Origin: Collinsella tanakaei
Lineage (GTDB): Bacteria; Actinomycetota; Coriobacteriia; Coriobacteriales; Coriobacteriaceae
Direction: 5' to 3'
Assembly (NCBI RefSeq): GCF_030373545.1
Contig: NZ_JAUDCO010000003.1
Span: 62,001-126,000, forward strand
Length of the DNA: 64,000 nt
Positions 1 through 64,000 of the stretch are shown here, piece after piece (positions within the stretch are counted from its first letter, which is position 1; the number at the start of each line of letters is the position of its first letter). The notes beneath the pieces are model-generated. The model was not told where the DNA came from. It did not search any database and was given only the letters and a program-made list of their open reading frames with translations. The translations under genes were made by a program, and so were the position numbers.

Positions 1-1053
1 GCGCGCGACCTTGTCACCCCCTTCATCCCCCGCGCAAGCGAGGGGGAAACCGTAGCGAGCCTCGTCGAGCTGGGGCACCTGCTCGCCTCGCAGGGCATCG
101 TCGCGGCAACCGACATGTGCACGCTCGACGGCACCGACGCCCAGCCCCTGCTCGCCCGTGCGGTGGAGGCGGGCCTTGCGCAGGACATCGCCACCTACGT
201 GCTGTGGGACTACGTGAAAGACGACCCCGCCTACACCATCGCGCCCGCCGAGCAGGACCGCTCCCGTCAGCTGTTCTGCGCCGGCATCAAGCTGCTCACC
301 GACGGCAGCGTCTCGGGCAAGACCGCATGGTTCGACCGCCCCTATCTGGGCTGCGACGCCGCGAATGCCGACGCCTGCGGCTTTCCCACCTGCACCGCCG
401 AGGAGCTCGATGGCGCCATCGCGTTTTGCGAGAAGAACCGCTGCCAGCTGTCGATGCACGCCATGGGCACCCGCGCGATCGACCGGGCGGTCGAGCACCT
501 CTGCGGACATGCGCCCTGGGTTGACGGCGCCTACCCCCACGTGCGCATCGAGCACGTCACCGCACCTTCCGCGGCCGCGATCGAGGCGTTTGTCCGCGAC
601 GGCATCGGCATCGTGACCCAGCCGATCTTTGCCTACGCCGAGATCGGAACCTACCTTGCCAACCTGGGGCCCGAGCGCACCCGCTCATGCTACCCGTTCC
701 GCACGATGCTTGATGCGGGTGTGGCGCTCTGCATCTCGACCGATGCGCCGGCGACCTCGTGGGCGGTCCCTTCCGACCCCTTCCCCAACATCAAGTCCGC
801 CGTCACCCGCCATGCCTACAACGGCTTTGACTTCGGCGCAGACGAGCGCCTGACCATCGACGAGGCGATCACCCTCTACACGCGCGAGGCCGCCAAGATG
901 GTGGGCTTCGAGGGGCTCGGCATGCTCCGCGCGGGCTACAAGGCGAGTTTCGCCGTGCTTGATCGCGACATCTACGCCGTACCCGCCGACGAGATCGACG
1001 GCGTCGGCGTGGCAGCGACCTACATCCGCGGCAAGAAGGTTTACGAGCGCTGA
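1..1053 (+). CDS. YtcJ-type amidohydrolase, 5' end cut by window edge
   Basis: The frame is open from the first base to a TGA at 1051-1053, so the start and the N-terminal metal-binding part lie outside the window; 350 codons remain. Visible family patterns are GIVAATDM near the left edge, DGSVSGKTAWF, HAMGTRAIDRAVEH, RIEHVTAP and STDAPAT. These are the core metal-site and catalytic segments of amidohydrolase family 3 (YtcJ/AepA-like), which hydrolyse amide or related bonds using bound metal. The substrate cannot be read from sequence. The frame has an ATG at 115 but clear family sequence lies upstream of it, so that ATG is not the start. A strong hairpin follows the stop codon. Confidence 0.88.
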   Translation, partial: ARDLVTPFIPRASEGETVASLVELGHLLASQGIVAATDMCTLDGTDAQPLLARAVEAGLAQDIATYVLWDYVKDDPAYTIAPAEQDRSRQLFCAGIKLLTDGSVSGKTAWFDRPYLGCDAANADACGFPTCTAEELDGAIAFCEKNRCQLSMHAMGTRAIDRAVEHLCGHAPWVDGAYPHVRIEHVTAPSAAAIEAFVRDGIGIVTQPIFAYAEIGTYLANLGPERTRSCYPFRTMLDAGVALCISTDAPATSWAVPSDPFPNIKSAVTRHAYNGFDFGADERLTIDEAITLYTREAAKMVGFEGLGMLRAGYKASFAVLDRDIYAVPADEIDGVGVAATYIRGKKVYER

Positions 1054-1073
1054 CGTGGGCCCTCGCTGACGAG

Positions 1074-1101
1074 CCGCAGCGTTCCGCGCGGGACGCTGCG
1101 G
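1074..1101 (+). terminator. Hairpin after the amidohydrolase gene
   Basis: A 12-bp stem (one G-T pair) with a GCGC loop starts 21 bases after the stop codon. No clear T-run follows, so it is a hairpin that may end transcription or protect the 3' end rather than a textbook terminator. Confidence 0.5.
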
Positions 1102-1179
1102 ACTGGCGGATTCTCCTCATTCCGTTTACGGTTCGGGTTTTGGGCACATGGTTTGAGCCGACCTTCGGTTCGGCTCGTT

Positions 1180-1248
1180 TGGGTTGAACGGAACACGTCC
1201 CCACCCAACCCATTTTGGGTTGGGTGGAACACGTCCCCAACCAACCCG
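1180..1248 (-). repeat. Palindromic element family 1, two tandem copies
   Basis: Two 33-bp copies lie at 1180-1212 and 1216-1248, separated by three bases. Read on the minus strand each begins TGGGTTG or CGGGTTG, carries the core TGGGGACGTGTTCC and ends CAACCCA. Three more copies occur in the opposite orientation at 31972-32097. The ends of each copy pair with one another, and the junction of the two copies also forms a stem with an ATTT loop (about 1203-1223). No gene overlaps them. Confidence 0.85.
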
Positions 1249-1257
1249 ATACATAGA

Positions 1258-1294
1258 CAGCGGCGGCCCGCATATCGTCGGGCCGCCGCCGCTG
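1258..1294 (-). terminator. Hairpin downstream of pstB
   Basis: A GC-rich stem of at least 10 bp (CGGCGGCCCG pairing with CGGGCCGCCG, loop 1271-1278) lies about 70 bases beyond the pstB stop codon. No long T-run follows on the minus strand, so termination strength is uncertain. Confidence 0.45.
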
Positions 1295-1364
1295 CATGGG
1301 AATCCGCGCCGGTCGGTTCGGGGTGCACAGGAACCGTCACGACGGGTTATACGGGAGCGTTTGC

Positions 1365-2201
1365 TTACGAGAACATACCGGTAAGGTAGTCGTTCAGGCG
1401 CTTGTCGTTGGGGCGCTGGAAGATCTGGTCGGTCTCGCCGTACTCCACCATGTCGCCCATGTAGAAGAAGGCCGTGCGGTTGGAGACGCGCGAGGCCTGC
1501 TCCATGTTGTGGGTGACGATGACGATGGCGCGGTCCTTCACGATGGAGTTCATGAGGTCCTCGATGGCCAGCGTCGAGATGGGGTCAAGCGCCGAACACG
1601 GCTCGTCAAACAGGATGACGTCCGGGTTCATGGCAAGCGTGCGCGCGATGCACAGGCGCTGCTGCTGGCCGCCGGACAGGGCGAAGGCGCTCTGGTCGAG
1701 CTTGTCTTTGACCTCGTCCCACAGGGCAGCGCCGCGCAGGCTCTCCTCCACCATCTGCTCGAGCGTGGCCTTGTCCTTGATGCCGTGGCGCTTGGGCGCG
1801 AACGTGATGTTCTCGCGGATGGACTTGTGGAAGGGGTTGGGCTGCTGGAAGACCATGCCGATGGAGCGGCGCAGCTCGTAGAGGTTCTCCTTGGTCGTGT
1901 TGATGTTGCGACCCTGGTAGAGGATCTCGCCCTCCACGCGGCAGCCGCGGATCTCGCGGTTCATGAGGTTCAGGCTGCGCAGGTAGGTGGACTTGCCGCA
2001 GCCCGAAGGCCCGATGAGCGCGGTGATCTCGCCCTTATGGAACGCGAGGCTCGTGTCGTGCAGCGCGTGGTGGTCGCCGTAGTACACGTTGACGTCGCGG
2101 GTCTCGAGCACGACCTCGTCGGAGATGGCGACACCGGTGGTGCGCTTGGAGATCTCGCTCGAACCGACGTTTTTGAGGAACTGATCGGTCTCGTTCGTCA
2201 T
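1365..2201 (-). CDS. pstB: Phosphate ABC transporter ATP-binding protein PstB
   Basis: The protein (278 aa) is the cytoplasmic ATPase that drives the PstSCAB high-affinity phosphate importer. Walker A GPSGCGKST is at residues 64-72, the Q-loop FQQPNPF near 118-124, the ABC signature LSGGQQQR at 175-182, Walker B VILFDEP at 195-201 and the switch histidine in VTHN at 231. Its start codon overlaps the pstA stop (ATGA, 2198-2201), so translation is coupled. It is the last gene of pstS-pstC-pstA-pstB; no phoU follows, unlike many pst operons. The N-terminal ~28 residues before the first ABC strand are longer than in the shortest PstB proteins. Confidence 0.97.
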   Translation of the reverse strand: MTNETDQFLKNVGSSEISKRTTGVAISDEVVLETRDVNVYYGDHHALHDTSLAFHKGEITALIGPSGCGKSTYLRSLNLMNREIRGCRVEGEILYQGRNINTTKENLYELRRSIGMVFQQPNPFHKSIRENITFAPKRHGIKDKATLEQMVEESLRGAALWDEVKDKLDQSAFALSGGQQQRLCIARTLAMNPDVILFDEPCSALDPISTLAIEDLMNSIVKDRAIVIVTHNMEQASRVSNRTAFFYMGDMVEYGETDQIFQRPNDKRLNDYLTGMFS

Positions 2202-3124
2202 TCGGCAGTCATCCTCCTTGCGAGCGCCTTGCCGGCGATGCGCGACAGCACATTGAACAGCAACACGCAGATCATCAGAAGCGCGGCGGTACCCCAGACG
2301 ATGTGCTGGGCCTCGGGGCTGCCCTCGCCGTAGATCTTGTAGATGTGCACGGCGAGCGACTCACCGGGACGGAAGATATTCCAGGCGCATGTCGGGCTCG
2401 CAAAGTTGAGCGAGAAGAAGTTCAGGCGCGCCGGCGACGACATGCCGGAGGTGAACAGCAGGGCCGCTGCCTCGCCGAATACGCGGCCGGCAGACAGGAC
2501 CACGCCGGTCACGATGGCGGGCATGGCCGCCGGGATGAGGACGTGCAGGGTGGTCTCCCAGCGCGTCAGGCCCATGGCCAGGCACGCGTCGCGCTGGCTT
2601 GCCGGAACGTCCTCGAGCGCCTGCTGGATCACGCGGGTGAGGATGGGGATGTTGAACATCGTGAGCGCAATGGCGCCCGAGATGAGCGAGTAGCCCCAGC
2701 CGAAGTTCACCGAGAACATGAGGAAGCCGAACATGCCGACCACGATGGAAGGCAGGCTGGACAGGGTCTCGATGGCCGTCGAGGCGATCTTGGTGATCGG
2801 GCCCTCCGGCGCGTACTCGACGAGGAACACCGCGCCGCCCAAAGAGATGGGCAACGAGATGATGAGCGTCAAGATCAGCAGGTAGAAGGAGTCGAACAGC
2901 TGATAGGCGATGCCGCCCTCGGTGCCGTTGGAGCGTGACGCCTCGGTGAGGAAGCCCGGCTGCAGCAGCTGGCCGATGCCCTGGGCCAGGATGTAGAGGA
3001 CCATCGAGATGACGATGACCATGACGAGGCCCACGATGGCGGTAAGGATGCCGGTGGCGATCCGGTCGTTGCGCATGGAGCGCTTGATGCGGGCGTTTTG
3101 CGCCTCGGCGGAGATGCTAGCCAC
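2198..3124 (-). CDS. pstA: Phosphate ABC transporter permease PstA
   Basis: The protein (308 aa) is one of the two membrane channel subunits of the phosphate importer. After a basic N-terminus comes a first membrane helix (about residues 22-48), a periplasmic segment, and then the permease core with the inner-membrane-component loop EDVPASQRDACLAMGLTRWET that contacts PstB. It overlaps pstC by eight bases at its start and pstB by four at its end, the tight spacing expected of subunits made together. Length and order match the family. Confidence 0.95.
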   Translation of the reverse strand: MASISAEAQNARIKRSMRNDRIATGILTAIVGLVMVIVISMVLYILAQGIGQLLQPGFLTEASRSNGTEGGIAYQLFDSFYLLILTLIISLPISLGGAVFLVEYAPEGPITKIASTAIETLSSLPSIVVGMFGFLMFSVNFGWGYSLISGAIALTMFNIPILTRVIQQALEDVPASQRDACLAMGLTRWETTLHVLIPAAMPAIVTGVVLSAGRVFGEAAALLFTSGMSSPARLNFFSLNFASPTCAWNIFRPGESLAVHIYKIYGEGSPEAQHIVWGTAALLMICVLLFNVLSRIAGKALARRMTAE

Positions 3125-4028
3125 GGGACTTCGCCCCCTTCGCGCCGATGAGATGGATGATCAGGATGAAAATGAGCGACATGCCCATGAGCAGCAGGCC
3201 GAGCGACCACAGCACGTCGTTTTGGACCGAACCGGTGGCGTAGACGGCCATGGAGGTCGTGAGCGTCGTGGTGATGGTCGACGCGGAGTCGAGCAGGCCC
3301 TCGGGCATAGCCTCGACGCCGCCGATAACCATGCGGACGGCGAGCGTCTCGCCGAAGGCGCGCGTCATACCCAAGATGACCGCGGTCATGAGCGAGGGCG
3401 TGGCGCTCTTGAGGACGACGTGCCAGATGGTCTGCCAGCGCGTGTAGCCCAAGGCGAGCGAGCCGTTGCGGTAGCCGTCGGGCACGGCGCGCAGCGCGTC
3501 GATGGACAGCGTGGTGATCGTGGGCAGAATCATGAGCGCAAGCACGATCGAGCCGGGCAGGATGCCCAGGCCCAGGTCGACGTTGAAGATCACGCGCATG
3601 GCGCCGACAATCACGTGGAAGCCGATGAGGCCGAAGACGACCGACGGAATGCCCACGAGCAGCTCGATGAGCGGCTGGAAGTACTTCTGGCCAAACTTGG
3701 GCTGGATCTCGACGGTAAAGATGGCCGCACCGATGGCGATGGGCACCGCGATGATCGTCGAGATCACCGTCACGGCAAACGACGTCACGATCAGCGGCAG
3801 CGCACCGGTGAACGGCAGGCCGGTCGCCTCATTGGTGTTGGCGAGGTTCCACGTCGTGCCCGTGAAGAACTCTACAATGTTTACGCCGTCCTTGTAGAAG
3901 GTGGACAAGCCGCGCTGCGCGACCATGAAGATGAGCGCCACAACGACAAGTGTCACGAGCGCGACGCAGGCGCCCGTGACACTCAAGCCTACCTTCTCAA
4001 GGCTGCGCTTCGGCATCTGCTTTGCCAT
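3117..4028 (-). CDS. pstC: Phosphate ABC transporter permease PstC
   Basis: The protein (303 aa) is the second channel subunit of the phosphate importer. A first membrane helix (about residues 15-38) is followed by an extracytoplasmic segment and a six-helix core with the coupling-loop sequence ALRAVPDGYRNGSLALGYTR. The start at 4028 has an AAAGGT-type ribosome site seven bases upstream. It lies 56 bases behind pstS and overlaps pstA, which places it firmly in the operon. Confidence 0.95.
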   Translation of the reverse strand: MAKQMPKRSLEKVGLSVTGACVALVTLVVVALIFMVAQRGLSTFYKDGVNIVEFFTGTTWNLANTNEATGLPFTGALPLIVTSFAVTVISTIIAVPIAIGAAIFTVEIQPKFGQKYFQPLIELLVGIPSVVFGLIGFHVIVGAMRVIFNVDLGLGILPGSIVLALMILPTITTLSIDALRAVPDGYRNGSLALGYTRWQTIWHVVLKSATPSLMTAVILGMTRAFGETLAVRMVIGGVEAMPEGLLDSASTITTTLTTSMAVYATGSVQNDVLWSLGLLLMGMSLIFILIIHLIGAKGAKSRG

Positions 4029-4084
4029 AACGCACCTTTCGAAAACGTTCTACGTACAGGGCGTGGTCCGAGGTGTTCGGACCG

Positions 4085-5026
4085 CTACTCCTTGGGGGTG
4101 ACGTTGCCCTCGGCGTCCTTGACGACGGTCATCGAGGACACGGGGATGAAGCCCTGCTCCTCCACGAGGGAGCCCTGAACGGCGTCGGAGAGCATGTACT
4201 CGAGGAAGGCCGTGGTGGCCTCGTCGGCGTCGTTCTTGCAGTACATGTGCTCGGTCGCCCAGATGGGGAAGTCGTTGGTGGCGACGTTCTCGCTCGTCGG
4301 CTCGACGCCGTTGACCTTGATGGCCTTGAACTTGGTGTCGTCGAAGTGCGAGAAGTCGAGGTAGGAGATCGCGTTGTCGGTGGAGCCGATCTGGGTCACG
4401 ACGTCGCCGGACTTGTCGAGCTCAGCCTCGCCCTTGAAGGTGGACTCGGGCTGGCCAGCGCCGAAGACGGCGGCCTCGAAGGTGGCGCGGGTGCCGGAGC
4501 CGGACTTGCGGTTCATGACGTAGATGGCCGCATCCTCGCCGCCGACCTCGGACCAGTTGGTGATCTCGCCGGAGAAGATGCCCTTGAGCTGCTCGAGGGT
4601 CAGGTCCTCGACGGTGACGTTCATGGAGACGACCGGACCCATGCCCACGACGGCGACCTCGTGGTCGACGAGGTCGGCGCACTGCTCGGCCTCGAGCTTG
4701 GTCTCAGCGAAGACGTCGGAGTTGCCGATGGTGACGGTGCCGTCGGCGACAGCGGTCAGGCCCGTGCCCGAACCGTTGCCGGAGCCGGTGATGGAGACGT
4801 CGGTGTTCTCGCTCATGAACTGCTCGGCGGCAGCCTCGACGAGGGCCTGGAAGGAAGAGGCGCCATCGTAGGTGACGGTGCCGACGAGCGAGGAGCCCTC
4901 AGCGGCAGCGGAGCCGGCGGTCGTGGTGCCGCCACCGCCGCAACCAGCGAGACCGAGGCCCGCAACGGCAGCGAGGCCACCGGCGAGACCGAGGAACTGA
5001 CGACGAGAGCAAGCGTAGTCGAACAT
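4085..5026 (-). CDS. pstS: Phosphate-binding lipoprotein PstS
   Basis: The protein (313 aa) is the extracellular phosphate receptor of the Pst system. The N-terminus holds a twin-arginine motif (SRRQFLG, Arg 8-9), a hydrophobic stretch and a lipobox LAGC with the lipidated Cys at 29, so it looks like a Tat-exported lipoprotein. The mature part has the PstS phosphate-site segments SSFQ near the start, GSGNGSGTG in the middle and RKSGSGTR. It is the first gene of the operon; the promoter region carries a Pho-box-like direct repeat at 5193-5209. Most PstS proteins use the Sec route, so the Tat-like signal is worth noting. Confidence 0.96.
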   Translation of the reverse strand: MFDYACSRRQFLGLAGGLAAVAGLGLAGCGGGGTTTAGSAAAEGSSLVGTVTYDGASSFQALVEAAAEQFMSENTDVSITGSGNGSGTGLTAVADGTVTIGNSDVFAETKLEAEQCADLVDHEVAVVGMGPVVSMNVTVEDLTLEQLKGIFSGEITNWSEVGGEDAAIYVMNRKSGSGTRATFEAAVFGAGQPESTFKGEAELDKSGDVVTQIGSTDNAISYLDFSHFDDTKFKAIKVNGVEPTSENVATNDFPIWATEHMYCKNDADEATTAFLEYMLSDAVQGSLVEEQGFIPVSSMTVVKDAEGNVTPKE

Positions 5027-5192
5027 GGTTCTCCTTTCGCGAATGCGAGGATTCGCAACAAGCTGTGCGGGCGGCCATGCATACCCGTCCGCGTTTCCGC
5101 TACGTACTCTATCGCGCGCAATCTGCGGCCTTTTGCTCGTTCGCGTCTTATTACGATGCTCTGACCAAGCATTACCGGCTGATTTCTACCGC

Positions 5193-5209
5193 CTTACAGC
5201 CTCCTTACA
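5193..5209 (-). promoter_or_regulatory. Pho-box-like direct repeat upstream of pstS
   Basis: CTTACA occurs twice with an 11-bp period (5193-5198 and 5204-5209), about 170 bases before the pstS start. Direct hexamers spaced 11 bp are the pattern recognised by PhoP/PhoB response regulators (TTAACA-type in Gram-positives). The -10 that would go with it is not certain; TAATGCT on the minus strand at 5169-5175 is one candidate. Confidence 0.5.
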
Positions 5210-5277
5210 ATTGCTCGGCTTCCTCGTCTCTCGCCTAACATGAACGACTTCGCTCACCTGGGATCGCATGGGCTCAT

Positions 5278-5316
5278 GCCGGGGATGCGGGCCGGGGATG
5301 CGGGCCGGGGATGCGG
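5278..5316. repeat. Three perfect 13-bp tandem repeats
   Basis: GCCGGGGATGCGG is repeated three times without change at 5278-5290, 5291-5303 and 5304-5316, running straight into the left arm of the long hairpin. Degenerate GGGGATG words recur in inverted orientation to the right of the hairpin (about 5407-5465). Confidence 0.9.
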
Positions 5317-5413
5317 GGATGTAATTTCACCCTAGGGATTTTGTTGCATTGGGCTGGGCAAACCCAGCCCAATGCAACAAAATCCCTAGGGTGAAATTAC
5401 ATCCCGGCATCCC
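5308..5413. repeat. Very long perfect stem-loop between dipeptidase and pst operon
   Basis: Positions 5316-5358 and 5363-5405 are perfectly complementary over 43 bp around a CAAA loop. After one mismatch the pairing continues for seven more bp (5308-5314 with 5407-5413), a stem of 51 positions. Each arm contains the words CCCTAGGG, ATTTTGTTGCATTGGG and GTAATTTCACC. The region lies between the dipeptidase terminator and the Pho-box-like site and codes for nothing. Such exact pairing is far beyond a normal terminator. Confidence 0.95.
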
Positions 5414-5484
5414 AAGCAAGTCGCCCATCCCCACATCCCCCGAGCGAGTCGTACGTCCCCGCCCCTAGAGTAAGTCGCATAAGC

Positions 5485-5520
5485 AAAAGGGGCGTGCCGC
5501 TTCACGTGTGGCACGCCCCC
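5485..5520 (-). terminator. Rho-independent terminator of the dipeptidase gene
   Basis: A 10-bp stem (GGGGCGTGCC / GGCACGCCCC, 5489-5498 with 5510-5519) is followed on the minus strand by TTTTGCTT. It sits 31 bases past the stop codon. Confidence 0.85.
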
Positions 5521-5550
5521 CCGATGATGATGGCTCAAATGGGTCGCCTG

Positions 5551-6963
5551 CTACAGGTCGACATCCATCAAACGCACGATGGACAGGATGTAGATCTTCA
5601 GTGCCTCCTTGAGCAGCGCCTCGTTTGCGCACTCGTTGGGTCCGTGCATGGGACCGCCCCACGCCGGGAGCTCAAGGCCGTTGTCCTCCGGTCCGAACGA
5701 GACGGCGCGCGCGAAGTTGCGCGCATACGTGCCGCCGCCCATCGAGATCGGATAGGCGGGCTTGCCGGTGACCTCGTGGTAGGTGGACAGCAGCGTCTGC
5801 ACAGCAGGATGGTCGGCCGAAATCGAGAACGGCACCTTGTCGTGGTCGACGGTCAGCTGCGCGCCGAAGCGCTCCGCAACCTCGCGGCAGGTGCGCTCGA
5901 GCACCTCGGCCGACGTGCTGTCGGGGAAGCGGACATCGATCGTCTGGCGGATACGGCCGTCCGCGACCTCGACGGTGCCGCCGTTGAGCGTCAGCGGGCC
6001 AAACGCCGGGCTCTCGCTCGCGATGCCCAGCCCCTCCCCCGCCGTGTCGGCATGAATGATCGCCATGAGGTCGAGAAACGGCTTCTCCGACACAGCCGCC
6101 AGGTCGGCCTCGCGCAGGTAGCCCAAAATGAGGGCGATAGCGTTGATGGTGCCCTCCGGCAGCGAGGCATGTCCGCCGATGCCGTGTGCGACGATGCGGG
6201 TCTTCCCAGGAGCTGCGGCTTCGAGCGTCAGCCTCTCGGCGTTGGCGACCGGCGCCGGGCAGTCGGCGATGTCCACGGCGATCTCGCAGATGGACTCGGC
6301 GGGAATAGCGTTGGTCGCCTCGGCTCCGCTCCAGGACAGGATGCGGCCGCCCTCGATCGGCGCGCTCGTGAAGGTCGCGCCGAACTGGCCCTTCTCGGCG
6401 TTGCCCAGCGGGAACTCGGCATCGGGCGTAAACAGGAAGGCGGGGTCATCGTGGCCGTCCAGATAATGGTGGACATCGGTCATGCCCACCTCCTCGTCGC
6501 AGCCGATCAGCGCGCGGAACGTGTAGCGCAGTTGAGCGCCCAGGCGCTTGAGGAAGGCGCCCGCGTACAGGGCGAGCACAGCCGGGCCCTTGTCGTCGAT
6601 GACGCCGCGGCCGAGCAGCCAGCCCTCGCGACGGGTGCAGGCGAAGGGATCGGTGTTCCAACCGGGACCCGCCGGGACGACGTCCACATGGGCGATCGTG
6701 GCGATCTGCGTCTCGGAAGCGCCGGGGATGTCGGCGATGCCCACATAGCCCTCGTCATCGCTCACCTCATACCCGAGCTTCGCCGCGATGCCGAGCGCGC
6801 AGTCGAGTGCTTCGCGCACGGGCGCACCGAACGGCGAGCCGGGCGTACCCGTCGACGAGTCGGCGACCGAGGGGTGGCCCACCAGCTCGGCGATGTCGGC
6901 GACGACGTCCTCCCAGACCTCGTCGACATAGGCGTCGACCTGGGTTTCGAGTGTCTTGTCCAT
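5551..6963 (-). CDS. M20 family dipeptidase (PepV/Sapep-like)
   Basis: The 470-residue protein is a cytoplasmic two-metal dipeptidase of the M20/ArgE family. It shows the first metal motif AHVDVVPAGPGW (His 92, Asp 94), GRGVIDDKGP with the bridging Asp at about 113, and CDEEVGM with the catalytic Glu pair. Size and the inserted lid domain match Sapep/PepV dipeptidases, which release amino acids from short peptides. The start at 6963 was chosen because GGAG lies five bases upstream; an in-frame ATG at 6993 has no such site. The gene ends in a clear terminator. It follows the HAD gene by 36 bases and may be co-transcribed with it. Confidence 0.9.
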   Translation of the reverse strand: MDKTLETQVDAYVDEVWEDVVADIAELVGHPSVADSSTGTPGSPFGAPVREALDCALGIAAKLGYEVSDDEGYVGIADIPGASETQIATIAHVDVVPAGPGWNTDPFACTRREGWLLGRGVIDDKGPAVLALYAGAFLKRLGAQLRYTFRALIGCDEEVGMTDVHHYLDGHDDPAFLFTPDAEFPLGNAEKGQFGATFTSAPIEGGRILSWSGAEATNAIPAESICEIAVDIADCPAPVANAERLTLEAAAPGKTRIVAHGIGGHASLPEGTINAIALILGYLREADLAAVSEKPFLDLMAIIHADTAGEGLGIASESPAFGPLTLNGGTVEVADGRIRQTIDVRFPDSTSAEVLERTCREVAERFGAQLTVDHDKVPFSISADHPAVQTLLSTYHEVTGKPAYPISMGGGTYARNFARAVSFGPEDNGLELPAWGGPMHGPNECANEALLKEALKIYILSIVRLMDVDL

Positions 6964-6999
6964 AGCTACTCCTTTACCTGGATTCGAGGGCATATCAAT

Positions 7000-7686
7000 C
7001 TACACGAGCCGCACGCCGAATACCGTCGCGAGCTCCGCGACGCCGTGGCAGATCACGTCGGCGCCCGCCCGTTCATGCTCGCCGGGCTTCGCGGTCCCGG
7101 TGTACACCGCGACGCACGGGATCCCGCACGCATGGGCGCCCAGCGTATCGTGCTTGCGATCGCCCACCATGACGGCCTCGTCACATGACGCGCCGAGCTG
7201 ATCCAGGGCCGCCCGGATGCAGTCGGCCTTCGTATCGCGACCCGGCTCCAACCTGCCCACCATAGCCTCGAAGGGCGGCAGATCGAGCGATGTGATCATG
7301 CGGATGGCCATGGACTCGAGGCGCGAGGTCGCGACGGCGATGCGCGTGCCGCGCGCCACAAGGCCGCGCAGCAGCTCGGGTATCCCCGGCAACGGCGGAT
7401 AGTCCTCGGGGCGGACCTCGGCGTCAAACAGCGCGCGGTACTCGTTGGTGATGGCGATGGCCTCGTCGAGCTCAACCCCGATCAGATCCATGAAGCCGTC
7501 GTAGAGCGGCGGACCGATCAGGCTGGTCAGATCGAGCGCATCGACGTCGTAGCCGCGGCGCTCGAGCACGGCACGCGCCGTGCGCAGGATTGCCGGGCTC
7601 GTATCGGCGAGCGTTCCGTCGAAATCGAACAGGACGACCGGGCGCTCGGCGATATGCAACGCGTCGGCTTGGGCCGCTTCGGTCAT
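7000..7686 (-). CDS. HAD family hydrolase, phosphoglycolate phosphatase-like
   Basis: The 228-residue protein is a subclass-I HAD phosphatase. Motif I DFDGTLADT has the nucleophile Asp at 21 and the acid Asp at 23; an alpha-helical cap follows; motif II is VATSRL and motif III/IV the segment KADCIRAAL and VMVGDRKHDTLGAHACGI. This layout is that of Gph/PpaX-like enzymes acting on phosphoglycolate or pyrophosphate; the substrate is not decided by sequence. The start at 7686 has AAAGGGGA seven bases upstream; the frame extends further upstream without family similarity. A TATGAT at 7723-7728 could be its -10. Confidence 0.85.
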   Translation of the reverse strand: MTEAAQADALHIAERPVVLFDFDGTLADTSPAILRTARAVLERRGYDVDALDLTSLIGPPLYDGFMDLIGVELDEAIAITNEYRALFDAEVRPEDYPPLPGIPELLRGLVARGTRIAVATSRLESMAIRMITSLDLPPFEAMVGRLEPGRDTKADCIRAALDQLGASCDEAVMVGDRKHDTLGAHACGIPCVAVYTGTAKPGEHERAGADVICHGVAELATVFGVRLV

Positions 7687-7989
7687 CGATGTCCCCTTTC
7701 CGTCAAACAGACATGCCCGTACATCATACGCCATCGGTGCACCCGAAACGAGGAGCGCTTGTCGAAGGAGGCCACGGATCTGCACGGTGGTACGGGAGAA
7801 GTCGGCGCAGCGGTCGCTCGGCGGTACACACCCGTAGCACCTCAGGGACGACGGCGTCCATGAGGACAGCTCTGTGCACGGTGAATACCGCAACAGGACA
7901 CAGCCTGGCCCCTCTCCGTCCCCGACGGGTAAGAAAAAAGGGCTCCCGACCATGCGGGAGCCCTCATGCGACAGGTTATCGCGCAGACG
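7687..7989. other. Intergenic region between HAD gene and rpsA
   Basis: This 303-base gap holds the rpsA terminator at its right end (7934-7963) and probably the HAD-gene promoter at its left end. No gene-like frame with a ribosome site is seen in the middle. Confidence 0.6.
7934..7963 (-). terminator. Rho-independent terminator of rpsA
   Basis: A 9-bp stem (GGGCTCCCG / CGGGAGCCC, 7940-7948 with 7955-7963) is followed on the minus strand by six T residues (7939-7934). Confidence 0.9.
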
Positions 7990-9150
7990 CTACTCGGCGT
8001 CCTCGTCCTTCTTCTCGGACGGCAGCGGGGCGACCTCGATCTCGACGCCGAGGGTCTCGGCGGCGGACTTCATCGACAGGCTGATGCGACGACGGTCGAG
8101 GTCGATCTCCATGACCTTGACCTGGACCTTGGCACCCACGTGGGTGACCTGGGAAGGCTGGTCCACGTGCTTGTTGGCCATCTCGGAGATGTGCACGAGG
8201 CCCTCGATGCCCTCACCGAGGTCGACAAAGGCGCCGAACGGCACGAGCTTGGTGACGGTGCCCTCGACGATAGCGCCCACGGGGTACTTCTTGACGAGCG
8301 CGCGCCAAGGATCCTCGGTGGTCTGCTTGAGACCGAGGGAGATGCGCTCGCGGTTGAGGTCGACATCCAGAACCTCGACCTCGACCTCCTGGCCGACCTT
8401 GACGACCTCGGAGGGGTGGTTGACGTGGTTCCAGGAGAGCTCGGAGATGTGGATCAGGCCGTCGATGCCGCCCAGGTCCACGAAGGCGCCGAAGTCCACG
8501 ATGGAGGAAACGGTGCCCTTGAGACGCATGCCGCTCTTGAGCTTGGAGAGGATCTCGGTGCGCTCGGCCTTGCGGGACTCCTCGAGCACCACGCGGCGGG
8601 ACAGCACGACGTTGTTGCGGTTGCGGTCCATCTCGATGACGCGGGCCTCGATGGAGGTGTGCAGGTAGGAGCTGAGGTCCTTGACGCGACGGAGGTCGAC
8701 CAGGGACGCGGGCAGGAAGCCGCGCAGGCCGATGTCGAGGATCAGGCCGCCCTTGACGACCTCGATGACCTCGCCCTCGACGTTCTCGCCGGAGTTGAAC
8801 TTCTCCTCGATGCGGTTCCAGGCGCGCTCGTACTCAGCACGCTTCTTGGAGAGCACCAGACGGCCGTCCTTGTCCTCCTTCTGAAGGACCAGGGCCTCGA
8901 TGGGATCGCCCAGGTTGACGATGTCTGCAGGGTTGGCATCCTTGCGGATGGAGAGCTCGCGAACGGGAATGACGCCCTCGGACTTGAATCCGATGTCCAC
9001 GAGGACCTCGTCGTGCTCGATCTTGACGACAGTGCCGTTGACCAGATCGCCCTCGTCGAAATCGGTGATGGTGCCGTCGATGAGGTTGTTCATCTCCTCC
9101 TCGTTGACATCGTCGAGGGAGAAAATGGACGAGTTCTGAATCTCACTCAA
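7990..9150 (-). CDS. rpsA: 30S ribosomal protein S1
   Basis: The 386-residue protein has four S1 RNA-binding domains in a row, at roughly residues 33-102, 120-188, 203-272 and 290-360, with typical segments such as GTVVKIEHDEVLVDIGFKSEG and GTVSSIVDFGAFVDLGGIDGLIH. The four-domain form is that of Gram-positive and actinobacterial S1/RpsA, which binds mRNA at the small subunit. The likely start is a TTG at 9150 (AAAGGGG about eight bases upstream); no ATG fits the conserved N-terminus. The C-terminus is acidic. It appears to be a single-gene unit with its own terminator. Confidence 0.94.
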   Translation of the reverse strand: MSEIQNSSIFSLDDVNEEEMNNLIDGTITDFDEGDLVNGTVVKIEHDEVLVDIGFKSEGVIPVRELSIRKDANPADIVNLGDPIEALVLQKEDKDGRLVLSKKRAEYERAWNRIEEKFNSGENVEGEVIEVVKGGLILDIGLRGFLPASLVDLRRVKDLSSYLHTSIEARVIEMDRNRNNVVLSRRVVLEESRKAERTEILSKLKSGMRLKGTVSSIVDFGAFVDLGGIDGLIHISELSWNHVNHPSEVVKVGQEVEVEVLDVDLNRERISLGLKQTTEDPWRALVKKYPVGAIVEGTVTKLVPFGAFVDLGEGIEGLVHISEMANKHVDQPSQVTHVGAKVQVKVMEIDLDRRRISLSMKSAAETLGVEIEVAPLPSEKKDEDAE

Positions 9151-9539
9151 AGGTGGACCCCTTTCGAACTACGGGGCCCCGATTGCTAGGACCTGCAGAT
9201 TGCGCGTCTGGACTGGCGCCCATGTCGCGCGCACCGTTTGGAACTTCTCGGGAGCCGACAGATACGGATGTGAAGCATTTGCATTCACGTTCGTCTAAAC
9301 TACATGGAATCGCCTTGCATTTCAAGCCGCAACACTGATTTTTACGTAAGCGGTACGAAAAGAATCCGCATTTTTACCTTGTCCGCAGCTTGCCTGCGGC
9401 GGTGGCGCCCACCATGACGGTTTCGTAAGCCACGCGGCAGGCATATCGCCAGAATCGTGGGTATAAGCTCAAGACGTGAACGCACAGGGCGCACCGCACG
9501 CGCGGGCGCGCGCCGCCGATGGAGGTGAAAGGAGGCATC
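9151..9539. other. Divergent promoter region of rpsA and a HAD gene
   Basis: This gap of 389 bases separates divergent genes and must hold both promoters. TTGAAA at 9319-9324 (minus) is a possible -35 for rpsA, and TATAAG near 9461 (plus) a possible -10 for the HAD gene, neither convincing. The part around 9260-9370 is AT-rich. No gene is seen. Confidence 0.45.
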
Positions 9540-10319
9540 ATGCTCAAAGCGGTCGTCTTCGACATGGACTCGACGCTGCTCGACATCAACCTGGGCGCGT
9601 TCGTGGCCGTGCTCGCCAAGGACGAATCCAAGCTGCTGGCCGATATCGGCCGCAAGAACCCGCTGTCCATGTTTGCCGCCTACACCGCGGCGGTATATGA
9701 GCTCAACCGCGCCGAACGCGACAACACGTGCACCAACCGCGAGCTGTTCTGCTCGACGATCGAGCGGCGCGGCGGCGTGGTGCTGGCCGACCCGATCATC
9801 GCCGAGGCCCTCGCCTTCTTCGAGCGCGAGGTCCTCCCCCACCGCAACGACGGCATCATCGCGGCCCATCCCATGGAAGGCGGCCTCGAGGCGCTGTCGT
9901 GCGTGCTCGACCGCGGCCTGCGCGTGGCGCTGCTCACCAACCCCTGCTTCACCCGCGAATGCATCGAGTGCCGCATGGGATGGGCGAACATTCACGATAT
10001 GCCGTTCGAGCTTGTCACCACCATGGAGAACACGCGGCGCAGCAAGCCGAACCCCGACTACTACCGCGACGCGCTCGACGAGATGGGCCTTGCCCCCGAG
10101 GAGGTCCTCATGGTGGGCAACGACCCGCGGCGCGACTTCCCCGATCCCGACATCGGCCTGCAGACCGCCTTCGTGGGGCGCGGCACGCCGGTGCGCGCCA
10201 CCTGGTGCGGCCCCATGGCAGATTTCGCGGCGAGCTTCGACGAGATCGAGGAGCGCTTCTACGAGCGGCAGGAAAAGCCCCTGGTCGAACTCGTGCAGAA
10301 CGTCGCCCACGCACGATAG
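9540..10319 (+). CDS. HAD family hydrolase, unknown substrate
   Basis: The 259-residue protein begins with HAD motif I VVFDMDSTLLD (Asp 8 and 10). An alpha-helical cap follows (about residues 17-95), then VALLTNPCF (motif II), KPNPDYYRDALDEMG (Lys of motif III) and MVGNDPRRDFP with the metal-binding acidic residues. This makes it a cytosolic phosphatase of the HAD subclass I; no closer identity is evident. The start was set at 9540, five bases after GGAGG, rather than the in-frame ATG at 9519. Confidence 0.82.
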   Translation: MLKAVVFDMDSTLLDINLGAFVAVLAKDESKLLADIGRKNPLSMFAAYTAAVYELNRAERDNTCTNRELFCSTIERRGGVVLADPIIAEALAFFEREVLPHRNDGIIAAHPMEGGLEALSCVLDRGLRVALLTNPCFTRECIECRMGWANIHDMPFELVTTMENTRRSKPNPDYYRDALDEMGLAPEEVLMVGNDPRRDFPDPDIGLQTAFVGRGTPVRATWCGPMADFAASFDEIEERFYERQEKPLVELVQNVAHAR

Positions 10320-10373
10320 GGCCGCCCCCCCTGACGCGCGCGACGCCGCGCTGCCTATCCTCATGCACATGAC

Positions 10374-10410
10374 GAAGGCGGATGCCGCCCTCAGGGCTGC
10401 ACCCGCCTTC
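10374..10410. terminator. Hairpin between convergent HAD and desulfidase genes
   Basis: GAAGGCGG pairs with CCGCCTTC around a GC-rich loop that can itself fold. It lies 55 bases past the HAD stop and 46 bases past the convergent gene's stop; there is no good T-run on either side. Confidence 0.4.
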
Positions 10411-10455
10411 ATGCATCGAGGCCCGTCCCGGCCCCCTATGTCCGCGCCGCGCCGT

Positions 10456-11778
10456 CTAGCGCAGCGTGGTCTTGCCGATCATGATGTTCAAGATCTCCTC
10501 GTCGGTGGGCTTCATGCCCACGCGGCCGACGTAACCGATGCTCGCGATGGTCTCCTCGACCGTGCGCTGGACCAGGCCCTCGCCCGCACGGAATCCGCGC
10601 CCGGCCATGGCCATGTCGCAGCCCATGATGGCGGCGTCCACGGCGGCCGAGATCTTGGCGGCGCAGCTCGGCTTGGCGCCATCGCACACGATGCCGCCCA
10701 CGTTGCCCAGGGTGTTGACGATCGTCGCGCCGATCTGCTCCGGCGTGCCGCCGCGCATCCAGCAGATGGCCGCACCCGCGCCGCAGGCTGCGCACACGAC
10801 GCCGCAGAACGCGGAGAGGGCCCCGATATAGCCCTTGACGTGCGCGGCGACCAGGTCGGAGAGGGCCACGGCGCGCAGCAGGCGCTCGTGGTCGACACCC
10901 AGCTGCTCGGCGTACTCCATCACGGGCAGGCAGGCGGTGATGCCCTGGTTGCCCGATCCGCACACGATGACGACCGGCAGGGCACATCCGCTCATGCGCG
11001 CGTCGGAGCCGGCGGCGGCGCGGGCGCGGGCGCGGCAGGCCGCGTCGTGCTCGCGCGTCTCCATGAGCGTGCGACCCACCTCGGCGCCCCAGGCGTTGTT
11101 CAGGCCCTCGCGCGAGATGGTGTCGTTATAGGAGATCTGGCGCTCGAGGACCTCGCGGGCGGCGTCGATGTCGCCGCTCTCGGCGAAGCCGATGATCGCG
11201 TCGATCTTGAGCTGCTCGTAGGCGGGATTGTTCTCATGCTCCATCAGGGCGGGGTCCTGGTCGCGCGAACCGTCGAGCGTGGTGTCGTCGAGCGCGCGGT
11301 ACACCACGTTGGTATGGTGCTCGGCGATGACGACCTCGGCCACGTGCTCCGCGGCGTGCGCGCGCACCTTGATATAGAGGTTGGGGACGTCCTCCACGAG
11401 CGAGACGTCGCAGTACGCCGGGTCGGACAGCAGCTCGCGCGTACGGGCGATGTGCTCGGGCGTCACGGACTCGAGCACCTCCAGGGCGCTGTTCGCGTCG
11501 CCGCCCACCGCGCCGAGGGTCGCCGCGGCCTCGATGCCGTGCATGCCATCGGAGTTGGGCACCGTCACGCTCTTGACGTTCTTGACGATGTTGCCCGAGC
11601 AGCCCACCTCGAGGCGATCGGGCTCAGCCCCCAGCGTTTTGCTCGCGAGCGCGGCGGCGTAGGCGACCGAAATGGGCTCGGTGCAGCCGAGCGCGCAGAC
11701 GAGCTCCTCGTTGAGGACCTCGCACAGGGCGCGGTCGCGGACCTCGGCGCAAAACGGAGCGGCGGGCGTATGGGGCAT
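10456..11778 (-). CDS. L-cysteine desulfidase / UPF0597 (YhaM, CyuA) family enzyme
   Basis: The 440-residue protein belongs to the UPF0597 family related to the alpha part of iron-sulfur serine dehydratases. Family marks are GCTEPISVAYAAA near the N-terminus (CTEP at 32-35), GNIVKNVKSVTVPNS, CGSGNQGITACLPV and several conserved Cys in the C-terminal half expected to bind a [4Fe-4S] cluster. Characterised members (E. coli CyuA, archaeal CdsB) break L-cysteine into pyruvate, ammonia and sulfide. The start at 11778 has AGGAGG five bases upstream; a GTG at 11799 is less likely. Two identical decamers 21 bp apart lie just upstream and may be an operator. Confidence 0.82.
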   Translation of the reverse strand: MPHTPAAPFCAEVRDRALCEVLNEELVCALGCTEPISVAYAAALASKTLGAEPDRLEVGCSGNIVKNVKSVTVPNSDGMHGIEAAATLGAVGGDANSALEVLESVTPEHIARTRELLSDPAYCDVSLVEDVPNLYIKVRAHAAEHVAEVVIAEHHTNVVYRALDDTTLDGSRDQDPALMEHENNPAYEQLKIDAIIGFAESGDIDAAREVLERQISYNDTISREGLNNAWGAEVGRTLMETREHDAACRARARAAAGSDARMSGCALPVVIVCGSGNQGITACLPVMEYAEQLGVDHERLLRAVALSDLVAAHVKGYIGALSAFCGVVCAACGAGAAICWMRGGTPEQIGATIVNTLGNVGGIVCDGAKPSCAAKISAAVDAAIMGCDMAMAGRGFRAGEGLVQRTVEETIASIGYVGRVGMKPTDEEILNIMIGKTTLR

Positions 11779-11800
11779 GAGGGCCTCCTTGGACGGCACA

Positions 11801-11831
11801 TGTATTCATTACCGCTTCCATTGTATTCATT
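11801..11831 (-). promoter_or_regulatory. Direct repeat upstream of the cysteine desulfidase gene
   Basis: TGTATTCATT occurs at 11801-11810 and 11822-11831, two helical turns apart, 23 bases before the start codon at 11778. It looks like a two-site operator on one face of the DNA; on the minus strand the second copy also contains TACAAT-like sequence that could be a -10. Confidence 0.45.
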
Positions 11832-11922
11832 TTTGCCCGCCGAGAAAGCAGCTGCCGCCCGCGCCCAGCAAGCGGCGCGGGCGGCAGCGCCGCCGGATAC
11901 CACCGAGGCCGTTCGGCCTTCG

Positions 11923-13362
11923 CTACAGCACCGAGCGCGTGCCGGCGCCCATCTCGACCACCGGCGACAGCGCGGCCACGGCCGCCTCGTCGGCGGCGAT
12001 ACCAGCCTTGACCTTCTCCATCTGCGCGGCGACGGCCACGGGCGCCGTTCCGCCCTGCGTCGTGCGCGCCGCCACGATGGCGTCCAGGTCGAACGCGCCC
12101 ACGACGTCGTCGCCGAACAGCTCGCTGGCAGCCTTGAACGTGTCGACCGGCAGCTCCGAGATATCGCAGCCCGCGCGCTCGGCCTCGAGCACGAGATGGC
12201 CCACCACGGCGTGCGCCTCGCGGAACGGCATGCCGCGTTTGGCAAGGTAATCGGCCACGTCGGTCGCCGCCAGATGTCCGCGGTGCATGACGGCGCGCAT
12301 GCGGTCGGCGTTCACCGTCCAGGTGCCCACCATCCCGCACATCACGGACAGGCACTGCTCGAGGGTGCGCGCGGCGTCGAGCGCGCTCTCCTTGTCCTCC
12401 TGCAGGTCCTTGTTGTAGGCCAGCGGCAGGCCCTTCACGGTCACGAGCAGCTGCACCAGGTCGCCCACCACGCGCCCGCTCTTGCCGCGAATGAGCTCGG
12501 CGAAGTCGGGGTTCTTCTTCTGCGGCATGATCGACGAGCCGGTCGAGTAGGCGTCCGACAGGGTGATGAAGCCGAACTCCTGGCTGCTCCACAGCACGAT
12601 CTCCTCGGACAGGCGCGACAGGTGCACCGCCATGACCGAGCAGGCATACTCCAAGTCGAGCAGGAAGTCGCGATCGGACACTGCGTCGAGCGAGTTCTCG
12701 ATCACGCGCGAGAAGCCCAGCGCATCGGCCGTCATCTGGCGATCGAGCGGATAGGTGGTGCCGGCAAGAGCGGCTGCGCCCAGCGGCGAGGCGTCGGCGG
12801 CGTCGAAGGCCGCGCGCAGGCGCGTGAAGTCGCGCGCGAGCATCCATGCATAGGCGAGCAGGTGGTGCGCAAACAGCACGGGCTGGGCGTGCTGCAGATG
12901 CGTCATACCGGGCAGGATGGTGTCGCCCGCCGCAGCCGCCGCCTCGACGAGCGTGTGGCGCAGCGCGAGGTTGCCCTCCATGAGCGAGGCGGAAAGCGCC
13001 TTGGCGGCCAGGCGCGTATCGGTCGCCACCTGGTCGTTGCGCGAGCGCCCGGTGTGCAGGCGCCCGCCCGCCGCGCCGATGCGACGGGTCAGCTCGGACT
13101 CGATCGCCATGTGGATGTCCTCGTCGTTGATATCGAAGGTGAAGGCACCGGCGTCGATATCGGCCTGGATCGCATCGAGCCCGTCATGGATGGCCCGGGC
13201 ATCCTCGGCGGAGATGATGCCCTGCGCGGCGAGCATCGCCGCGTGCGCCTTCGACCCGGCGATGTCCTGGCGGTACAGATGCCGGTCGACCGGCAGCGAC
13301 GCGCCGAACTCCTGCGTGAGCTCCGAGACCGACTCCTCGAAGCGACCTCCCCACAGCGCCAT
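11923..13362 (-). CDS. argH: Argininosuccinate lyase
   Basis: The 479-residue protein catalyses the last step of arginine synthesis, splitting argininosuccinate into arginine and fumarate. It has MALWGGRF at the start, LHTGRSRNDQ at 102-111, TFHLQHAQP-type segment THLQHAQP near 154-161, and the superfamily signature GSSIMPQKKNP at 275-285. Length matches the family. Its ATG follows directly on the stop codon of the small ORF at 13363-13590, so translation is coupled. It is transcribed with argG. Confidence 0.97.
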   Translation of the reverse strand: MALWGGRFEESVSELTQEFGASLPVDRHLYRQDIAGSKAHAAMLAAQGIISAEDARAIHDGLDAIQADIDAGAFTFDINDEDIHMAIESELTRRIGAAGGRLHTGRSRNDQVATDTRLAAKALSASLMEGNLALRHTLVEAAAAAGDTILPGMTHLQHAQPVLFAHHLLAYAWMLARDFTRLRAAFDAADASPLGAAALAGTTYPLDRQMTADALGFSRVIENSLDAVSDRDFLLDLEYACSVMAVHLSRLSEEIVLWSSQEFGFITLSDAYSTGSSIMPQKKNPDFAELIRGKSGRVVGDLVQLLVTVKGLPLAYNKDLQEDKESALDAARTLEQCLSVMCGMVGTWTVNADRMRAVMHRGHLAATDVADYLAKRGMPFREAHAVVGHLVLEAERAGCDISELPVDTFKAASELFGDDVVGAFDLDAIVAARTTQGGTAPVAVAAQMEKVKAGIAADEAAVAALSPVVEMGAGTRSVL

Positions 13363-13590
13363 CTAGCAGACCCCCTCACCCGCGTGCAGCGAGATGCACG
13401 TCATGGCGCCGCCGCTGTGCAGCAGCTCGCGCATGGTGCCGGGATTCACCGGCGCGGCGCCGTCGTCAACAAATGCGGCCACCTTCGCGCGGGGGCCGCC
13501 GCCCTGCGTCCAACCCTTCAGGGTCGACGGCGTGGCGTGAATCGTATCGTAGTCGAAGGCGGGCGCGAGCGCCGCGATGAAAGCGAACAT
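13363..13590 (-). CDS. Small unknown protein coupled to argH
   Basis: This frame encodes 75 residues, starting MFAFIAALAPAFDYDT and ending SLHAGEGVC. Its TAG abuts the argH ATG, the third codon positions are rich in G/C as in neighbouring genes, and GGAG lies seven bases before the ATG at 13590. I do not recognise a domain. The N-terminus has a short hydrophobic stretch but no convincing membrane helix; the C-terminal part has two Cys and three His/Gly-rich segments. Its position between argG and argH suggests a role tied to arginine synthesis or to coupling argH translation, but that is inference. Confidence 0.55.
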   Translation of the reverse strand: MFAFIAALAPAFDYDTIHATPSTLKGWTQGGGPRAKVAAFVDDGAAPVNPGTMRELLHSGGAMTCISLHAGEGVC

Positions 13591-13758
13591 GAGGACTCCA
13601 ATCGAGCTGTCGGGGATGGACACGCGGGCACGGCGGCCCGATATGGACCGTCCCCGGCGAGTCGCCGCCGGGGACGGTATCGCGGCGGGCACGAACCGCC
13701 GCGCATGGCAGGATGGCGCGCTCGAAGGGACTGCTCCGAATATGCGCCGGGAGAAAGC

Positions 13759-14991
<1,233 letters not shown>

Positions 14992-15142
14992 GGGAGTTCC
15001 TTTCGATATATGAGCGGATGGAACCGGATGAGCCCGCCTTGGCAGTGCTTGCGCTGCGCACACGCTTGATCGAGTTGTGTTGAGAGAAGCGACCTCGCGG
15101 ACGGGGCAAAGCTATGCGCATATGCGCGACCCCGTGGGGAGG

Positions 15143-15223
15143 AAAAACCCGACGCACCTATTGACGAACCCTGCTGGGGGCGTCTACCCCCATGCGAACA
15201 GAGACGACCAGGTTATCGTCGTC
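15143..15223 (-). promoter_or_regulatory. Probable arginine attenuator before argG
   Basis: On the minus strand four segments can pair alternatively. Segment 1 GACGAC (15218-15223, in the last Arg codons of the leader peptide) pairs with segment 2 GTCGTC (15203-15208). Segment 2 as CGTCT (15202-15206) can instead pair with segment 3 AGACG (15181-15185). Segment 3 as GACGC (15180-15184) pairs with segment 4 GCGTC (15151-15155), followed by GGG and five T (15147-15143). A TGGGGG/CCCCCA hairpin (15175-15192) also competes for segment 3. The stems are short (5-6 bp), so the exact fold is uncertain, but the order is that of a classical peptide-leader attenuator. Confidence 0.62.
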
Positions 15224-15326
15224 GGGAAATCGCACGCTGGCGTCGGATGGCAACCGTGGCGGCATTCTGGCCGGGCATGATGGCGCTTGCGGCCATGCCC
15301 TCGTATGTAGCCAGAACGTTGTTCAC
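15213..15326 (-). CDS. Arginine-rich leader peptide of the argG operon
   Basis: A GTG at 15326, with GAGGAG seven bases upstream, opens a 37-codon frame ending in TAA at 15213. The last eleven residues are IRRQRAISRRR, so six of the final ten residues are Arg, three of them consecutive CGA codons just before the stop. Ribosome stalling there when charged arginine tRNA is scarce would block the first hairpin of the downstream attenuator. Two internal ATG codons (15296 and 15278) could also start it, and would keep all arginines. Leader peptides rich in the end product are well known for amino-acid operons; I do not know of a described case for arginine in this group. Confidence 0.72.
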   Translation of the reverse strand: MNNVLATYEGMAASAIMPGQNAATVAIRRQRAISRRR

Positions 15327-15428
15327 CGGACAGCTCCTCGTCTACCGTCAGTACGTGCGATCAATACCGTGAGCGGCGGCGAATCTTCGCCAAGCGGTCG
15401 ATACCGCGCCCGCAACACGTTGGACGCT

Positions 15429-15456
15429 ACTATACGCTAAAGTGCACGCTTGTAAA
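15429..15456 (-). promoter_or_regulatory. Candidate promoter of the argG leader
   Basis: On the minus strand TTTACA (15456-15451) and TATAGT (15434-15429) are separated by 16 bp. Transcription would begin near 15422, about 95 bases before the leader-peptide start. Confidence 0.55.
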
Positions 15457-15528
15457 ACATTACGGTGAAAAAAGTTGAGATCAAGCGGACGTGCGGTGCA
15501 TTCACCTACTCTGAGCTGGCGTTTATCG

Positions 15529-15568
15529 TATATATCAGCCATGAAACATACCTGAAACTTTATTCACA
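15529..15568 (-). promoter_or_regulatory. ARG-box-like site over a second argG promoter
   Basis: The minus-strand 18-mer at 15568-15551, TGTGAATAAAGTTTCAGG, matches the general ArgR operator pattern (TNTGAATWWWWATTCANW) at 15 of 18 positions. It overlaps TTTCAG (15557-15552), a possible -35 lying 17 bp from TATATA (15534-15529). ArgR-type repression of this promoter is therefore plausible. No argR gene is in the window. Confidence 0.5.
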
Positions 15569-15653
15569 TACACGGGAAATAGCGCCAGGCGTCTTTCCGC
15601 ACGGTGTCTGAGAAATGACGCCCGTCGCAATTTAGTGCAGGGAACCCGGCGGG

Positions 15654-16922
15654 TCAACCCTCGTCGGCGACGATGCGGGATATCTTGGCGCGCATGCCCA
15701 CCATGCACGCGATCGGCACGAGCAGCACCATGCAGCTCGCCCCCACAAGCACCCCCTGCACGCCGAACAGCTCGGCGAGCACAGGCGCCGCGAGCAGCGG
15801 CACGACGCCCGCGCCGTTAAAGCCCGCGTTCATGACCGAGTTCACGCGCCCCAGCAGCTTCAGCGGCGCATGGATCTGCACGAGGGTGTTCTGCAGCGGC
15901 GTGATCACGCCGAACGCGGCGCCGAGCAGCAGCTGACCGGCCAGCGCGCACGCGACGTAAGGCGTTCCCACATACAGGATGCAAGCCGCCCCTTCGAGGG
16001 CGATCAGCACCATAAGGGTCCGCACGTTGACGTGGCGGCGCGGCACGCGCATGGCGAGGGCGGCACCGATGACGCTCCCCACGCCGGCGGCGCTCGACAG
16101 CCACCCCATCCACGAGATCTCGACGTGCAGCACGTCGCGATAGTACAGCGACTCGAGCGGGTCGAACGCCCCGTAGCCCGCATACGCGAGCACGCCGACC
16201 CAGAACAGCAGCGCAAGCGACGGCACGGCGAACACCGTGTGCGCGGAGTCGGCGAAGGTTCCGCCCGCCTCATCGTCGGGATGCGCGGCGGATGCCCCAT
16301 CCGCACCGTTGCCGGCGGCGGCACGGCGGCGGCGCGCATGTTCCGCGCGCTTCAGCAGGCGGGCCGCAGGGAGCGCTGCCGCCACCGCCAGGGCACCGGC
16401 GAAGACGAACACGCGCTGCGACGGCAGCACGGCGGCAATGATGCCACCCACCGCAGGCCCTACCATCACCGCGGTATTCGACACGACCGAGAGCAACGCG
16501 TTTACGCGCTTGAGCACCTCGGCGTCATCGCTCAGGTAGGCGGGATACGCGCTGAGATATGCAAACCCCAGACCGGTGGCAAAGCCGAACCCCGCGCTCA
16601 TGGCGAGCACGCTCGTCACGGTGCAGACGACGAGCTGGAACAGGATGCTCGACACCGCGGCCACACCGAGCGTCACCGCGGTGTGCATGCGCGGCCCATA
16701 CAGGTCGAGCACGGAACCGCCCGCGGCGTTGCCGATGATGATGAGCAGGTTGAACAGGCCGACCGCCGCCGCGATGGCGGCCGTGGACGCCTGGAGCTGG
16801 TAGGTCAGCGTCCCGATGATCCCGATGAAGTACGCCGCCTGAACGCCCAGGTAGAGCATGAGACGGACCGCCGCGAGCGAAAGCGTTCCGCGCGGCAGGC
16901 CGCGCAGCGCAGAGGCGAGCAT
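15654..16922 (-). CDS. MFS transporter
   Basis: The 422-residue protein has the hydrophobicity pattern of a 12-helix major facilitator carrier in the cytoplasmic membrane, with a longer central cytoplasmic loop rich in Arg and Asp (about residues 195-225). The first helix region (VRLMLYLGVQAAYFIGIIGTL) and the basic loops between helices fit the family. The start at 16922 has AAAGGAGG eight bases upstream. It lies between argG and a HAD gene, and 92 bases separate it from the latter; substrate unknown. Confidence 0.82.
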   Translation of the reverse strand: MLASALRGLPRGTLSLAAVRLMLYLGVQAAYFIGIIGTLTYQLQASTAAIAAAVGLFNLLIIIGNAAGGSVLDLYGPRMHTAVTLGVAAVSSILFQLVVCTVTSVLAMSAGFGFATGLGFAYLSAYPAYLSDDAEVLKRVNALLSVVSNTAVMVGPAVGGIIAAVLPSQRVFVFAGALAVAAALPAARLLKRAEHARRRRAAAGNGADGASAAHPDDEAGGTFADSAHTVFAVPSLALLFWVGVLAYAGYGAFDPLESLYYRDVLHVEISWMGWLSSAAGVGSVIGAALAMRVPRRHVNVRTLMVLIALEGAACILYVGTPYVACALAGQLLLGAAFGVITPLQNTLVQIHAPLKLLGRVNSVMNAGFNGAGVVPLLAAPVLAELFGVQGVLVGASCMVLLVPIACMVGMRAKISRIVADEG

Positions 16923-16986
16923 CCGACGGCCCTCCTTTCCTATCGGGACATCGCGTGAAAAGCGTCAGGCATGATTTCCATGACGG

Positions 16987-17009
16987 CTGCCGCGCCGTCG
17001 GCGCGGCAG
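16987..17009 (-). terminator. Hairpin downstream of the Cof-type HAD gene
   Basis: CTGCCGCGCC pairs with GGCGCGGCAG around a three-base loop, five bases beyond the stop codon. The following minus-strand sequence has no T-run. Confidence 0.45.
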
Positions 17010-17013
17010 AGCG

Positions 17014-17847
17014 CTACGAGACGAGTTCGAGCAGCCGGTCGATCACCTGGGCCACGCCGCGGTCGTTGTTGGACGGCGCCAGGAAGCGCGCATGCGCGTG
17101 CATGTGCTCCTCGGCGTTGGCGACGGTGTAGCTGTGCCCGACGGCCTTGAGCATGGGGATGTCGTTGTACGTGTCGCCGAACGCAGCCGCTTCGGCGGGC
17201 GCCACGCCCAGGTGCTCGCACAGGCGCTCGATGCCGGTGCCCTTGTCGACGCCCTTGTTCATGAAGTCGATCCACTCCTTGCCGGCGTTGGTCACCGAGA
17301 AGCGGTCGGACCATGCGGCGTCATAGGTGCTCGCGAAGACCTCCTCGGCGGTGCGGTCCGGGAAGTAGACCGTGTACTTGTTCACGTCGGCGTCGAGCTC
17401 GTCAAGGGAGTCGAGGTAGACGATCTTGGTGAAGAAGCGCCGGAAGAAGTCGTCGTACACCTCGTCGCAGCGGCGCAGGTAACCCGCCTCGATGCCGCAG
17501 ACCACCGGGCAGCCGCGCCCGTCCGCGAGCGTGTAGTCGATGAGCTCGTGGTAGGTCGGCACGTCGATGAGGTCCTTGTAGATGAGCTCGCCGCGGCAGC
17601 AGATGGCGGCGCCGTTGTCGGACAGCAGGGCCATGTGGTCGGCGACCTCGCTGAACATGTCCATCAGCGTGTAGAGGGGCCGTCCGCTCGCCGCGCAGAA
17701 CGTGATGCCCGCCTCGTCGAGCGCGCAGATGCGCTCGAGCATATGCGGCGGCATGCTGCCGTCGTCGGCGAGCAGCGTGCAGTCCATGTCCGCCGCGACG
17801 AGCTTGACGCGCGGCAGCTCGGTATCGCTCTCAAACCCCTGGATCAC
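17014..17847 (-). CDS. Cof-type HAD-IIB phosphatase
   Basis: The 277-residue protein is a HAD hydrolase of the Cof/YbjI type. Motif I is AADMDCTLL (Asp 20 and 22), motif II FCAASGRPLYT, the C2B cap lies in the middle, and motif IV is AFGDTYNDIPMLKAVGHSY. Such enzymes remove phosphate from sugar phosphates, FMN or pyridoxal phosphate, with broad specificity. The start is a GTG at 17847 with AAGGAG seven bases upstream. It follows polA by convergent... spacing of 84 bases in the same direction (polA is downstream of it). Confidence 0.87.
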   Translation of the reverse strand: MIQGFESDTELPRVKLVAADMDCTLLADDGSMPPHMLERICALDEAGITFCAASGRPLYTLMDMFSEVADHMALLSDNGAAICCRGELIYKDLIDVPTYHELIDYTLADGRGCPVVCGIEAGYLRRCDEVYDDFFRRFFTKIVYLDSLDELDADVNKYTVYFPDRTAEEVFASTYDAAWSDRFSVTNAGKEWIDFMNKGVDKGTGIERLCEHLGVAPAEAAAFGDTYNDIPMLKAVGHSYTVANAEEHMHAHARFLAPSNNDRGVAQVIDRLLELVS

Positions 17848-17931
17848 GTGTGTTCTCCTTCGTCATCTGACGGACGGCCGCAGCCGCCCGCCTCGCTTCT
17901 TCGTAGGTAGGGCCGGTGGCACCCGGATATG

Positions 17932-20715
17932 CTACTTGGCGTCCGCCCAGGTGACGCCCGTGGAGGCCTCGGCGATCAGCGGAACGCGCAGAGAGACCAC
18001 GCCCTCCATCTCCTCGCGGACCATAGCGGTCAGGCGCTCAACCTCGTCCTCGGGGCACTCGAAGTCCAACTCGTCGTGCACCTGCAGGATCATGCGCGCG
18101 GCAAAGCCCTCATCGCGCAGGCGGCGCGCCACACGTGCCATGGCGATCTTGATGATGTCGGCGGCGCTACCCTGCATGGGGTGGTTCATGGCGGTGCGCT
18201 CGCCGAACGCGCGCTGCGCGGGGTTGCGCATCTTGAACTCGGGGATGGGGCGGCGCCTGCCGAACATCGTCTCCGCGTAGCCGCGGGCTTTCGCCTCGGC
18301 GACCGTGCGGTCCAGATAGGTGCGCACGCCGGGATACGCCCGGAAGTACGCCTCGATCATCTCGCGCGCCTCTGCCATGGGGATGTCCAGCGACTGGGAC
18401 AGGCCGTAGGCCTGCTGGCCGTACACGATGCCAAAGTTGACGGCCTTGGCGCGGCTGCGCAGCTCGCGCGTGACCTCGGACACGGGCACACCGAACACGC
18501 GCGCGGCGGTCTCGGCGTGGAAGTCCTCGCCTTCGTTGAACGCCGCCACCAGATGCTCGTCGGCCGAGAGGTGCGCGAGCAGTCGCAGCTCGATCTGGGA
18601 GTAGTCGACCGCCAAGAACACCTTGCCCTCGCCGGCCGAGAACGCGGTCTTCACCGTATGGCCCAGCTCGGAGCGGGTCGGGATGTTCTGCAGGTTGGGG
18701 TTGGACGAGGACAGGCGGCCGGTGGCGGTGATGGTCTGGTTGTAGGTGGTGTGCACGCGGCGGTCGCCGTACTGCCCGGCAAGCGGGCCCAGCGTGTCCA
18801 GGTACGTGGACTTGATCTTGCTCTTCTCGCGCCACTCCAGGATGAGGCGGACCACCTCGTGGTCGCGCGCGAGGTCCTCGAGCACCTTGGCGTTGGTGGA
18901 GTAATAGCCGCGCTGGGTTTTCTTGAGACCCTTGGTGGGCAGGCCCATCACGTCGAACAGCACGTGCGACAGCTGCATGGGGCTGCCGATATTGAAGGTC
19001 TCGTCGCCGGCGAGCGCGCGGATGCGGTCGGCGAGCTCGTCGATCTGGCCGGAGAGCTTGTCGGACATGGCCGCCAGGCGCGCGGGGTCCACGAGCATGC
19101 CGGCGCGCTCCATGTCCACGAGGACGGGCACGAGCGGCATCTCGATCTGGGTGAACACGCCGACGGCGTCGTTCGCGTCGAGCGCCGTCGCGAGCGGCTC
19201 GAGGGCCGCCAGGGCAAGGGCGGCCGAGCGGGCGGCAGCCGGCAGCGCGTCAGCTGCGGCCCCGTCCTCCCCTGCTGCCGCGGGCAGCGGAGCGTGCAGG
19301 TAGGTGTCGGCGATGTAGCCGTCGTCAAACGACGAGCGCGCCGAGTCGAGCAGGTACGCCGCGACCACCGTGTCAAAGATGCGCGCCGCATCGACGTCGA
19401 GCGCGTCCATGAGGGCGGGCACGGCGGAGTCGGCGGGCACGAGCTCGTGGATAAGGGCCTTCACGTCGGGCGAGACCACCTTGCCCGCGGCGAACAGGCG
19501 GCCGAGTACCCCGGCGATGAGGCCATGGGAGAAATCGAAGCCGTCGGATGCGGGCAGCGCATCCGCGACGCCGCCATCGGGCTCCTCGAAGGCGAGCAGC
19601 ACGTCGGGCAGCGCCACCCACAGCGTGTGGGTCAGGCCGAACAGCGCCCCGTCTTCGCGGTCGTCATCGAGCACCGCGGCGACCCACTCCCCCGCCTCGA
19701 GCGCGGCGGAGAGCCGTGCTGCAGCCCGGGCAACGCCTTCGCCGGATGCGGCGCGCGCATAGATGGTCTCGGGCAGCTCCATGCAGGCGGCCGTCGCAGA
19801 CGCCGCACCGCCGTCGTCGCCGATCAGCGCGAGGAAACGGTTCTGCATGGCGTTGATGCCGAGCTCGCCCAGGGCCGCCGACACCGCGGCCGCATCGTAG
19901 GCCGGAAACGCCGTGTGCTCGAAGTCGAGTTCGACCGGGGCGTTCGTCTGAATGGTCGCCACGCGGCGCGAGAGCAGCGCGTCGTCGATATGGGCGCGCA
20001 GGTTCTCGCCCATCTTGCCCTTGACCTCGTCGGCGTGCGCGATGACCTCGTCGAGCGAGCCGTACTGGGCGATAAGCGCGCTGGCCTTCTTGGGACCGAT
20101 GCCGGGCACGCCGGGGATGTTGTCGGAGGTGTCGCCCTTGAGACCGTAGAAGTCGGGCACGAGCTCGGGCGTGATGCCGTGGTAGAGGTCCTCGACCGAC
20201 TCGGGCGTCATGATCTGCACGTCGGACAGGCCCTTCTTGGTGCCGACGATCTTGACGTGCTCGGTGGACAGCTGGTACATGTCGCGATCGCCGGTGATGA
20301 GGTACATGTCGCAGCCGGCGGCCTCGCCCGTGCGCGCGAGCGTGCCCAGGATGTCGTCACCCTCCCAGCCCTCGGCCTCGAGGATGGGCACGGACAGCTC
20401 GCCGAGGAGCTTCTTGATCATGGGGAACTGCTCGCGCAGGTCGGGATCCATGGGCGGGCGCTGGGCCTTGTACTGCGGCAGCATCTCCATGCGCACGCGC
20501 GGCTTGCCGCGGTCAAACGCCACGGCGACGCCGTCCGGATGGAAGGCGTCGATCATCTTGAGGAACATGTTGAGGAAGCCGAAGATGGCGTTCGTGGGCC
20601 TGCCGTCCGGCGCGTTCATGGTGGGCGGCACGGCGTGGAAGGCACGGTGCATGAGCGAGTTGCCGTCGATGACGGCGAAAATGCGGCGGGTGTCGGCGGC
20701 GGGAGTGTCGGGCAT
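17932..20715 (-). CDS. polA: DNA polymerase I
   Basis: The 927-residue protein has a 5'-3' exonuclease domain (about 1-300; FAVIDGNSLMHRAFHA, GDRDMYQL, GVPGIGPKKASALI), a middle domain in the place of the 3'-5' proofreading exonuclease (about 330-530), and a polymerase domain with motif A DYSQIELRLLAHLS, motif B RSRAKAVNFGIVYGQQAYGL and motif C QVHDELDFE. It fills gaps and removes RNA primers in replication and repair. The middle domain lacks obvious DxE-type metal residues, as in other Gram-positive Pol I proteins, so proofreading is probably absent. The start at 20715 has GAGAGGA upstream. Confidence 0.97.
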   Translation of the reverse strand: MPDTPAADTRRIFAVIDGNSLMHRAFHAVPPTMNAPDGRPTNAIFGFLNMFLKMIDAFHPDGVAVAFDRGKPRVRMEMLPQYKAQRPPMDPDLREQFPMIKKLLGELSVPILEAEGWEGDDILGTLARTGEAAGCDMYLITGDRDMYQLSTEHVKIVGTKKGLSDVQIMTPESVEDLYHGITPELVPDFYGLKGDTSDNIPGVPGIGPKKASALIAQYGSLDEVIAHADEVKGKMGENLRAHIDDALLSRRVATIQTNAPVELDFEHTAFPAYDAAAVSAALGELGINAMQNRFLALIGDDGGAASATAACMELPETIYARAASGEGVARAAARLSAALEAGEWVAAVLDDDREDGALFGLTHTLWVALPDVLLAFEEPDGGVADALPASDGFDFSHGLIAGVLGRLFAAGKVVSPDVKALIHELVPADSAVPALMDALDVDAARIFDTVVAAYLLDSARSSFDDGYIADTYLHAPLPAAAGEDGAAADALPAAARSAALALAALEPLATALDANDAVGVFTQIEMPLVPVLVDMERAGMLVDPARLAAMSDKLSGQIDELADRIRALAGDETFNIGSPMQLSHVLFDVMGLPTKGLKKTQRGYYSTNAKVLEDLARDHEVVRLILEWREKSKIKSTYLDTLGPLAGQYGDRRVHTTYNQTITATGRLSSSNPNLQNIPTRSELGHTVKTAFSAGEGKVFLAVDYSQIELRLLAHLSADEHLVAAFNEGEDFHAETAARVFGVPVSEVTRELRSRAKAVNFGIVYGQQAYGLSQSLDIPMAEAREMIEAYFRAYPGVRTYLDRTVAEAKARGYAETMFGRRRPIPEFKMRNPAQRAFGERTAMNHPMQGSAADIIKIAMARVARRLRDEGFAARMILQVHDELDFECPEDEVERLTAMVREEMEGVVSLRVPLIAEASTGVTWADAK

Positions 20716-20859
20716 GGGAGACGTCCTCTCGTAAGAATTGCTCCCACCAGTCTACTCGCCCGCACCGACGCGCGCGAGTGCGGGAGCGGGACGCGACATT
20801 TTTTGCAGGGGGCGGGATGCGCTGCTGCGCCATCTGCGGCGGCATAGCAGCGCTCTCGG

Positions 20860-20865
20860 TATAAT
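20860..20865 (+). promoter_or_regulatory. -10 element of the MNT nucleotidyltransferase gene
   Basis: A perfect TATAAT lies 19 bases before the start codon at 20885; no good -35 is seen. The leader would be very short, with AGGAGG just after the likely transcription start. Confidence 0.45.
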
Positions 20866-20884
20866 CGCCTCGTAGGAGGCCACC

Positions 20885-21175
20885 ATGCTCGAAATATCAA
20901 CGATCCGACACGCCGTCCAACGCGTGGCTCAAGCTTACGGGCTGACCCGAGCCACTCCTTTTGGCAGCTTTGCCAGAGGAAGGGCTGATGACTCATCCGA
21001 CGTCGACCTTGTCGTGGAGACATCCCGGCCCTTGGGCTTTGCGCGAGGCGCCATAAGCAACGAACTCGAGGAAGAGCTAGGCAGACCTGTCGATATCGTC
21101 TTCGGCGCCGCGAACCTCTACCCCTTCGTCCGAGAGGCTTTTGAGCGCGAAGGGGTAACGCTTTATGAGGAGTGA
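20885..21175 (+). CDS. MNT-domain nucleotidyltransferase (MntA-like antitoxin family)
   Basis: The 96-residue protein is a minimal nucleotidyltransferase: GSFARGRADDSSDVDLVVE (about residues 27-45) is the GS-x-DxD catalytic motif, followed by a third acidic strand VDIVFG. Members are usually paired with a HEPN-domain (DUF86) toxin that they inactivate by AMPylation. Here an ATG at 21165 inside the end of the gene opens a frame resembling the start of such a partner, but it breaks off (see 21165-21296). AGGAGG precedes the start by five bases. GC content drops towards its 3' end, where the AT-rich island begins. Confidence 0.82.
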   Translation: MLEISTIRHAVQRVAQAYGLTRATPFGSFARGRADDSSDVDLVVETSRPLGFARGAISNELEEELGRPVDIVFGAANLYPFVREAFEREGVTLYEE

Positions 21176-21296
21176 GGATGTCATGAAACGTCAGCTCAAT
21201 GATATAAGCCGCGTTTTCTTAACTCCTCGCTCGTGCGAAACTGCTCCGCTTCGGGCACTTCGACAAACTCCACCGTCTTGTCGTAGTTTTTCTTAA
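21165..21296 (+). pseudogene. Possible remnant of a HEPN (DUF86) toxin gene
   Basis: A frame starting at ATG 21165 overlaps the end of the MNT gene and begins MRSEDVMKRQLNDISRVF, the kind of N-terminus seen in DUF86/HEPN partners (M-R-x-E-D...I). From about codon 19 it runs into sequence that belongs to the opposite-strand GIY-YIG gene and stops after 43 codons. It is read as a partner gene truncated when the AT-rich island arrived. The evidence is the position and about 18 residues only. Confidence 0.35.
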
Positions 21297-22518
21297 CAAC
21301 TTCTTCGATTTCGCTGAGCGATACGTTAAAGAACTCCCTGCGCTGGTTGACGATATTGACTTTACGGTCTTCAAATTCTCGATGTAGGGCAGCTTCCAGC
21401 TTGGGCGCATCATCGCAAAAAATCATTGCATGGACATCAAAGTTGAATGGAACGGATGCATCTCCCAACTCGCGGATTCGATCCATGGGTTCGAGGCGAC
21501 GGGTCATTCCTATCTTGTATACGTTCTCCCCAAAAGACCCGATGTTCGAGATGACATATACAAAGCCCGCTTTCTGATTCGCCTCCCTGTAATCAACATC
21601 TGCCACAGCGGTCTCGACATCATCGAGCTTAGCCTTCAGCTCCTCTGCTCTTTTCTCAAGATTCTCTTTTTCGTTATCGTTTGCAGTCTTTAAACGCTCG
21701 ACCACCTCTTTATACGCATTTAGATACTGGGTCTTTTCTTTTTCGAGCTTCTTTCTCGCCGCCGCAATCTCTTGGGAAAGTTTTCGAGCTTCACGTTCTT
21801 GTTCGCGCGCTTCCCGGAGCGCCTCTTTTTCGCGCTCCTTTTGCAATGCGAACTCGTAAGCAAGCCGAACTTCCTCTTCCTTAAGCTGCTGATAGCGAGC
21901 CGGGACTTCAATCCCCAACGTTGAACCCAGCCTATTGATGGCGGAGGCAGTCTTATAAACCTGCTCGATTGACCTGTTTATATTAGTTGCCTTCACTTTG
22001 CGCACGATTTCATCGCATTCACCGTTATACGCACGCATCAGGAGCTTCGTAGTCTCCTTAACCATCTTCTTACCTTTAGAAGCGCTCCCGTTGACCGTCC
22101 ACGTTGTCGACGCCGCGGCCCTGTTGATGTCCTTGATTAGCTCCTTCTGAATCTCGCGACACGCTTTTAGTCTATCTTTGAACTGCGTGGAATTAGAGAA
22201 ATCGAACCTTGGCTCATATAGCCCGTAATCCTGAACGAGAATAGCATCGTCAAAGATGACGAGCTGCGCCTGCTTCTCTTCTATTTCTCTCTGAAGCTGC
22301 TTGTCTGTTTCATTATGAAGTTTAATTCTCTGTCTTATCTCTTCAAGATTCCCTTGTTCTTGAGCCTCTTGGGTCTTTAGGACGTCAATGCGTTGCTGTA
22401 TGGACATAGCGTCACGCATCTCGGGAGTCATCATTGCCTGAAGCTGCTCAACGGCTTTCGATAGCCTTTCCGCCCGCTCCTTGTACTCTTTTGCTTTAAA
22501 GACATCTGATATAGCCAT
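21196..22518 (-). CDS. DUF4041 / GIY-YIG (T5orf172, MUG113) protein
   Basis: The 440-residue protein starts with a coiled coil (about residues 8-95), continues with a DUF4041-type domain (SKGKKMVKETTKLLMRAYNGECDEIVRKVKATN near 152-184), a long charged coiled coil rich in E/K/R (about 215-320), and a C-terminal GIY-YIG-like nuclease fold (VYVISNIGSFGENVYKIGMTRR, then EAALHREF). Proteins with this layout occur in phages and mobile regions and are suspected DNA-acting or defence factors; the biochemical role is unknown. The gene is clearly AT-richer than all neighbours and uses codons such as AGA, TTA and ATA, a sign of transfer. A perfect 17-bp palindrome lies just upstream. Confidence 0.85.
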   Translation of the reverse strand: MAISDVFKAKEYKERAERLSKAVEQLQAMMTPEMRDAMSIQQRIDVLKTQEAQEQGNLEEIRQRIKLHNETDKQLQREIEEKQAQLVIFDDAILVQDYGLYEPRFDFSNSTQFKDRLKACREIQKELIKDINRAAASTTWTVNGSASKGKKMVKETTKLLMRAYNGECDEIVRKVKATNINRSIEQVYKTASAINRLGSTLGIEVPARYQQLKEEEVRLAYEFALQKEREKEALREAREQEREARKLSQEIAAARKKLEKEKTQYLNAYKEVVERLKTANDNEKENLEKRAEELKAKLDDVETAVADVDYREANQKAGFVYVISNIGSFGENVYKIGMTRRLEPMDRIRELGDASVPFNFDVHAMIFCDDAPKLEAALHREFEDRKVNIVNQRREFFNVSLSEIEEVVKKNYDKTVEFVEVPEAEQFRTSEELRKRGLYH

Positions 22519-22544
22519 CGAACAGACTCCATCCTTTGATATCT

Positions 22545-22561
22545 ATTACACGCAGTGTAAT
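22545..22561 (-). promoter_or_regulatory. Palindromic operator before the GIY-YIG gene
   Basis: ATTACAC-GCA-GTGTAAT is a perfect inverted repeat lying 27 bases before the start codon at 22518. It occupies the space between a possible -35 TTGCGC (22567-22562, minus strand) and a weak -10 TAGATA, the usual place for a repressor site. Confidence 0.45.
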
Positions 22562-22784
22562 GCGCAACATTATTAGCAATAACCGAAGCCTATACCTTCA
22601 AAGCTTCATTCTCCTTAGCTCGCGGCTATTATTCGACAAGCAGTTTTCTTAGCACAGAAGTTATCGCCTCGTTTAGCGCACAGTCTTACCCCCCCCTCCC
22701 CCACCAAAACCCTACACCATCACTAGGAATCCCGTGCTACCATACCCTGCGGTAACTATCCGCATCGATACGGGGAGGCCCATT

Positions 22785-24176
22785 TTGGAGCGTCCGAACG
22801 CATGGAACAAGTACGGTGAGTCCGACATCGCCGAGCTCGAGCAGCTCTGCAGCGACTACCGCACCTTCATCAGCGAAAACAAGACCGAGCGCGAGTGCGT
22901 GTCGGCAAGCATCAAGCTCGCCGAGGCCGCCGGCTACAAGAACCTCGACGACGTCGTGGCGCAGGACGGCACCCTTGCCGCGGGCGACAAGGTCTACGCT
23001 GTCTGCCACAACAAGACCATCATGCTCGTCAACCTGGGCTCCGCCCCGATCGAGCAGGGCGTGAACATCCTCGGCGCCCACATCGACTCCCCGCGTCTGG
23101 ACATCAAGCAGAACCCCCTGTACGAGGCCGGCGACATGGCCTACCTCGACACGCACTACTACGGCGGCGTCAAGGCCTACCACTGGGTCGCCACGCCGCT
23201 CGCCATCCACGGCGTCGTGTGCAAGAAGGACGGCACCACCGTCCAGGTCTGTATCGGCGAGGATGCCTCCGACCCCGTGTTCTGCATCTCCGACCTGCTC
23301 ATCCATCTGTCCGCCGATCAGATGAAGAAACCTGCCGCCGAGGCCGTCGATCACGAGAACCTCGACCTCATCGCCGGTGGCCGTCCCGTCGTCATCGCCG
23401 GTGACGAGGCGCCCAAGGAGCCTGTCAAGCAGATGCTCGTCGACCTGATGCGCGACAAGTACGACCTTGCCGAGGAGGACTTCCTCTCCGCCGAGCTCGA
23501 GGTCGTGCCGGCTGGCCCCGCCCGCGAGATGGGCCTCGACCGCTCCATGATCTTGGGCTACGGCCAGGACGACCGCGTGTGCGCCTACACCTCGCTCGCC
23601 GCCCAGCTTGCCGTGCCCTCCGTGAAGCGCACCTCCGTCACGCTGCTCGTGGACAAGGAGGAGATCGGCTCCGTCGGTGCCTCCGGCATGACGAGCCGCT
23701 TCTTCGAGAACGCCATGGCCGAGATCATGGAGCTCGCCGGCGAGGGCGGTGAGCTGCGCCTGCGCCGCGCGCTCGCCAACTCGCGCATGCTGTCCTCCGA
23801 CGTGTCGGCTGGCTTCGATACGCTCTACGCCGACCGCTTCGAGAAGAAGAACGCCGCCATCATGGGTCACGGCCTGTGCTTCAACAAATACACGGGTAGC
23901 CGCGGCAAGTCCGGCTCCAACGACGCCGACGCTGAGTACATGGCGCTCGTGCGCGACATCATGGACGAGGCCGGCGTGGACTTCCAGACCTGCGAGCTCG
24001 GCCGCATCGGCGCGGGCGGCGGCGGCACGATCGCCTACATCCTCGCCGAGTACGGCATGGACGTGATCGACTCCGGCGTGGCCGTGCTGTCCATGCACGC
24101 CCTATGGGAGGTCACCAACAAGGCCGACGTGTACGAGGCCTACAAGGGCTACAAGGCGTTCATCGAGCGCGCGTAG
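22785..24176 (+). CDS. M18 family aminopeptidase (aspartyl aminopeptidase type)
   Basis: The 463-residue protein is a two-zinc cytosolic aminopeptidase. It begins ERPNAWNKYGE as in the family and shows GAHIDSPRLDIKQNPLYE (first metal His), DKEEIGSVGASGM with the Glu pair, SADVSAGFD-type segment SSDVSAGFDTLY, and a C-terminal SMHALWEV with the last metal His. M18 enzymes remove acidic N-terminal residues or act broadly in peptide turnover. The start is taken as TTG at 22785, seven bases after GGGGAGG and in line with family N-termini; a GTG at 22734 would add 17 unlike residues. Confidence 0.92.
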   Translation: MERPNAWNKYGESDIAELEQLCSDYRTFISENKTERECVSASIKLAEAAGYKNLDDVVAQDGTLAAGDKVYAVCHNKTIMLVNLGSAPIEQGVNILGAHIDSPRLDIKQNPLYEAGDMAYLDTHYYGGVKAYHWVATPLAIHGVVCKKDGTTVQVCIGEDASDPVFCISDLLIHLSADQMKKPAAEAVDHENLDLIAGGRPVVIAGDEAPKEPVKQMLVDLMRDKYDLAEEDFLSAELEVVPAGPAREMGLDRSMILGYGQDDRVCAYTSLAAQLAVPSVKRTSVTLLVDKEEIGSVGASGMTSRFFENAMAEIMELAGEGGELRLRRALANSRMLSSDVSAGFDTLYADRFEKKNAAIMGHGLCFNKYTGSRGKSGSNDADAEYMALVRDIMDEAGVDFQTCELGRIGAGGGGTIAYILAEYGMDVIDSGVAVLSMHALWEVTNKADVYEAYKGYKAFIERA

Positions 24177-24215
24177 CGCTCGCCGCGCGTAAAGCCCGCA
24201 ACGCATTTGCCGTGA

Positions 24216-24244
24216 GGCCCGCGTGTCCTTTGGGACGCGCGGCC
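24216..24244 (+). terminator. Hairpin after the M18 aminopeptidase gene
   Basis: GGCCCGCGTGTCC and GGGACGCGCGGCC pair imperfectly around a TTT loop 40 bases after the stop codon, followed by TTCTGC. Confidence 0.5.
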
Positions 24245-24353
24245 TTCTGCATGGCGCGGGGCATGGGGAATGGGCAGCTCGCCCCGCCGCTTCATCCGCA
24301 GCGGGTATGATGGGATGCGAAGTTGTCCGCCCCGCATCGGAAAGGGATCCAAC

Positions 24354-25157
24354 ATGCTGCAGGTCATCGTTTCGCCCGCCAAGCAGATGCGGGTCGCCTC
24401 GGATTCCTTTGCGCCTCGCGGGATCCCGCCGTTTCCCGCCAAGACCGCCCGGCTCGTCCGGTCGCTGCGCGACATCGAGCGCGCCGAGGGCGCCGAGGGG
24501 CTGCGCGAACTGTGGCGCGTAAACGACAAGCTGCTTGCCGAGAACGTTGAGCGCCTGCACGAGTTTTGCGTTGTTTCCGATGAATACCAGCTGGACGATC
24601 CTGCAATCACTCGCCTCGCCTCCCCCGCCGTCTTCTCTTACGTGGGGATTCAATACCGCAGCATGGCGCCCGAGGTCATGGGCGTTGACGAGCTCGAATG
24701 GCTTCAGGAACACCTGTGGGTGCTCTCGGGCCTCTACGGATGCGTGCGCCCCTTTGACGCCGTGGAGCCCTACCGGCTTGAGATGGGCGCGAAGCTCGCC
24801 GTGGACGGTGCGCGCGACCTGTACGCGTTCTGGGAGCCCGACATCGCCCGCGCGATATGCGACGGCCAGCCGACCACGCTGGTGAATCTCGCGAGCGTGG
24901 AGTACGCCAAGGCCGTTCTACCGCATATGCCCGCGAATTCAGCGGTCGTCACCTGCATCTTTGGCGAGGAACTCTGCGCAGGCAAGCCGGTGCAGCGCGC
25001 CACGGCGAGCAAGATCGCCCGCGGCTCGATGGTCCGCTGGATGGCCGAGCACGGTATCGAGGATGCTGCGGATCTTACCCGCTTCGACGTGGGCTACCGT
25101 TATGCTCCCGAGCTCTCCGCGGCCGACGGCTCGACCCTCGTCTTCATGGCGGACTGA
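24354..25157 (+). CDS. yaaA: Peroxide stress protein YaaA (DUF328)
   Basis: The 267-residue protein belongs to the YaaA/DUF328 family. It starts MLQVIVSPAKQM, shows the family segments YVGIQYRSM, LWVLSGLYGCVRPFDAVEPYRLEMG and NLASVEYAKAV. In E. coli YaaA lowers free iron and DNA damage during hydrogen peroxide stress; the biochemical activity is thought to involve DNA binding. The start at 24354 has AAAGGGA upstream; the frame's earlier ATG codons lack similarity to the family. Confidence 0.9.
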   Translation: MLQVIVSPAKQMRVASDSFAPRGIPPFPAKTARLVRSLRDIERAEGAEGLRELWRVNDKLLAENVERLHEFCVVSDEYQLDDPAITRLASPAVFSYVGIQYRSMAPEVMGVDELEWLQEHLWVLSGLYGCVRPFDAVEPYRLEMGAKLAVDGARDLYAFWEPDIARAICDGQPTTLVNLASVEYAKAVLPHMPANSAVVTCIFGEELCAGKPVQRATASKIARGSMVRWMAEHGIEDAADLTRFDVGYRYAPELSAADGSTLVFMAD

Positions 25158-25187
25158 GCGTGCGATGGCTGACGCTCATTACCTCGC

Positions 25188-25520
25188 CTATTTGTAGCCC
25201 GACTCGCGCATCAGGCGCTCGAAGTCGTCGGCGAAGCGCTTTTTCGCGCCGAGGCCGATGTTGAGCAAGCCCTCGCCCGCACCCGAAGCGATCGCCTCGA
25301 CGCGCGAGGACGCACCATCGCCCGTCACCACGATGGTCAGGCTCGCATAGTTGCCGTTGCGCAGGAAGAGCTTTTCGATCACGACAACGTACAGCTCGCT
25401 GTCGCCGAGCGACCGGTTGATCGTGTCCACCGTCTCGACCGACATGCCCAGCTGCGATATGGCGTGGCGCACGCGTTCCTTCGCGTCCTCGATACCGATA
25501 TTCGCTTGGAGCACGACCAT
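25188..25520 (-). CDS. Small conserved protein, DUF6054-like
   Basis: The 110-residue protein has alternating strands and helices (VVVIEKLFLRNGNYASLTIVVTGDGASSRVEAIASGAG) and a C-terminal helix ending FERLMRESGYK. It resembles small cytosolic proteins of Gram-positive anaerobes annotated DUF6054; this family name is from memory and the function is unknown. GGAGG lies five bases before the ATG at 25520. It is convergent with yaaA, 30 bases apart. Confidence 0.65.
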   Translation of the reverse strand: MVVLQANIGIEDAKERVRHAISQLGMSVETVDTINRSLGDSELYVVVIEKLFLRNGNYASLTIVVTGDGASSRVEAIASGAGEGLLNIGLGAKKRFADDFERLMRESGYK

Positions 25521-25582
25521 GGTGACCTCCTATCGTTGCGTCCAACCACGGGGAATGTGCGTCGGCGCCGCCGTGGGCGAAG

Positions 25583-25798
25583 CTAACCGCAGCACACGAG
25601 GGCGAGCATGAAGAACAGCAGGACCGCAGCCAAGGGGATCACGCAGCCCAAAAACATGTAGCTGCACGTCCCGCGCTCATTGCTGTTCGATTCGGACTCG
25701 TGCATGGTCCGCATTTCCTCTTCATACATGAGGTTTGCAAACGCCCGGTCGCCGATGCCGAGGTGGCCGTCTTTATCCCGATCCAAGAAGTCTTTCAT
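25583..25798 (-). CDS. Small single-pass membrane protein
   Basis: The 71-residue protein has an acidic N-terminal half, including DRDKDGHLG which looks like a calcium-binding EF-hand loop (a single half-hand, so binding is doubtful), and a C-terminal membrane helix (about residues 46-69, SYMFLGCVIPLAAVLLFFML) ending in CCG. GGAGG lies eight bases before the ATG. Because the helix is at the end, it would be tail-anchored with the charged part inside. No family is recognised. Confidence 0.65.
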   Translation of the reverse strand: MKDFLDRDKDGHLGIGDRAFANLMYEEEMRTMHESESNSNERGTCSYMFLGCVIPLAAVLLFFMLALVCCG

Positions 25799-25936
25799 AC
25801 GCTTCCTCCGCGACCGGCCCTGTCGGGCATTCGTTGTCCTGATGATACCCAGCGCGCAGCGGAAGCTATGCGGGGTTGCAGGTCGGCGGCAGAAGCACCC
25901 GGCGCGATGTTAAAAAACCCCAGGGGTATTTTTACA

Positions 25937-25967
25937 TTGAGCGGTATGGGCGCCGACGCGCTATAAT
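25937..25967 (+). promoter_or_regulatory. Promoter of the thiC riboswitch transcript
   Basis: TATAAT at 25962-25967 with TTGAGC at 25937-25942, 19 bp apart. The riboswitch starts about 20 bases later. Confidence 0.55.
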
Positions 25968-25985
25968 CGTGTCAACAATCGCATA

Positions 25986-26083
25986 TCACGGGGAGCTTGC
26001 AGGACACCACGGCAGGCTGAGAGGGGGCGCGTCCCGCCCCGACCCGACGAACCTGATATGGGTAATGCCAACGAAGGGAGCAT
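25986..26083 (+). ncRNA. TPP riboswitch controlling thiC
   Basis: The conserved thiamine pyrophosphate sensor is visible: CGGGGAGC at the 5' side, GGCTGAGAGGG (25,000s: 26015-26025) for the pyrimidine-binding helix, GAACCTGATATGGGTAATGCC (two conserved blocks, 26049 onward) and CGAAGGGAGCA closing the structure. The last helix contains the AAGGGAG that serves as ribosome site for thiC, so ligand binding would hide it: translational control is likely. Confidence 0.95.
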
Positions 26084-26087
26084 GCGT

Positions 26088-27446
<1,359 letters not shown>

Positions 27447-27460
27447 GGGCTTTGGGCGGG

Positions 27461-27553
27461 GCGCCGGGCGGGCATATCATCCCGTCCTCAGACAGTCCTC
27501 GCTCGCTACGCTCGCTGCGGAACTCCGGGCGGGACGATATGCCCGCCCGGTGC
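27461..27553. repeat. Imperfect palindrome (BIME-like) between thiC and thiM
   Basis: Arms 27464-27484 and 27530-27550 (CCGGGCGGGCATATCATCCCG and its complement) differ by one base in 21. Between them lies an inner stretch with CTCGCTCGCTACGCTCGCTG. It follows thiC by 14 bases and may act as a terminator or mRNA end, but is longer than usual for that. Confidence 0.8.
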
Positions 27554-27735
27554 ACCATACTCCATCCCTCCGTGCCGCGCGAGGACGGTCGGCGTGCGCA
27601 CAGCTTGCTGGCACGTGCTGGGCGGTATGGGGTGGTCGAGACGTATTCGTCTGCTGGATTGGTTACGTTGTTGCGGGTCGATGGCCCGTTGTTGAACTTT
27701 GCGGGCTGTCGGCCGCTGTCGGAAGGATTTCTAAA

Positions 27736-28569
27736 ATGGATATGAATGTGCTTGGAACCGCTTTGGATAACGTTCGCGCCGGCGTGCCGCTGGTGCATTG
27801 CATCACCAACTATGTGACGGTCAACGACTGCGCTAATGCGCTGCTCGCGTGCGGTGGCTCCCCCATCATGAGCGATGAGCCCGCCGACGTTGAGGACATC
27901 ACGTCCATCTGCGGCGGCCTCGTGCTCAACATCGGCACGCTCAACCAGCGCTCCATCGAGGGCATGCGCGTGGCCGGCAAGCGCGCCGCCGAGCTCGGCC
28001 ATACGATCGTGCTCGACCCTGTGGGCGCCGGCGCGAGCGCGCTGCGCACCGCCACCGCCTCCGAGCTCATCGACACCCTGCCCATCACCGTCGTGCGCGG
28101 CAACATGAGTGAGATCAAGGCCATCGCGGGCGCCGCCTCGTCGACCCGCGGCGTTGATGTGAACCCCGATGATGCCGTCACCGAGGACAACCTCGCCGCC
28201 AGCGCCGCCTTCGCGCGCGAGCTCGCCGCGAAGCTCAACGCGGTCGTGGCCATCACCGGCGCTATCGACATCGTGGCCTCGGCCGACCGTGCGGTCGCCA
28301 TCCGCAACGGCGTGGCCAGCATGGGCAAGATCACCGGCACGGGCTGCATGCTCTCCTGCGTGGTCGCCGCCTACGCCGTCGCCAACCCCGACGACGTCTT
28401 CGACGCCACCGTCGCCGCCATCGCCGGCCACGGCCTTGCCGGCGAGATTGCGGCGGCGCGCATGACGCCCGCCGACGGCAACGGCAGCCTGCGCACCTAC
28501 CTGCTCGACGCCATCTGCAACATGGACGCCGCGACGCTTGTCGCCGGTGCGCGCGTGGAGGAGCTGTAA
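27736..28569 (+). CDS. thiM: Hydroxyethylthiazole kinase
   Basis: The 277-residue protein phosphorylates hydroxyethylthiazole, a salvage step for the thiazole half of thiamine. It has VPLVHCITNYVTVNDCANALLACGGSPIM at the start, LDPVGAGAS, and the anion-hole segment GTGCMLSC near the C-terminus, all typical of ThiM. GGAAGGA lies eight bases before the ATG. It is the first gene of thiM-thiE-thiD; its leader (27554-27735) shows no TPP riboswitch. Confidence 0.96.
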   Translation: MDMNVLGTALDNVRAGVPLVHCITNYVTVNDCANALLACGGSPIMSDEPADVEDITSICGGLVLNIGTLNQRSIEGMRVAGKRAAELGHTIVLDPVGAGASALRTATASELIDTLPITVVRGNMSEIKAIAGAASSTRGVDVNPDDAVTEDNLAASAAFARELAAKLNAVVAITGAIDIVASADRAVAIRNGVASMGKITGTGCMLSCVVAAYAVANPDDVFDATVAAIAGHGLAGEIAAARMTPADGNGSLRTYLLDAICNMDAATLVAGARVEEL

Positions 28570-29243
28570 TGCCCGCCGTGACCCGCGGCCCCTGGACGCC
28601 CGCGGACATCCGCGCCGGCATGTTCCTGTACGCCGTGACGGATTCCGCATGGCTGCGTGGCCGCACGCTCGCCGAGTGCGTAAAGCAGGCGATCGACGGC
28701 GGTGCCACCTTCGTGCAGCTGCGCGAGAAGCATATGACGACCGACGAGCTCGTGGCCGAGGCGGAAACCATCCTGCCGATCTGCCGCGCGGCGCACGTGC
28801 CGTTTCTGATCGACGACGACGTCGAGGCGGCACGGCGCTCCGGTGCCGACGGCGTGCACGTGGGCCAGTCCGACACCGCCTGCGCCGAGGCGCGGCGCGT
28901 GCTCGGCCCGGACGCCATCATCGGCGTGTCCGCCCAGACCGTGGAACAGGCGCGCGCCGCCGAGGCCGCGGGCGCCGACTACCTGGGCGTGGGCGCGCTC
29001 ATCCCCACCCCCACCAAGCCGGACGCGGTCGACGTCACGCGCGACGAGCTCGCCGCGATCTGTGCAGCCGTCGACATCCCCGTGGTGGGCATCGGCGGCC
29101 TGCACGCCGACACGCTCGACGTGCTCGACGGCACCGGCGTTGCAGGTGCAGCGGTGGTGTCGGCGATCTTTGCTGCCGACGACATCGAAGCCGCCACGCG
29201 CGAGCTCACGGACAGGCTCTCTATGCTCGCCTTGAATCGCTAG
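28569..29243 (+). CDS. thiE: Thiamine-phosphate synthase
   Basis: The 224-residue protein joins the pyrimidine and thiazole phosphates into thiamine phosphate. It is a TIM barrel with LYAVTD, GATFVQLREK, LIDDDVEAA, GVHVGQSD, GVSAQT, YLGVGALIPTPTK and GIGGLHADT in family order. Its ATG overlaps the thiM stop by one base, so translation is coupled. Confidence 0.96.
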   Translation: MPAVTRGPWTPADIRAGMFLYAVTDSAWLRGRTLAECVKQAIDGGATFVQLREKHMTTDELVAEAETILPICRAAHVPFLIDDDVEAARRSGADGVHVGQSDTACAEARRVLGPDAIIGVSAQTVEQARAAEAAGADYLGVGALIPTPTKPDAVDVTRDELAAICAAVDIPVVGIGGLHADTLDVLDGTGVAGAAVVSAIFAADDIEAATRELTDRLSMLALNR

Positions 29244-29292
29244 GAACGACATGATCGGGCGCGCTTTCAGGCGCGCCCCGGGGAGGTTATCC

Positions 29293-30135
29293 ATGAAGAC
29301 GTTCACCGTGCCCGCCGTGCTCTCGATCGCCGGGTCCGACTCGAGCGGCGGGGCCGGCATCCAGGCCGACATCAAGACCATCGCCGCCAACGGGCTGTTC
29401 GCCGAGACCGCCATCACCGCCCTCACGGCCCAGAACACCTGCGGCGTGCGCGACGTGCTCGAGGCGACGCCGGACTTCGTCGCGGCGCAGATCGACGCCG
29501 TGTTCGAGGACATTCCGCCTGCCGCGGTGAAAATCGGCATGGTGTCGTCGTCCGCCATCATCGAGGCGATCGCCGAGCGGCTGGTGAAATGGAACGCCGT
29601 GAACATCGTGGTCGATCCGGTCATGGTCGCCACGTCGGGCGCACGTCTGATCAGCGACGACGCGAGCGAGGCGCTCACGGGCAAGCTGCTTCCCCTCGCC
29701 CACGTCATCACGCCCAACATCCCCGAAGCCGAGGCGCTCACGGGACGCACGATCGATAGCGAGGAGGCGCAGGCCGCCGCGGCGACCGAACTCGCGCGCC
29801 GCTTTGGCTGCACCGCGCTCGTCAAGGGCGGCCACGGTGTTGCGGATGCCAACGACGTGCTCGCCGAACCGACCGCTGACGGCGATGCGAAGCCCCAGCT
29901 CACCTGGTTTCGTCATGAGCGCATCGAAACCGCCAACACGCACGGCACGGGCTGTACGCTTTCGTCGGCTATCGCCTGTGGACTTGCCCGCGGACTCGAT
30001 GTCCCGCAGGCGGTCGAGGCGGCCAAGGCCTACCTCACGGGTGCCCTTGCCGCCGGCTTGGACCTGGGCCACGGCTCCGGACCGGTCGACCACATGTGGC
30101 AGCACCGCGGCGAGCGCAAGCCGGTGTCACGCTAA
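29293..30135 (+). CDS. thiD: Hydroxymethylpyrimidine/phosphomethylpyrimidine kinase
   Basis: The 280-residue protein phosphorylates hydroxymethylpyrimidine twice. SIAGSDSSGGAGIQADIKT at the N-terminus, KIGMVSS, VDPVMVATSGARL, TPNIPEAEALTG and the catalytic HGTGCTLSSAIA are clear ribokinase-fold ThiD motifs. GGGAGG lies seven bases before the ATG at 29293; the upstream in-frame ATG at 29251 is not supported. It follows thiE by 49 bases and ends the salvage operon. Confidence 0.96.
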   Translation: MKTFTVPAVLSIAGSDSSGGAGIQADIKTIAANGLFAETAITALTAQNTCGVRDVLEATPDFVAAQIDAVFEDIPPAAVKIGMVSSSAIIEAIAERLVKWNAVNIVVDPVMVATSGARLISDDASEALTGKLLPLAHVITPNIPEAEALTGRTIDSEEAQAAAATELARRFGCTALVKGGHGVADANDVLAEPTADGDAKPQLTWFRHERIETANTHGTGCTLSSAIACGLARGLDVPQAVEAAKAYLTGALAAGLDLGHGSGPVDHMWQHRGERKPVSR

Positions 30136-30206
30136 CCGCCAGCAGCATCCCGCCTCCAGCGAGCAATCTGCAACGATGCAGCCGTGAAGCCACATCGGCA
30201 TCAACG

Positions 30207-30246
30207 CAAAAAGCCCGCCGCGCCCCATATGCGGGGCACGGCGGGC
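30207..30246 (-). terminator. Terminator of the YfcC-type carrier gene
   Basis: GCCCGCCG and CGGCGGGC pair with an inner CCCC/GGGG stem (30213-30246), followed on the minus strand by five T. It sits 30 bases beyond the stop codon and may also serve thiD from the other side. Confidence 0.88.
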
Positions 30247-30275
30247 TCAAACGTTACCGGATGGCAGCGCAGATG

Positions 30276-31787
30276 CTACAGCACCATCAGGGCGCCGGTC
30301 GTGATGACGACACTCGCCACCGCGATCACGATGATGGGCACAAGCGCCCACTTGAGCCAGGTGGGATACTGCACGCGCGCGAGCAGCAGGCCCGGCAGGA
30401 ACACCGCCGTGGGGCTGAAGAGATTCGCCAGGCCGTTGGCGGCGCAGAAGATGGCGATGATGACCTCGGGTGGGAAGCCCAGGTTGGCAGCCAGCGGCCC
30501 GAGGATGGGCATGGAGATGGTCGCCAGGGCCGAGGTGGACGTGATGACCACGGACAGGCCCAGATACACGAGGTAGCACAGCGGACCGAAGACAAGCGCG
30601 CTCGTGCCGGCGAGGGCCGCCGAGGCGTTGTCGAGGATCACGATGTCCAGACCGGTCTCGCCCATGAGGATCGAGATGGCGCGCGACAGGCCGACCATGA
30701 GGGCGACGCCGATCATGTCGGCAGCGCCGTCGAGGAAGCCGTCGACGATCTCGTTCTCGCGCAGACCACCCAGGATGCCAATGATGATCGCCATGAGGAA
30801 GAACCACACGGACGCGTCGTTGAAGTACCACTCGCCGATGGGGTTGCCGGTAAGCAGGCCGCTCCACGGCATGACCGACCAGGCCTCTGCAGCTTCATCG
30901 TAGACGCCGCCGGCGGTGAAGATGGTCACGCCGAAGTCCTCCCAGGGGATGAAGCCGCAGATCATGACCACGAACGACAGGCCGAACAGCGCCAGCGCGA
31001 TCTTGCGCTTGGGCGTGAACTCGAGGGTCTGGGTCGTGGCGGCCTCGGCGTCCTTGCCGTACGCCTCCTCGGCGGCCTTCTGCTCCTGCAGCGACAGGAT
31101 GGTCGAGCCCTTGTCGCGGCGCACGCGGTTGGCGTAGCGCAGGATGAAGAACAGCGAGATCGCGTAGGTCACCACGGTGAGGATGAGGCCGAGGCCGATC
31201 ACGATGGCCTGGTTGGCCTCGATGCCCACGCTGGAGAGCGAGTCGATGGCGACGCCCACCGCGAACGGGTTGACGGTGGAGCCCAGGCAGCCCACGCCGG
31301 CACCGAGCAGGACCGCGGCGCTCGCGACCATGGTGTCGAAGCCGGCCGCGAACAGCGTGGCCGACAGCAGAGCGTAAAACGGGATGGTCTCCTCGCAGAA
31401 GCCGTAGGTGGAGCCCATCACGGCGAAGACCGCCATGATGGCGGCGATGAGCACGGTCTCATGGCCGTGGAGCGCGCGGACGAGCGCGGCGATGCCCGCG
31501 TCGAGGGCGCCGAGCTTGTTGACGATGCCCAGGCAGCCGCCGAGCAGCAGCAGGAACAGCGAGACCTCGATGCCGTCCAGGAAGCCCGAGATGGGCGACA
31601 CAAGGATGTCGGACAGCGAAGCGGCCGTGATGCCGGGGACGAACTGCGCCAGCAGGATCGTCGCCACGCCCACGAGCAGCGTGATGACGATAAGGATGGT
31701 GTACGAGGAGATCATGACCTTCTGTTCGGCCTGTTTCCCCTCGTTCGGCTCGAGCTCGATGTCCGAGCCGGTTTGGTTGGATGCCAT
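30276..31787 (-). CDS. YfcC family carrier (C4-dicarboxylate/arginine-ornithine type)
   Basis: The 503-residue protein is a polytopic membrane carrier with about 12 helices. Characteristic segments are GSTYGFCEETIPFYAL (about residues 120-135) and GSTVNPFAVGVA (about 168-180), the two re-entrant substrate loops of the YfcC/DcuC branch of the ion-transporter superfamily, plus a cytoplasmic loop around 225-260. Members move carboxylates or amino acids; the substrate here is not fixed by sequence. It stands alone on the minus strand with its own terminator. Confidence 0.82.
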   Translation of the reverse strand: MASNQTGSDIELEPNEGKQAEQKVMISSYTILIVITLLVGVATILLAQFVPGITAASLSDILVSPISGFLDGIEVSLFLLLLGGCLGIVNKLGALDAGIAALVRALHGHETVLIAAIMAVFAVMGSTYGFCEETIPFYALLSATLFAAGFDTMVASAAVLLGAGVGCLGSTVNPFAVGVAIDSLSSVGIEANQAIVIGLGLILTVVTYAISLFFILRYANRVRRDKGSTILSLQEQKAAEEAYGKDAEAATTQTLEFTPKRKIALALFGLSFVVMICGFIPWEDFGVTIFTAGGVYDEAAEAWSVMPWSGLLTGNPIGEWYFNDASVWFFLMAIIIGILGGLRENEIVDGFLDGAADMIGVALMVGLSRAISILMGETGLDIVILDNASAALAGTSALVFGPLCYLVYLGLSVVITSTSALATISMPILGPLAANLGFPPEVIIAIFCAANGLANLFSPTAVFLPGLLLARVQYPTWLKWALVPIIVIAVASVVITTGALMVL

Positions 31788-31971
31788 ACGAACCTCCGTT
31801 GGTTTTCCAATACAACGCGCATAATAGTAGCGCGATTATGCATGCGAGGTCGCGAGAATGATGCAACATCCGATTATTTCGACTCGGTATTTGCGCTGGT
31901 ACAACCTATCTCAATAGATGGAAAGAGCACTTTTCCACGCTAAAGAATACAAGGTCATATGCATAATAAGA

Positions 31972-32097
31972 TGGGTCATTTGGGGACGTGTTCCTTCCAA
32001 CCCATCGCGTTTGGGTCATTTGGGGACGTGTTCCATCCAACCCATCTTGCCCGGCGCCCCCGCATGGGCCATTTGGGGACGTGTTCGTTTCAACCCA
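31972..32097 (+). repeat. Palindromic element family 1, three tandem copies
   Basis: Copies of 33 bp lie at 31972-32004, 32012-32044 and 32065-32097, each reading TGGGTCATT (or TGGGCCATT) then TGGGGACGTGTTC and ending CAACCCA. They are in the opposite orientation to the two copies at 1180-1248. The spacers differ (GCGTT-type and a GC-rich 20-mer). A short frame can be read through them, but it only follows the repeat. Confidence 0.88.
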
Positions 32098-32101
32098 TCG
32101 C

Positions 32102-32228
32102 GTTTACGGTTCGGTTTTGAGCGAGTGCCCCAAGGAGAAAGGCTTAGGAGCGCACAAAACCCCGCAGGTAGAAAGCTCGGTGCTTTGACGTCTACTCGGA
32201 AGAACCCTCCAAAAACCGAACCGTAAAC
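32102..32228. repeat. Small element with 17-bp inverted ends
   Basis: GTTTACGGTTCGGTTTT at 32102-32118 recurs inverted at 32212-32228, giving a 127-bp unit directly beside the family 1 repeats. The same CGTTTACGGTTCGG word occurs at 1123-1136, again beside family 1 copies. No coding sequence is seen inside. Confidence 0.7.
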
Positions 32229-32244
32229 AGAAGTTCGGACAGAT

Positions 32245-32296
32245 GAGGCCGAAAAGCGGCAGCGGCACGCACATCATTCCGTGTCGCTTCGGCCTC
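32245..32296 (-). terminator. Terminator of the pentapeptide/PARG pair
   Basis: GAGGCCGAA pairs with TTCGGCCTC, with further pairing inside (AGCG/CGCT and GCAC/GTGT). It begins 10 bases past the stop codon at 32307 on the minus strand. Confidence 0.6.
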
Positions 32297-32306
32297 TCAA
32301 GCAGCG

Positions 32307-32972
32307 TCAATCCTCGGCGATACGGACACCCAACAGCTCCGCCAAAGCGAGCGCCTGCTCGGGGCTTACCGTGCAACCGCGCAGCTCGCGAAAGTCAGCG
32401 GACAGCACGGGGGCGGCGAAGTCGCAACTCGAGACGTCGATCCCCGACAGCGGCGTGCCGAAGACATCCAGGCGGGTAAGATCGCACCCGGCAAGCTCCA
32501 CCCGCTTGAGGCGGGCGCGCTGCAGGGCCGCCTCGGTAAAGCGCGTGCGGTCGGCGCGCAGCCGGTCGATCGAGGTCTCGGACAGGTTCGCGTAGCTCAG
32601 ATCGCTCGATGCCATCGACACGCTCGACAGGCGCGCCTGCATAAGGCTCAGCCCCGGCGCCGAGCAGTCGGCGAAATCGACACGGTTGAGCCACGCGCGG
32701 TCCATGGTGCAGCGGATGAAGCGGCAGCCGGTGAAGCGCACGTCACGAAAGGTGCAGCCCGTAAAATCGACGCTCTCGAACAGGCATCCGTGAAACGCAA
32801 CGGTATCGAACGTCGCCGCGCCCGCATCCTCCCAGACAAGCTCGAGGTCGCTCAACCCGGTATTGGCGACAAGGCCGTCGCCCTCCGCCATGACATCGCG
32901 CAGGTCGTCCGCGTCCATGTGCGCGCCGATTACGTCCGAGACGCCGGCAAACCCCTTGAAGGCCCGTGCCAT
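32307..32972 (-). CDS. Pentapeptide-repeat protein
   Basis: The 221-residue protein carries a run of pentapeptide repeats, pattern A(D/N)LXX-like with central L/F, from about residue 60 to 195 (FESVDFTGCTFRDVRFTGCRFIRCTMDRAWLNRVDFADCS and onward). Such repeats form a right-handed square beta helix; some family members (Qnr, MfpA) protect DNA gyrase by mimicking DNA, others have unknown roles. Its ATG overlaps the stop codon of the PARG-like gene, so the two are translated together. No signal peptide; a cytosolic protein is expected. Confidence 0.85.
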   Translation of the reverse strand: MARAFKGFAGVSDVIGAHMDADDLRDVMAEGDGLVANTGLSDLELVWEDAGAATFDTVAFHGCLFESVDFTGCTFRDVRFTGCRFIRCTMDRAWLNRVDFADCSAPGLSLMQARLSSVSMASSDLSYANLSETSIDRLRADRTRFTEAALQRARLKRVELAGCDLTRLDVFGTPLSGIDVSSCDFAAPVLSADFRELRGCTVSPEQALALAELLGVRIAED

Positions 32973-33877
32973 TACAGGTATTTCCGCCAGTCGTCTTCGT
33001 CCTCGTCATCGTCGTCCTGAGTCGCCTGCGCGGCAGCGGCGGCAGCGCGCGCCTGAGCGTCGGCGAAGGATTCATCATTTTTCTTGGGGAACGCAGCGAA
33101 GGCATGCTCGAAGCGGGCCAGGTTGTCGTCATAGCGCGTGCGCGGGATGGCGAAGACGACCTCCTCGAGCCCGTGCGTGCCGGAGGCGAGCTCGGCGCGG
33201 AACATCTCGGCGACGACGCTCGCGTCCCAGCCGAACACCCCGCATCCGTACGCGCCGAGCACGGCCTTCTTAAGGCCGCGCGCATCGATGACGGACAGGG
33301 CGAAGGCGATGCGCTCGCGCATGGTCTCCTCGAGCACCTCGTCGGAAACCTTATAATCGGCACGGGCGCGGCGGGCGTTGGGCGCGGCGGCGACGATCAC
33401 GTCGGCGTACGCGTGGATGCGGTTGCGACCGAAGCGCACCGCGGGCACCGCCAGCGCGCGGTTGCGGTACAGCTCGCAGTTCAGGTTGCGACGGCGGTTC
33501 TCGGCATACCAATCACCGAAGCCCTCGAGCACGTTGTAGAGGAACGACTCGGTGCACAGGGCCTCCTCCTGCGCCATGGTGCCGCGGATGTAGCCGCCGC
33601 CGGGGTTGACGAACGAGGCGAAGTCGAGCACGGCGAGGTCGCAGTACTCCGCGCGGCCGCGGCCGTTTTCCAGGATCGCCGAGACGACGTCGGTCGCCAC
33701 GACACTTACCTGGGGCACGCAGCCCTCCTCGATCGCAGCGAGCCGTCCGTCGTAGCGGACCGTGCCCGCGCTCGAACGCTCGATCTCGCGGCCGTAGCGA
33801 GCCGCCATCTGCTCGGTATGCTCCTTCGCCGCGCTCGCGCGCGCCATCTTACGGGGGTTCCTGCTGCGCTCAGCCAT
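32972..33877 (-). CDS. TIGR02452 / microbial PARG-like macrodomain protein
   Basis: The 301-residue protein carries the bacterial-type poly(ADP-ribose) glycohydrolase signature: FVNPGGGYIRGTMAQEEALCTESFLY (about residues 92-117), that is GGG followed by QEE with the catalytic glutamates. A macrodomain-like core surrounds it, with AYGCGVFGWD near the end. Characterised relatives remove ADP-ribose from proteins or polymers. The last 30 residues are low-complexity Ala then Asp/Glu. AAAGGAG lies eight bases before the ATG. The coupling to a pentapeptide-repeat gene is unusual to my knowledge. Confidence 0.86.
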   Translation of the reverse strand: MAERSRNPRKMARASAAKEHTEQMAARYGREIERSSAGTVRYDGRLAAIEEGCVPQVSVVATDVVSAILENGRGRAEYCDLAVLDFASFVNPGGGYIRGTMAQEEALCTESFLYNVLEGFGDWYAENRRRNLNCELYRNRALAVPAVRFGRNRIHAYADVIVAAAPNARRARADYKVSDEVLEETMRERIAFALSVIDARGLKKAVLGAYGCGVFGWDASVVAEMFRAELASGTHGLEEVVFAIPRTRYDDNLARFEHAFAAFPKKNDESFADAQARAAAAAAQATQDDDDEDEDDWRKYL

Positions 33878-34201
33878 GCTCCACGCTCCTTTACCCTATG
33901 CCGTGACGGCGGTTCGTAGTTAGTCGATATGATAGTCCATCGCCGCGGCGAACGCGGGGCACGACGCGGGCGATGCGCCCCAATTTAACTCTGGCCTCAT
34001 TGGGGGCACGCGACCGGCCGCGTGCCCTCCGCCGCCTTTGGCCCTATGCGTCGCATCCGATATCTGATGTGACGGTGTTGCCCGCCATGTTTTGTATGCG
34101 CTGCCAGCAACCTTGTGTATCATGGTCAGGGTCAAAGTGAGGGGTTTGCGCCTCGCCGCGACACACCTGTTCCTTGGACTCTTCGGGCGAAACGGCAGCA
34201 C
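33878..34201. other. Divergent intergenic region
   Basis: The 324-base gap between the PARG-like gene and the sugar transferase gene holds the promoters of both. A TATCAT at about 34112-34117 (plus) is a weak -10 candidate for the latter, and TATCAT at about 33927-33932 (minus) one for the former. No gene is seen. Confidence 0.45.
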
Positions 34202-35479
34202 ATGGATTACCTCGTGTCCTACATATGCGTAGCGGCGGCGGCGTTTGCCACCACCTTCGCGTGCGTGCCGCTCGCCAAACGCCTGGCCATCCGCCTGGAC
34301 GCCGTCGACTATCCCTCCAAGCGCCGCATCAACAAGGTGCCCATCCCGCGCATGGGCGGCGTGGCGGTCTTCGCCGGCCTGGTTGTCGCCTGCATCGTCC
34401 AGCTGCTCGGAACCTGGTATCTGGGTTGGCCGCCGGTGCTCATCCCGCACCCCAGCATGACGATCAACTACCCGATGCTCGGCGTCTCGTTCCTGCTCAT
34501 CTTCCTCACCGGCGCCGTGGACGACGTCGTCTCGCTGAGGCCCCGCGCCAAGCTCGCCGGCCAGGTCCTGGCGGCCTGCGTCACTGTGGCAAGCGGCGTG
34601 GTCATCCATTCCATCGTCGACCCCTTCGGCGGTCCGCACATCCAGCTCGGCTGGATCGGCTATCCCCTGACCGTCGTGTACCTCGTTGCCTACAGCAACA
34701 TCATCAACCTCGTCGACGGCCTCGACGGCCTCGCCTCGGGTATCTCGGCCATCGCGGGCCTCTCCATGTTCTCGTTCGCCGTGCTCGCCGGCCGCGTCGA
34801 CGCCGCCGCGCTCTCCTTGGCGCTCGTCGGTTGCTGCCTGGCGTTTTTGCGCTACAACTTCCACCCCGCAAGCATCTTCCTGGGCGATTCGGGCGCGCTG
34901 CTGCTCGGCTTCACCCTAGGCACCGTGTCGCTGCTCAACGTGTCGCGCACCGCGGCGCTCACCTCGCTCATCATCCCGCTCGTCGTGGCCGGCGTGCCCA
35001 TCCTGGACACCCTGGCCGCCATCATCCGCCGCATGCGCGGGCACGTGAGCATCGGCCAGGCGGACAAGGGCCACATCCAGCACCGCCTTATCGAGGAGGG
35101 CTACGACCAGCGCCAGGCCGTCATGCTCATCTACCTGTGGTGCATCCTGCTGTCCATCGGCGCGGCGACCATCAACCAGGTATCCATCGGGATCCGCATC
35201 GCAATCTTCGTCCTGCTGCTCGCCTGCTCCGTCGCCTTCGCCATGCGCTTGCACCTGTTCGAGCCGGTGCTGCGCCACCACTACAACCCCAAGACGCACG
35301 AGGATGAGCTCGTCACGCCCGACAACCCGGCATTTGCCGAGGAGGAGCAGGCGCAAAAGGAGCACCGCCGCGAGCTGCGCGAGCAGCACCGCGAGAGCCT
35401 GGAGAAAGTACTTCACCGCAAGCCGGCGCGCAAGCCGCGAGCTGGCTCCAGCGAGAAACCCCACAAGCGGCGCCCCTAG
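34202..35479 (+). CDS. Undecaprenyl-phosphate sugar-1-phosphate transferase (MraY/WecA/TagO family)
   Basis: The 425-residue membrane protein moves a sugar phosphate, probably GlcNAc-1-P, from UDP to undecaprenyl phosphate, the first step of teichoic acid or surface polymer synthesis. It has about ten helices and the catalytic segments KRRINKVPIPRMGG, GAVDDVVSLRPRAKLAGQ, NLVDGLDGLASG, FLGDSGALLLGF and RGHVSIGQADKGHIQHRL. It lies apart from the cell-wall cluster, which favours WecA/TagO over MraY. The last 60 residues are charged and basic, a cytoplasmic tail longer than usual. The start at 34202 is set by similarity; its ribosome site is weak. Confidence 0.9.
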   Translation: MDYLVSYICVAAAAFATTFACVPLAKRLAIRLDAVDYPSKRRINKVPIPRMGGVAVFAGLVVACIVQLLGTWYLGWPPVLIPHPSMTINYPMLGVSFLLIFLTGAVDDVVSLRPRAKLAGQVLAACVTVASGVVIHSIVDPFGGPHIQLGWIGYPLTVVYLVAYSNIINLVDGLDGLASGISAIAGLSMFSFAVLAGRVDAAALSLALVGCCLAFLRYNFHPASIFLGDSGALLLGFTLGTVSLLNVSRTAALTSLIIPLVVAGVPILDTLAAIIRRMRGHVSIGQADKGHIQHRLIEEGYDQRQAVMLIYLWCILLSIGAATINQVSIGIRIAIFVLLLACSVAFAMRLHLFEPVLRHHYNPKTHEDELVTPDNPAFAEEEQAQKEHRRELREQHRESLEKVLHRKPARKPRAGSSEKPHKRRP

Positions 35480-35515
35480 CGCCCGATCAAACCGATAGCC
35501 AACGAGGAGAACACC

Positions 35516-36565
35516 ATGCCCAACGAACGCAGCTACGAGACCGCGCTTGAGCGCAGCAACCAGATCCGTGCCGACCTGGCGGAGAACCCCGGCAAGTACA
35601 CCATGCTCACCGGTGACCGTCCGACCGGCCGTCTGCACCTGGGTCACTACTTCGGCACGCTCAAGGGCCGTGTGGAGCTGCAGAACATGGGAGTCAACAC
35701 GAGCGTGCTGATCGCCGACTACCAGGTCATCACCGACCGCGACACCACCGAGCACATCCAGGACAACGTGTACAACATGGTCATGGACTACCTCGCCTGC
35801 GGCATCGACCCCGACAAGACCATGATCTACGCGCACTCCGCCGTGCCCGCCTGCAACCAGCTCATGCTGCCGTTTTTGTCGCTCGTCTCCGAGGCCGAGC
35901 TGCAGCGCAACCCCACCGTCAAGGCCGAGATGGAGGCCTCAGGCCATGAGCTCACCGGCCTTCTGCTCACCTACCCGGTGCACCAGGCCTGCGACATCCT
36001 GTTCTGCAAGGGCAACGTGGTGCCCGTCGGCCGCGACCAGCTCCCCCACATCGAGCTCACCCGCCTGATCGCCCGCCGCTTCAACAACCGCTACGGCAAG
36101 GTCTTCCCCGAGGTCGACGCCCTGCTGTCCGAGACGCCGCTTCTGCCCGGCCTCGACGGCCGCAAGATGAGCAAGTCCTACGGCAACGCCATCTCGATCT
36201 CCATGACGGCCGAGGAGACCGCCAAGCGCATCAAGAAGAGCCAGACCGACTCCGAGCGCATGATCACCTTCGATCCCGAGAACCGCCCGGGCGTGTCCGG
36301 CCTGCTGTCCACCGCCGCCATCTGCACCGGCCGCTCCGAGGTCGAGATCGCCGAGGAGATCGGCATGGGCGGCTCCGGCCAGCTCAAGAAGTACGTGACC
36401 GAAGCGGTCAACAGCTACTTCGAGCCCATCCGCGAGCGCCGTCACCAGTTCGAGGGCGACCTCGCCTACGTGAAGGACGTGCTCGCCGAGGGCAACCGCC
36501 GCGCCAACGAGATCGCCGAGGCGACGCTTGCCGAGGTCCGCGAGGCCATGGGGATGGTCTACTAG
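35516..36565 (+). CDS. trpS: Tryptophanyl-tRNA synthetase
   Basis: The 349-residue class Ic synthetase charges tRNA-Trp. TGDRPTGRLHLGHYFG (about 32-47) carries the HIGH motif as HLGH, and KMSKSYGN is near 219-226. The central DQLPHIELTR and VGRDQ segments match the family. GAGGAG lies seven bases before the ATG. It follows the sugar transferase gene by 36 bases and may be co-transcribed. No T-box or trp leader is seen in front of it. Confidence 0.97.
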   Translation: MPNERSYETALERSNQIRADLAENPGKYTMLTGDRPTGRLHLGHYFGTLKGRVELQNMGVNTSVLIADYQVITDRDTTEHIQDNVYNMVMDYLACGIDPDKTMIYAHSAVPACNQLMLPFLSLVSEAELQRNPTVKAEMEASGHELTGLLLTYPVHQACDILFCKGNVVPVGRDQLPHIELTRLIARRFNNRYGKVFPEVDALLSETPLLPGLDGRKMSKSYGNAISISMTAEETAKRIKKSQTDSERMITFDPENRPGVSGLLSTAAICTGRSEVEIAEEIGMGGSGQLKKYVTEAVNSYFEPIRERRHQFEGDLAYVKDVLAEGNRRANEIAEATLAEVREAMGMVY

Positions 36566-36674
36566 CCCACATGGACGGGGCAGGGTGGCCGCTGGGTCGC
36601 CCTCGCACCGCTGGGGCGTATCATCGGTAGATGAGGGGCGGCAAGCCCGCCTGATCGCGAATCAAGGAGGCATC

Positions 36675-36893
36675 ATGTCCGACGTACCGTTTTGCACCTG
36701 CACCGACCACGCGTGTCCCTGCCATCCGGTGAACCACAACAAGGGCTGCACGCCCTGCATCGCCAAGAACCTCCGCCAGCATGAGGTACCGAGCTGCCTG
36801 TTCCGCGCCGTCTCGCCCGACAAGCTCCCCGAGGACGCCGACGACTGGTCGTGGGAGAGCTTCGCCCGCCACGTCCAGGCGCATCTGGGTTAG
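36675..36893 (+). CDS. Small cysteine-rich protein (DUF6485-like)
   Basis: The 72-residue protein has CTCTDHACPCHPVNHNKGCTPCIAKNLRQHEVPSC, seven Cys and three His in the first 45 residues, a probable metal site (zinc or iron-sulfur). It ends in an amphipathic stretch with two Trp. It resembles a small family of Cys-rich proteins from anaerobes (DUF6485, name from memory) of unknown function. AAGGAGG lies five bases before the ATG at 36675. Confidence 0.7.
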   Translation: MSDVPFCTCTDHACPCHPVNHNKGCTPCIAKNLRQHEVPSCLFRAVSPDKLPEDADDWSWESFARHVQAHLG

Positions 36894-36925
36894 CGACGAG
36901 CGGCCCCTCCCAACCGATAGACACG

Positions 36926-36965
36926 CGAAGGCGCCCGCCATCCGCTGAGATGACGGGCGCCTTCG
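36926..36965 (+). terminator. Terminator after the Cys-rich gene
   Basis: CGAAGGCGCCCG pairs perfectly with CGGGCGCCTTCG (36926-36937 with 36954-36965), loop 16 bases; no T-run follows. Confidence 0.7.
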
Positions 36966-37211
36966 TAGCACAACGATGATCGCACAGAGGGGAGGGATGC
37001 AATCATGTGACGAAGAGAGGTTTCTTTCATCGCCTGTACCTGCTCTGTCGTTGAGTTCACTATAGTAAACTTCTCATCGTTTGCCTAGTGCCTCCTCGCC
37101 GTCCATAAGCTCTTCATAAGTTAACCTTGGATAACCGCATGCACGGTGGCAGACCTTGCGCCCGAACGCGGCATAATAGGAGCAATGGAGCGACGCGAAA
37201 GGACTCCTCTT

Positions 37212-37541
37212 ATGGCCACACAGAACAAAGACGGCTTCTTTGCTCGCGTGTACGAGACGGTCGAGCAGATTCCGGAGGGTTTCGTCGCCACCTACGGGCA
37301 GATCGCCAAGCTCGTGGGCGAGCCGCGCCGGGCGCGCTACGTCGGGTTCGCCCTCCATGTGAACCCCCGTCCCGGCGAGATTCCCTGCCACCGCGTCGTG
37401 TTCGCCGACGGGCGCATCTGCGAGGGCTTCGCCTTCGGCGGCCCCGAGGTCCAACGCACCCTGCTCGAGGACGAGGGCGTCGTCTTTCGCGATGACACCC
37501 ATGTCGACCTTGCGGTGAGCCGCTGGCCGGCAGGCCTGTAG
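37212..37541 (+). CDS. Short MGMT-domain protein (alkyltransferase-like size)
   Basis: The 109-residue protein is only the C-terminal MGMT DNA-binding/active-site domain: ARVYETVEQIPEGFVATYGQIAKLVGEPRRARYVGFAL, then NPRPGEIPCHRVVFADGRI. Proteins this short are usually alkyltransferase-like (Atl), where the active-site Cys is replaced (PWHR), but here PCHR is intact, so alkyl transfer from DNA to Cys remains possible. AAAGGA lies about ten bases before the ATG at 37212. It is separate from the full-length ogt at 46537-47076. Confidence 0.85.
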   Translation: MATQNKDGFFARVYETVEQIPEGFVATYGQIAKLVGEPRRARYVGFALHVNPRPGEIPCHRVVFADGRICEGFAFGGPEVQRTLLEDEGVVFRDDTHVDLAVSRWPAGL

Positions 37542-37857
37542 GGAGCGACTGCCTGGCCGGCGCGACGCCTGACGCCGCGGTGGATGCGCGCTCCATCGCG
37601 GCGGCGAGCACATGCCTCCCCCATCTCGCAGCGAGCGCACGCCTCATTGCCTCAGCGAGCGCACGCCTCCCTCAACATCGCGCCGCATGGAGATTCGTGG
37701 AGATTTCGGTGCAGGCGGACGGAAGCGCCACCTGTTAGCTGCGCGCTCATTCCCCGTCACCGCATGCGTCCTGCCCGTTTGACTTTTGTCCACGCAGCCC
37801 TCTATTATCGAACAGACGTTCTGGAATAGGCGATGGGACGATCGAGGGAGGGCGCAC
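37542..37857. other. Intergenic region with SOS promoter and short direct repeats
   Basis: This 316-base gap carries the promoter and LexA box of the Y-family polymerase at its right end. A 17-mer CAGCGAGCGCACGCCTC occurs at 37629-37645 and 37653-37669 (period 24), with a weaker third copy to the left. No gene is seen. Confidence 0.6.
37779..37821 (+). promoter_or_regulatory. SOS promoter with LexA box
   Basis: TTGACT (37779-37784) and TATTAT (37803-37808), 18 bp apart, are followed at once by GAACAGACGTTC (37810-37821). That is the GAAC-N4-GTTC core bound by LexA/DinR in Gram-positives and actinobacteria, placed where it would block the polymerase. The next gene, a Y-family polymerase, is a typical SOS target. 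Confidence 0.82.
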
Positions 37858-39372
37858 ATGGACGGACGCAGCGAAGACAAGGTGTACCTGTGCATCGACC
37901 TCAAGACGTTCTACGCCTCCGTCGAGTGCGCCGATCGCGGGCGGGACACGCTGACCTGCAACCTCGTGGTGGCCGATCCCGACCGCGGGCGCACAACCAT
38001 CTGCCTGGCGGTGTCAGCTGCCATGAAAAAGCTCGGCGTGCGCAATCGCTGCCGCGTGTTCGACATCCCCGAGAACATCGACTACATCATGGCCAAACCC
38101 CGTATGCGTCACTACATGGAGGTATCGGCCAAGATCTACGGCATCTACCTGGAGTACGTGAGCCCCGAGGACATCCATGTCTACTCCATCGACGAATGCT
38201 TCATCGACGCCACGCCCTATCTGACGCTCTACCGGACGACGGCCCGCGCGTTTGCCCAAGAGCTCATGGACGCCGTGTTCTCGCGCTGCGGCATCCGCGC
38301 CACGGCCGGCATCGGCACCAACCTGTTCTTGGCCAAGGTCGCGCTCGACATCACGGCCAAGCACGTGGACGATGGCATCGGGTATCTCGACGAGGAGCTG
38401 TTCCGCCAGCAGATCTGGCGCCACCGCCCCATCACCGACATCTGGGGCATCGGCCCGGGCATCGCGGCGCGTCTCGCCAAGTACGGCGTGGCCGACCTCA
38501 TGGGCGTGGCCGCGCTCGACGAGCACATCCTGTACCGCGAGTTCGGCGTGAACGCCGAGTACCTCATCGACCATGCACACGGCGTCGAGCCCTGCACCAT
38601 CGCCGAGATCCATGCGTACGTGCCCGAGGCGACCTCCATCACAAGCGGGCAGGTGCTGCCGCGCAACTACAGCTACGACGAGGCGCGCACGGTGCTGCGC
38701 GAGATGGTGGACGCCTCGGTGCTCGACCTGGTGGCCAAGCATGCGGTGTGCGACGGCATATCGCTGTACGTGGGATACGCCAGCGATCAGCGCGATCTGG
38801 CGCGCCTGGGCGCAAGCGGCAGCGCGCGCATCACCGATAGCTGCGGCGTGGAGCATGCGAGCGACCACGGGCTGCTCCCCGATGCCGTTAGCGCGCCCCA
38901 TAGGGCGCCGGGTCCTTCCTCCTACAGCGCCGACGGCATACGGGCACGGCAAGCCCTCCGCGACCCGGACGCCGCCTCGCCGAGCACCGTGTTCACCGGT
39001 GAGCACGGCAGGCGCACCGTCCGGGGGCGGCGCGCCTACGGGTACGCCGAGGCCTCGCGCAAGCTGGGCGAGCGCACCAACTCCTTCAAGCGCCTCATGG
39101 CGCGCTTCGACGCGCTGTATGCCGAGATCGTCGATCCCACGCGGCCCATCAAACGCGTGAACATAGGCTTTGGCGGCCTGCTGCCCGAGGAGTTCGCGAC
39201 CGTCGACCTGTTCACCGACGTGCAGGCGGAGCAAAGCGAGCGCGACCTCGCCGACGCCGTGCTCGCCGTGCGCGGCAAGTACGGCAAGAACGCCCTGTTG
39301 CGGGGCACGAGCTATAAGCAGGGCGCCACGGGGCGCGAGCGCAACGAGCAGGTAGGAGGCCATCATGCCTGA
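37858..39372 (+). CDS. Y-family (UmuC/DinB-type) DNA polymerase
   Basis: The 504-residue protein is a translesion polymerase. YLCIDLKTFYASVEC near residue 9-23 holds the first catalytic Asp and the steric-gate Phe/Tyr; VYSIDECFIDAT (about 109-120) has the Asp-Glu pair; GIGTNLFLAKVALDITAK and IWGIGPGIAARL belong to palm and helix-hairpin-helix. The little-finger domain is interrupted by a long, poorly conserved insert (about 325-400). This matches the UvrX/UmuC group found with YolD-like partners in Gram-positives. GGGAGG precedes the ATG at 37858; the LexA box at 37810 indicates SOS induction. Confidence 0.9.
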   Translation: MDGRSEDKVYLCIDLKTFYASVECADRGRDTLTCNLVVADPDRGRTTICLAVSAAMKKLGVRNRCRVFDIPENIDYIMAKPRMRHYMEVSAKIYGIYLEYVSPEDIHVYSIDECFIDATPYLTLYRTTARAFAQELMDAVFSRCGIRATAGIGTNLFLAKVALDITAKHVDDGIGYLDEELFRQQIWRHRPITDIWGIGPGIAARLAKYGVADLMGVAALDEHILYREFGVNAEYLIDHAHGVEPCTIAEIHAYVPEATSITSGQVLPRNYSYDEARTVLREMVDASVLDLVAKHAVCDGISLYVGYASDQRDLARLGASGSARITDSCGVEHASDHGLLPDAVSAPHRAPGPSSYSADGIRARQALRDPDAASPSTVFTGEHGRRTVRGRRAYGYAEASRKLGERTNSFKRLMARFDALYAEIVDPTRPIKRVNIGFGGLLPEEFATVDLFTDVQAEQSERDLADAVLAVRGKYGKNALLRGTSYKQGATGRERNEQVGGHHA

Positions 39373-39805
39373 GAGCCCGAAGTCACGACGCATGGCGTCT
39401 CCCTGGGGAGACCTGGAGTTCACGCCGGTCGAGCGACCCGCAACGACGTCGGACGGGCGCGCTGCCGACGACCGCCGCGCGCGGCGCGCCGACGGACGGC
39501 CCCGCGCGAGCCGCGCCGCCCAGTTCATGCCCTTCGCCGCGCTGACCGGCTACTACGACCTCGTACGCGAGCAGGAGCGCATCGTGGAGCCGCGCCATGA
39601 GCTCACCGAGGAGGAAGGCGAGGAGCTCTCGCGCGCCATCATGCAGGTGCGCCGCGGCGACCTGGTGCGCATCACCTACTACGACCGCGGCGGCTACAAG
39701 ACGCGCGCCGGCATCATCCGCGCCATCGAGCCCGAGCGCCGCCGGCTGTACCTGGGAGACGACATGATCCCCTTCGACGACATCTGGAAGCTCTGGCGGC
39801 CCTGA
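39365..39805 (+). CDS. YolD-like protein
   Basis: The 146-residue protein overlaps the polymerase gene by eight bases. After a basic, disordered N-terminus comes the YolD signature RAAQFMPFAALTGYYDLVREQE and a small beta domain (VRITYYDRGGYKTRAGIIRAIEPERRRLYLGDDMIPFDDIWKL). YolD-like proteins are thought to act as UmuD-like partners for Gram-positive Y-family polymerases. Co-transcription from the SOS promoter is almost certain. Confidence 0.87.
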   Translation: MPESPKSRRMASPWGDLEFTPVERPATTSDGRAADDRRARRADGRPRASRAAQFMPFAALTGYYDLVREQERIVEPRHELTEEEGEELSRAIMQVRRGDLVRITYYDRGGYKTRAGIIRAIEPERRRLYLGDDMIPFDDIWKLWRP

Positions 39806-39849
39806 CGAGGAGCGCGTCCATCCACGAGCAGACGGACGCGCTCCTCCTC
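39804..39849 (+). terminator. Terminator of the SOS polymerase operon
   Basis: GAGGAGCGCGTCC (39807-39819) pairs perfectly with GGACGCGCTCCTC (39834-39846); the stem begins at the stop codon of the YolD-like gene. Confidence 0.8.
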
Positions 39850-39927
39850 GTCGACAGCGCCGGACATGAGGCGCTCGCGACGCTCTGGGTCGGGCGCGAC
39901 GCACTGGGTCGGGCGCGAAAACGAACG

Positions 39928-40314
39928 CTACGGTCGGATGACGCGATAGCCGGCGTTCCGCACCGCCGTCTCATAGGCATCGATATCAATCGGGTTCCGG
40001 GAGCGGATGCGCGCCGTTTTGGTCGCAAGGTCGACCGTGGCCCATGTTCCGGGCACGCTGTTGAGCGCATCGGCGACGGTATCGGCGCAACCTTGGCAGC
40101 TCATGCCGCCGATAGGAAGCTCGACGTTGAAGGGATAGTGCCGCTCGTCGACATCAGCGACCGGGACGCTCCGGTTGCGGCGCGGGGCCGCACCGTCGGA
40201 ACAGCAGCTTCGCCCCCGCACCAGCCCGTCGACCGCACGACGGATTCCCACGACCAACCCGACGAGCACGATAGCGACCACGATGACATTGCCCGGGGTG
40301 AGCACATCTTCCAT
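39928..40314 (-). CDS. Membrane-anchored heavy-metal-associated (HMA) protein
   Basis: The 128-residue protein has an N-terminal membrane helix (about residues 8-24, NVIVVAIVLVGLVVGI), a basic linker with a CC pair, and a C-terminal HMA domain (about 65-128) with the metal site GMSCQGC. Soluble HMA proteins such as CopZ carry copper(I) to P-type ATPases; an anchored version may present metal at the membrane. It is divergent from the DUF3793/flavodoxin genes and shares their control region. Confidence 0.82.
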   Translation of the reverse strand: MEDVLTPGNVIVVAIVLVGLVVGIRRAVDGLVRGRSCCSDGAAPRRNRSVPVADVDERHYPFNVELPIGGMSCQGCADTVADALNSVPGTWATVDLATKTARIRSRNPIDIDAYETAVRNAGYRVIRP

Positions 40315-40379
40315 ATCGGCCCCTTTCCTTCTCCGAACGCCGCAGACGCGGCCGTCGGCCTCACTATACTCCGATTTGA

Positions 40380-40457
40380 GAAAAAAGTTTGATACGTATT
40401 ACTTTTTTCTTGACCGGGCTTGCCTGTCGCTATAAGTTGCTATTGGCTAACTTATAG
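40380..40457. promoter_or_regulatory. Two palindromic operators in a divergent metal/redox promoter region
   Basis: GAAAAAAGT (40380-40388) is inverted as ACTTTTTTC (40401-40409), and CTATAAGTT (40430-40438) is inverted as AACTTATAG (40449-40457), both exact. TTGACC at 40410-40415 and TATAAG at 40431-40436 could be a promoter for the DUF3793 gene with a short 15-bp spacer; TATAGT at 40368-40363 is a -10 candidate for the HMA gene. The second palindrome resembles binding sites of iron or manganese regulators of the DtxR/Fur kinds, without matching any closely. Confidence 0.55.
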
Positions 40458-40482
40458 ATGGTCACGAGCGGCAGGAGGTCCC

Positions 40483-41157
40483 ATGACACGAACGATCGAT
40501 GCGCCTTCCCTTGAGCGCGCACTCGTACGCCACTGCTCCCCTACGCTCGCCGCCCTCAAACCGGCAAGCCTCTTCACGTTCCCCGGCAATTTCGTCGATG
40601 GCCCTGAAGGGTTGCGGAACAAGGCGGATTTGAACACGGCGCTCGCCGCGTGTGCGGACCAGATTGCACCCGCCCGGATTGCCGTGCGCGTCCTTGCATG
40701 GCGTGCATGCGGCGCCCTGATCTACGTCTATCGACCGCGCGCGCTCGAAGCGTACCTGCAAGACGAACGGGCGACGCGGCCGCTGGCGCAACTCGGCTAC
40801 AGCACCGCATCCCTCGAGGCCAGCCTGCAGACACTCAGCGAGCGCTTGCAGTCCATGTCGGGCCCTGCGGCAAGACAGCTGCGCGGCGGATCCCCATGCC
40901 CGTGCACACGGCGCGGCTGCAGTTCCGACTTTCCACACGAACTGGGATTTTTCCTCGGCTACCCCTATGAGGACGTCCTGGGGTTCATCGAGCACCGCGG
41001 ACAGGACTACCTGGCGGTAGGCCCGTGGAAGGTCTACGCGAACCTCGAGGGTGCCCTTGCGACCTTCGAGCGATTCCGGCGATGCGCGGCAGCGTATATG
41101 CACGCCCATGAGCGGGGCTACCGACTCGCCCAGCTCGTTGTCGCCCCCTCACGGTAA
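40483..41157 (+). CDS. DUF3793 family protein
   Basis: The 224-residue protein carries the family hallmark FPHELGFFLGYPYEDVLGFIEH (about residues 146-167) after an N-terminal part with LACFKPASLF-like strand LKPASLFTF and IAVRVLAWRACGALIYVYRP. The activity is unknown; the family is common in Gram-positive anaerobes beside flavodoxins and iron-regulated genes. Here a flavodoxin follows by 41 bases. AGGAGG lies five bases before the ATG. Confidence 0.85.
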   Translation: MTRTIDAPSLERALVRHCSPTLAALKPASLFTFPGNFVDGPEGLRNKADLNTALAACADQIAPARIAVRVLAWRACGALIYVYRPRALEAYLQDERATRPLAQLGYSTASLEASLQTLSERLQSMSGPAARQLRGGSPCPCTRRGCSSDFPHELGFFLGYPYEDVLGFIEHRGQDYLAVGPWKVYANLEGALATFERFRRCAAAYMHAHERGYRLAQLVVAPSR

Positions 41158-41198
41158 CCGTCCGGTACGGGACCGGACTGAATAGAAAGGATTGAGCC

Positions 41199-41618
41199 AT
41201 GAGCAAAATCGCAGTCGTCTTCTGGAGCGGAACCGGCAACACCGAGGCGATGGCGCAGGCTGTCGCCGAGGGAGCGACCGCCAAGGGCGCCGAGGTCGAC
41301 CTCATTCAGGCCTCTGACTTCAGCGCTGACAGCGTTGCCGCCTACGATGCCATCGCCTTCGGTTGCCCCGCGATGGGTGACGAGGAGCTCGAGGCCGACG
41401 AGTTCCAGCCGATGTGGGATGCCGTCACGCCGGAGCTCAACGGCAAGACGATCGCCCTGTTCGGCTCCTACGACTGGGGCACGGGCGAATGGATGGACAC
41501 GTGGAAGGACGACGCTGAAGGGACGGGCGCTTCCGTCGTGGAAACCGTCATCGCCAACAACGAACCCGACGATGAGGCCGTCTCCGCCTGCAACGATCTG
41601 GGCGCCTCCCTGGCATAA
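41199..41618 (+). CDS. Flavodoxin
   Basis: The 139-residue protein is a short-chain flavodoxin, a one-electron carrier that replaces ferredoxin when iron is short. WSGTGNTEAMA (residues 9-19) is the FMN phosphate loop, GCPAMGDEEL and SYDWGTGEWM the two loops around the isoalloxazine ring. AAAGGA precedes the ATG. It follows DUF3793 in what is probably an iron-responsive pair. Confidence 0.93.
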   Translation: MSKIAVVFWSGTGNTEAMAQAVAEGATAKGAEVDLIQASDFSADSVAAYDAIAFGCPAMGDEELEADEFQPMWDAVTPELNGKTIALFGSYDWGTGEWMDTWKDDAEGTGASVVETVIANNEPDDEAVSACNDLGASLA

Positions 41619-41780
41619 CCGACTGCCGAACAACGACAGACGCCTTTCGTGCCCCGTCGCCTCGCTGCGGCGGGGCACGTTGCATATCGGCGACCCGTTG
41701 CGTTGTGCAACGCCGCGAATCATCCTTCCTGCCGTCGGGGTACAATCGATACGGTGCACGCGCAACAGAGAGGGGAATCC

Positions 41781-42419
41781 ATGGAAGAGACCGAGCGCGT
41801 CTCGTATCGAACCACCGCAAAAACCGTCATCAAGAACCTCAAGCGCCGCAACATGGAGGGCTATTACTGCGAGACCTCCGAGGAGGCCGTCGAGCTCGTG
41901 CGCAGCATGATTCCGGCGGGCGACTCCATCACCTGGGGCGGCACGGTCACCTTCGGGGAAACCGGCGTGAAGGCCGCCCTCGAGCAGGGCGGCTGGCGCA
42001 TGATCGACCGCGCGACGGCGACCACGCCCGAGGAGAAGCGCGAGATGTGGCGCGACCGCACCTCGGCCGACTGGTTCTTCATGAGCGCGAACGCGCTCAC
42101 CCTCGACGGCGAGCTCGTGAACATCGACGGCAACTCCGACCGCCTGTCGCTGCTCCTCCACGGCCCCGAGCACGTCGTCGTCCTCGTGGGCATGAACAAG
42201 CTCGTCGCCGACGTCGACGCCGGATTCAAGCGCATCCGCACCGTGACCTGCCCGCTCAATGCCGCGCGCCTCCATACGAACACCCCGTGCGAAGTCGCGG
42301 GCGTGTGCTCTGAGTGCCACAGCGAGCGCTGCATGTGCTGCCAGATGGTCGTCACGCGCCACTCGCGCCACGAGGGGCGCATCAAGGTCGTCCTCATCGG
42401 CGAGAGCCTCGGGTACTAA
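41781..42419 (+). CDS. LUD-domain (LutC/YkgG, DUF162) protein
   Basis: The 212-residue protein is a lactate-utilisation-domain protein: TAKTVIKNLKRRNMEGYYCETSEEAVELVRSMIPAGDSITWGGTVTFGETGV, then SANALTLDGELVNIDGNSDRLS and VGMNKLVADVDAG. The C-terminus has a Cys cluster (CEVAGVCSECHSERCMCC) that may hold a metal or iron-sulfur cluster. Stand-alone LUD proteins of anaerobes have no proven activity; the fold is that of CoA-transferase-like enzymes. GAGGGGA precedes the ATG at 41781. It lies 57 bases before an alcohol dehydrogenase gene. Confidence 0.87.
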   Translation: MEETERVSYRTTAKTVIKNLKRRNMEGYYCETSEEAVELVRSMIPAGDSITWGGTVTFGETGVKAALEQGGWRMIDRATATTPEEKREMWRDRTSADWFFMSANALTLDGELVNIDGNSDRLSLLLHGPEHVVVLVGMNKLVADVDAGFKRIRTVTCPLNAARLHTNTPCEVAGVCSECHSERCMCCQMVVTRHSRHEGRIKVVLIGESLGY

Positions 42420-42476
42420 AGCCAATCGGCGGCGGGGCATATCCAGCCCGCCGGCATACACACGAAAGGAACCGCA

Positions 42477-43718
42477 GTGAACGATTTCAAGTTCTACTCC
42501 CCCACCCGCTTCGTCTTCGGCCGCGGCGTCACCGACCGCACCGGCGAGGAGCTCGCCGCGCTCGGGTACAAGCGCGCCCTGATCGTCTACGGCCAAGGCT
42601 CCGTGGTCCGCACGGGCACTCTCGACCGCGTCAAGGCGTCCCTCGACGCAGCGGGCGTTGAGCACGCCGAGCTGGGCGGCGTGCGCCCCAATCCCGAGAT
42701 CACCTCGGTGCGCGAGGGCGTCGCACTCGCCCGCGAATTCGGCGCCGACGTGGTGCTGCCCGTGGGCGGCGGTTCCGCCATGGACGCCGCGAAGGCCATC
42801 GCGCTGGGCGCCGTGTACGACGGCGACGCCTGGGACTTCTGGCGCAAGCGCGCCACGCCGACCGACCGCCTGCCGCTCGCCTGCGTGGTCACCATCCCGG
42901 CCTCGGGTTCCGAGGCGTCCAACTCCTGCGTCATCAGCAACGACGAGGAGCGCCTCAAGTGCGGCCTCAACACCGACCTCAACCGCCCCGTGCTCGCCAT
43001 CATGGACCCCGAGCTCACCTTCACGCTGCCGCCCTATCAGACCGCGGCCGGCGTCACTGACATGATCGCCCACATCATGGAGCGTTTCTTCTCCGGCCAG
43101 CCCGCGGTCCCCGTCACCGACAACATCGCGCTCGGCATGATCCGCGCCGTGATGGAGGCGGCGCCGCGCGTGATGGAGAACCCGGAGGACTACGACGCGC
43201 GCGCCAACATCATGTGGGTCGGCACGCTCGCGCACAACGGCCTAGCCGGCCTCGGCATGGGCGTCCCCGGCGGCCGCGATGGCGACTGGACCTGCCACGG
43301 CCTGGAGCATGAGCTGTCGGCCTTCGACACCCGCATCACGCACGGTGCCGGCCTCGCGGTGATCTTCCCCGCCTGGATGCGCTACGTGTGGCGCGAGCAT
43401 CCCGAGCGCTTCCTGGAGTTCGGAAGCCAACTCTTCGGCATCGAGCCGGTCGACCCCGCCGTGGACGACCTGTCCGACATCGACGAGGAGATCACGCCCG
43501 AGCGCGCCGTGGCCGACGCGGTCGAGGCCACCATCGACGAGCTGCAGGACTTCTTCGTCTCGCTCGGCATGCCGCGCACGCTGTCGGAGTTCGGCATGGC
43601 CGAGGACGACATCGAGAAGCTCATGCCCGGGCTTTCAATCAACCGCGGCGAGCTGTTCGGCTCCTTCAAGAAGCTGACGCTCGACGACGCCCGCGCCATC
43701 TACCGCAGCGCGCTGTAG
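42477..43718 (+). CDS. Iron-containing alcohol dehydrogenase (YqhD/BdhA type)
   Basis: The 413-residue protein is an NAD(P)H-dependent alcohol/aldehyde oxidoreductase of the iron group. GGGSAMDAAKAIALGA (about 97-112) is the cofactor segment; metal ligands are expected in VTDMIAHIMERFF (Asp/His), CHGLEHELSAFD and ITHGAGLAVIFPAWMRY. Relatives reduce butyraldehyde and other aldehydes in fermentation. The start is a GTG at 42477 with AAAGGAA six bases upstream. A clear terminator follows. Confidence 0.93.
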   Translation: MNDFKFYSPTRFVFGRGVTDRTGEELAALGYKRALIVYGQGSVVRTGTLDRVKASLDAAGVEHAELGGVRPNPEITSVREGVALAREFGADVVLPVGGGSAMDAAKAIALGAVYDGDAWDFWRKRATPTDRLPLACVVTIPASGSEASNSCVISNDEERLKCGLNTDLNRPVLAIMDPELTFTLPPYQTAAGVTDMIAHIMERFFSGQPAVPVTDNIALGMIRAVMEAAPRVMENPEDYDARANIMWVGTLAHNGLAGLGMGVPGGRDGDWTCHGLEHELSAFDTRITHGAGLAVIFPAWMRYVWREHPERFLEFGSQLFGIEPVDPAVDDLSDIDEEITPERAVADAVEATIDELQDFFVSLGMPRTLSEFGMAEDDIEKLMPGLSINRGELFGSFKKLTLDDARAIYRSAL

Positions 43719-43748
43719 AGACGAACGTCGCAAACACCGCCTAAGACC

Positions 43749-43780
43749 CGAAGGAAGCCCGTTTTCACGGGCTTCCTTCG
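43749..43780 (+). terminator. Terminator after the alcohol dehydrogenase gene
   Basis: CGAAGGAAGCCCG pairs perfectly with CGGGCTTCCTTCG around TTTTCA, 30 bases past the stop. Confidence 0.85.
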
Positions 43781-43887
43781 TATCGGCCGTCCGGGCAAGC
43801 ATGGCATTCAAGTTGAAGGGCTTGCCCGGACGTCGGCGCCATGGGATGCTAATGCGTCCAAATACATGCAACGACCGAGGAGAACCC

Positions 43888-45144
43888 ATGTCGACGCTCG
43901 ATATCTCCATCACCCGGCGCACCGTTCTGGCAGCGGGCTCGCTCACGGCGCTCACCGCCGGCCTGGCCGGCTGCGGCACCGAGACCGGCAGCGGGTCGGA
44001 TGCCGGATGGTCGATTCCGGAGATCTTCGACACGACGGCCCCGAGCGACGAGGACGAGCCGCAGGCAGAACAGCCGGAACCAAGCCTAGCCGAGCAGACG
44101 CTTGCCTCCATGACCCGCGAGCAGAAGGTCGCGCAGCTGTTCTGCGTCACGCCCGAGCAGCTCACGGGTGTGGCGGTCGCGACCGCCGCCGGCGACATGA
44201 CCGCCGAGGCGCTCGAGCGCATCCCCGTGGGCGGACTGGTCTACTTCGGCCAAAACATCACCGGAAACCAGCAGTTGCGCGACATGCTCGCCCACACGCA
44301 TGAGATGAGCTGCGCGGCAGGCGCTGGCGTCCCGGCGTTCCTCGCCGTCGACGAGGAGGGCGGCCCGCTTGTCGCCCGCGTCGCCAACTCGGGCCATTTT
44401 GACGTCCCCACGTTTCCCAACATGGGCGAGATCGGAGCCACGGGAGATTCGTCACAGGCGGCTGAGGTGGGCGACGCGATCGGAACGTACCTTTCCGATA
44501 TCGGCTTCAACCTTGATTTCGCCCCCGATGCGGACGTACTCACCAACCCGGAGAACCCGGTCATCGGCCCGCGCTCGTTTGGCAGCGATTCCACGCTGGT
44601 TGCCCAGATGGTAGCCGCCGAGGTCGAAGCCATGCATGCGACCGGCGTCATTCCCTGCGTCAAGCACTTCCCCGGCCACGGGGACACCGCGGGCGACTCC
44701 CACACCGGCGCCGTCTACACCGAGCGCACGCGAGAAGAGATCGAGTCATGCGAGTTCGAGCCCTTCCGCGCCGCCATCGAAGCGGGCGTGCCCATGGTCA
44801 TGGTGGGGCACATCGAGACGCCGAACTTCGCCACGGACGGACTGCCGGCCTCGCTCTCACCCGTCATGATCGGCGATGCGCTTCGTGGCGAGCTCGGATT
44901 TGAGGGTGTCATCATCTCCGATTCGTTTGCCATGGGCGCCATCACCGAAAACTACACGCCCGACGAGGCGGCGGTGCAGTTCTTCCAGGCGGGTGGCGAC
45001 ATGCTGCTCATGACGTCCGACCTGCAGGCAGCCTACGACGGCGTACTCGAGGCAATCGAAGACGGCGCGCTTACCGATGAGCGCATCGACGAGAGCGTCC
45101 TGCGCATCCTTACCGCCAAGGAGAACGCAGGGATCCTCAAATAG
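43888..45144 (+). CDS. GH3 beta-N-acetylhexosaminidase-like lipoprotein
   Basis: The 418-residue protein is a glycoside hydrolase family 3 enzyme (NagZ type) that removes GlcNAc from muropeptides or glycans. KHFPGHGDTAGDSHTG (about residues 256-271) holds the Asp-His catalytic acid pair of NagZ enzymes, and VIISDSFAMGAI carries the nucleophile Asp. The N-terminus has TRRTVLAAGSLTALTAGLAGC, a signal with paired Arg and lipobox LAGC, so it is exported and anchored; a Glu/Asp/Pro-rich linker follows. GAGGAG lies five bases before the ATG at 43888. Confidence 0.92.
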   Translation: MSTLDISITRRTVLAAGSLTALTAGLAGCGTETGSGSDAGWSIPEIFDTTAPSDEDEPQAEQPEPSLAEQTLASMTREQKVAQLFCVTPEQLTGVAVATAAGDMTAEALERIPVGGLVYFGQNITGNQQLRDMLAHTHEMSCAAGAGVPAFLAVDEEGGPLVARVANSGHFDVPTFPNMGEIGATGDSSQAAEVGDAIGTYLSDIGFNLDFAPDADVLTNPENPVIGPRSFGSDSTLVAQMVAAEVEAMHATGVIPCVKHFPGHGDTAGDSHTGAVYTERTREEIESCEFEPFRAAIEAGVPMVMVGHIETPNFATDGLPASLSPVMIGDALRGELGFEGVIISDSFAMGAITENYTPDEAAVQFFQAGGDMLLMTSDLQAAYDGVLEAIEDGALTDERIDESVLRILTAKENAGILK

Positions 45145-45156
45145 GAAGCCCGGGAA

Positions 45157-45207
45157 AAGAGCGCCCGCCCTCATTGTCCATCCGGGACAATGAGGGCGGG
45201 CGCTCTT
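45157..45207. terminator. Bidirectional terminator between GH3 and nfo genes
   Basis: A perfect 23-bp stem (45157-45179 with 45185-45207) and a five-base loop lie between two convergent genes, 13 bases after one stop and 18 bases before the other. Confidence 0.92.
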
Positions 45208-45224
45208 CCTTGGGCGCGAGGCCG

Positions 45225-46094
45225 CTACTCCGTCTGAAGCGAGCGCAAAAGCGCTATCTCGGCGGCGTATCCCGGCAGCTCGTTGGGCGTCTCCAAGATG
45301 AAGGGCAGGTCGCGCAGGGCGGGATGCGACACGATGCGCGCGAGCACCTCGGAGCCGCCACCTAGCTCGGGCGCCCCCAGATAGCCCTCGCCAATCTTGG
45401 CATGGCGGTCCTTACGGGCGCCGCGCGGATTCTTGGAATCGTTGATGTGCACGGCATGCAGGCGGTCCAATCCCACCACGTGGTCAAACTCGGCGAGCAC
45501 GCCATCCAGATCGCCGATGATGTCGTAGCCCGCATCGCTCACATGACAGGTGTCCAAACATACACCCAGATGGTCGGCAAGCTGCGGCGCGCGACGGGCG
45601 ACGCCGTCGATAATCGCCGCGAGCTCCTCAAAGGAACGGCCGACCTCGGTACCCTTGCCCGCCATGGTCTCGAGGAGCACGGTTGTGCGCTGTCCCGCAA
45701 ACATCACCTGGCACAAGGTGTCAACGATGAGCTCGATGCCGCGCTCGGCGCCCTGGCCCACATGCGAACCGGGATGGAAGTTGTAAAGGTTGCCCGGCAG
45801 CGCCTCCATGCGCTGCAGATCATCGGCCATGGCCTCGAGCGCAAACTCGCGTGCCTGCTCCTTAGCCGAGCAGGGGTTATACGTGTAGGGCGCATGGGCG
45901 ACGAGCGGCCCGAAGGAATTGTCATCCAGTATCCGCTGCAGCGCCGCCACATCATCGAGGTCGATTGCCTTCGCGCTGCCTCCGCGGGGATTGCGCGTAA
46001 AGAACGCGAAGGTGTTGGCCCCGATGGAAAGCGCCGTCTCACCCATAGCGGCGAATCCCTTGGAAGTAGACAGATGACAACCGATGGTGAGCAT
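45225..46094 (-). CDS. nfo: Endonuclease IV
   Basis: The 289-residue protein is the zinc-dependent AP endonuclease that cuts DNA at abasic sites. [84 protein letters not shown] and LETPNE are the metal-binding segments in order. AAAGGG precedes the ATG. A likely promoter is TTCTAC (46157-46152) with TACAAT (46135-46130), 16 bp apart. It stands near two alkylation-repair genes. Confidence 0.96.
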
Positions 46095-46161
46095 GGCAGA
46101 CCCTTTCTCAGACGCTTTTCGCGCACATCATTGTACGGCTGCCCGCATCGCGTAGAACGAT

Positions 46162-46192
46162 TTGACAGCGCTTTTTCGCAACCGGATAGAAT
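46162..46192 (+). promoter_or_regulatory. Orphan plus-strand promoter-like sequence
   Basis: A perfect TTGACA (46162-46167) is followed after 19 bp by TAGAAT (46187-46192), pointing rightwards. The only structures downstream are a small hairpin ACAGGG/CCCTGT (46202-46217) and the inverted-repeat element at 46270, so it may drive a short RNA or be accidental. Confidence 0.3.
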
Positions 46193-46269
46193 GATTCAGA
46201 CAACAGGGGTTTCCCTGTAAGCTATGAATAGAAATGACCGCGAAGTCGATTCCGAGCAGGCGGCACCGT

Positions 46270-46401
46270 TCTAGGGCGCGATTTTTCGGTCTCCCTTCCC
46301 CACCACTCCGACACCCATGAACAACGTCGCAGGAATCAACTGGGGAAACGGCAGCGTTCTGCCGTCGATGGACAAATGGCACCGAAAAATCGCGCCCTAG
46401 A
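46270..46401. repeat. MITE-like element with 21-bp perfect inverted ends
   Basis: TCTAGGGCGCGATTTTTCGGT at 46270-46290 recurs as its exact complement at 46381-46401, bounding a 132-bp unit with no reading frame of note. No target duplication is seen. The CTAGGG...ATTTT words echo those in the arms of the long hairpin at 5316-5405. Confidence 0.85.
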
Positions 46402-46452
46402 CGTATACACGCCATGGTCGGACCGTATCCGCGCGATCTGAGGGCGATACGC

Positions 46453-46543
46453 CTGACGCCCGGCGCCTGACCCCTGCTGCCTAACGCCTAACGCCTAACG
46501 CCTGACGCCTGACGCTTGACGCCCAGCGCCCGACGCCTAACGC
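46453..46543. repeat. Heptamer tandem array, 13 units
   Basis: Read on the minus strand the array is GCGTTAG, GCGTCAG and close variants, thirteen units of exactly 7 bp (three identical GCGTTAG units in the middle at 46481-46501). The first unit contains the TAG stop codon of the ogt gene, so the array begins inside the gene's end. Confidence 0.92.
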
Positions 46544-47076
46544 TTGGCGCCTTCGAGCGCCAGCAGCGCACGCTTGCGGTCCACACCACCGGCGTAGCCC
46601 GTGATGGCTCCGTCTGCCCCCAGCACGCGATGGCAGGGCACGATAATCGAGATGGGATTGCGCCCGACGGCACCGCCGACCGCCCGCGCCGAGGTGCGCG
46701 CATCGAAACGTCGCTCGTATTCGTGCGCAAGCGCGCCGTACGTCGTCGTCTGACCGCACGGAATCTCAAGCAGGAGCTGCCACACGCGCTGCTGGAACGA
46801 CGTGCCCATCAGGTGGAGCGGCGGCTGCCCGCTCGGATTATCGCCAGCGAAATACGCGTCGAGCCACGCACGCGCCTGCGCAAGAACGCGAATCTGCGCC
46901 TCGTCGTCCGCATTGCCCGGGCACTCGAGATCGCCCGCAAGCGCACGCCGAACCGACCCGAACTCGCCATAGTGCCGCTGGCCCGCGAACCATGCGCCCG
47001 CAAGGCCATCGTCATCTGCCGCAAGCACGAGCCCGCCCAACGGGGACTCGTAGGTCTCGGTTCTCATCGCGCTCAT
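46537..47076 (-). CDS. ogt: Methylated-DNA--protein-cysteine methyltransferase
   Basis: The 179-residue protein repairs O6-alkylguanine by transferring the alkyl group to its own Cys. MRTETYESPLGGLVLAADD starts the N-terminal domain; FQQRVWQLLLEIPCGQTTTYGALA and the active site ISIIVPCHRVLGADGAITGYAGGVDRKRALL follow, with arginine finger and wing. Its ATG at 47076 overlaps the stop of the alkA-like gene (ATGA), so the two are coupled; a second ATG at 47067 is also possible. The stop codon lies in the heptamer array. Confidence 0.93.
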   Translation of the reverse strand: MSAMRTETYESPLGGLVLAADDDGLAGAWFAGQRHYGEFGSVRRALAGDLECPGNADDEAQIRVLAQARAWLDAYFAGDNPSGQPPLHLMGTSFQQRVWQLLLEIPCGQTTTYGALAHEYERRFDARTSARAVGGAVGRNPISIIVPCHRVLGADGAITGYAGGVDRKRALLALEGAKR

Positions 47077-47747
47077 GCCTCCTTGTCTCGACGCGGCGTC
47101 GAGGCGACCGACTTCCCGGGCGCCCAGTCCCGCATCCCCGGGATGGCCCCGCCCGCAATCGCCCACAGGTACAGGCTCGCGACACTGCCGTACGGGCTGT
47201 AGCGCCGCCGGTACTTGGCGAACAGCTGCGGTGTGATCTTCCGGTGATGGTAGAGCATGCGCATGCCGCGCTGGATGGCCAGGTCGTCGTATGCCAGCAC
47301 GTCGGGCCGCTGCAGGCAGAACAGCAAGATCATCTCCGCCGTCCATCGGCCGATACCCTTGAGCTGCGTCAGCGCGGCAATGGCGTCCTCGTCCGACATG
47401 GCCGCCACGGCGTCGAGGTTAAACGCCCCATTCTTCACCCGCTCGGCAAAATCCAGCAGGTAATCAGCCTTGCGAAATGTCATACCCAGACCTTGCAGCC
47501 CGTCACGCCCGCACGCGAGCACGGACGCCGGCGTCACCTCGCCCAGGCGCGCGCACATGCGCTCCCAGATGGTCGCCTGCGCCTTCGTGGAGATCTGCTG
47601 CCCGATGATGTGGTGCATGACCGACGAGAACAGGTCTCCATCGACCTCACGTTCCACGTGCCCGATCGCATCGATCGCCTCGGCGAGCCGCGCATCACGG
47701 CTTCGCAAATACGCAAGCTCGGTCTCGCCGTATTCGAACCAGGCCAT
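47073..47747 (-). CDS. AlkA-type DNA-3-methyladenine glycosylase (HhH-GPD)
   Basis: The 224-residue protein is a helix-hairpin-helix base-excision glycosylase. HHIIGQQISTKAQATIWERM starts the catalytic core; LKGIGRWTAEMILLFCLQRPDVLAYDDLAIQRGM contains the HhH and the catalytic Asp. It removes alkylated purines, leaving abasic sites that endonuclease IV, encoded 1 kb away, would cut. No N-terminal AraC or Ada part is present. GGAGG lies five bases before the ATG at 47747. Confidence 0.93.
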   Translation of the reverse strand: MAWFEYGETELAYLRSRDARLAEAIDAIGHVEREVDGDLFSSVMHHIIGQQISTKAQATIWERMCARLGEVTPASVLACGRDGLQGLGMTFRKADYLLDFAERVKNGAFNLDAVAAMSDEDAIAALTQLKGIGRWTAEMILLFCLQRPDVLAYDDLAIQRGMRMLYHHRKITPQLFAKYRRRYSPYGSVASLYLWAIAGGAIPGMRDWAPGKSVASTPRRDKEA

Positions 47748-47826
47748 GGACACCTCCTCGTGCAAAATGCCGCCCACTGCAGCACGATGGGTGGCCTGCA
47801 ATCAATGCGCTTGATGCGGTCGGCCG

Positions 47827-48855
47827 CTACACGCGGTCGGCGATCTCCAGCACGAGGCGCTCGGTCTTCTCCCAGCCCAGGCACGCATCGGTGATGGATT
47901 TTCCGTACACGCCGCCGTCCACCGGCTGGTTGCCGTCCTCGAGGTAGCTTTCGACCATGAAGCCGCGCACGAGCTGGCCGATTGCCGGCGAGCGGCGGCA
48001 GGAGTCGAGCACCTCCTTCATGATGCGGATCTGCTCGAGCGGTCGCTTGCCGGAGTTGTCGTGGTTGCAGTCGATAATCGCCGCGGGGTTCGCGAAATCG
48101 TCCTCGGTGTACTTGGCGGCCAAGCGCTCCAGGTACTCATAGTGGTAGTTGGGGTAGTTGAGCCCGTCCTCGCCGATGTAGCCGCGCAGCACCGCGTGGG
48201 CGAGCTTGTTGCCCGTGGTCTCGACCTCCCAGTTGCGGAACAGGAAGGTCTGCGGCTGCTGGGCGGCATAGATGGAGTTGAGCATGACATCGGTCGAGCC
48301 GCCGGTGGGGTTCTTCATGCCCACGGGCATGGGGACGCCGGAGGCCACCAAGCGGTGCTCCTGGTTCTCGACCGAGCGTGCGCCCACCGCGATGTAGCCC
48401 AGCAGGTCGATGAGGTACTGGTAGTTGGAGGGGTAGAGCATCTCGTCGGCCGTGAACATGCCGGTCTCCTCCACCACGCGCAGATGCATGCGGCGGATGG
48501 CCTTGACGCCCTCGAGCAGGTTGGGCGCACCCTCCGGGTCGGGATTGTGCAACAGGCCCTTGTAACCGGTGCCCTTGGTGCGCGGCTTGTTGGTGTAGAC
48601 GCGCGGGATGATGACGAAGCGGTCGCGCACGCGCTCGGCGAGCGCGGCCAGGCGCGTCGCGTACTCGAGCACCGAGTCCTCGCGGTCTGCCGAGCACGGC
48701 CCGATGATGAGCAGGCGCCGGGGATCGCGTCCGGTGAGCACGTCGGCGACCTGTGCATCAAACGCCGCCTTCTTCTCCGCCATCGCAGGCGAAAGCGGCA
48801 TCTCCTCGCGGATCTCCTTGGGGATGGGCAGCAGGCGCTTGAACTTCATCGTCAT
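47827..48855 (-). CDS. 3-deoxy-7-phosphoheptulonate (DAHP) synthase, class I
   Basis: The 342-residue protein starts the shikimate pathway, joining phosphoenolpyruvate and erythrose 4-phosphate. It is of the E. coli AroFGH kind: LLIIGPCSADREDSVLEYA, RVYTNKPRTKGTGYKGL, DLLGYIAVGARSVENQEHRLVASG, PVGMKNPTGGSTDVMLN, DCNHDNSGKRP and DACLGWEKTERLV. Feedback specificity is not certain from sequence. GAGGAG lies eight bases before the ATG at 48855; the frame is open upstream but without similarity. Confidence 0.95.
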   Translation of the reverse strand: MTMKFKRLLPIPKEIREEMPLSPAMAEKKAAFDAQVADVLTGRDPRRLLIIGPCSADREDSVLEYATRLAALAERVRDRFVIIPRVYTNKPRTKGTGYKGLLHNPDPEGAPNLLEGVKAIRRMHLRVVEETGMFTADEMLYPSNYQYLIDLLGYIAVGARSVENQEHRLVASGVPMPVGMKNPTGGSTDVMLNSIYAAQQPQTFLFRNWEVETTGNKLAHAVLRGYIGEDGLNYPNYHYEYLERLAAKYTEDDFANPAAIIDCNHDNSGKRPLEQIRIMKEVLDSCRRSPAIGQLVRGFMVESYLEDGNQPVDGGVYGKSITDACLGWEKTERLVLEIADRV

Positions 48856-49044
48856 GGGGCGTCTCCTCGACAGACGTGCTGGCATTATCGGATATCGGCG
48901 ATTATGACGGGAACAACGCCTGCCCGCAACAGCCGACCGCTCGCCTGTTTCAAGCACGTTACCGTATCGCGCCGGCACCGACGGGACCGCGCCGACAGGG
49001 TACAACGGTGAGCACCGACAGCTTTCACGAAAGGTTGGCAGGCT

Positions 49045-49326
49045 ATGGATAACCCTCAGATTGAGATTCACTCGAACGCCGTCCAGTACGTCAACGCCGA
49101 TGGGCAGGTGCTGGCTGAAGTCACGTTCCCGGTGCTCGACGGCAACATCGTCGAGATCAACCACACCTACGTCGACACCTCGCTGCGCGGCCAGGGCATC
49201 GCCGGCAGGCTGCTCGACCAGGTTGCCCAAGAGCTCGAGGAAACCGGGCGCCGCGCGCATCCGACGTGCAGCTATGCCGTCTCTTGGTTTGAGAAGCACC
49301 CCGAGAGGGCCGCGCTGCTCGCGTAG
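49045..49326 (+). CDS. GNAT-like N-acetyltransferase (YjdJ type)
   Basis: The 93-residue protein is a minimal GNAT domain of the YjdJ/COG2388 type: ADGQVLAEVTFPVLDGNIVEINHTYVDTSLRGQGIAGRLLDQVAQELEETGR, in which RGQGIAGRL is the acetyl-CoA loop. The substrate is unknown. GAAAGG precedes the ATG. A terminator follows. Confidence 0.88.
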   Translation: MDNPQIEIHSNAVQYVNADGQVLAEVTFPVLDGNIVEINHTYVDTSLRGQGIAGRLLDQVAQELEETGRRAHPTCSYAVSWFEKHPERAALLA

Positions 49327-49385
49327 GGGCCCAATGCGCCGGCGGAACGCCGCACAGCGCTCCGCCGCAGGCCGAACGCACACGA

Positions 49386-49417
49386 AGGGCGACCCCGCAT
49401 CCCTGCGAGGTCGCCCT
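49386..49417 (+). terminator. Terminator after the GNAT gene
   Basis: AGGGCGACC (49386-49394) pairs with GGTCGCCCT (49409-49417), with more pairing inside, followed by CTTGCTCTCTATT. Confidence 0.75.
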
Positions 49418-49815
49418 CTTGCTCTCTATTAGGGTGGACTCACCTTCGATCCTCTACCGGAGGAATGGGGACTATACGTGCCTTTGGGCGGTCCTGCGGT
49501 CCCTTCATCGGTCCCATCCGACATATCGTCGGGAAACCTCGCGCTCTGACCGGGCGCCACCGGAAAACCTAGCGGACCTCGGATACCTCGGAGCCGATCC
49601 CAAAGGCTTCCGCTATCTGCTCTGTGCCCATTGGACTCGCCTCCTTACCTCGGTCGCTTTCCTCTTCGCGACTGCCTGTCTTTTCATTGCTATATATGCC
49701 CATCGACGCCTGCTTTATTCAAAAATCATGCATTTTTCGGCATCGATTTCGGAGTCAGGCGGAATGGCTTCAGGCGGTTTCATGCGACAGAGAAAGAAGG
49801 ATAAAGGAGGGCGAA
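49418..49815. other. Long gene-poor gap upstream of the 39-bp repeat region
   Basis: Nothing recognisable is encoded. On the minus strand a 20-codon frame (49569-49631, starting MGTEQIAEAFGIGSEVSEVR) has a strong AAGGAGG site; the frame stays open past its TAG but looks non-protein-like, so it may be a leader or a gene remnant. The right part (about 49690-49750) is AT-rich. Confidence 0.4.
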
Positions 49816-49998
49816 ATGACGCCGGACGAGAAGATCGAGCTGGCGTCATGCGTGTTTTCACGCCCAATCGGAAGACGGAAGGGCGTCAGGCGTTTTGCAC
49901 GCCGCATCGGAAGATGGAAGGGCGCCAGGCGTTTTGCACGCCAGCCCGGAACGGACAACGGCCTCGGACACGTTCGCGACGAGTCGCCGCTCGCGTGA
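49816..49998 (+). CDS. Possible small cationic peptide with 13-residue repeats
   Basis: AAGGAGG lies six bases before an ATG at 49816 that opens a 60-codon frame. After an acidic start (MTPDEKIELAS) come two copies of a basic 13-residue unit, RPIGRRKGVRRFA and RRIGRWKGARRFA, encoded by 39-bp direct repeats. The central part has a net charge typical of membrane-active peptides. The repeats remain open in other frames as well, so this may be accidental; I do not recognise a family. Confidence 0.3.
   Translation: MTPDEKIELASCVFSRPIGRRKGVRRFARRIGRWKGARRFARQPGTDNGLGHVRDESPLA
49859..49942. repeat. 39-bp tandem repeat, two copies and a partial third
   Basis: Units at 49859-49897 and 49898-49936 differ at five or so positions; a third begins CACGCC at 49937. 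Each unit ends GGCGTTTTG, and GGCG-TTTTGCA-CGCC forms a small hairpin at every junction. Confidence 0.85.
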
Positions 49999-50091
49999 TG
50001 ATGATGTCGGGGTCGGTCGCACGCAGGGCTTTTGCGCTAGGATAGACAGCGCTGAAAACATGCCACAGCCGGCAACCGGAAAAGAGTTCCC

Positions 50092-51315
50092 ATGCGCACC
50101 GACGACTTTGACTACAACCTTCCCGACGAGCTGATCGCCCAGGCCCCTGCCGAACCGCGCGACAGCTGCCGCCTGCTCGTGCTCGACCGCCGCGGAACCG
50201 CGCAGGCGGGCGACGGACGCATGGCGCTTGCCCACGGCGGCACCGTCGAGCACAAGATCTTCCGCGACGTCATCGACTACATCGAGCCGGGCGACGTGCT
50301 CGTCATCAACAAGACGCGCGTCATGCCCGCGCGGCTCATCGGCCGCAAGGCCAAGACGGGCGGCGTCGCCGAGACGCTGCTGCTGCGTCGCCGCGAAGAC
50401 ATCGACCCTCTCGGGCATGTCTGGGAGTGCCTGGTCAATCCCGGCAAGCGCCTGAAGCCCGGAGCGGTCATCGAGTACCGCGCGGGCGGCGCGCACGCAC
50501 CCGAGACCTCACCGGTTGTGTTGACCGGCGAGGTCACCGACTTTGTCCCCGAGAGCCGCGGCGGCCGTCTCGTGCGCTTCACACCGGCCGGCAAGGGCCC
50601 GACGGGCGCGCCCCGCACGCTCGACGAGGCGATCCACGCCGCAGGGCACGTCCCCCTGCCGCCCTACATCACCGACTACGCGGGCGATCCCGAGAAGTAC
50701 CAAACCGTCTACGCCATGAAGGAAGAGCACTCCGCAGCAGCGCCGACGGCCGGCCTGCACTTCACGCCCGAGCTCATGGAGCGCATCGAGGCCAAGGGCG
50801 CGCGCTTCGTCGCCGTGGAGCTCGAGGTCGGCATCGACACCTTCCGCCTTGTGGAGGAGGACGACCCCACCCAGCACGTCATGCACACCGAGCGCTACCA
50901 CGTGCCCGCCGAGGTCGTCGACGCCGTGCACGAGGCCAAGGCGTCCGGCCATCGCGTCATCGCGGTGGGCACCACGGCGGTTCGCTCGCTCGAAAGCGCC
51001 TTCGACACCGATGCGCCCGCTGCGAATCCGCCCATGGCTGCGCGCTACTTCGAGGGCCGCGCGGACGGGGCCGACACCCTGGGCCGCGGCGACATCACGG
51101 TGCGCGCCGACGCCACCACGAACCTCTACCTCATGCCCGGCTCGACCTATCACGTGGTCGACGCCCTCATCACGAACTTCCACGTGCCGCGCTCCACGCT
51201 CATGATGCTCGTGTCGGCCTTCGCCACGCGCGATCAGATCATGGATGCCTACGCCGAGGCCGTCGCGCAGCGCTACCGCTTCTTCAGCTTTGGCGATGCG
51301 ATGCTTATTCAGTAG
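50092..51315 (+). CDS. queA: S-adenosylmethionine:tRNA ribosyltransferase-isomerase
   Basis: The 407-residue protein makes epoxyqueuosine in tRNA. MRTDDFDYNLPDELIAQAPAEPRDSCRLLVLDR, VLVINKTRVMPARLIGRK, PPYI, SAAAPTAGLHFT, VGIDTFR and TNFHVPRSTLMMLVSAFA are QueA landmarks in order. The central part (about 130-195) is somewhat longer than in shorter homologues. The tgt gene that often follows is not here. The ATG follows GAAAAGAG. Confidence 0.96.
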   Translation: MRTDDFDYNLPDELIAQAPAEPRDSCRLLVLDRRGTAQAGDGRMALAHGGTVEHKIFRDVIDYIEPGDVLVINKTRVMPARLIGRKAKTGGVAETLLLRRREDIDPLGHVWECLVNPGKRLKPGAVIEYRAGGAHAPETSPVVLTGEVTDFVPESRGGRLVRFTPAGKGPTGAPRTLDEAIHAAGHVPLPPYITDYAGDPEKYQTVYAMKEEHSAAAPTAGLHFTPELMERIEAKGARFVAVELEVGIDTFRLVEEDDPTQHVMHTERYHVPAEVVDAVHEAKASGHRVIAVGTTAVRSLESAFDTDAPAANPPMAARYFEGRADGADTLGRGDITVRADATTNLYLMPGSTYHVVDALITNFHVPRSTLMMLVSAFATRDQIMDAYAEAVAQRYRFFSFGDAMLIQ

Positions 51316-51341
51316 AAGCCGCGACTTCTGCGCTCTATGAA

Positions 51342-51376
51342 AATGCCTCCGAGCCCGCTGTGGGCCCGGAGGCATT
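51342..51376. terminator. Bidirectional terminator between queA and prfC
   Basis: AATGCCTCCGAGCCC pairs with GGGCCCGGAGGCATT (one mismatch); T-rich runs lie on both outsides (TTCTTC on the plus strand, TTTTC on the minus). Confidence 0.85.
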
Positions 51377-51408
51377 CTTCTTGAGCGGCGGTGCAGTCCG
51401 ACAGGCAC

Positions 51409-53019
51409 CTAGAACGTCACGTTGCCGAACTCCGACAGCTTGAGCGTCGGGTTGTGGTCGGTCGCCCAGTCGACGTTCCACGAGCTCGTGAACAGCAGCA
51501 GCTTGCCGCCGCGCATGTCCTCGACGCGCAGCGTGTCGCGCGTGAGGTTGAGCGTTGCCACATCCACCTCGCCGGGCTCGTTGGCGATCCAGCGGATGTC
51601 CGTGTAGCCAAGCGGCTGGCGGCGGACCTCGACGCGGTACTCGCTTTTGAGGCGCTGCTCGAGCACGTCAAACTGCAGCGTGCCGACCACGCCCACGATG
51701 ACGCTCTCCATGCCGGCGCCGACCTCGCGGAAAATCTGGATGGCACCCTCCTGGGCCAGCTCCTCCATGCCCTTGATGAACTGCTTGCGCTTCATGGTAT
51801 CCACCTGGGAAACGCGCGCGAAGTGCTCCGGCGCGAAGGTGGGGATGCCGGCGAACTGAACGCGCTTTTTGCCGGCGCAGATGGTGTCGCCGATGGAGAA
51901 GATGCCCGGATCGAACAGGCCGACGATGTCGCCGGCATAGGCCTCGTCCACGATAGCGCGGTCGTCTGCCATCATGGCCGTGCCGGTCGCAAGCTTGATC
52001 TTGCGGTTGCCCTGCACGTGGAAGGCCTCCATGCCGCGCTCGAACTTACCCGAGCAGATGCGCAGGAAAGCGATGCGGTCGCGGTGGTTGCGGTCCATGT
52101 TGGCCTGAATCTTGAAGACGAAGCCCGAAAAGTCGTCCGTCGGCTCGACATCGGTGCCCGTCAGGGCATCGGCATGGGCCGAGGGCGCCGGAGCCAAGCG
52201 CAGGAAGTCCTTGAGGAAGGGTTCGACACCGAAGTTGGTGAGCGCCGATCCGAAGAACACCGGGGACAGCTTGCCGGCTCGCACGGCCGCAAAGTCGAAC
52301 TCGTCGGCGGCGCCGTCGAGCAGCTCGATGTCATCCATGAGGTTGCGATGGTTCTCGGCGCCGATGAGCTCGTCCAAGGCGGCGTCACCCAACTCCGCCT
52401 CGATCTCGTTCACCTTCTTGGAGGCGTTGGCGCGGCCGTCGCCCTCGAAGGCGAGCACATGGCGGCTCGCGCGATCGAAGACCCCGCGGAAGTTGCGGCC
52501 CGAGCCGATCGGCCAGTTCATGGGGCACGTGCCGATGCCCAGGACGTTCTCGATCTCCTCCATGAGCTCAAAGGGGTCGCGGGTCTCGCGGTCGAGCTTG
52601 TTCACGAAGGTGAAGATGGGGATGCCGCGCAGGGCGCACACGCGGAAGAGCTTGACGGTCTGCGCCTCGACGCCCTTGGCGCCGTCGATGACCATGACCG
52701 CCGCGTCGGCAGCCATGAGCGTACGGTAGGTGTCCTCGGAGAAGTCCTGGTGGCCCGGGGTGTCGAGGATGTTGATGCAGCAGCCGCCGTAAGTGAACTG
52801 CAACACCGACGAGGTGACCGAGATGCCGCGCTGCTTCTCGATGTCCATCCAGTCGGACACCGCGTGCTTGGAGCTGCTCTTGCCCTTGACCGATCCGGCC
52901 GACTGGATGGTGCCGGTGTAGAGCAGGAGCTTCTCGGTAAGCGTGGTTTTGCCCGCGTCCGGGTGCGAGATGATGGCGAAGGTGCGCCTCGAGGCGATCT
53001 CGTCGGCGATGCTTGGCAT
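51409..53019 (-). CDS. prfC: Peptide chain release factor 3
   Basis: The 536-residue GTPase recycles RF1/RF2 after termination. G1 AIISHPDAGKTTLTEKLLL (about 15-33), the G2 region with RGISVTSSV, G3 DTPGHQDF, G4 NKLDRETRD and G5-type segments are in place, followed by domain II and the RF3 C-terminal domain (EVGAGMESVIVGVVGTLQFDVLEQRLKSEY). The start at 53019 has GGGGGA upstream; the longer open frame has no similarity. Length equals the family norm. Confidence 0.96.
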   Translation of the reverse strand: MPSIADEIASRRTFAIISHPDAGKTTLTEKLLLYTGTIQSAGSVKGKSSSKHAVSDWMDIEKQRGISVTSSVLQFTYGGCCINILDTPGHQDFSEDTYRTLMAADAAVMVIDGAKGVEAQTVKLFRVCALRGIPIFTFVNKLDRETRDPFELMEEIENVLGIGTCPMNWPIGSGRNFRGVFDRASRHVLAFEGDGRANASKKVNEIEAELGDAALDELIGAENHRNLMDDIELLDGAADEFDFAAVRAGKLSPVFFGSALTNFGVEPFLKDFLRLAPAPSAHADALTGTDVEPTDDFSGFVFKIQANMDRNHRDRIAFLRICSGKFERGMEAFHVQGNRKIKLATGTAMMADDRAIVDEAYAGDIVGLFDPGIFSIGDTICAGKKRVQFAGIPTFAPEHFARVSQVDTMKRKQFIKGMEELAQEGAIQIFREVGAGMESVIVGVVGTLQFDVLEQRLKSEYRVEVRRQPLGYTDIRWIANEPGEVDVATLNLTRDTLRVEDMRGGKLLLFTSSWNVDWATDHNPTLKLSEFGNVTF

Positions 53020-53128
53020 GGATATCCCCCTTGTGTGCATGTTGACCGGAGGTATTGTAGCCGCAAGGCAGGTCGCGCACGAGTCCCTCACGCGAAAACC
53101 GCGGGTCCGCTCCTGTCCGAAGCTCGCC

Positions 53129-53161
53129 GTGGGAAAATGGGGACAGGCACTATTTTCCCAC
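53129..53161 (-). repeat. Palindromic element family 2, copy 1
   Basis: On the minus strand this 33-bp copy reads GTGGGAAAATAGTGCCTG, then TCCCC and ATTTTCCCAC. Arms GTGGGAAAA/TTTTCCCAC pair perfectly. The MFS gene runs nine bases into it and ends at its internal TAG (53152-53150). Confidence 0.92.
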
Positions 53162-54568
53162 GCGGGCGGCGAGGGCCGTGAGAGCAGCGCCGGCGAGCGA
53201 TAGCATGGCGAACACGACAAACGCAAACGCGAACCCTTTGCTGAACAGCTCGGCCCCGCCTTGCGCATAGGAGGCGATCGGACGGCCCGCAAGCGCGCTC
53301 ATATGGCCGTACAGCAACGCCGTGCCGCCGGTCACACCGACGGACATGCCCAGATAGCGCACGAGAGGCACGACACTGCCGGCAAATCCCAGGTGCTCGC
53401 GTCCGACCGATCCCATGACGAGCGAGTTGTTGGGCGACTGGAACAGGCCAGTTCCGACTGCCATGACCAGCATGCCCGCCACGATGACGGCAAGCGGCGC
53501 CGTCGTGGGCAGATACCCGGTAAACGCGATGCCCGCCGCATAGATCACCAGGCCCGCACAACACGGCAGCGCACTGCCGATGCGATCCGACAACGCACCG
53601 CTCGCAGGACCCACCGCCGCCATGCCGAGCGGAATGGCCGTAAGCGCAAGCCCCGCCACTCCCGATGGGAACCCGCAGGCATCCTGCAGGAAAAACGGCA
53701 TCAGATACTCGGTGGCGCCCACCGCCGCAAAGCAGATGAGCATGGTGACGAGATTCACCGAAAACGGAACGCTGCGAAATGCATCAAGCTTCACGAGGGG
53801 ACCGGCGGCTCGGCTCTCGACAGCAATGAATGCGGCGAACAGCGCGGCGCCCGCAATGAACATACCAATGAGGATCGGCGTGGTGCCGGTCGCCATGAAG
53901 GTAAGCGAGCAGAATAGCAAAAGGATCGATGGCACGATGAGCGCGGCGCCGGCGATGTCAATCTGCCCGCGATTGATGGCGGCTACCTCGCGAGGAAGCG
54001 TCTTGAGTCCCACGGCGAACGCCACCGCACCGATGGGCACGTTGATGAGGAAGATAGACTCCCACGGCAAGGCCGCCACGAGCATGCCGCCGATGGTAGG
54101 ACCGCACATCATGCCGAGGGAGACGAACGTCGAGACGATACCGAGCGCGCGGCCGCGCTGGCTGGCAGGAAACGCCTCGGTGACGATGCCCATGTTGTTC
54201 GCCATGGCGCTTGCCGCGCCGATGCCCTGCACCGCACGCGCGGCGATGAGAGCAGGCAGGGTCGTGGAAAGACCGCAGAGGGCGGATCCCATGGTGAAAA
54301 GCGCCACGCCCGTCTGGAATAGGCGAACCTTGCCGAACGTGTCTCCCAGTCGCCCGAAGATGAGCACCGTGGCGCAGCAGACCAGCAGATAGACGGTCGA
54401 CACCCACTGGATACCGGCGGCCGTCGCCGCAAGCTCGCGCTGCATGACGGGCAAGGCGATGTTGACGATACTGCTGTCGAGCGTGGACATGAACGTCATA
54501 GCCACGACGGTAAAGAGGACCACCCATTTGTTGGGGCGACAAGCGTCGGTTGCGACTTGAGGGCTCAC
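53150..54568 (-). CDS. DHA2-type MFS drug exporter (EmrB/QacA family)
   Basis: The 472-residue protein has the 14-helix pattern of proton-driven multidrug exporters. Near the N-terminus TFMSTLDSSIVNIALPVM contains the family motif with Asp (LDxTIVNVALP), and LIFGRLGDTFGKVRLFQTG is motif A. The start is a GTG at 54568 with GGGAGG five bases upstream; the frame runs much further upstream through repeat sequence and is not protein-like there. Its last residues (VGK) and stop codon come from a family 2 repeat. The gap upstream is filled with family 3 and 13-bp repeats. Confidence 0.9.
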   Translation of the reverse strand: MSPQVATDACRPNKWVVLFTVVAMTFMSTLDSSIVNIALPVMQRELAATAAGIQWVSTVYLLVCCATVLIFGRLGDTFGKVRLFQTGVALFTMGSALCGLSTTLPALIAARAVQGIGAASAMANNMGIVTEAFPASQRGRALGIVSTFVSLGMMCGPTIGGMLVAALPWESIFLINVPIGAVAFAVGLKTLPREVAAINRGQIDIAGAALIVPSILLLFCSLTFMATGTTPILIGMFIAGAALFAAFIAVESRAAGPLVKLDAFRSVPFSVNLVTMLICFAAVGATEYLMPFFLQDACGFPSGVAGLALTAIPLGMAAVGPASGALSDRIGSALPCCAGLVIYAAGIAFTGYLPTTAPLAVIVAGMLVMAVGTGLFQSPNNSLVMGSVGREHLGFAGSVVPLVRYLGMSVGVTGGTALLYGHMSALAGRPIASYAQGGAELFSKGFAFAFVVFAMLSLAGAALTALAARVGK

Positions 54569-54700
54569 ACAAACCTCCCAGGCGAGCGCGGACAGATCCA
54601 CGCGCCTGGAAACGCGCCTCCCCGGCTTGTGGCGCCGGGCGCTATCGCGGCGAGCAGAACGTCCGCGATGGGCCCGCCCATCATACCACCGGCAGCGTGG

Positions 54701-54731
54701 CGACGAGTTGGTGCCGGGTTCAATGTTGTCG
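54701..54731 (-). repeat. Palindromic element family 3, copy 1
   Basis: CGACGAGTTGG, GCCGGGTTCAA and TGTTGTCG: a 31-bp copy in minus orientation with imperfect CGACNAG/TTGTCG arms, between MFS and peptidase genes. Confidence 0.8.
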
Positions 54732-54750
54732 GCCGCGGGCGGCATCCGGC

Positions 54751-54838
54751 CGACAAGCTGACGCCGGGCGACAAGCTGGGGCGACAAGCTGGGGCGACAA
54801 GCTGGGGCGACAAGTTGGCGACAGGTTCAATCTTGTCG
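54751..54838. repeat. 13-bp tandem array grown from family 3 sequence, ending in a full copy
   Basis: CGACAAGCTGGGG is repeated three times exactly (54769-54781, 54782-54794, 54795-54807), preceded by CGACAAGCTGACGCCGGG (54751-54768) and followed by a full 31-bp family 3 copy in minus orientation (54808-54838, CGACAAGTTGG...TCTTGTCG). The array looks like stuttering of the element's left arm. Confidence 0.88.
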
Positions 54839-54854
54839 CATGCCCGTCGGGAAG

Positions 54855-56345
54855 CTAGCGCACGAACGCGGCGAGGTCACGTCCGAGAGCTTCGAGTGCG
54901 GTCTCATCGACATAGGCCATGTGGCCACAGCTGTAGAGCTTGAGCTCCACGCGCTGCTTGAGTTCCGCCGGCAAAAACAGGCACGATAGGTCGCGAACCA
55001 CGTTCCAATACGGCGTAGCGGCATCGTAGCGGCCACCGATTACCAGCACGCGCATGGTCGGGTTGTGCTTGAGCGCCGCGGCGATGTCGTAGGCCACGTT
55101 GGGCGCCGCCGCCCTCATGCCCGAATCCGGCGCCGCATGCGAACGGTCCCATGTGATACCGATCTTGGGAAAGTTGCTCAGCGGATAAATCGGAGCACCC
55201 GCAAAACCGATGTCCTGCAGATGACGACGGAACGCCGCGTTCCACGCCGGCTCCACGGCATCGGAGGAGGCGTCGCTCATGATCGGCGTGGTCCCGCCCA
55301 GCGAGGTGGAGGGCGCATGCGTAGTGAAGCGCGTATCGAAGCGACCCGTGACGAGCCCCTCGTCTGCCAGCAGCGTGCGGCGGAACGTGTCGAGATCGAT
55401 GCGCAGGTTGCAGCGCTCGATGAAATCCGCCGAAAGCCCGATGCGCTGCGACATCTCCGCCGCCATGGAGGCCTTCTCCTCCGGTGTCAGACGGTCGCCG
55501 CGCAGCAGCGCCGGGCCGTACGTGCGCTCGGAGAAGTCCATCGCCTCGTCAAACCACGTGGCCTCGTCCGTGCCCTGTCCCGCTTTGCCGAAGTGGCGCG
55601 CGGTCGCCGCATACGTGGGGAATAGTCCCATGAAGCCCAGGTCGGAGCCGGGCATCTTCTGGACCCAGTCGAACACCGACGACAGCATGATGACGCCGGC
55701 GACCGGCACGAACCGCTCGGCGAGCACGCGCATGAGCACGGCGTTACGGACCGTGCCGTAGGACTCGCCGAACAGATAGACCGGGTCGCCCCAACGGCCG
55801 TTGTCGGTCAGCCACGCTGCAATCGCCCGTGCAAACGTGTCGGCGTCGCCGTCGACGCTCCACATGTCCTGCGCGTCGGCGTCCTCGGCGACCACGGAAT
55901 AGCCGGTGCCGAGCGCGTCAAGGAACACGAGATCGCTTTGGCGCAGCAGCGTCACCGGGTTATCCTCGGTGCGAGGCGTCGCGGGCAGATGGTTCAAACC
56001 GTCGGTCACGACGCGGCGAGGCCCGATGCCGCCCACGTTGATGGGAACCGACGCGCTGCCCGGACCGCCGTTGTAGCAGAAGGTGACCGGACGGGCTGCG
56101 GCGCCCTGCGGACGCTTTGCCACGTACGACAGCGAGAACATCTTGCCCATGAGGGCGCCCGTGTCGGTGCGCACATCGATGTAGCCCGCAGTTGCGGTGT
56201 AGTCGATATGCTCGCCCGCGCACTCCCACGCCATGTCCGCGCGCGCCGCGTCAGGCAGGGGCAGCCGACGCTCAGCATCAACCGTATAGGCCACATCCGT
56301 AGCGGCCGCGCTCCCCTGCCGCTCGACGCCTTGCTGCTCTGCCAT
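54855..56345 (-). CDS. Serine carboxypeptidase-like protein (S10 family)
   Basis: The 496-residue protein is an alpha/beta hydrolase of the S10 type. TFCYNGGPGSAS (oxyanion region, about 87-98), YLFGESYGTVRN with the nucleophile Ser, GGRYDAATPYWN with the Asp and LYSCGHMAYVDE with the His are all present. S10 enzymes remove C-terminal residues; no signal peptide is seen, so it appears cytosolic, which is unusual for the family but common in bacterial members. AAGGAGG lies eight bases before the ATG. Confidence 0.9.
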   Translation of the reverse strand: MAEQQGVERQGSAAATDVAYTVDAERRLPLPDAARADMAWECAGEHIDYTATAGYIDVRTDTGALMGKMFSLSYVAKRPQGAAARPVTFCYNGGPGSASVPINVGGIGPRRVVTDGLNHLPATPRTEDNPVTLLRQSDLVFLDALGTGYSVVAEDADAQDMWSVDGDADTFARAIAAWLTDNGRWGDPVYLFGESYGTVRNAVLMRVLAERFVPVAGVIMLSSVFDWVQKMPGSDLGFMGLFPTYAATARHFGKAGQGTDEATWFDEAMDFSERTYGPALLRGDRLTPEEKASMAAEMSQRIGLSADFIERCNLRIDLDTFRRTLLADEGLVTGRFDTRFTTHAPSTSLGGTTPIMSDASSDAVEPAWNAAFRRHLQDIGFAGAPIYPLSNFPKIGITWDRSHAAPDSGMRAAAPNVAYDIAAALKHNPTMRVLVIGGRYDAATPYWNVVRDLSCLFLPAELKQRVELKLYSCGHMAYVDETALEALGRDLAAFVR

Positions 56346-56418
56346 GTCGGACCTCCTTGCATGTCGCTTGCTACCGACACCTTAGCACCGATTCAACATG
56401 GGAGACCCGCGACAAGAT

Positions 56419-56450
56419 CGACAAGATTGAACCCGGTCCCAACTTGTCAG
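56419..56450 (+). repeat. Palindromic element family 3, copy 3
   Basis: CGACAAGATTGAACCCGGTC then CCAACTTGTCAG, 32 bp, preceded by a partial CGACAAGAT (56410-56418) and joined directly to a family 2 copy on its right. Confidence 0.88.
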
Positions 56451-56483
56451 GTGGGAAAAAAGTGCCTGTCCCTCTTTTCCCGC
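56451..56483 (-). repeat. Palindromic element family 2, copy 2
   Basis: 33 bp; on the minus strand it starts GCGGGAAAAGAGGGACAGGC and ends TTTTTTCCCAC. Its first base is the last base of the LysR stop codon TAG (56485-56483). Confidence 0.9.
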
Positions 56484-57361
56484 TAGCTATAGGGCGACAA
56501 GATTGAACCTGGTACCGTCTTGTCGCCCCGAACCCAGGAGAACAGGCGCGCGACGATGTCGGTCGCATCGGCACGCGCGATCAGGTGGAACACCGCATGG
56601 GCGCCCTCATCCACGATGGGCACCACGGCGCGTCCGGGCACCGGGTCGCTTTGGAAGGGCGCATCGGTGATAAACGTACAGTGCGGTGTCGAATAGGAAA
56701 GCTGCGTGAAGACCATACGGTCGCGCTGCTCGATATAGGTGGCGTCCGGAATCTCGCGATCGACGATGCCGCGCCAAAAGCCGATCTCGGTCAAGATGAG
56801 GAAGGTCTCGCCGGCGAGGTCGGCGAAAGTCACCTGGCGGCGCGCCGCGAGCGGGTGGTTGGGCGGCAACGTCACCGACAGGTTCTCGCGCATGAGTTCG
56901 CACGACACGATGCCGGGCTGATGCGGCGGGTCGAGCACGATGCCGAAATCGAAGGCCCCCTCCACCACGCCGCGCAACACCGCGTCCTCTTCGACGATCT
57001 CCGAGGTGAGCGTCTCCTGCGGGAAGCGCTCGACCATAAGGCCCGTAAGGCGCCACACCGGCGCGGGAGCCACCGACGCCACGCGCAGGGCATGTGCGCG
57101 CTGAGCCGTGGCTGACACCGCTTCGCGCATAAGGTGCTCGTCGCGCAGCAGCTCGCGCGCCCAATCCACGGCCACACGGCCGACGTCGTTCAGCACGACG
57201 CGCCTGCCCTCGCGCTCAAAGAGCGAGCAGCCGAGCTCCGCCTCGAGCCGCTGGACGGAGCGGCTGAGCGCCGGTTGCGATATGTGCAGCTCCTCGGCCG
57301 CGGCGGACATGGTGCCCAAGCGTTCGATCGCCTCGAGCTGTCGCATCTGCTCAAGCTCCAT
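56483..57361 (-). CDS. LysR-type transcriptional regulator
   Basis: The 292-residue protein has an N-terminal winged helix (residues 1-60; MRQLEAIERLGTMSAAAEELHISQPALSRSVQRLEAELGCSLFER) and a C-terminal effector-binding part from about 88. It is divergent from an aldo/keto reductase gene, with a T-N11-A palindrome between them, and probably controls the pair of reductases. The last 14 residues (GDKTVPGSILSPYS) are read from a family 3 repeat, so the original C-terminus may have been replaced. Confidence 0.92.
   Translation of the reverse strand: MELEQMRQLEAIERLGTMSAAAEELHISQPALSRSVQRLEAELGCSLFEREGRRVVLNDVGRVAVDWARELLRDEHLMREAVSATAQRAHALRVASVAPAPVWRLTGLMVERFPQETLTSEIVEEDAVLRGVVEGAFDFGIVLDPPHQPGIVSCELMRENLSVTLPPNHPLAARRQVTFADLAGETFLILTEIGFWRGIVDREIPDATYIEQRDRMVFTQLSYSTPHCTFITDAPFQSDPVPGRAVVPIVDEGAHAVFHLIARADATDIVARLFSWVRGDKTVPGSILSPYS
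56495..56525 (+). repeat. Palindromic element family 3, copy 4, inside the LysR reading frame
   Basis: CGACAAGATTGAACCTGGTA then CCGTCTTGTCG, flanked by GGG and CCC that extend the stem. It lies inside the 3' end of the LysR gene. Confidence 0.9.
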
Positions 57362-57407
57362 CGCGCCCTCCCCTTCCTTCAGCTCGCCTGCTCAGTCATG
57401 TGTCGCT

Positions 57408-57424
57408 TATGCGTTAGACGCATA
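57408..57424. promoter_or_regulatory. LysR operator between divergent genes
   Basis: TATGCGT-TAG-ACGCATA, a 17-bp palindrome with the T-N11-A core of LysR sites, lies 46 bases before the LysR start and 88 before the reductase start. A second short palindrome GCACC-AC-GGTGC follows at 57431-57442. Confidence 0.65.
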
Positions 57425-57512
57425 TAGACCGCACCACGGTGCATTGTACTTCCAAGCGATTATGCAGGACACTTGCATTGTAAGCATTGCCACGCAGAAA
57501 GGAATACCGCAT

Positions 57513-58421
57513 ATGGCCGCATCGGTTCCCACCTTCACTCTCGCAAATGGCCAGACGATCCCCGCCATGGGTTTCGGCGTCTACATGATGAGCTCCGAGG
57601 AGGTGCTCGAGCATCTGCCCCAGGCACTCGAACTCGGCTACCGTCACATCGATACGGCGAACGCCTACTTCAACGAGGTCGCCGTGGGTGATGTCATCCG
57701 CTCCTGCGGCATCCCGCGCGAGGAGCTGTTCGTGACCACGAAACTCTTCCCGCAAAGCTACCCATACGAGCAGTGCGGAGCAGACATCGACGCCACGCTC
57801 GCGCGCCTCGGCCTCGACTACGTCGACCTGCTGCTGTTCCACCAGCCCTACGGCGACTACGTCTCCGGCTGGCGCGCCATGGAGGAGGCGGTCGCCGCCG
57901 GCAAGGCTCGCGCCATCGGCCTCTCCAACTTCCCGCTGCACAAGATCGACGAGATCCTCGAGGTCGCAACCATCAAGCCCGCGGTGCTTCAGGTCGAGAT
58001 CAACCCCTACTGGAATCAACGCGAGCTCAAGGCGGCCATGGTCGAACGCGGGCTTTCCGACATCGTGTACGAGGGTTGGTACCCGCTCGGCCACGGTGAC
58101 GCCACCCTGCTCGCCGAGCCTGTGTTCACCGAGCTCGCCGCCGCGCACGGCAAAACGCCTGCCCAGATCATCCTGCGCTGGAGCTACCAGGAGGGCAACG
58201 TCACCTTCCCCAAGACGCTCAACCCCGCGCACATGGCCGACAACCTCGACATCTTCGACTTCGAGCTGAGCGACGGCGAGATGGCGCGCATCGGCGCCCT
58301 GCCGCAACGCCCCTACTACGAGGTGCCCGAGGAGCCGCCTGCGTTTGTGCTGACGGTCAACGACTACAGCAAGCAGGCAACGTCCGGCCCCCGCTCACCG
58401 ATGCGACCGGACGGCGAGTAG
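57513..58421 (+). CDS. Aldo/keto reductase
   Basis: The 302-residue TIM-barrel enzyme reduces aldehydes or ketones with NADPH. IDTANAYFNE (Asp and Tyr of the tetrad, about 49-58), TTKLF with the Lys, LLLFHQPYGDY with the His and GLSNFPLHKIDEIL are present; the NADPH end is around FPKTLNPAHMADNLDIFDFEL. The C-terminus is about 25 residues longer than in short relatives. AAAGGAA precedes the ATG at 57513. Confidence 0.92.
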   Translation: MAASVPTFTLANGQTIPAMGFGVYMMSSEEVLEHLPQALELGYRHIDTANAYFNEVAVGDVIRSCGIPREELFVTTKLFPQSYPYEQCGADIDATLARLGLDYVDLLLFHQPYGDYVSGWRAMEEAVAAGKARAIGLSNFPLHKIDEILEVATIKPAVLQVEINPYWNQRELKAAMVERGLSDIVYEGWYPLGHGDATLLAEPVFTELAAAHGKTPAQIILRWSYQEGNVTFPKTLNPAHMADNLDIFDFELSDGEMARIGALPQRPYYEVPEEPPAFVLTVNDYSKQATSGPRSPMRPDGE

Positions 58422-58469
58422 CGCGGCTTACCTGGTGCGCACCTCCGTTTTCGAGAAGAAGGGAATATC

Positions 58470-59348
58470 ATGCTCTACAAGACCCTCAACAACGGCGTGA
58501 AGATGCCCATGCTCGGCTTCGGCGTGTTCCAGACGCCGCCGGAGGATACCGCACGCTGCGTGGCGCAGGCGCTTGACACCGGATATCGCTTGATCGACAC
58601 CGCACAGGCCTACGGCAACGAGAAGGGCGTCGGAGCGGCGGTGGCATCTAGCGACGTCCCGCGTGACGAGATCTTCATCACGTCCAAGATCTGGGTGTCG
58701 AACATGAACTACGAGCGCGCCGCCGCCTCGATCGACGAGACGCTCGCCAAGCTCGGCACCGACTACATCGACCTCATGCTGCTCCATCAGATGATGGGCG
58801 ACTACCCGGGCGCCTACCGCGCGATGGAGGATGCCTACCGCGCCGGCAAGATCCGCGCGATCGGCGTGTCCAACTGCTACCCGGAGCGCCTCGTGGACCT
58901 CTGTGCGCTCGCCGCGGTGCCGCCCGCGGTGAACCAGATCGAGACGCATCCTTTCCGCCCGCAGCGAGAGGCACACGAGCTGATGGAGAAGCTCGGCGTG
59001 GCGCACGAGGCATGGGCGCCGTTCGCCGAGGGGCAAAACGGCATCTTCACCAACGAGGCGCTCGCCGGCATCGCCGCCAAGCACGGTAAGACGCCCGCGC
59101 AGGTCGTGTTGCGTTCGCTTCTGCAGCAGGATGTGATCGTCATCCCCAAGACTGTGCACGTCGAGCGTATGGTGGAAAACATCGACGTCTTCGACTTCGA
59201 GCTCGACGCGGACGACATGGCTGCCGTCGCCGCGCTGGAGGATCCCGCCTTCCCCATGATCTTCGACCACTTCGACATCGACACGGTGAGCTGGCTTCTG
59301 AACGACCTCGTGAAGACCCAGCAGCTGGGCGGCGCCACCCTGTACTAG
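58470..59348 (+). CDS. Aldo/keto reductase
   Basis: The 292-residue protein is a second member of the same family as its neighbour, 48 bases behind it: LIDTAQAYGNEKGVG (Asp/Tyr), TSKIW (Lys), LMLLHQMMGDY (His), GVSNCYPERL, and IPKTVHVERMVENIDVFDFEL for the cofactor. GAAGGGA precedes the ATG. The two probably form an operon under the divergent LysR regulator. Its stop codon TAG shares its last base with a family 2 repeat. Confidence 0.93.
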   Translation: MLYKTLNNGVKMPMLGFGVFQTPPEDTARCVAQALDTGYRLIDTAQAYGNEKGVGAAVASSDVPRDEIFITSKIWVSNMNYERAAASIDETLAKLGTDYIDLMLLHQMMGDYPGAYRAMEDAYRAGKIRAIGVSNCYPERLVDLCALAAVPPAVNQIETHPFRPQREAHELMEKLGVAHEAWAPFAEGQNGIFTNEALAGIAAKHGKTPAQVVLRSLLQQDVIVIPKTVHVERMVENIDVFDFELDADDMAAVAALEDPAFPMIFDHFDIDTVSWLLNDLVKTQQLGGATLY

Positions 59349-59379
59349 TGGGAAAAAGGGACAGGCGCTTTTTTCCCAC
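59348..59379 (-). repeat. Palindromic element family 2, copy 3
   Basis: 32 bp reading GTGGGAAAAAGGGACAGGCG then CTTTTTTCCCAC on the plus strand (core GGGACAGGC, so minus orientation). It starts on the last base of the aldo/keto reductase stop codon. Confidence 0.92.
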
Positions 59380-59401
59380 AACCGAACCGAAAGGAGTCCG
59401 C

Positions 59402-59799
59402 ACGTCCAAGCTCCACCTTATGCGTCACGGTCAGACGCTGTTCAATGTGCTCAAGCGAAAGCAGGGCTAGTGCGACTCCCCGCTCACGGAGCAGGGATGC
59501 GAACAGGCTCGTCGGGCGGGCGCGTGGTTTGCCGAGCACGGCGTCGCGTTCGACCATGCCTACTCATCCACCTCGGAGCGCGCCGTCGATACACTCGAAC
59601 TCGTGCTCGGTACCTCCGGTCAAGCCAAGCTTCCCTACGCGCGCGTGAAGGGCCTGAAGGAGTGGAACTCCGGCAGGTTCGAGGGACTCACGGAAGACGT
59701 GAACCCGCCTCTACCCTATGGCGATTTCTACGTGCCGTTTGGCGGCGAGGGCGAGATGGTCTTCCGTGGGAAAAAGTGCCTGTCCCTATTTTCCCACTA
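59402..59799 (+). pseudogene. Broken histidine phosphatase (phosphoglycerate mutase family)
   Basis: The frame from 59402 reads TSKLHLMRHGQTLFN (the RHG catalytic histidine), then DSPLTEQGCEQA, SSTSERAVDTLELVLG and LKEWNSGRFEG, clearly a histidine phosphatase. It carries three lesions: the expected ATG, six bases after AAAGGAG, is ACG (59402-59404); a TAG (59468-59470) stands where relatives have the Trp of QGWCDSPLT; and the C-terminal half with the second catalytic His is missing, the frame ending inside a family 2 repeat. Confidence 0.85.
59766..59797 (+). repeat. Palindromic element family 2, copy 4
   Basis: 32 bp, GTGGGAAAAAGTGCCTGTCC then CTATTTTCCCAC, perfect 9-bp arms. On the minus strand it starts on the last base of the tag stop codon (59799-59797); on the plus strand it cuts off the phosphatase. 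Confidence 0.93.
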
Positions 59800-60417
59800 G
59801 CCGTAGTGGTGGATGTCGCGTTCGAGGTAGCGGCGGCGCATGACCGTCGGGTTCGCATCGTTGATCCGCCGGTAGCGCGGGCAGTCCTCGGCGTGGTCGT
59901 TGATGATGCCGCACGCCTGCAGGTGCGAGTAGACGACCACGGGCCCCAAGTACTTGAAACCGCGGCGCTTGAGATCCTTCGAGATCTTCGCCGAAAGCCC
60001 GTTGCTCACCGGGATATAGCCCTGGGCGTGCTTGTGGTAGAGAATCGTCATGTTGTCCGAAAAGCCCCACAGGTAGGCCGAGAAGCTGCCGAACTGCTTG
60101 CGCACCTCGATGAAGCGTCGCGCGTTGTTGATGATGGCTTCGATCTTTCGGCGTGACCGGATCATCCCCGGTGTCGCCAGGATGCGCTCGATGTCGTCCT
60201 CACCGTACGCAGCCACGCGTTCGTAGTCGAAACCGTCAAAGCAACCACGCAGGATCTCGCGCTTCTGCATCATCATGTTCCAGTTGAGCCCACATTGCAT
60301 GACCTCGAGCGAGAGGAATTCGAACTGCCCGATGTCGTCGTGCAGCGGCACGCCCCACTCCTCATCGTGGTAGCGTCGGGTTATTTCGCTCGGTCTATCT
60401 CAATCGCAGTACGACAT
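59797..60417 (-). pseudogene. tag: DNA-3-methyladenine glycosylase I with nonsense codon 6
   Basis: The frame from ATG 60417 (GGGGG upstream) reads MSYCD, then TGA at 60402-60400, then DRPSEITRRYHDEEWGVPLHDDIGQFEFLSLEVMQCGLNWNMM and a complete Tag to HAEDCPRYRR. In Tag proteins the codon after CD/CG is a conserved Trp, so TGG has become TGA. Zinc ligands Cys 4 and the His of YHD lie at the start, the His and Cys of DHAEDC at the end. A GTG at 60351 with GAGGAG upstream could restart translation, but that product would lack the first two zinc ligands. It removes 3-methyladenine when intact. Confidence 0.85.
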
Positions 60418-60441
60418 CGTTGCCCCCAAAAAGATCGAACC

Positions 60442-60470
60442 CGACAAGATCGAACCCGGCACCATCTTGC
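60442..60470 (+). repeat. Palindromic element family 3, copy 5
   Basis: CGACAAGATCGAACCCGGCA then CCATCTTGC, with a partial repeat AAGATCGAAC just before it. It is nine bases from a family 2 copy. Confidence 0.82.
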
Positions 60471-60478
60471 CTGGCCGA

Positions 60479-60510
60479 GCGGGAAAAAGTGCCTGCCCCC
60501 ATTTTCCCAT
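60479..60510 (+). repeat. Palindromic element family 2, copy 5
   Basis: 32 bp, GCGGGAAAAAGTGCCTGCCC then CCATTTTCCCAT. On the minus strand its first base is the last base of the methyltransferase stop codon TGA (60512-60510). Confidence 0.9.
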
Positions 60511-61310
60511 CACTTCTCGGCGCAGGTGGCCCAGAAGGTGGGGATGCCGAGTTCGTGCAGCCGTCCCTCGCCGTTCGTGTCCTCGTACAGGTCGAGCAGA
60601 CGAAAGCCCGCCTGGATCTGTCCGCGGATCTGCTCGTCGAGTGTGTGCGAGAACTGCATGCCCCAATCGGCAAGCTCGCCTTCGGGGATGAGCGAGGGGT
60701 CGCGCAGCGGGTTGAACGGCAGGCCGCGCACGATGCGCTCCTCGTCATCGTCCACCACGTAGTTGAAGCCGTTGTCGAGGCCCGCCAACAGGCGCCCGCC
60801 CGGCGCCAGCACGCGGAAGCACTCGCGCCACACGGGAAGGACCTCCTCGATGTAGCAGTTGGACACCGGGTGGAAGATGAGGTCGAACGCCTCGTCTTCG
60901 AAGGGCAGCGGGCGCGTCATGTCGGCGCGCACGCACCGGATCTCGTAGCCCTCGCGCTCGGCGACGAGCCGCTCCGAGGCGATCTGCTGCTCGGAGTAGT
61001 CGAGCACCGTGCACGTGGCGCCCATCGCCGCGAAGATCGGCATCTGCTGGCCGCCGCCTGCCGCCAGGGCGAGCACGCGCTTGCCGCGCATGTCGGGGAA
61101 AAACCAGCTGCGCGGGACCTCACGCGTGGTCGTGAGCGCCATGGACCAGTCGCCCGCGAGCGCTGCCTCGTAGCGCTCGTGCGAGATGGGTGTCCCCCAC
61201 TGCCAGCCGTCATCGATCCACTGGTCGATGATCCGTGCATTGAGGTCGGTATACGATTCGGCGGACACGACGTCCTCCGCCCCCGTACCGCCATGCTTCT
61301 GCAATCCCAT
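60510..61310 (-). CDS. Class I SAM-dependent methyltransferase
   Basis: The 266-residue protein has a Rossmann methyltransferase domain: RVLALAAGGGQQMPIFAAMGATCTVLDYSEQQI (motif I and the acidic end of strand 2, about 79-111), RADMTRPLPFEDEAFDLIFHP (motifs II-III) and RVLAPGGRLLAG. An N-terminal helical part (SYTDLNARIIDQWIDDGWQWGTPISHERYEAALAG) resembles UbiE/ArsM-like small-molecule methyltransferases. The substrate is unknown. GGGAG precedes the ATG. Confidence 0.88.
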   Translation of the reverse strand: MGLQKHGGTGAEDVVSAESYTDLNARIIDQWIDDGWQWGTPISHERYEAALAGDWSMALTTTREVPRSWFFPDMRGKRVLALAAGGGQQMPIFAAMGATCTVLDYSEQQIASERLVAEREGYEIRCVRADMTRPLPFEDEAFDLIFHPVSNCYIEEVLPVWRECFRVLAPGGRLLAGLDNGFNYVVDDDEERIVRGLPFNPLRDPSLIPEGELADWGMQFSHTLDEQIRGQIQAGFRLLDLYEDTNGEGRLHELGIPTFWATCAEK

Positions 61311-61327
61311 GTCTCCACTCCCTATGC

Positions 61328-61358
61328 CGACAAGATTGAACCCGACCCCATCTTGTCG
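61328..61358 (+). repeat. Palindromic element family 3, copy 6
   Basis: CGACAAGATTGAACCCGACC then CCATCTTGTCG, 31 bp. It directly abuts the stop codon (TAG, 61361-61359) of the MFS gene on the minus strand. Confidence 0.92.
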
Positions 61359-62594
61359 CTAGTCTTCGATCGTACGAATGCTGGGAATCGCCCAGGTCGC
61401 CACAGCGAGCACCGCCATGGCAACACCCGCGCCCGCAAACCAGGCCGGCGCGCCCACAGCATCGGCAAACAGCGACGAGACCGCAAGGCCGACCGGCATC
61501 GCCCACGACATGATGGCGCCGTACAGGCCGAACACGCGACCCAGGTACTCGGGCGGGATCTTCTCCTGCATGAGCGCGGTCTGCGGACCGGAATAGAACG
61601 GCGAGCTCAGACCCATGAGGAAGCTCATCGCCAAGAACAGCAGGTAACCTTCTGCGCCAAGCATGCCCGCCACGAACGTCGCCGCGCCGTAAAGGGCCGT
61701 GGCGGCCACCACGGTGAGCGCGCGGTTCTTGAAGCCGCCCGTCGAGGCGAGCAGCGCCGAACCGGCGATCATGCCCACCGAGAACACGATCTCGGCGGTC
61801 GCCGCGTCGGTCGTGGTGCCGCCGAAGTGGTCGAGCGTCATGAGCGGGAAGAGCGCCGCGATGGGCGAGAACACGAGCGTGAACACGAAGCCGCACCAGA
61901 GCAGGGCGAACAGGCCGCGATAGCCGCGCAGCACGCGATAACCGGCAGCCGTCTCGCCCATGAGCGCGCGGACCTGCGCGGCAATGCCGACGCGGCCCTC
62001 CCCCGCCGGCGCCTGCGAGCCGCCCACGTCGAGCCGTGCCGCAAGCACAGCGGCCGTGGCGAACAGCGCGCCCGCGACATCGAGCGCGATCATGGCTGTC
62101 AGGCCCCACAGCGGATAGACCACCGCCGCGATGGCCGTGCCCAGGATGTAGCCGCCCGACTGCACCGCCTGCGTGACGCCCGCCAGGCGAGTCAGGTGCT
62201 CGGCCGGCGCCACGAGCGGCGTCAACGTCTGGAACGCTGGAGTGTGGAAGGCACTGCCGATAGCACGGAAGAACAGCGCCGCGATGACCACCCAGACAGG
62301 CAGCGCGCCCGTCATCGACACGAGCGCCACGACAGCGCTCACCGCGGCAATGAACAGATCGGCGCCGATGAGCACCCGCTTGAGCGGCAACCGGTCCACG
62401 ATGGCGCCGGCGAAGGTGCCGAACAGCGCCAACGGTAAAAAGCCCGCGAGCGACGCCAGCGACAGCATGCTCGCGGAGTTCGTAGCGAGCGTGATATGCC
62501 AGATGAAGCCCATCTGCAGAATGGAGCTCGTGAGCACTGAGACGAGCTCACCGCCCCACACGCAGGCGAGCTTGGCCTGCCACGACCGTTCCAT
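61359..62594 (-). CDS. MFS transporter (MFS_3/enterobactin exporter-like)
   Basis: The 411-residue protein has 12 predicted helices and the MFS pattern LFGTFAGAIVDRLPLKRVLIGAD (motif A, about 44-66). It resembles self-contained MFS_3 exporters (macrolide or siderophore export); substrate unknown. The ATG at 62594 has GGGGAG three bases upstream, and a GTG at 62609 is an alternative. It is 48 bases upstream of, and in line with, the methyltransferase gene. Confidence 0.88.
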   Translation of the reverse strand: MERSWQAKLACVWGGELVSVLTSSILQMGFIWHITLATNSASMLSLASLAGFLPLALFGTFAGAIVDRLPLKRVLIGADLFIAAVSAVVALVSMTGALPVWVVIAALFFRAIGSAFHTPAFQTLTPLVAPAEHLTRLAGVTQAVQSGGYILGTAIAAVVYPLWGLTAMIALDVAGALFATAAVLAARLDVGGSQAPAGEGRVGIAAQVRALMGETAAGYRVLRGYRGLFALLWCGFVFTLVFSPIAALFPLMTLDHFGGTTTDAATAEIVFSVGMIAGSALLASTGGFKNRALTVVAATALYGAATFVAGMLGAEGYLLFLAMSFLMGLSSPFYSGPQTALMQEKIPPEYLGRVFGLYGAIMSWAMPVGLAVSSLFADAVGAPAWFAGAGVAMAVLAVATWAIPSIRTIED

Positions 62595-62661
62595 CCACTC
62601 CCCTATCACTCATTTCCCGTTCATCTTATCCGATGCAAGCGGGTATCCGATGTGCGGCAGC

Positions 62662-62692
62662 CGACAAGATTGAACCCGGCCCCATCTTGTCG
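62662..62692 (+). repeat. Palindromic element family 3, copy 7
   Basis: CGACAAGATTGAACCCGGCC then CCATCTTGTCG, 31 bp, perfect CGACAAGAT/ATCTTGTCG arms. It lies between divergent MFS and nitroreductase genes, so here it is in a promoter region rather than at a gene end. Confidence 0.92.
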
Positions 62693-62752
62693 CCGGTCGT
62701 ACAATCGAGGAGAACCGTTGCGCCCGCGGGCGCCCAGAGGAAGGAAGCGCAT

Positions 62753-63268
62753 ATGGAGTTCAGCGATGTGATCAAGAGCCGGTATTCCTGCAAGAAGTAC
62801 GACGCCACACGCCAGGTGGCGCCCGAGCAGCTCGCGGCCATCCTCGAGGCGGGTCGCGTGGCGCCCACCGCCAAGAACCTGCAGGAGCAGCATGTCTACG
62901 TGCTGCAGAGCGAGGCGGACCTCGCCCTGGTCGACGAGCTCACCCCGTGCCGCTACGGCGCGCCGACGGTGCTCGTCGTGGCGTTCGACACCGAAAACGT
63001 CTACACCTATCCGGGCGACGAGCGCGATTCGGGCATCGAGGACGCGACGATCGTGGCGACGCACATGATCCTCGCCGCCACGAACGAGGGCGTGGACAAC
63101 TGCTGGGTCAACCGTGTGGATCCCGCCAAGGCCAAGGCGAAGCTCGGGCTGCCCGACAACGAGGAGATCCTCATGTTCATGGATCTGGGCTTTGCCGCCG
63201 AGGGTGCGGGCCCGCTCGCGAACCACGCCAGTCGCAAGCCGCTCGAGGACACCGTCACCTACCGCTAG
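62753..63268 (+). CDS. Nitroreductase family protein
   Basis: The 171-residue protein is a short FMN-dependent nitroreductase: FSDVIKSRYSCKKYDATRQVAPEQLAAILEAGRVAPTAKNLQEQHVYVL (the RRSVRxF-like FMN segment and SPSxxNxQ-like loop), then GIEDATIVATHMILAATNEGVDNCWVNRVDP and a C-terminal FMN contact around GFAAEGAGPLANHASRKPLEDTV. The substrate is unknown. GGAAGG lies eight bases before the ATG; the open frame to the left is repeat sequence. Confidence 0.92.
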   Translation: MEFSDVIKSRYSCKKYDATRQVAPEQLAAILEAGRVAPTAKNLQEQHVYVLQSEADLALVDELTPCRYGAPTVLVVAFDTENVYTYPGDERDSGIEDATIVATHMILAATNEGVDNCWVNRVDPAKAKAKLGLPDNEEILMFMDLGFAAEGAGPLANHASRKPLEDTVTYR

Positions 63269-63284
63269 GCAACGGGACGAAACC

Positions 63285-63346
63285 CGCCAAAATGGGGCCA
63301 GGTCCAAACGCGTCGCGACAAGTTTGGACCTGGTACCATCTTGCCG
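63285..63346. repeat. Palindromic element family 3, two copies head to head
   Basis: A minus copy (63285-63315, CGCCAAAATGGGGCCAGGTC...) and a plus copy (63316-63346, CGACAAGTTTGGACCTGGTA...) abut exactly. They are of a variant with TTTGGACCTGG in place of TTGAACCCGG. Next to them CATCTTGTCA (63349-63358) adds a half copy containing the stop codon of the following minus-strand gene. Confidence 0.88.
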
Positions 63347-63354
63347 CCATCTTG

Positions 63355-64000
63355 TCAGCGCGGATGGCGGCCGATGCGGAAGCGGAGTTCGTCGTCGCGG
63401 CGCTCGACAAGACGTCCGGTCGCCGACAGCGCAAGCCACAACCCCATGACCAGCAGGCATAGGCACACCAAGCTGCCAAGCGAGCCCTCGACGACATCAC
63501 GCGAGATGCCGTCAGGAAGCAGCTCCCATGCCACGCGCGAAAGCAGCACCGTCTGCAGGGCAAAGATCGACGTCAGCGCGCCGGCAAGGTTGAGGGCACG
63601 CACGCCCTTCACCGCGAGCGTCTCGAGCCTGCGGGCGCGCGCCAGGTTGACGATGGCGAGCACGATCATGATGAACGCGTAGCCTGCATACCCGTAGACG
63701 AGCGCACCGGGATAGGCCGCCCCGCTCCCCTGCAGCACAAGGCGCGCCACCGTGCTCGACATCGCCATGACCGCAAGCACGAGCGCCACGCCGACCCGAC
63801 GGCAGCGCCTGAGGGAGTCGACGGTCTCGGGCCGATCCTCGACAGCGACGCTCATGAGCGCGCCTGACGCCAGATAGGATTTGCACGTGTTGAGCACGGC
63901 GATGACAACGCCCACCGAGATCGTCCAGATCGAGCGCGCAAGCAGGCCGGCAACGATGCTCACCACGGCAAACGCCACGTGAAGCGCGCCGATCAGCAGC
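63355..64000 (-). CDS. Membrane protein of unknown function, 5' end beyond the window
   Basis: At least 215 residues are encoded; the frame is open to the right window edge, so the true start is outside (a GTG at 63978 is only the first internal start). Five or six hydrophobic segments can be seen, including VVSIVAGLLARSIWTISVGVVIAVL, VALVLAVMAM, AGYAFIMIVLAIVNLAR, LAGALTSIFALQTVLL and LGSLVCLCLLVMGLWLALSA, with a basic C-terminus. No family is recognised. Its TGA stop (63357-63355) overlaps a half copy of the family 3 repeat. Confidence 0.7.
   Translation of the reverse strand, partial: LLIGALHVAFAVVSIVAGLLARSIWTISVGVVIAVLNTCKSYLASGALMSVAVEDRPETVDSLRRCRRVGVALVLAVMAMSSTVARLVLQGSGAAYPGALVYGYAGYAFIMIVLAIVNLARARRLETLAVKGVRALNLAGALTSIFALQTVLLSRVAWELLPDGISRDVVEGSLGSLVCLCLLVMGLWLALSATGRLVERRDDELRFRIGRHPR

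Follow-up and report, generated by a model that had tools for sequence, protein, structure and literature searches.

A long hairpin beside the pst genes of Collinsella tanakaei belongs to a dispersed family that shares its repeat with a RAYT-like transposase gene

Results

The hairpin and its neighborhood

We analyzed a stretch of 64,000 nucleotides from Collinsella tanakaei (the window), in which a long hairpin occupies positions 5308-5413 (no strand assigned). The hairpin is intergenic, and the two genes that flank it, both on the minus strand, lie outside the element: a PstS-type phosphate-binding protein gene (4085-5026, with its start at 5026; PBP_like_2, 2.8e-35) and an M20-family peptidase gene (5551-6993, with its end at 5551; Peptidase_M20, 6.1e-22). 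About 100 bp from the hairpin is a single CTTACA-N5-CTTACA direct repeat (5193-5209, unstranded), which is present too in the pst gap of relatives and fits the Pho-box-like site that the original prediction placed on this side. The terminator that it placed on the other side, likely that of the peptidase gene (about 5485-5519, minus strand), was recognized by eye, and the terminator scan gave no listing there. The hairpin is between transcription units, and we claim no function for it in the pst operon.

The left arm spans 5308-5358, the CAAA loop 5359-5362 and the right arm 5363-5413. The stem has 51 positions, 50 of them paired: 43 unbroken pairs run outward from the 4-nt loop (5316-5358 with its inverted copy 5363-5405, both given on the plus strand), and a single G-G mismatch at 5315/5406 is followed by seven further pairs, exactly as had been predicted. 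The three exact 13-bp tandem repeats predicted on the left are also there (5278-5317, plus strand; 3.1 exact copies of the unit GCCGGGGATGCGG), and the last of them ends inside the base of the left arm. Inverted words in the two flanks, another part of the prediction, stood up less well; wider arms of 78 nt each (5281-5440) are 85% complementary, a weak signal that is chiefly owing to the stem itself. Each arm contains a REP-like motif of 31 nt, at 5319-5349 on the plus strand, with its core CCCTAGGG at 5330-5337, and again, inverted, at 5372-5402 on the minus strand.

No perfect arm in the window exceeds the 43 positions of this hairpin, and the longest elsewhere in it has 23; when the window was simulated 30 times with an order-1 Markov model, the longest arm came to 9 to 12. 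Folded as RNA, the hairpin reaches about -150 kcal/mol, with a z-score of about -13, on both strands. The sequence has no T-run after the stem, and no Rfam family scored above its gathering threshold in the hairpin region; the only sub-threshold matches were microRNA models, an identity that we dismissed because any long stem would have this effect.

A dispersed family of near-perfect stems

At least 25 long hairpins in the host genome share the core CACCCTAGGGA. A search pattern that required the core in each arm matched at 25 places, each on both strands, and its reversed control at none. Our set of 25 counted hairpins is made up of 24 of these places plus one hairpin with a variant core (L020 at 144), the remaining pattern place, at the start of contig C15 (L033), having been left out. 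Because the pattern demands this core in each arm, it under-counts decayed copies. When the 181-base region was used as a query against the host genome, at least 74 matches were found with E up to 1, and 40 of the 47 candidate places were scored, so that these counts are a minimum.

Pairing within the family is almost complete. Among 1223 stem positions, 1218 are Watson-Crick pairs, two are G-T and three are of other kinds, and 21 of the 25 hairpins have no mismatch at all. The core is constant, while the tips and outer stems vary among copies yet still pair. Nineteen copies have the same length; 99.6% of their 741 cells are paired, against 82.6% in shuffles, and 109 cells hold a double change, where shuffles give 27.8 and sliding the partners gives no more than 25. 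Because pairing was also what defined the stem ends, the outermost pairs could not be other than paired. The longest stem in the host measures 71 bp (L051). None of the 25 hairpins overlaps a predicted gene, and they lie between tandem (12), convergent (7) or divergent (2) genes or at contig edges (4), by a crude gene model trained on nine genes of the window.

Instability is expected of long perfect palindromes in bacteria, yet this host holds dozens of them. The original prediction argued that such palindromes are rare because SbcCD-like nucleases delete them, an argument that does not carry over to this genus. In 43 Collinsella genomes, the SbcD model TIGR00619 never matched above its cut-off, and in 41 of them, the host included, it had no match whatever; 8 of 14 control genomes passed. 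SbcD is equally missing in two single-contig Collinsella genomes, G038 and G002, from each of which we sampled ten stretches of 20 kb. These 400 kb held no long hairpins: G038 had two hairpins of 26-27 positions and G002 had none. The absence of SbcD may therefore permit long hairpins, but it does not cause them. The same samples indicate that the hairpins are not a genus-wide trait and that RAYTs of this type are not always accompanied by them.

The motif is shared with a Y1/HuH transposase gene

The same 31-nt motif also occurs alone. Eight lone copies, with the sequence ATGTAAAATnACCCTAGGGATTTTTTTACAT or nearly so, were read in the host, and a relative, G041, has one lone motif (L208). The host has in addition one inverted pair of motifs with an unpaired spacer. 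The motif, ATGTAAAA..CCCTAGGG..TTTTACAT, is built as a double dyad, and the ten copies outside long hairpins (eight lone, two of the loose pair) are near identical; over the 15 positions compared, their self-complementarity is 11-12, against 6-9 in the hairpin arms. At L049 (about 2000-2050) and L046, lone motifs shortly precede the apparent starts of genes other than RAYT-A, and they might act on neighboring promoters.

One lone motif, ATGTAAAATAACCCTAGGGATTTTTTTACAT on contig C12, ends 11 nt upstream of the start of a gene that we call RAYT-A, and the inverted pair lies 2 kb from the same gene. RAYT-A encodes a Y1/HuH transposase of 252 amino acids with a PF01797 domain and the HuH and Y...NP motifs; it scores 68.8 bits against the NCBIfam model REP_Tyr_transpos, under the cut-off of 80. 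Within the 6 kb read around it, the motif flanking the gene was found upstream only. The arms of the pst-locus hairpin are thus repeated across the genome and match a repeat beside a transposase gene, in agreement with the suggestion that the structure is the hairpin form of a small mobile element. The feet of the repeat read ATGT, GCGT, GGGT and similar; the GTAG/GTGG tetranucleotide is absent from the foot, and the motif GGGGWSAS is absent from the RAYT-A repeat, which has CCCTAGGG.

The host has two Y1 genes besides RAYT-A, and the 31-nt motif was not found at either locus with up to 11 mismatches allowed. One of them, RAYT-B on contig C3, has a repeat of its own, GGGTTGnnTGGGGACGTGTTCC.. 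The core of the repeat beside RAYT-B (L066) is GGGGACGTGTTCC, of which the window holds five copies, one with a mismatch, at 1190-1238 and 31982-32087, where shuffles expect 0.07.

We aligned 21 Collinsella proteins of this kind. PF01797 is present in 21 of 21, residues H60, H62, Y119, N123 and P124 are invariant, and a C-terminal extension of about 110 residues carries a conserved motif. Profiles of helix-turn-helix domains matched the C-terminal part of some of them (HTH_23 in 5 of 21, HTH_28 in 2 of 21; E up to 0.1, best 3e-5), and RAYT-A itself had no HTH match in the profile search.

Distribution in Collinsella and at the pst gap

Of 43 Collinsella genomes, 37 have relatives of RAYT-A and two match the exact CCCTAGGG hairpin pattern (25 matches in the host, six in G036 and none in G041). 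The only match to this pattern among the genomes of named species was an uncultured Collinsella bin, and a stricter hairpin pattern matched one of 197 genomes of the order. A version with CCCCAGGGG instead matched three of 42 genomes, 19 times in G041 and once each in the host and G036. Nearly all hairpin cores of G041 are of this second kind, and they resemble the repeat that flanks the G041 orthologue of RAYT-A (74%), which has ATGTAAAATAACCCCTGGGGTTATTTTACAT-type repeats on both sides. The CCCCAGGGG matches of the host (L211 1441-1640, G000:C20) and G036, together with one of those in G041, are a single orthologous inverted pair (L209, L210, L211), which has an unpaired spacer and the same place in three genomes, unlike the switched hairpins. 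Repeats beside several other Collinsella RAYTs differ from one another and are all palindromic, and some of them do contain GGGGWSAS, for example GGGGACAG at L141 and L146.

The pst gap was read through in eight species: the host, G041, G014, G030, G020, G040, G037 and G016. Five of the eight have a hairpin there with arms of at least 35 bp, and in four of these five the hairpin repeat matches a repeat beside a RAYT of the same genome. The host and G041 hairpins carry the repeat found beside RAYT-A and beside its orthologue, respectively, and that of G030 is present on both sides of a RAYT. The G020 hairpin is perfect over 84 bp and nests two RAYT repeats concentrically, the outer like those beside one RAYT (L140) and the inner like the four around another (L141). 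The G014 hairpin had no match in the flanks of the one RAYT found in that genome. In G036, the contig stops at the hairpin base. The proposal that the element acts as a barrier or as a source of double-stranded RNA for the pst genes finds no support: it is situated between transcription units, and neither its place nor its sequence in the pst gap is conserved among Collinsella.

Paired changes between hairpins of the same gap

At 13 sites, a host hairpin has a counterpart in the same gap of G041, with flanks 76-97% identical. The search covered the flanks of 21 hairpins and of the pst hairpin; the counterpart of L024 was read separately, and L034 and L044 lay outside it. At one further host site G041 has the lone motif (L029/L208), and at another it has no hairpin (L062/L190); the remaining host hairpins had no established counterpart in G041. 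Two host hairpins 3.7 kb apart (L030, at 1988 and 5715) face one hairpin in G041 (L222), and the DNA between them is missing in G041, as would be seen after recombination between hairpins or an insertion.

Five of the 13 pairs, picked for similar arms, could be aligned position by position. Their 209 pair positions comprise 185 that are unchanged, 23 changed on both sides and one changed on one side, and none of 20000 simulations each of independent change at 5, 10 and 15% reached 23 double changes and one single; this simulation is a bare null, and selection on pairing is another route to the same result. The host and G041 pst hairpins are likely, though not certainly, orthologous, and their distance to the Pho-box-like repeat differs; without this pair, the census gives 15 double and no single changes in 169 pairs. 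The clearest pair, L024/L228, shows one difference in 43 pairs, from T-A to C-G. The tips of L022 and L236 are identical apart from an inverted loop. The other same-gap pairs have a wholly different tip or outer stem, and those at L028, L030, L035, L038, L039, L045 and L047 stayed outside the census for this reason, while the G041 partner of L020 is cut off by a contig end. One hairpin of G036 has several mismatches.

Gain, loss and growth

At the site of L035, G036 has a clean empty site, with 104 bp absent and one GCGC left. Because G041 has a hairpin at this site, loss is no less likely here than gain. The 71-bp stem is accompanied by a tandem array of 34-37-bp units on its left side only; the last unit forms the outer left arm, and the right side has a single inverted copy. 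Copies of the outer arm were found in the adjacent flank of 6 of 16 testable hairpins, which does not bear out a general origin of outer arms as inverted copies of native flanking DNA. Flank copies, a one-sided array and an inverted loop are the signs that template switching would be expected to leave. The nested repeats of the G020 pst hairpin led us to consider that an element might insert into the loop of a hairpin already present. As a general route, this was rejected, since the empty site of G036 retains just GCGC, with no sign of an older palindrome; for the G020 hairpin, it may apply.

A family member is found no more than about 410 bp from seven contig ends of the host, and contigs of both the host and G036 often end at such hairpins. 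Positions 1-47 of L025 and 2029-2081 of L026, at the end of contig C9 and the start of C11, resemble two halves of one further hairpin, and it looks as if the assembly broke inside it. At the start of a G036 contig (L187 1-214, G036:C24), an arm of 105 positions has 12 mismatches and is perhaps a fold-back chimera of the assembly of this bin.

Discussion

A small mobile element whose two arms are kept matched is the most likely identity of the pst-locus hairpin. We think it probable that it is a REPIN-like element of a TIRYT-type RAYT, RAYT-A, with arms kept identical by DNA copying. The hairpins form a dispersed family with essentially perfect stems, they have their repeat in common with RAYT-A, and their paired positions change together between species. 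The element would consist of two inverted 31-nt repeats cognate to RAYT-A, which is encoded elsewhere in the genome; RAYT-A may recognize the hairpin as single-stranded DNA, on the lagging strand, and spread or replace its copies. During replication or repair, one arm could serve as the template for the other through template switching at the hairpin, and this would keep the arms identical and sometimes lengthen the stem. Both the action of RAYT-A and the choice of copying over selection as the source of arm likeness are our inferences from sequence comparison. Several points weigh against this reading: the G036 empty site could be a precise loss, strong selection on pairing would also yield paired changes, RAYT-A has the motif on one side alone in the 6 kb read, the G014 pst hairpin resembles no flank of the RAYT found there, decayed copies are under-counted, G036 has a hairpin with mismatches, and RAYTs of this type can occur without long hairpins.

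The 31-nt motif could instead be the operator of a DNA-binding protein, perhaps the C-terminal domain of RAYT-A or a nucleoid protein, with the hairpins as double sites maintained by selection for binding. In favor of this, the motif forms a double dyad, its ten non-hairpin copies, in contrast to decaying REP singlets, are self-complementary and nearly alike, one of them sits just upstream of the RAYT-A start, and the sites follow the RAYT-flank sequence from species to species. An operator, however, leaves unexplained the perfect pairing of the tip and of outer stems that are specific to each locus, and the arms of the doublets are less self-complementary than the lone copies. We consider this explanation unlikely.

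Another proposal is that the hairpins work as RNA, as terminators, mRNA stabilizers or double-stranded RNA sources, and that selection on RNA pairing keeps the stems. This would suit the very stable fold on both strands, the location of all 25 hairpins outside predicted genes, many of them 3' of genes (7 convergent, 12 tandem), and the paired changes throughout. However, RNA tolerates G-U pairs, and only 2 of 1223 stem positions are G-T; outer stem and tip are replaced wholesale between hairpins of the same gap; and the pst-locus element has no T-run after its stem, has no Rfam family over the gathering score and sits between transcription units. A role as RNA seems to us quite improbable. That the hairpin is a local inverted duplication of pst-upstream DNA with no link to a transposase is very improbable: the tandem repeats at the stem base and the outer arms that appear copied from the flank suggest the recent inverted duplication of the original prediction for at most the outermost part of some stems, but the inner 40 pairs belong to a family of at least 25 copies linked to a transposase gene, which rules it out for the inner stem. 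An assembly or library artefact is hardly credible; contigs do often end at these hairpins, and the G036 contig end with its mismatched arm looks like a fold-back, but hairpins also lie inside long contigs and in the same gaps of several independent assemblies of other species, with species-specific paired differences.

If the hairpin is indeed a REPIN-like element, it is a variant and not a member of the known REP or TIR repeats, since GTAG and GGGGWSAS are both absent from the RAYT-A repeat; its stems are also unusually long and perfect. A close likeness is to the TIRYT/TIRtron system of Di Nocera and co-workers 2013 (PMC3733652), which describes TIR repeats, single or dimeric, around TIRYT genes, and of PMC6006769, where it is TnpA-Y1 subclass 2.1. 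Shared with it are a Y1/HuH transposase of about 250 amino acids, extended at its C-terminus by a part that resembles an HTH in several members though not in RAYT-A, long inverted repeats at the gene (on both sides of the G041 orthologue, upstream only in the 6 kb read around RAYT-A), the dispersal of repeats as singles and inverted dimers, and GGGGWSAS in some Collinsella repeats. In contrast, the RAYT-A repeat has no GGGGWSAS, and here the stems are essentially perfect over 39-84 bp, with arms that change in concert between species. According to PMC6006769, automatic and manual searches in the vicinity of subclass 2.1 genes gave no REP-like sequences. Published RAYTs of the TIRYT kind are without REP-like partners, and Collinsella offers species that pair a RAYT, its repeat and hairpins.

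As described by Bertels and Rainey 2011 (PMC3116915), REPINs are likewise intergenic, dispersed hairpins of two inverted REPs, with a cognate RAYT that carries the same REP at its gene. Unlike REPINs, the Collinsella elements lack the GTAG/GTGG tag, the spacer between the REPs is a perfect palindrome, the stem extends past the REPs, and lone copies are well preserved and not decaying; further background on REPINs and RAYTs is given in PMC2817692, PMC8049555 and PMC8266576. MITEs resemble the hairpins in being short, non-coding, dispersed and transposase-linked, with inverted termini. They differ in two respects: no pattern of target-site duplication is established here, the one empty site showing a 4-bp GCGC that is itself palindromic, and the partner is a HuH enzyme, whereas most studied MITEs use DDE transposases, according to PMC2817692. 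Template switching has been described for RNA stems and RNA genes by Monttinen and Loytynoja 2022 (PMC8794818). The hairpins described there share perfect stems, multi-base paired changes and inverted loops with ours, which are dispersed, transposase-linked DNA repeats and not RNA genes. A literature search, with most subscription papers outside its reach, found no publication on Collinsella hairpins, REPs or RAYTs.

Pairs of orthologous hairpins allow one to ask whether selection or DNA copying maintains arm identity, which is a standing question for REPINs and for stem evolution in general. The difference between the CCCTAGGG and CCCCAGGGG cores raises a further, more doubtful possibility, that all hairpins of a genome are rewritten in place once the RAYT repeat changes. 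In hairpins of the same gap, both arms would have switched while some tips were kept, by arm-to-arm copying through RAYT action or through template switching at RAYT-made nicks. If so, the element would be a self-correcting palindrome that tracks its transposase. The other perfect hairpin of the window, with a stem of 23 bp at 45157-45207, has A-rich 5' and T-rich 3' ends and is probably an ordinary bidirectional terminator.

Follow-up and report, generated by a model that had tools for sequence, protein, structure and literature searches.

In the window, the 64,000-nt stretch of DNA of the gut bacterium Collinsella tanakaei analyzed here, a short reading frame ending in a run of arginine codons stands upstream of argG, and the question is whether translation of this frame could control the gene. 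An earlier note on the same DNA had read the frame as the leader peptide of an attenuator of the trp/his type. We compared the locus with its counterparts in related genomes; the features discussed below are collected in Table 1.

Locus and leader frame

The leader RNA of argG is predicted to start near 15422 and to be about 430 nt long, and the −10 region of its promoter (CTTTAGCGTATAGTAGCG) is kept in relatives. In keeping with the reading of the earlier note, the predicted promoter lies upstream of the leader frame, and promoter prediction in the window found no second one between the frame and argG. The frame itself is as that note had described it, with a GTG start codon (15326–15324) about 100 nt past the promoter, a GAGGAG Shine–Dalgarno (SD) sequence, and a TAA stop codon (15215–15213) directly after the C-terminal residues RRQRAISRRR, encoded by CGA CGC CAG CGT GCG ATT TCC CGA CGA CGA. 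Against the codon usage of 41 ORFs of the window, six Arg within the last ten residues would arise with P~1e-5 (Arg, 6.2% of codons) and four CGA among these six Arg codons with P~2e-5 (CGA, 3.3% of Arg codons). Because this clustering is improbable and the frame and SD are both seen, the peptide can be accepted as described. A strong inverted repeat (CCGTCCCCGGCG/CGCCGGGGACGG, about 13643–13682 of the window) was also observed between argG and argH, with no U tract seen.

Table 1 Features of the argG locus in the window. Letters a to g name RNA elements of the leader.
Feature	Positions	Strand	Basis or remark
MFS-like gene	16922–15654	minus	upstream neighbor of the 660-nt gap before argG
Predicted promoter, sigma-70-like: −35 TTTACA, 16 nt, −10 TATAGT	15429–15456	minus	promoter prediction
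SD sequence GAGGAG of the leader peptide	15334–15339	minus	sequence
Leader peptide ORF, 37 codons, MNNVLATYEGMAASAIMPGQNAATVAIRRQRAISRRR and stop	15213–15326	minus	frame; genus-wide conservation upstream of argG
Predicted hairpin in the leader ORF, 5' half (GGGCATGGC...GCCATCATGCCC)	15273–15300	minus	predicted fold; on inspection, several relatives retain the arms
Element a, opening control codons CGA CGC CAG (Arg-Arg-Gln), where a ribosome first meets Arg codons	15237–15245	minus	CGA and CGC invariant in 39/39
Element b, CCCGACGACGATAA, last three Arg codons (CGA)3 and stop	15213–15226	minus	CGA invariant in 39/39
Hairpin b:c over the stop codon, 15218–15223 with 15203–15208	15203–15223	minus	RNAalifold consensus of 23 leaders
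Hairpin P2 (CTCTG...GGGG/CCCC...CAGGG)	15169–15203	minus	in most clades, inner sequence varied, by inspection
Element f, GGGTTCGTC, 5' strand of helix f:g, directly after P2	15163–15171	minus	complementarity and covariation
Element e, GGTGCGTCGGG, which can pair alternatively with b (CCCGACG:CGTCGGG) or a	15148–15158	minus	complementarity and folding
U5 tract, terminator tail in the earlier note	15143–15147	minus	not conserved
Element g, GGCGGGCTC, 3' strand of helix f:g, ends 38 nt before argG	15030–15038	minus	complementarity and covariation
argG, argininosuccinate synthase, the proposed controlled gene	13759–14991	minus	ORF and homologues
argH-like ORF (argininosuccinate lyase)	11923–13362	minus	396 nt 3' of argG; assigned by sequence and context

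Conservation of the leader peptide and its codons

The leader DNA of the window matched 41 of 45 genomes of the same genus, and at all 30 same-genus loci checked the match adjoins argG, with the motif 175–410 nt upstream of the argG start. The four nonmatching genomes comprise a complete one without argG (G024), two incomplete ones in which no argG was seen (G035 and G038), and one with argG and no leader (G015). The last is a Collinsella whose argG locus (L073) bears no trace of the leader, a natural loss available for comparison. One scan of 84,980 bacterial and archaeal species genomes for the exact coding pattern RRQRAISRRR plus stop, allowing wobble degeneracy, gave 39 matches, all titled Collinsella, Enorma, Limicola, or other Coriobacteriaceae; none lay outside Coriobacteriaceae among these species. 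Weaker variants of the core, RRRRAISRRR and RRRRTIARRR, occur in leaders L074–L076 and L094. In genus g3 the leaders have decayed (L097 and L098, ending in ...PRICALPRRR): they read ...PRCSDAAPRICALPRRR before the stop codon and keep CCCGACGACGATAG, and their final three Arg codons with the stop (CGACGACGATAG) are intact. No Arg leader was found upstream of argC of the window's genome (L146, contig C20). Near the start of that argC, TATGCATTATGAA and ATATGCATTTAG repeats look like ARG boxes by eye.

ArgR is encoded in the window's genome, and leader control of argG therefore need not be exclusive. ArgR at the promoter might even be the main control, with the leader tuning basal expression or mRNA stability, and an ARG-box-like candidate site, TGAATAAAGTTTCA at 15553–15566 (minus strand), with the similar GTGCATAAAGTTTC in the near relatives L003–L005, is consistent with such an arrangement. 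The site lies, however, about 100 nt upstream of the −35 box, and the leader is conserved far more widely than was seen for the site; we regard this explanation as improbable.

The 39 distinct leaders show which parts of the frame are held constant. Core codons 1, 2, 8, 9, and 10 are CGA, CGC, CGA, CGA, and CGA in all 39, and codon 4 is CGC or CGT. The Ala, Ile, and Ser residues are kept in 38 of the 39, with changes at the wobble base only (GCA/GCG/GCT/GCC, ATT/ATC, and TCC/TCT/TCG), and the Gln in 35. The 5' half of the leader is more variable, nonsynonymous codon differences outnumbering synonymous ones in most comparisons, and few or no Arg residues precede the control codons. The length of 37 codons is kept across much of the genus, and one clade has 24 codons with the same end.

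The tRNA-Arg genes found in the window's genome have the anticodons ACG, CCG, TCT, and CCT. Since none with the anticodon TCG was found there, the inosine form of the ACG tRNA presumably serves CGA, CGC, and CGT alike. Decoding of A by inosine is slow. CGA, for which no dedicated tRNA was found, would provide a ready test of how synonymous codon choice sets the sensitivity of an attenuator. Such sensitivity has been argued to require that one particular synonymous codon be used and that control codons be present in high proportion (PMC1183508), and the CGA clusters of the leader fit this argument.

The Ala-Ile-Ser stretch between the Arg codons, conserved as amino acids, is not required by pure codon sensing, and this conservation may leave a place for an effect of the nascent chain. 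RRQRAISRRR could, for example, arrest its own ribosome from within the exit tunnel, with arginine possibly acting as coeffector, so that a ribosome at CGA-CGA-CGA-stop would set the RNA fold; the fungal arginine attenuator peptide and SpeFL with ornithine would be the models by analogy. The near-invariance of the Ala, Ile, Ser, and Gln residues and the constancy of the 37-codon length in much of the genus point that way. The variable 5' half and the 24-codon form with the same end speak against it, as do the related families described below, and on balance we find nascent-chain arrest unlikely.

RNA folds between the leader frame and argG

The earlier note had arranged the RNA after the Arg codons as a 1:2, 2:3, 3:4 series of stems ending in a terminator. 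Its first hairpin, GACGAC (15223–15218) with GTCGTC (15208–15203), is exact and is conserved in an RNAalifold consensus of 23 leaders, with base changes on one side only; the check proposed there, conservation in relatives, was borne out for the Arg codons (39/39 invariant) and for at least one stem. The third arm had been placed one position off (GACGC is 15184–15180), and its pairing with GCGTC (15155–15151), followed by T5 (15147–15143), can be formed. The arms of stems 2:3 and 3:4 and the T5 are not conserved, the arm at 15180–15184 being absent from the nearest relative, L003. The U tract after GGG has 5, 4, 3, 3, 2, 4, 2, and 0 T in L002–L009. With this loss from five T to zero, the clade has not conserved a trp/his-type terminator at 15143. 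A terminator scan of the window also found no intrinsic terminator between the leader ORF and argG, and this part of the earlier claim did not hold.

All ten window-clade leaders examined have some form of a terminator-like, GC-rich hairpin 3' of element e (15093–15142 of the window, minus strand, 50 nt), with an only weakly U-rich tail; it was rejected as a switchable terminator, as it gave no consistent response to the modeled ribosome position. The modeled effect of the ribosome on access to the argG SD was flat in nine window-clade leaders. Pairing of element e with the argG ribosome site is visible by eye in L009; it is inconsistent, and we do not claim it.

Folding of the window-clade leaders gave two alternative arrangements: a long b:e rod when a ribosome was placed at the first Arg codons, and pairing of a with e and of b with c when none was present. 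The local fold of the window is modestly better than that of shuffles (z −1.7). Complementarity of b and e survives in different registers across several clades, as CCCGACGAC:GTCGTYGGG in the C. aerofaciens clade, CTCGACGA:TCGTCGAG in clade D, and CGACGAT:ATCGTCG plus CTCCC:GGGAG (or CTCTCGA:TCGAGAG) in clade B. It is thus kept with clade-specific sequences, and the wobble base of the Ser codon therefore changes along with its partner. In clade D a real terminator has e as its 5' arm, and b:e is consequently a plain antiterminator there. The hairpin predicted early in the leader ORF, in its 5' half, is a possible polymerase pause hairpin, as in trp and his leaders.

Long-range pairing was sought as ungapped helices, a global duplex search having proved too permissive and been dropped. 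Helix f:g has nine pairs in the window, several of them G-U, and alone is not significant. At the matching positions the helix reaches 13–15 pairs in clade B, except in L015, and as many as 17 in clade C; these lengths exceed or approach the best obtained from 300 shuffles. Across ten distinct rows all 90 cells retain the nine-pair helix, with five pairs changed on both sides, and its covariation score is 0.81, compared with 0.35 for shuffles and at most 0.19 for slid controls; these figures are inflated because the rows were picked by eye at homologous positions, and the helix results for clades B and C are independent of that choice. Helices f:g and b:e would cross, giving a pseudoknot, if both form.

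The covarying f:g helix, together with the strongly conserved bases of CGACGCCAG, element e, and element f, might suggest a structured RNA that acts independently of translation, such as a riboswitch or a site for ArgR or another RNA-binding protein, with the Arg codons there by chance. In leaders of widely different length, however, an open frame with a start codon and SD is in register with the Arg codons, and variation in the core falls mainly at wobble positions. The leader region also matched nothing in Rfam. We consider a translation-independent element very improbable. Four leader peptides matched nothing in Pfam or NCBIfam.

The output step in the window's clade may be weak or Rho-dependent termination, or f:g may govern how accessible the argG ribosome site is; a speF-like change in such access (PMC6386406) is possible. 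We also considered the combined proposal that RRQRAISRRR is a bacterial arginine-sensing arrest peptide that acts through the pseudoknot of b:e and f:g, which would extend to within about 38 nt of argG, and not through a classical terminator; its chances appear rather small.

Related families, proposed mechanism, and known systems

Short frames with an SD and the core RRQxRR (nucleotides CGACGCCAGNNNCGACG) were found upstream of argG in 14 of 15 sampled genomes of another family of the order (f2, probably Atopobiaceae) and in 8 of 8 genomes of one genus of a third family (f3g18, which probably belongs to Eggerthellaceae). The remaining f2 genome (L113) has a variant, ...RRRGGIRDQRRQC..., and a terminator, both read by eye. 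No such leaders were found in the other sampled f3 genera or in other orders; in other f3 genera argR can stand directly before argG. CGACGCCAG is common to the RRQRAISRRR and RRQxRR cores. In f2 and f3g18 the residues after RRQxRR and the position of the stop codon vary, which argues against an arrest peptide.

An intrinsic terminator is present between the leader ORF and argG in Collinsella clades B and D, f2, and f3g18. It takes the form of a strong hairpin followed by U, beginning 79–107 nt past the core, in most f2/f3g18 leaders and in clades B and D, and several of these terminators were defined by hand. We folded the RNA with a ribosome masking all RNA 5' of a point 13 nt beyond the start of the A-site codon, in an equilibrium model that ignores RNA polymerase speed; the stalled value is the lowest of the first five codon positions, in real and shuffled sequences alike. 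For 17 f2/f3g18 leaders the mean terminator probability was 0.43 with a stalled ribosome, 0.98 with a ribosome at the stop codon, and 0.68 with no ribosome, and the stalled mean was 0.88 when the spacer was shuffled and the terminator kept. With a ribosome on the first Arg codons the probability fell to 0.08 or less in 9 of the 17, and it stayed above 0.5 in this model in the other 8 and in the five leaders of clade B, in which clade ribosome-dependent relief was absent. It was low without a ribosome too in L090, L092, L114, L121, and L122. L076 of clade D switches as well (0.01), and L094 does so in part (0.40). The first stem, seg1:seg2, joins core codons 3–5 to a site 39–50 nt into the f2/f3g18 leader; its summed pairs exceeded those of 200 of 200 shuffles, and GGACC:GGTCC stands against GAACC:GGTTC. 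Output in these relatives would most simply be transcription attenuation, and for them the earlier note's attenuator reading finds support in this computed, ribosome-dependent switching. The switching requires just a ribosome on the first Arg codons, a further point against nascent-chain arrest.

Control of argG in cis by an arginine leader peptide is, in our judgment, likely from the sequences compared, being well supported by the conserved peptide, codons, and synteny and by the in silico terminator switching in relatives. The peptide, its codons, the synteny, and several pairings emerged from comparison; the stalling, its sign, and the effect of the leader are what we infer. The leader peptide would be translated while the leader RNA is being made, and the species sensed would be charged tRNA-Arg(ICG), the only tRNA found that could read CGA and one that would read CGC and CGT too. 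When this charged tRNA is scarce, a ribosome would stall at element a and free the RNA just downstream for an alternative fold in which argG is expressed. With ample arginine, the ribosome would reach the stop codon and cover the downstream RNA, giving an off state that in the two related families would be the intrinsic terminator.

The trp, his, and ilv attenuators of Proteobacteria likewise combine a short translated leader, clustered cognate codons before a biosynthetic gene, and alternative RNA folds, and the f2/f3g18 relatives share with them, in silico, an intrinsic terminator relieved by a parked ribosome. As in leaders of the trp/his type, we found an SD and start codon, codons for the end product in a short ORF, and conservation of the control codons and of their place before argG. 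Arginine is not, however, among the described cases; the end of the Collinsella peptide is fixed residue by residue and uses a rare codon, and the window's clade has no conserved terminator. A survey of Actinobacteria reported leader-peptide attenuators of trp and leuS and no conserved RNA structure upstream of arginine operons (PMC1262725). The open-access literature that we searched held no earlier bacterial leader peptide for arginine biosynthesis, and an older description is possible. T-box leaders of arginine genes, as cited in that survey, are also RNA control by tRNA charging, but T-boxes bind uncharged tRNA directly, with no peptide, and no T-box model in Rfam matched the argG leader. 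The carA leader peptide of Pseudomonas aeruginosa, as cited in PMC4997734, likewise precedes a gene of the arginine and pyrimidine pathways, but its attenuation is described as pyrimidine control, and both gene and phylum are different.

Two other leaders sense arginine through Arg codons. In the orf34/SpeFL leader of Salmonella speF (PMC6386406), consecutive Arg codons in a leader ORF do so, and the output is decided between a hairpin that follows the stop codon and a larger, alternative structure. The gene there is one of polyamine synthesis, in gamma-proteobacteria, and Rho, access to the ribosome-binding site, and RNase G are involved; its peptide core, HIRRT*HIMM, is unrelated to the Collinsella leader, and the SpeFL family of Pfam (PF10940, according to PMC6386406) was not matched by the four leader peptides searched. 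The rbfL leader of rbf in Staphylococcus aureus (PMC13009471) uses rare Arg codons to sense arginine limitation, but it covers an overlapping ribosome site and represses translation, alternative folds are not needed, and rbf is not a biosynthetic gene.

If the leader acts as proposed, leader-peptide attenuation would extend to one more pathway, arginine synthesis, in an order of Actinomycetota that are common in the gut. The clades would also form a natural series for one gene, with a classical terminator switch in some and long-range pairing in others, so that evolution from one output to another could be tested.
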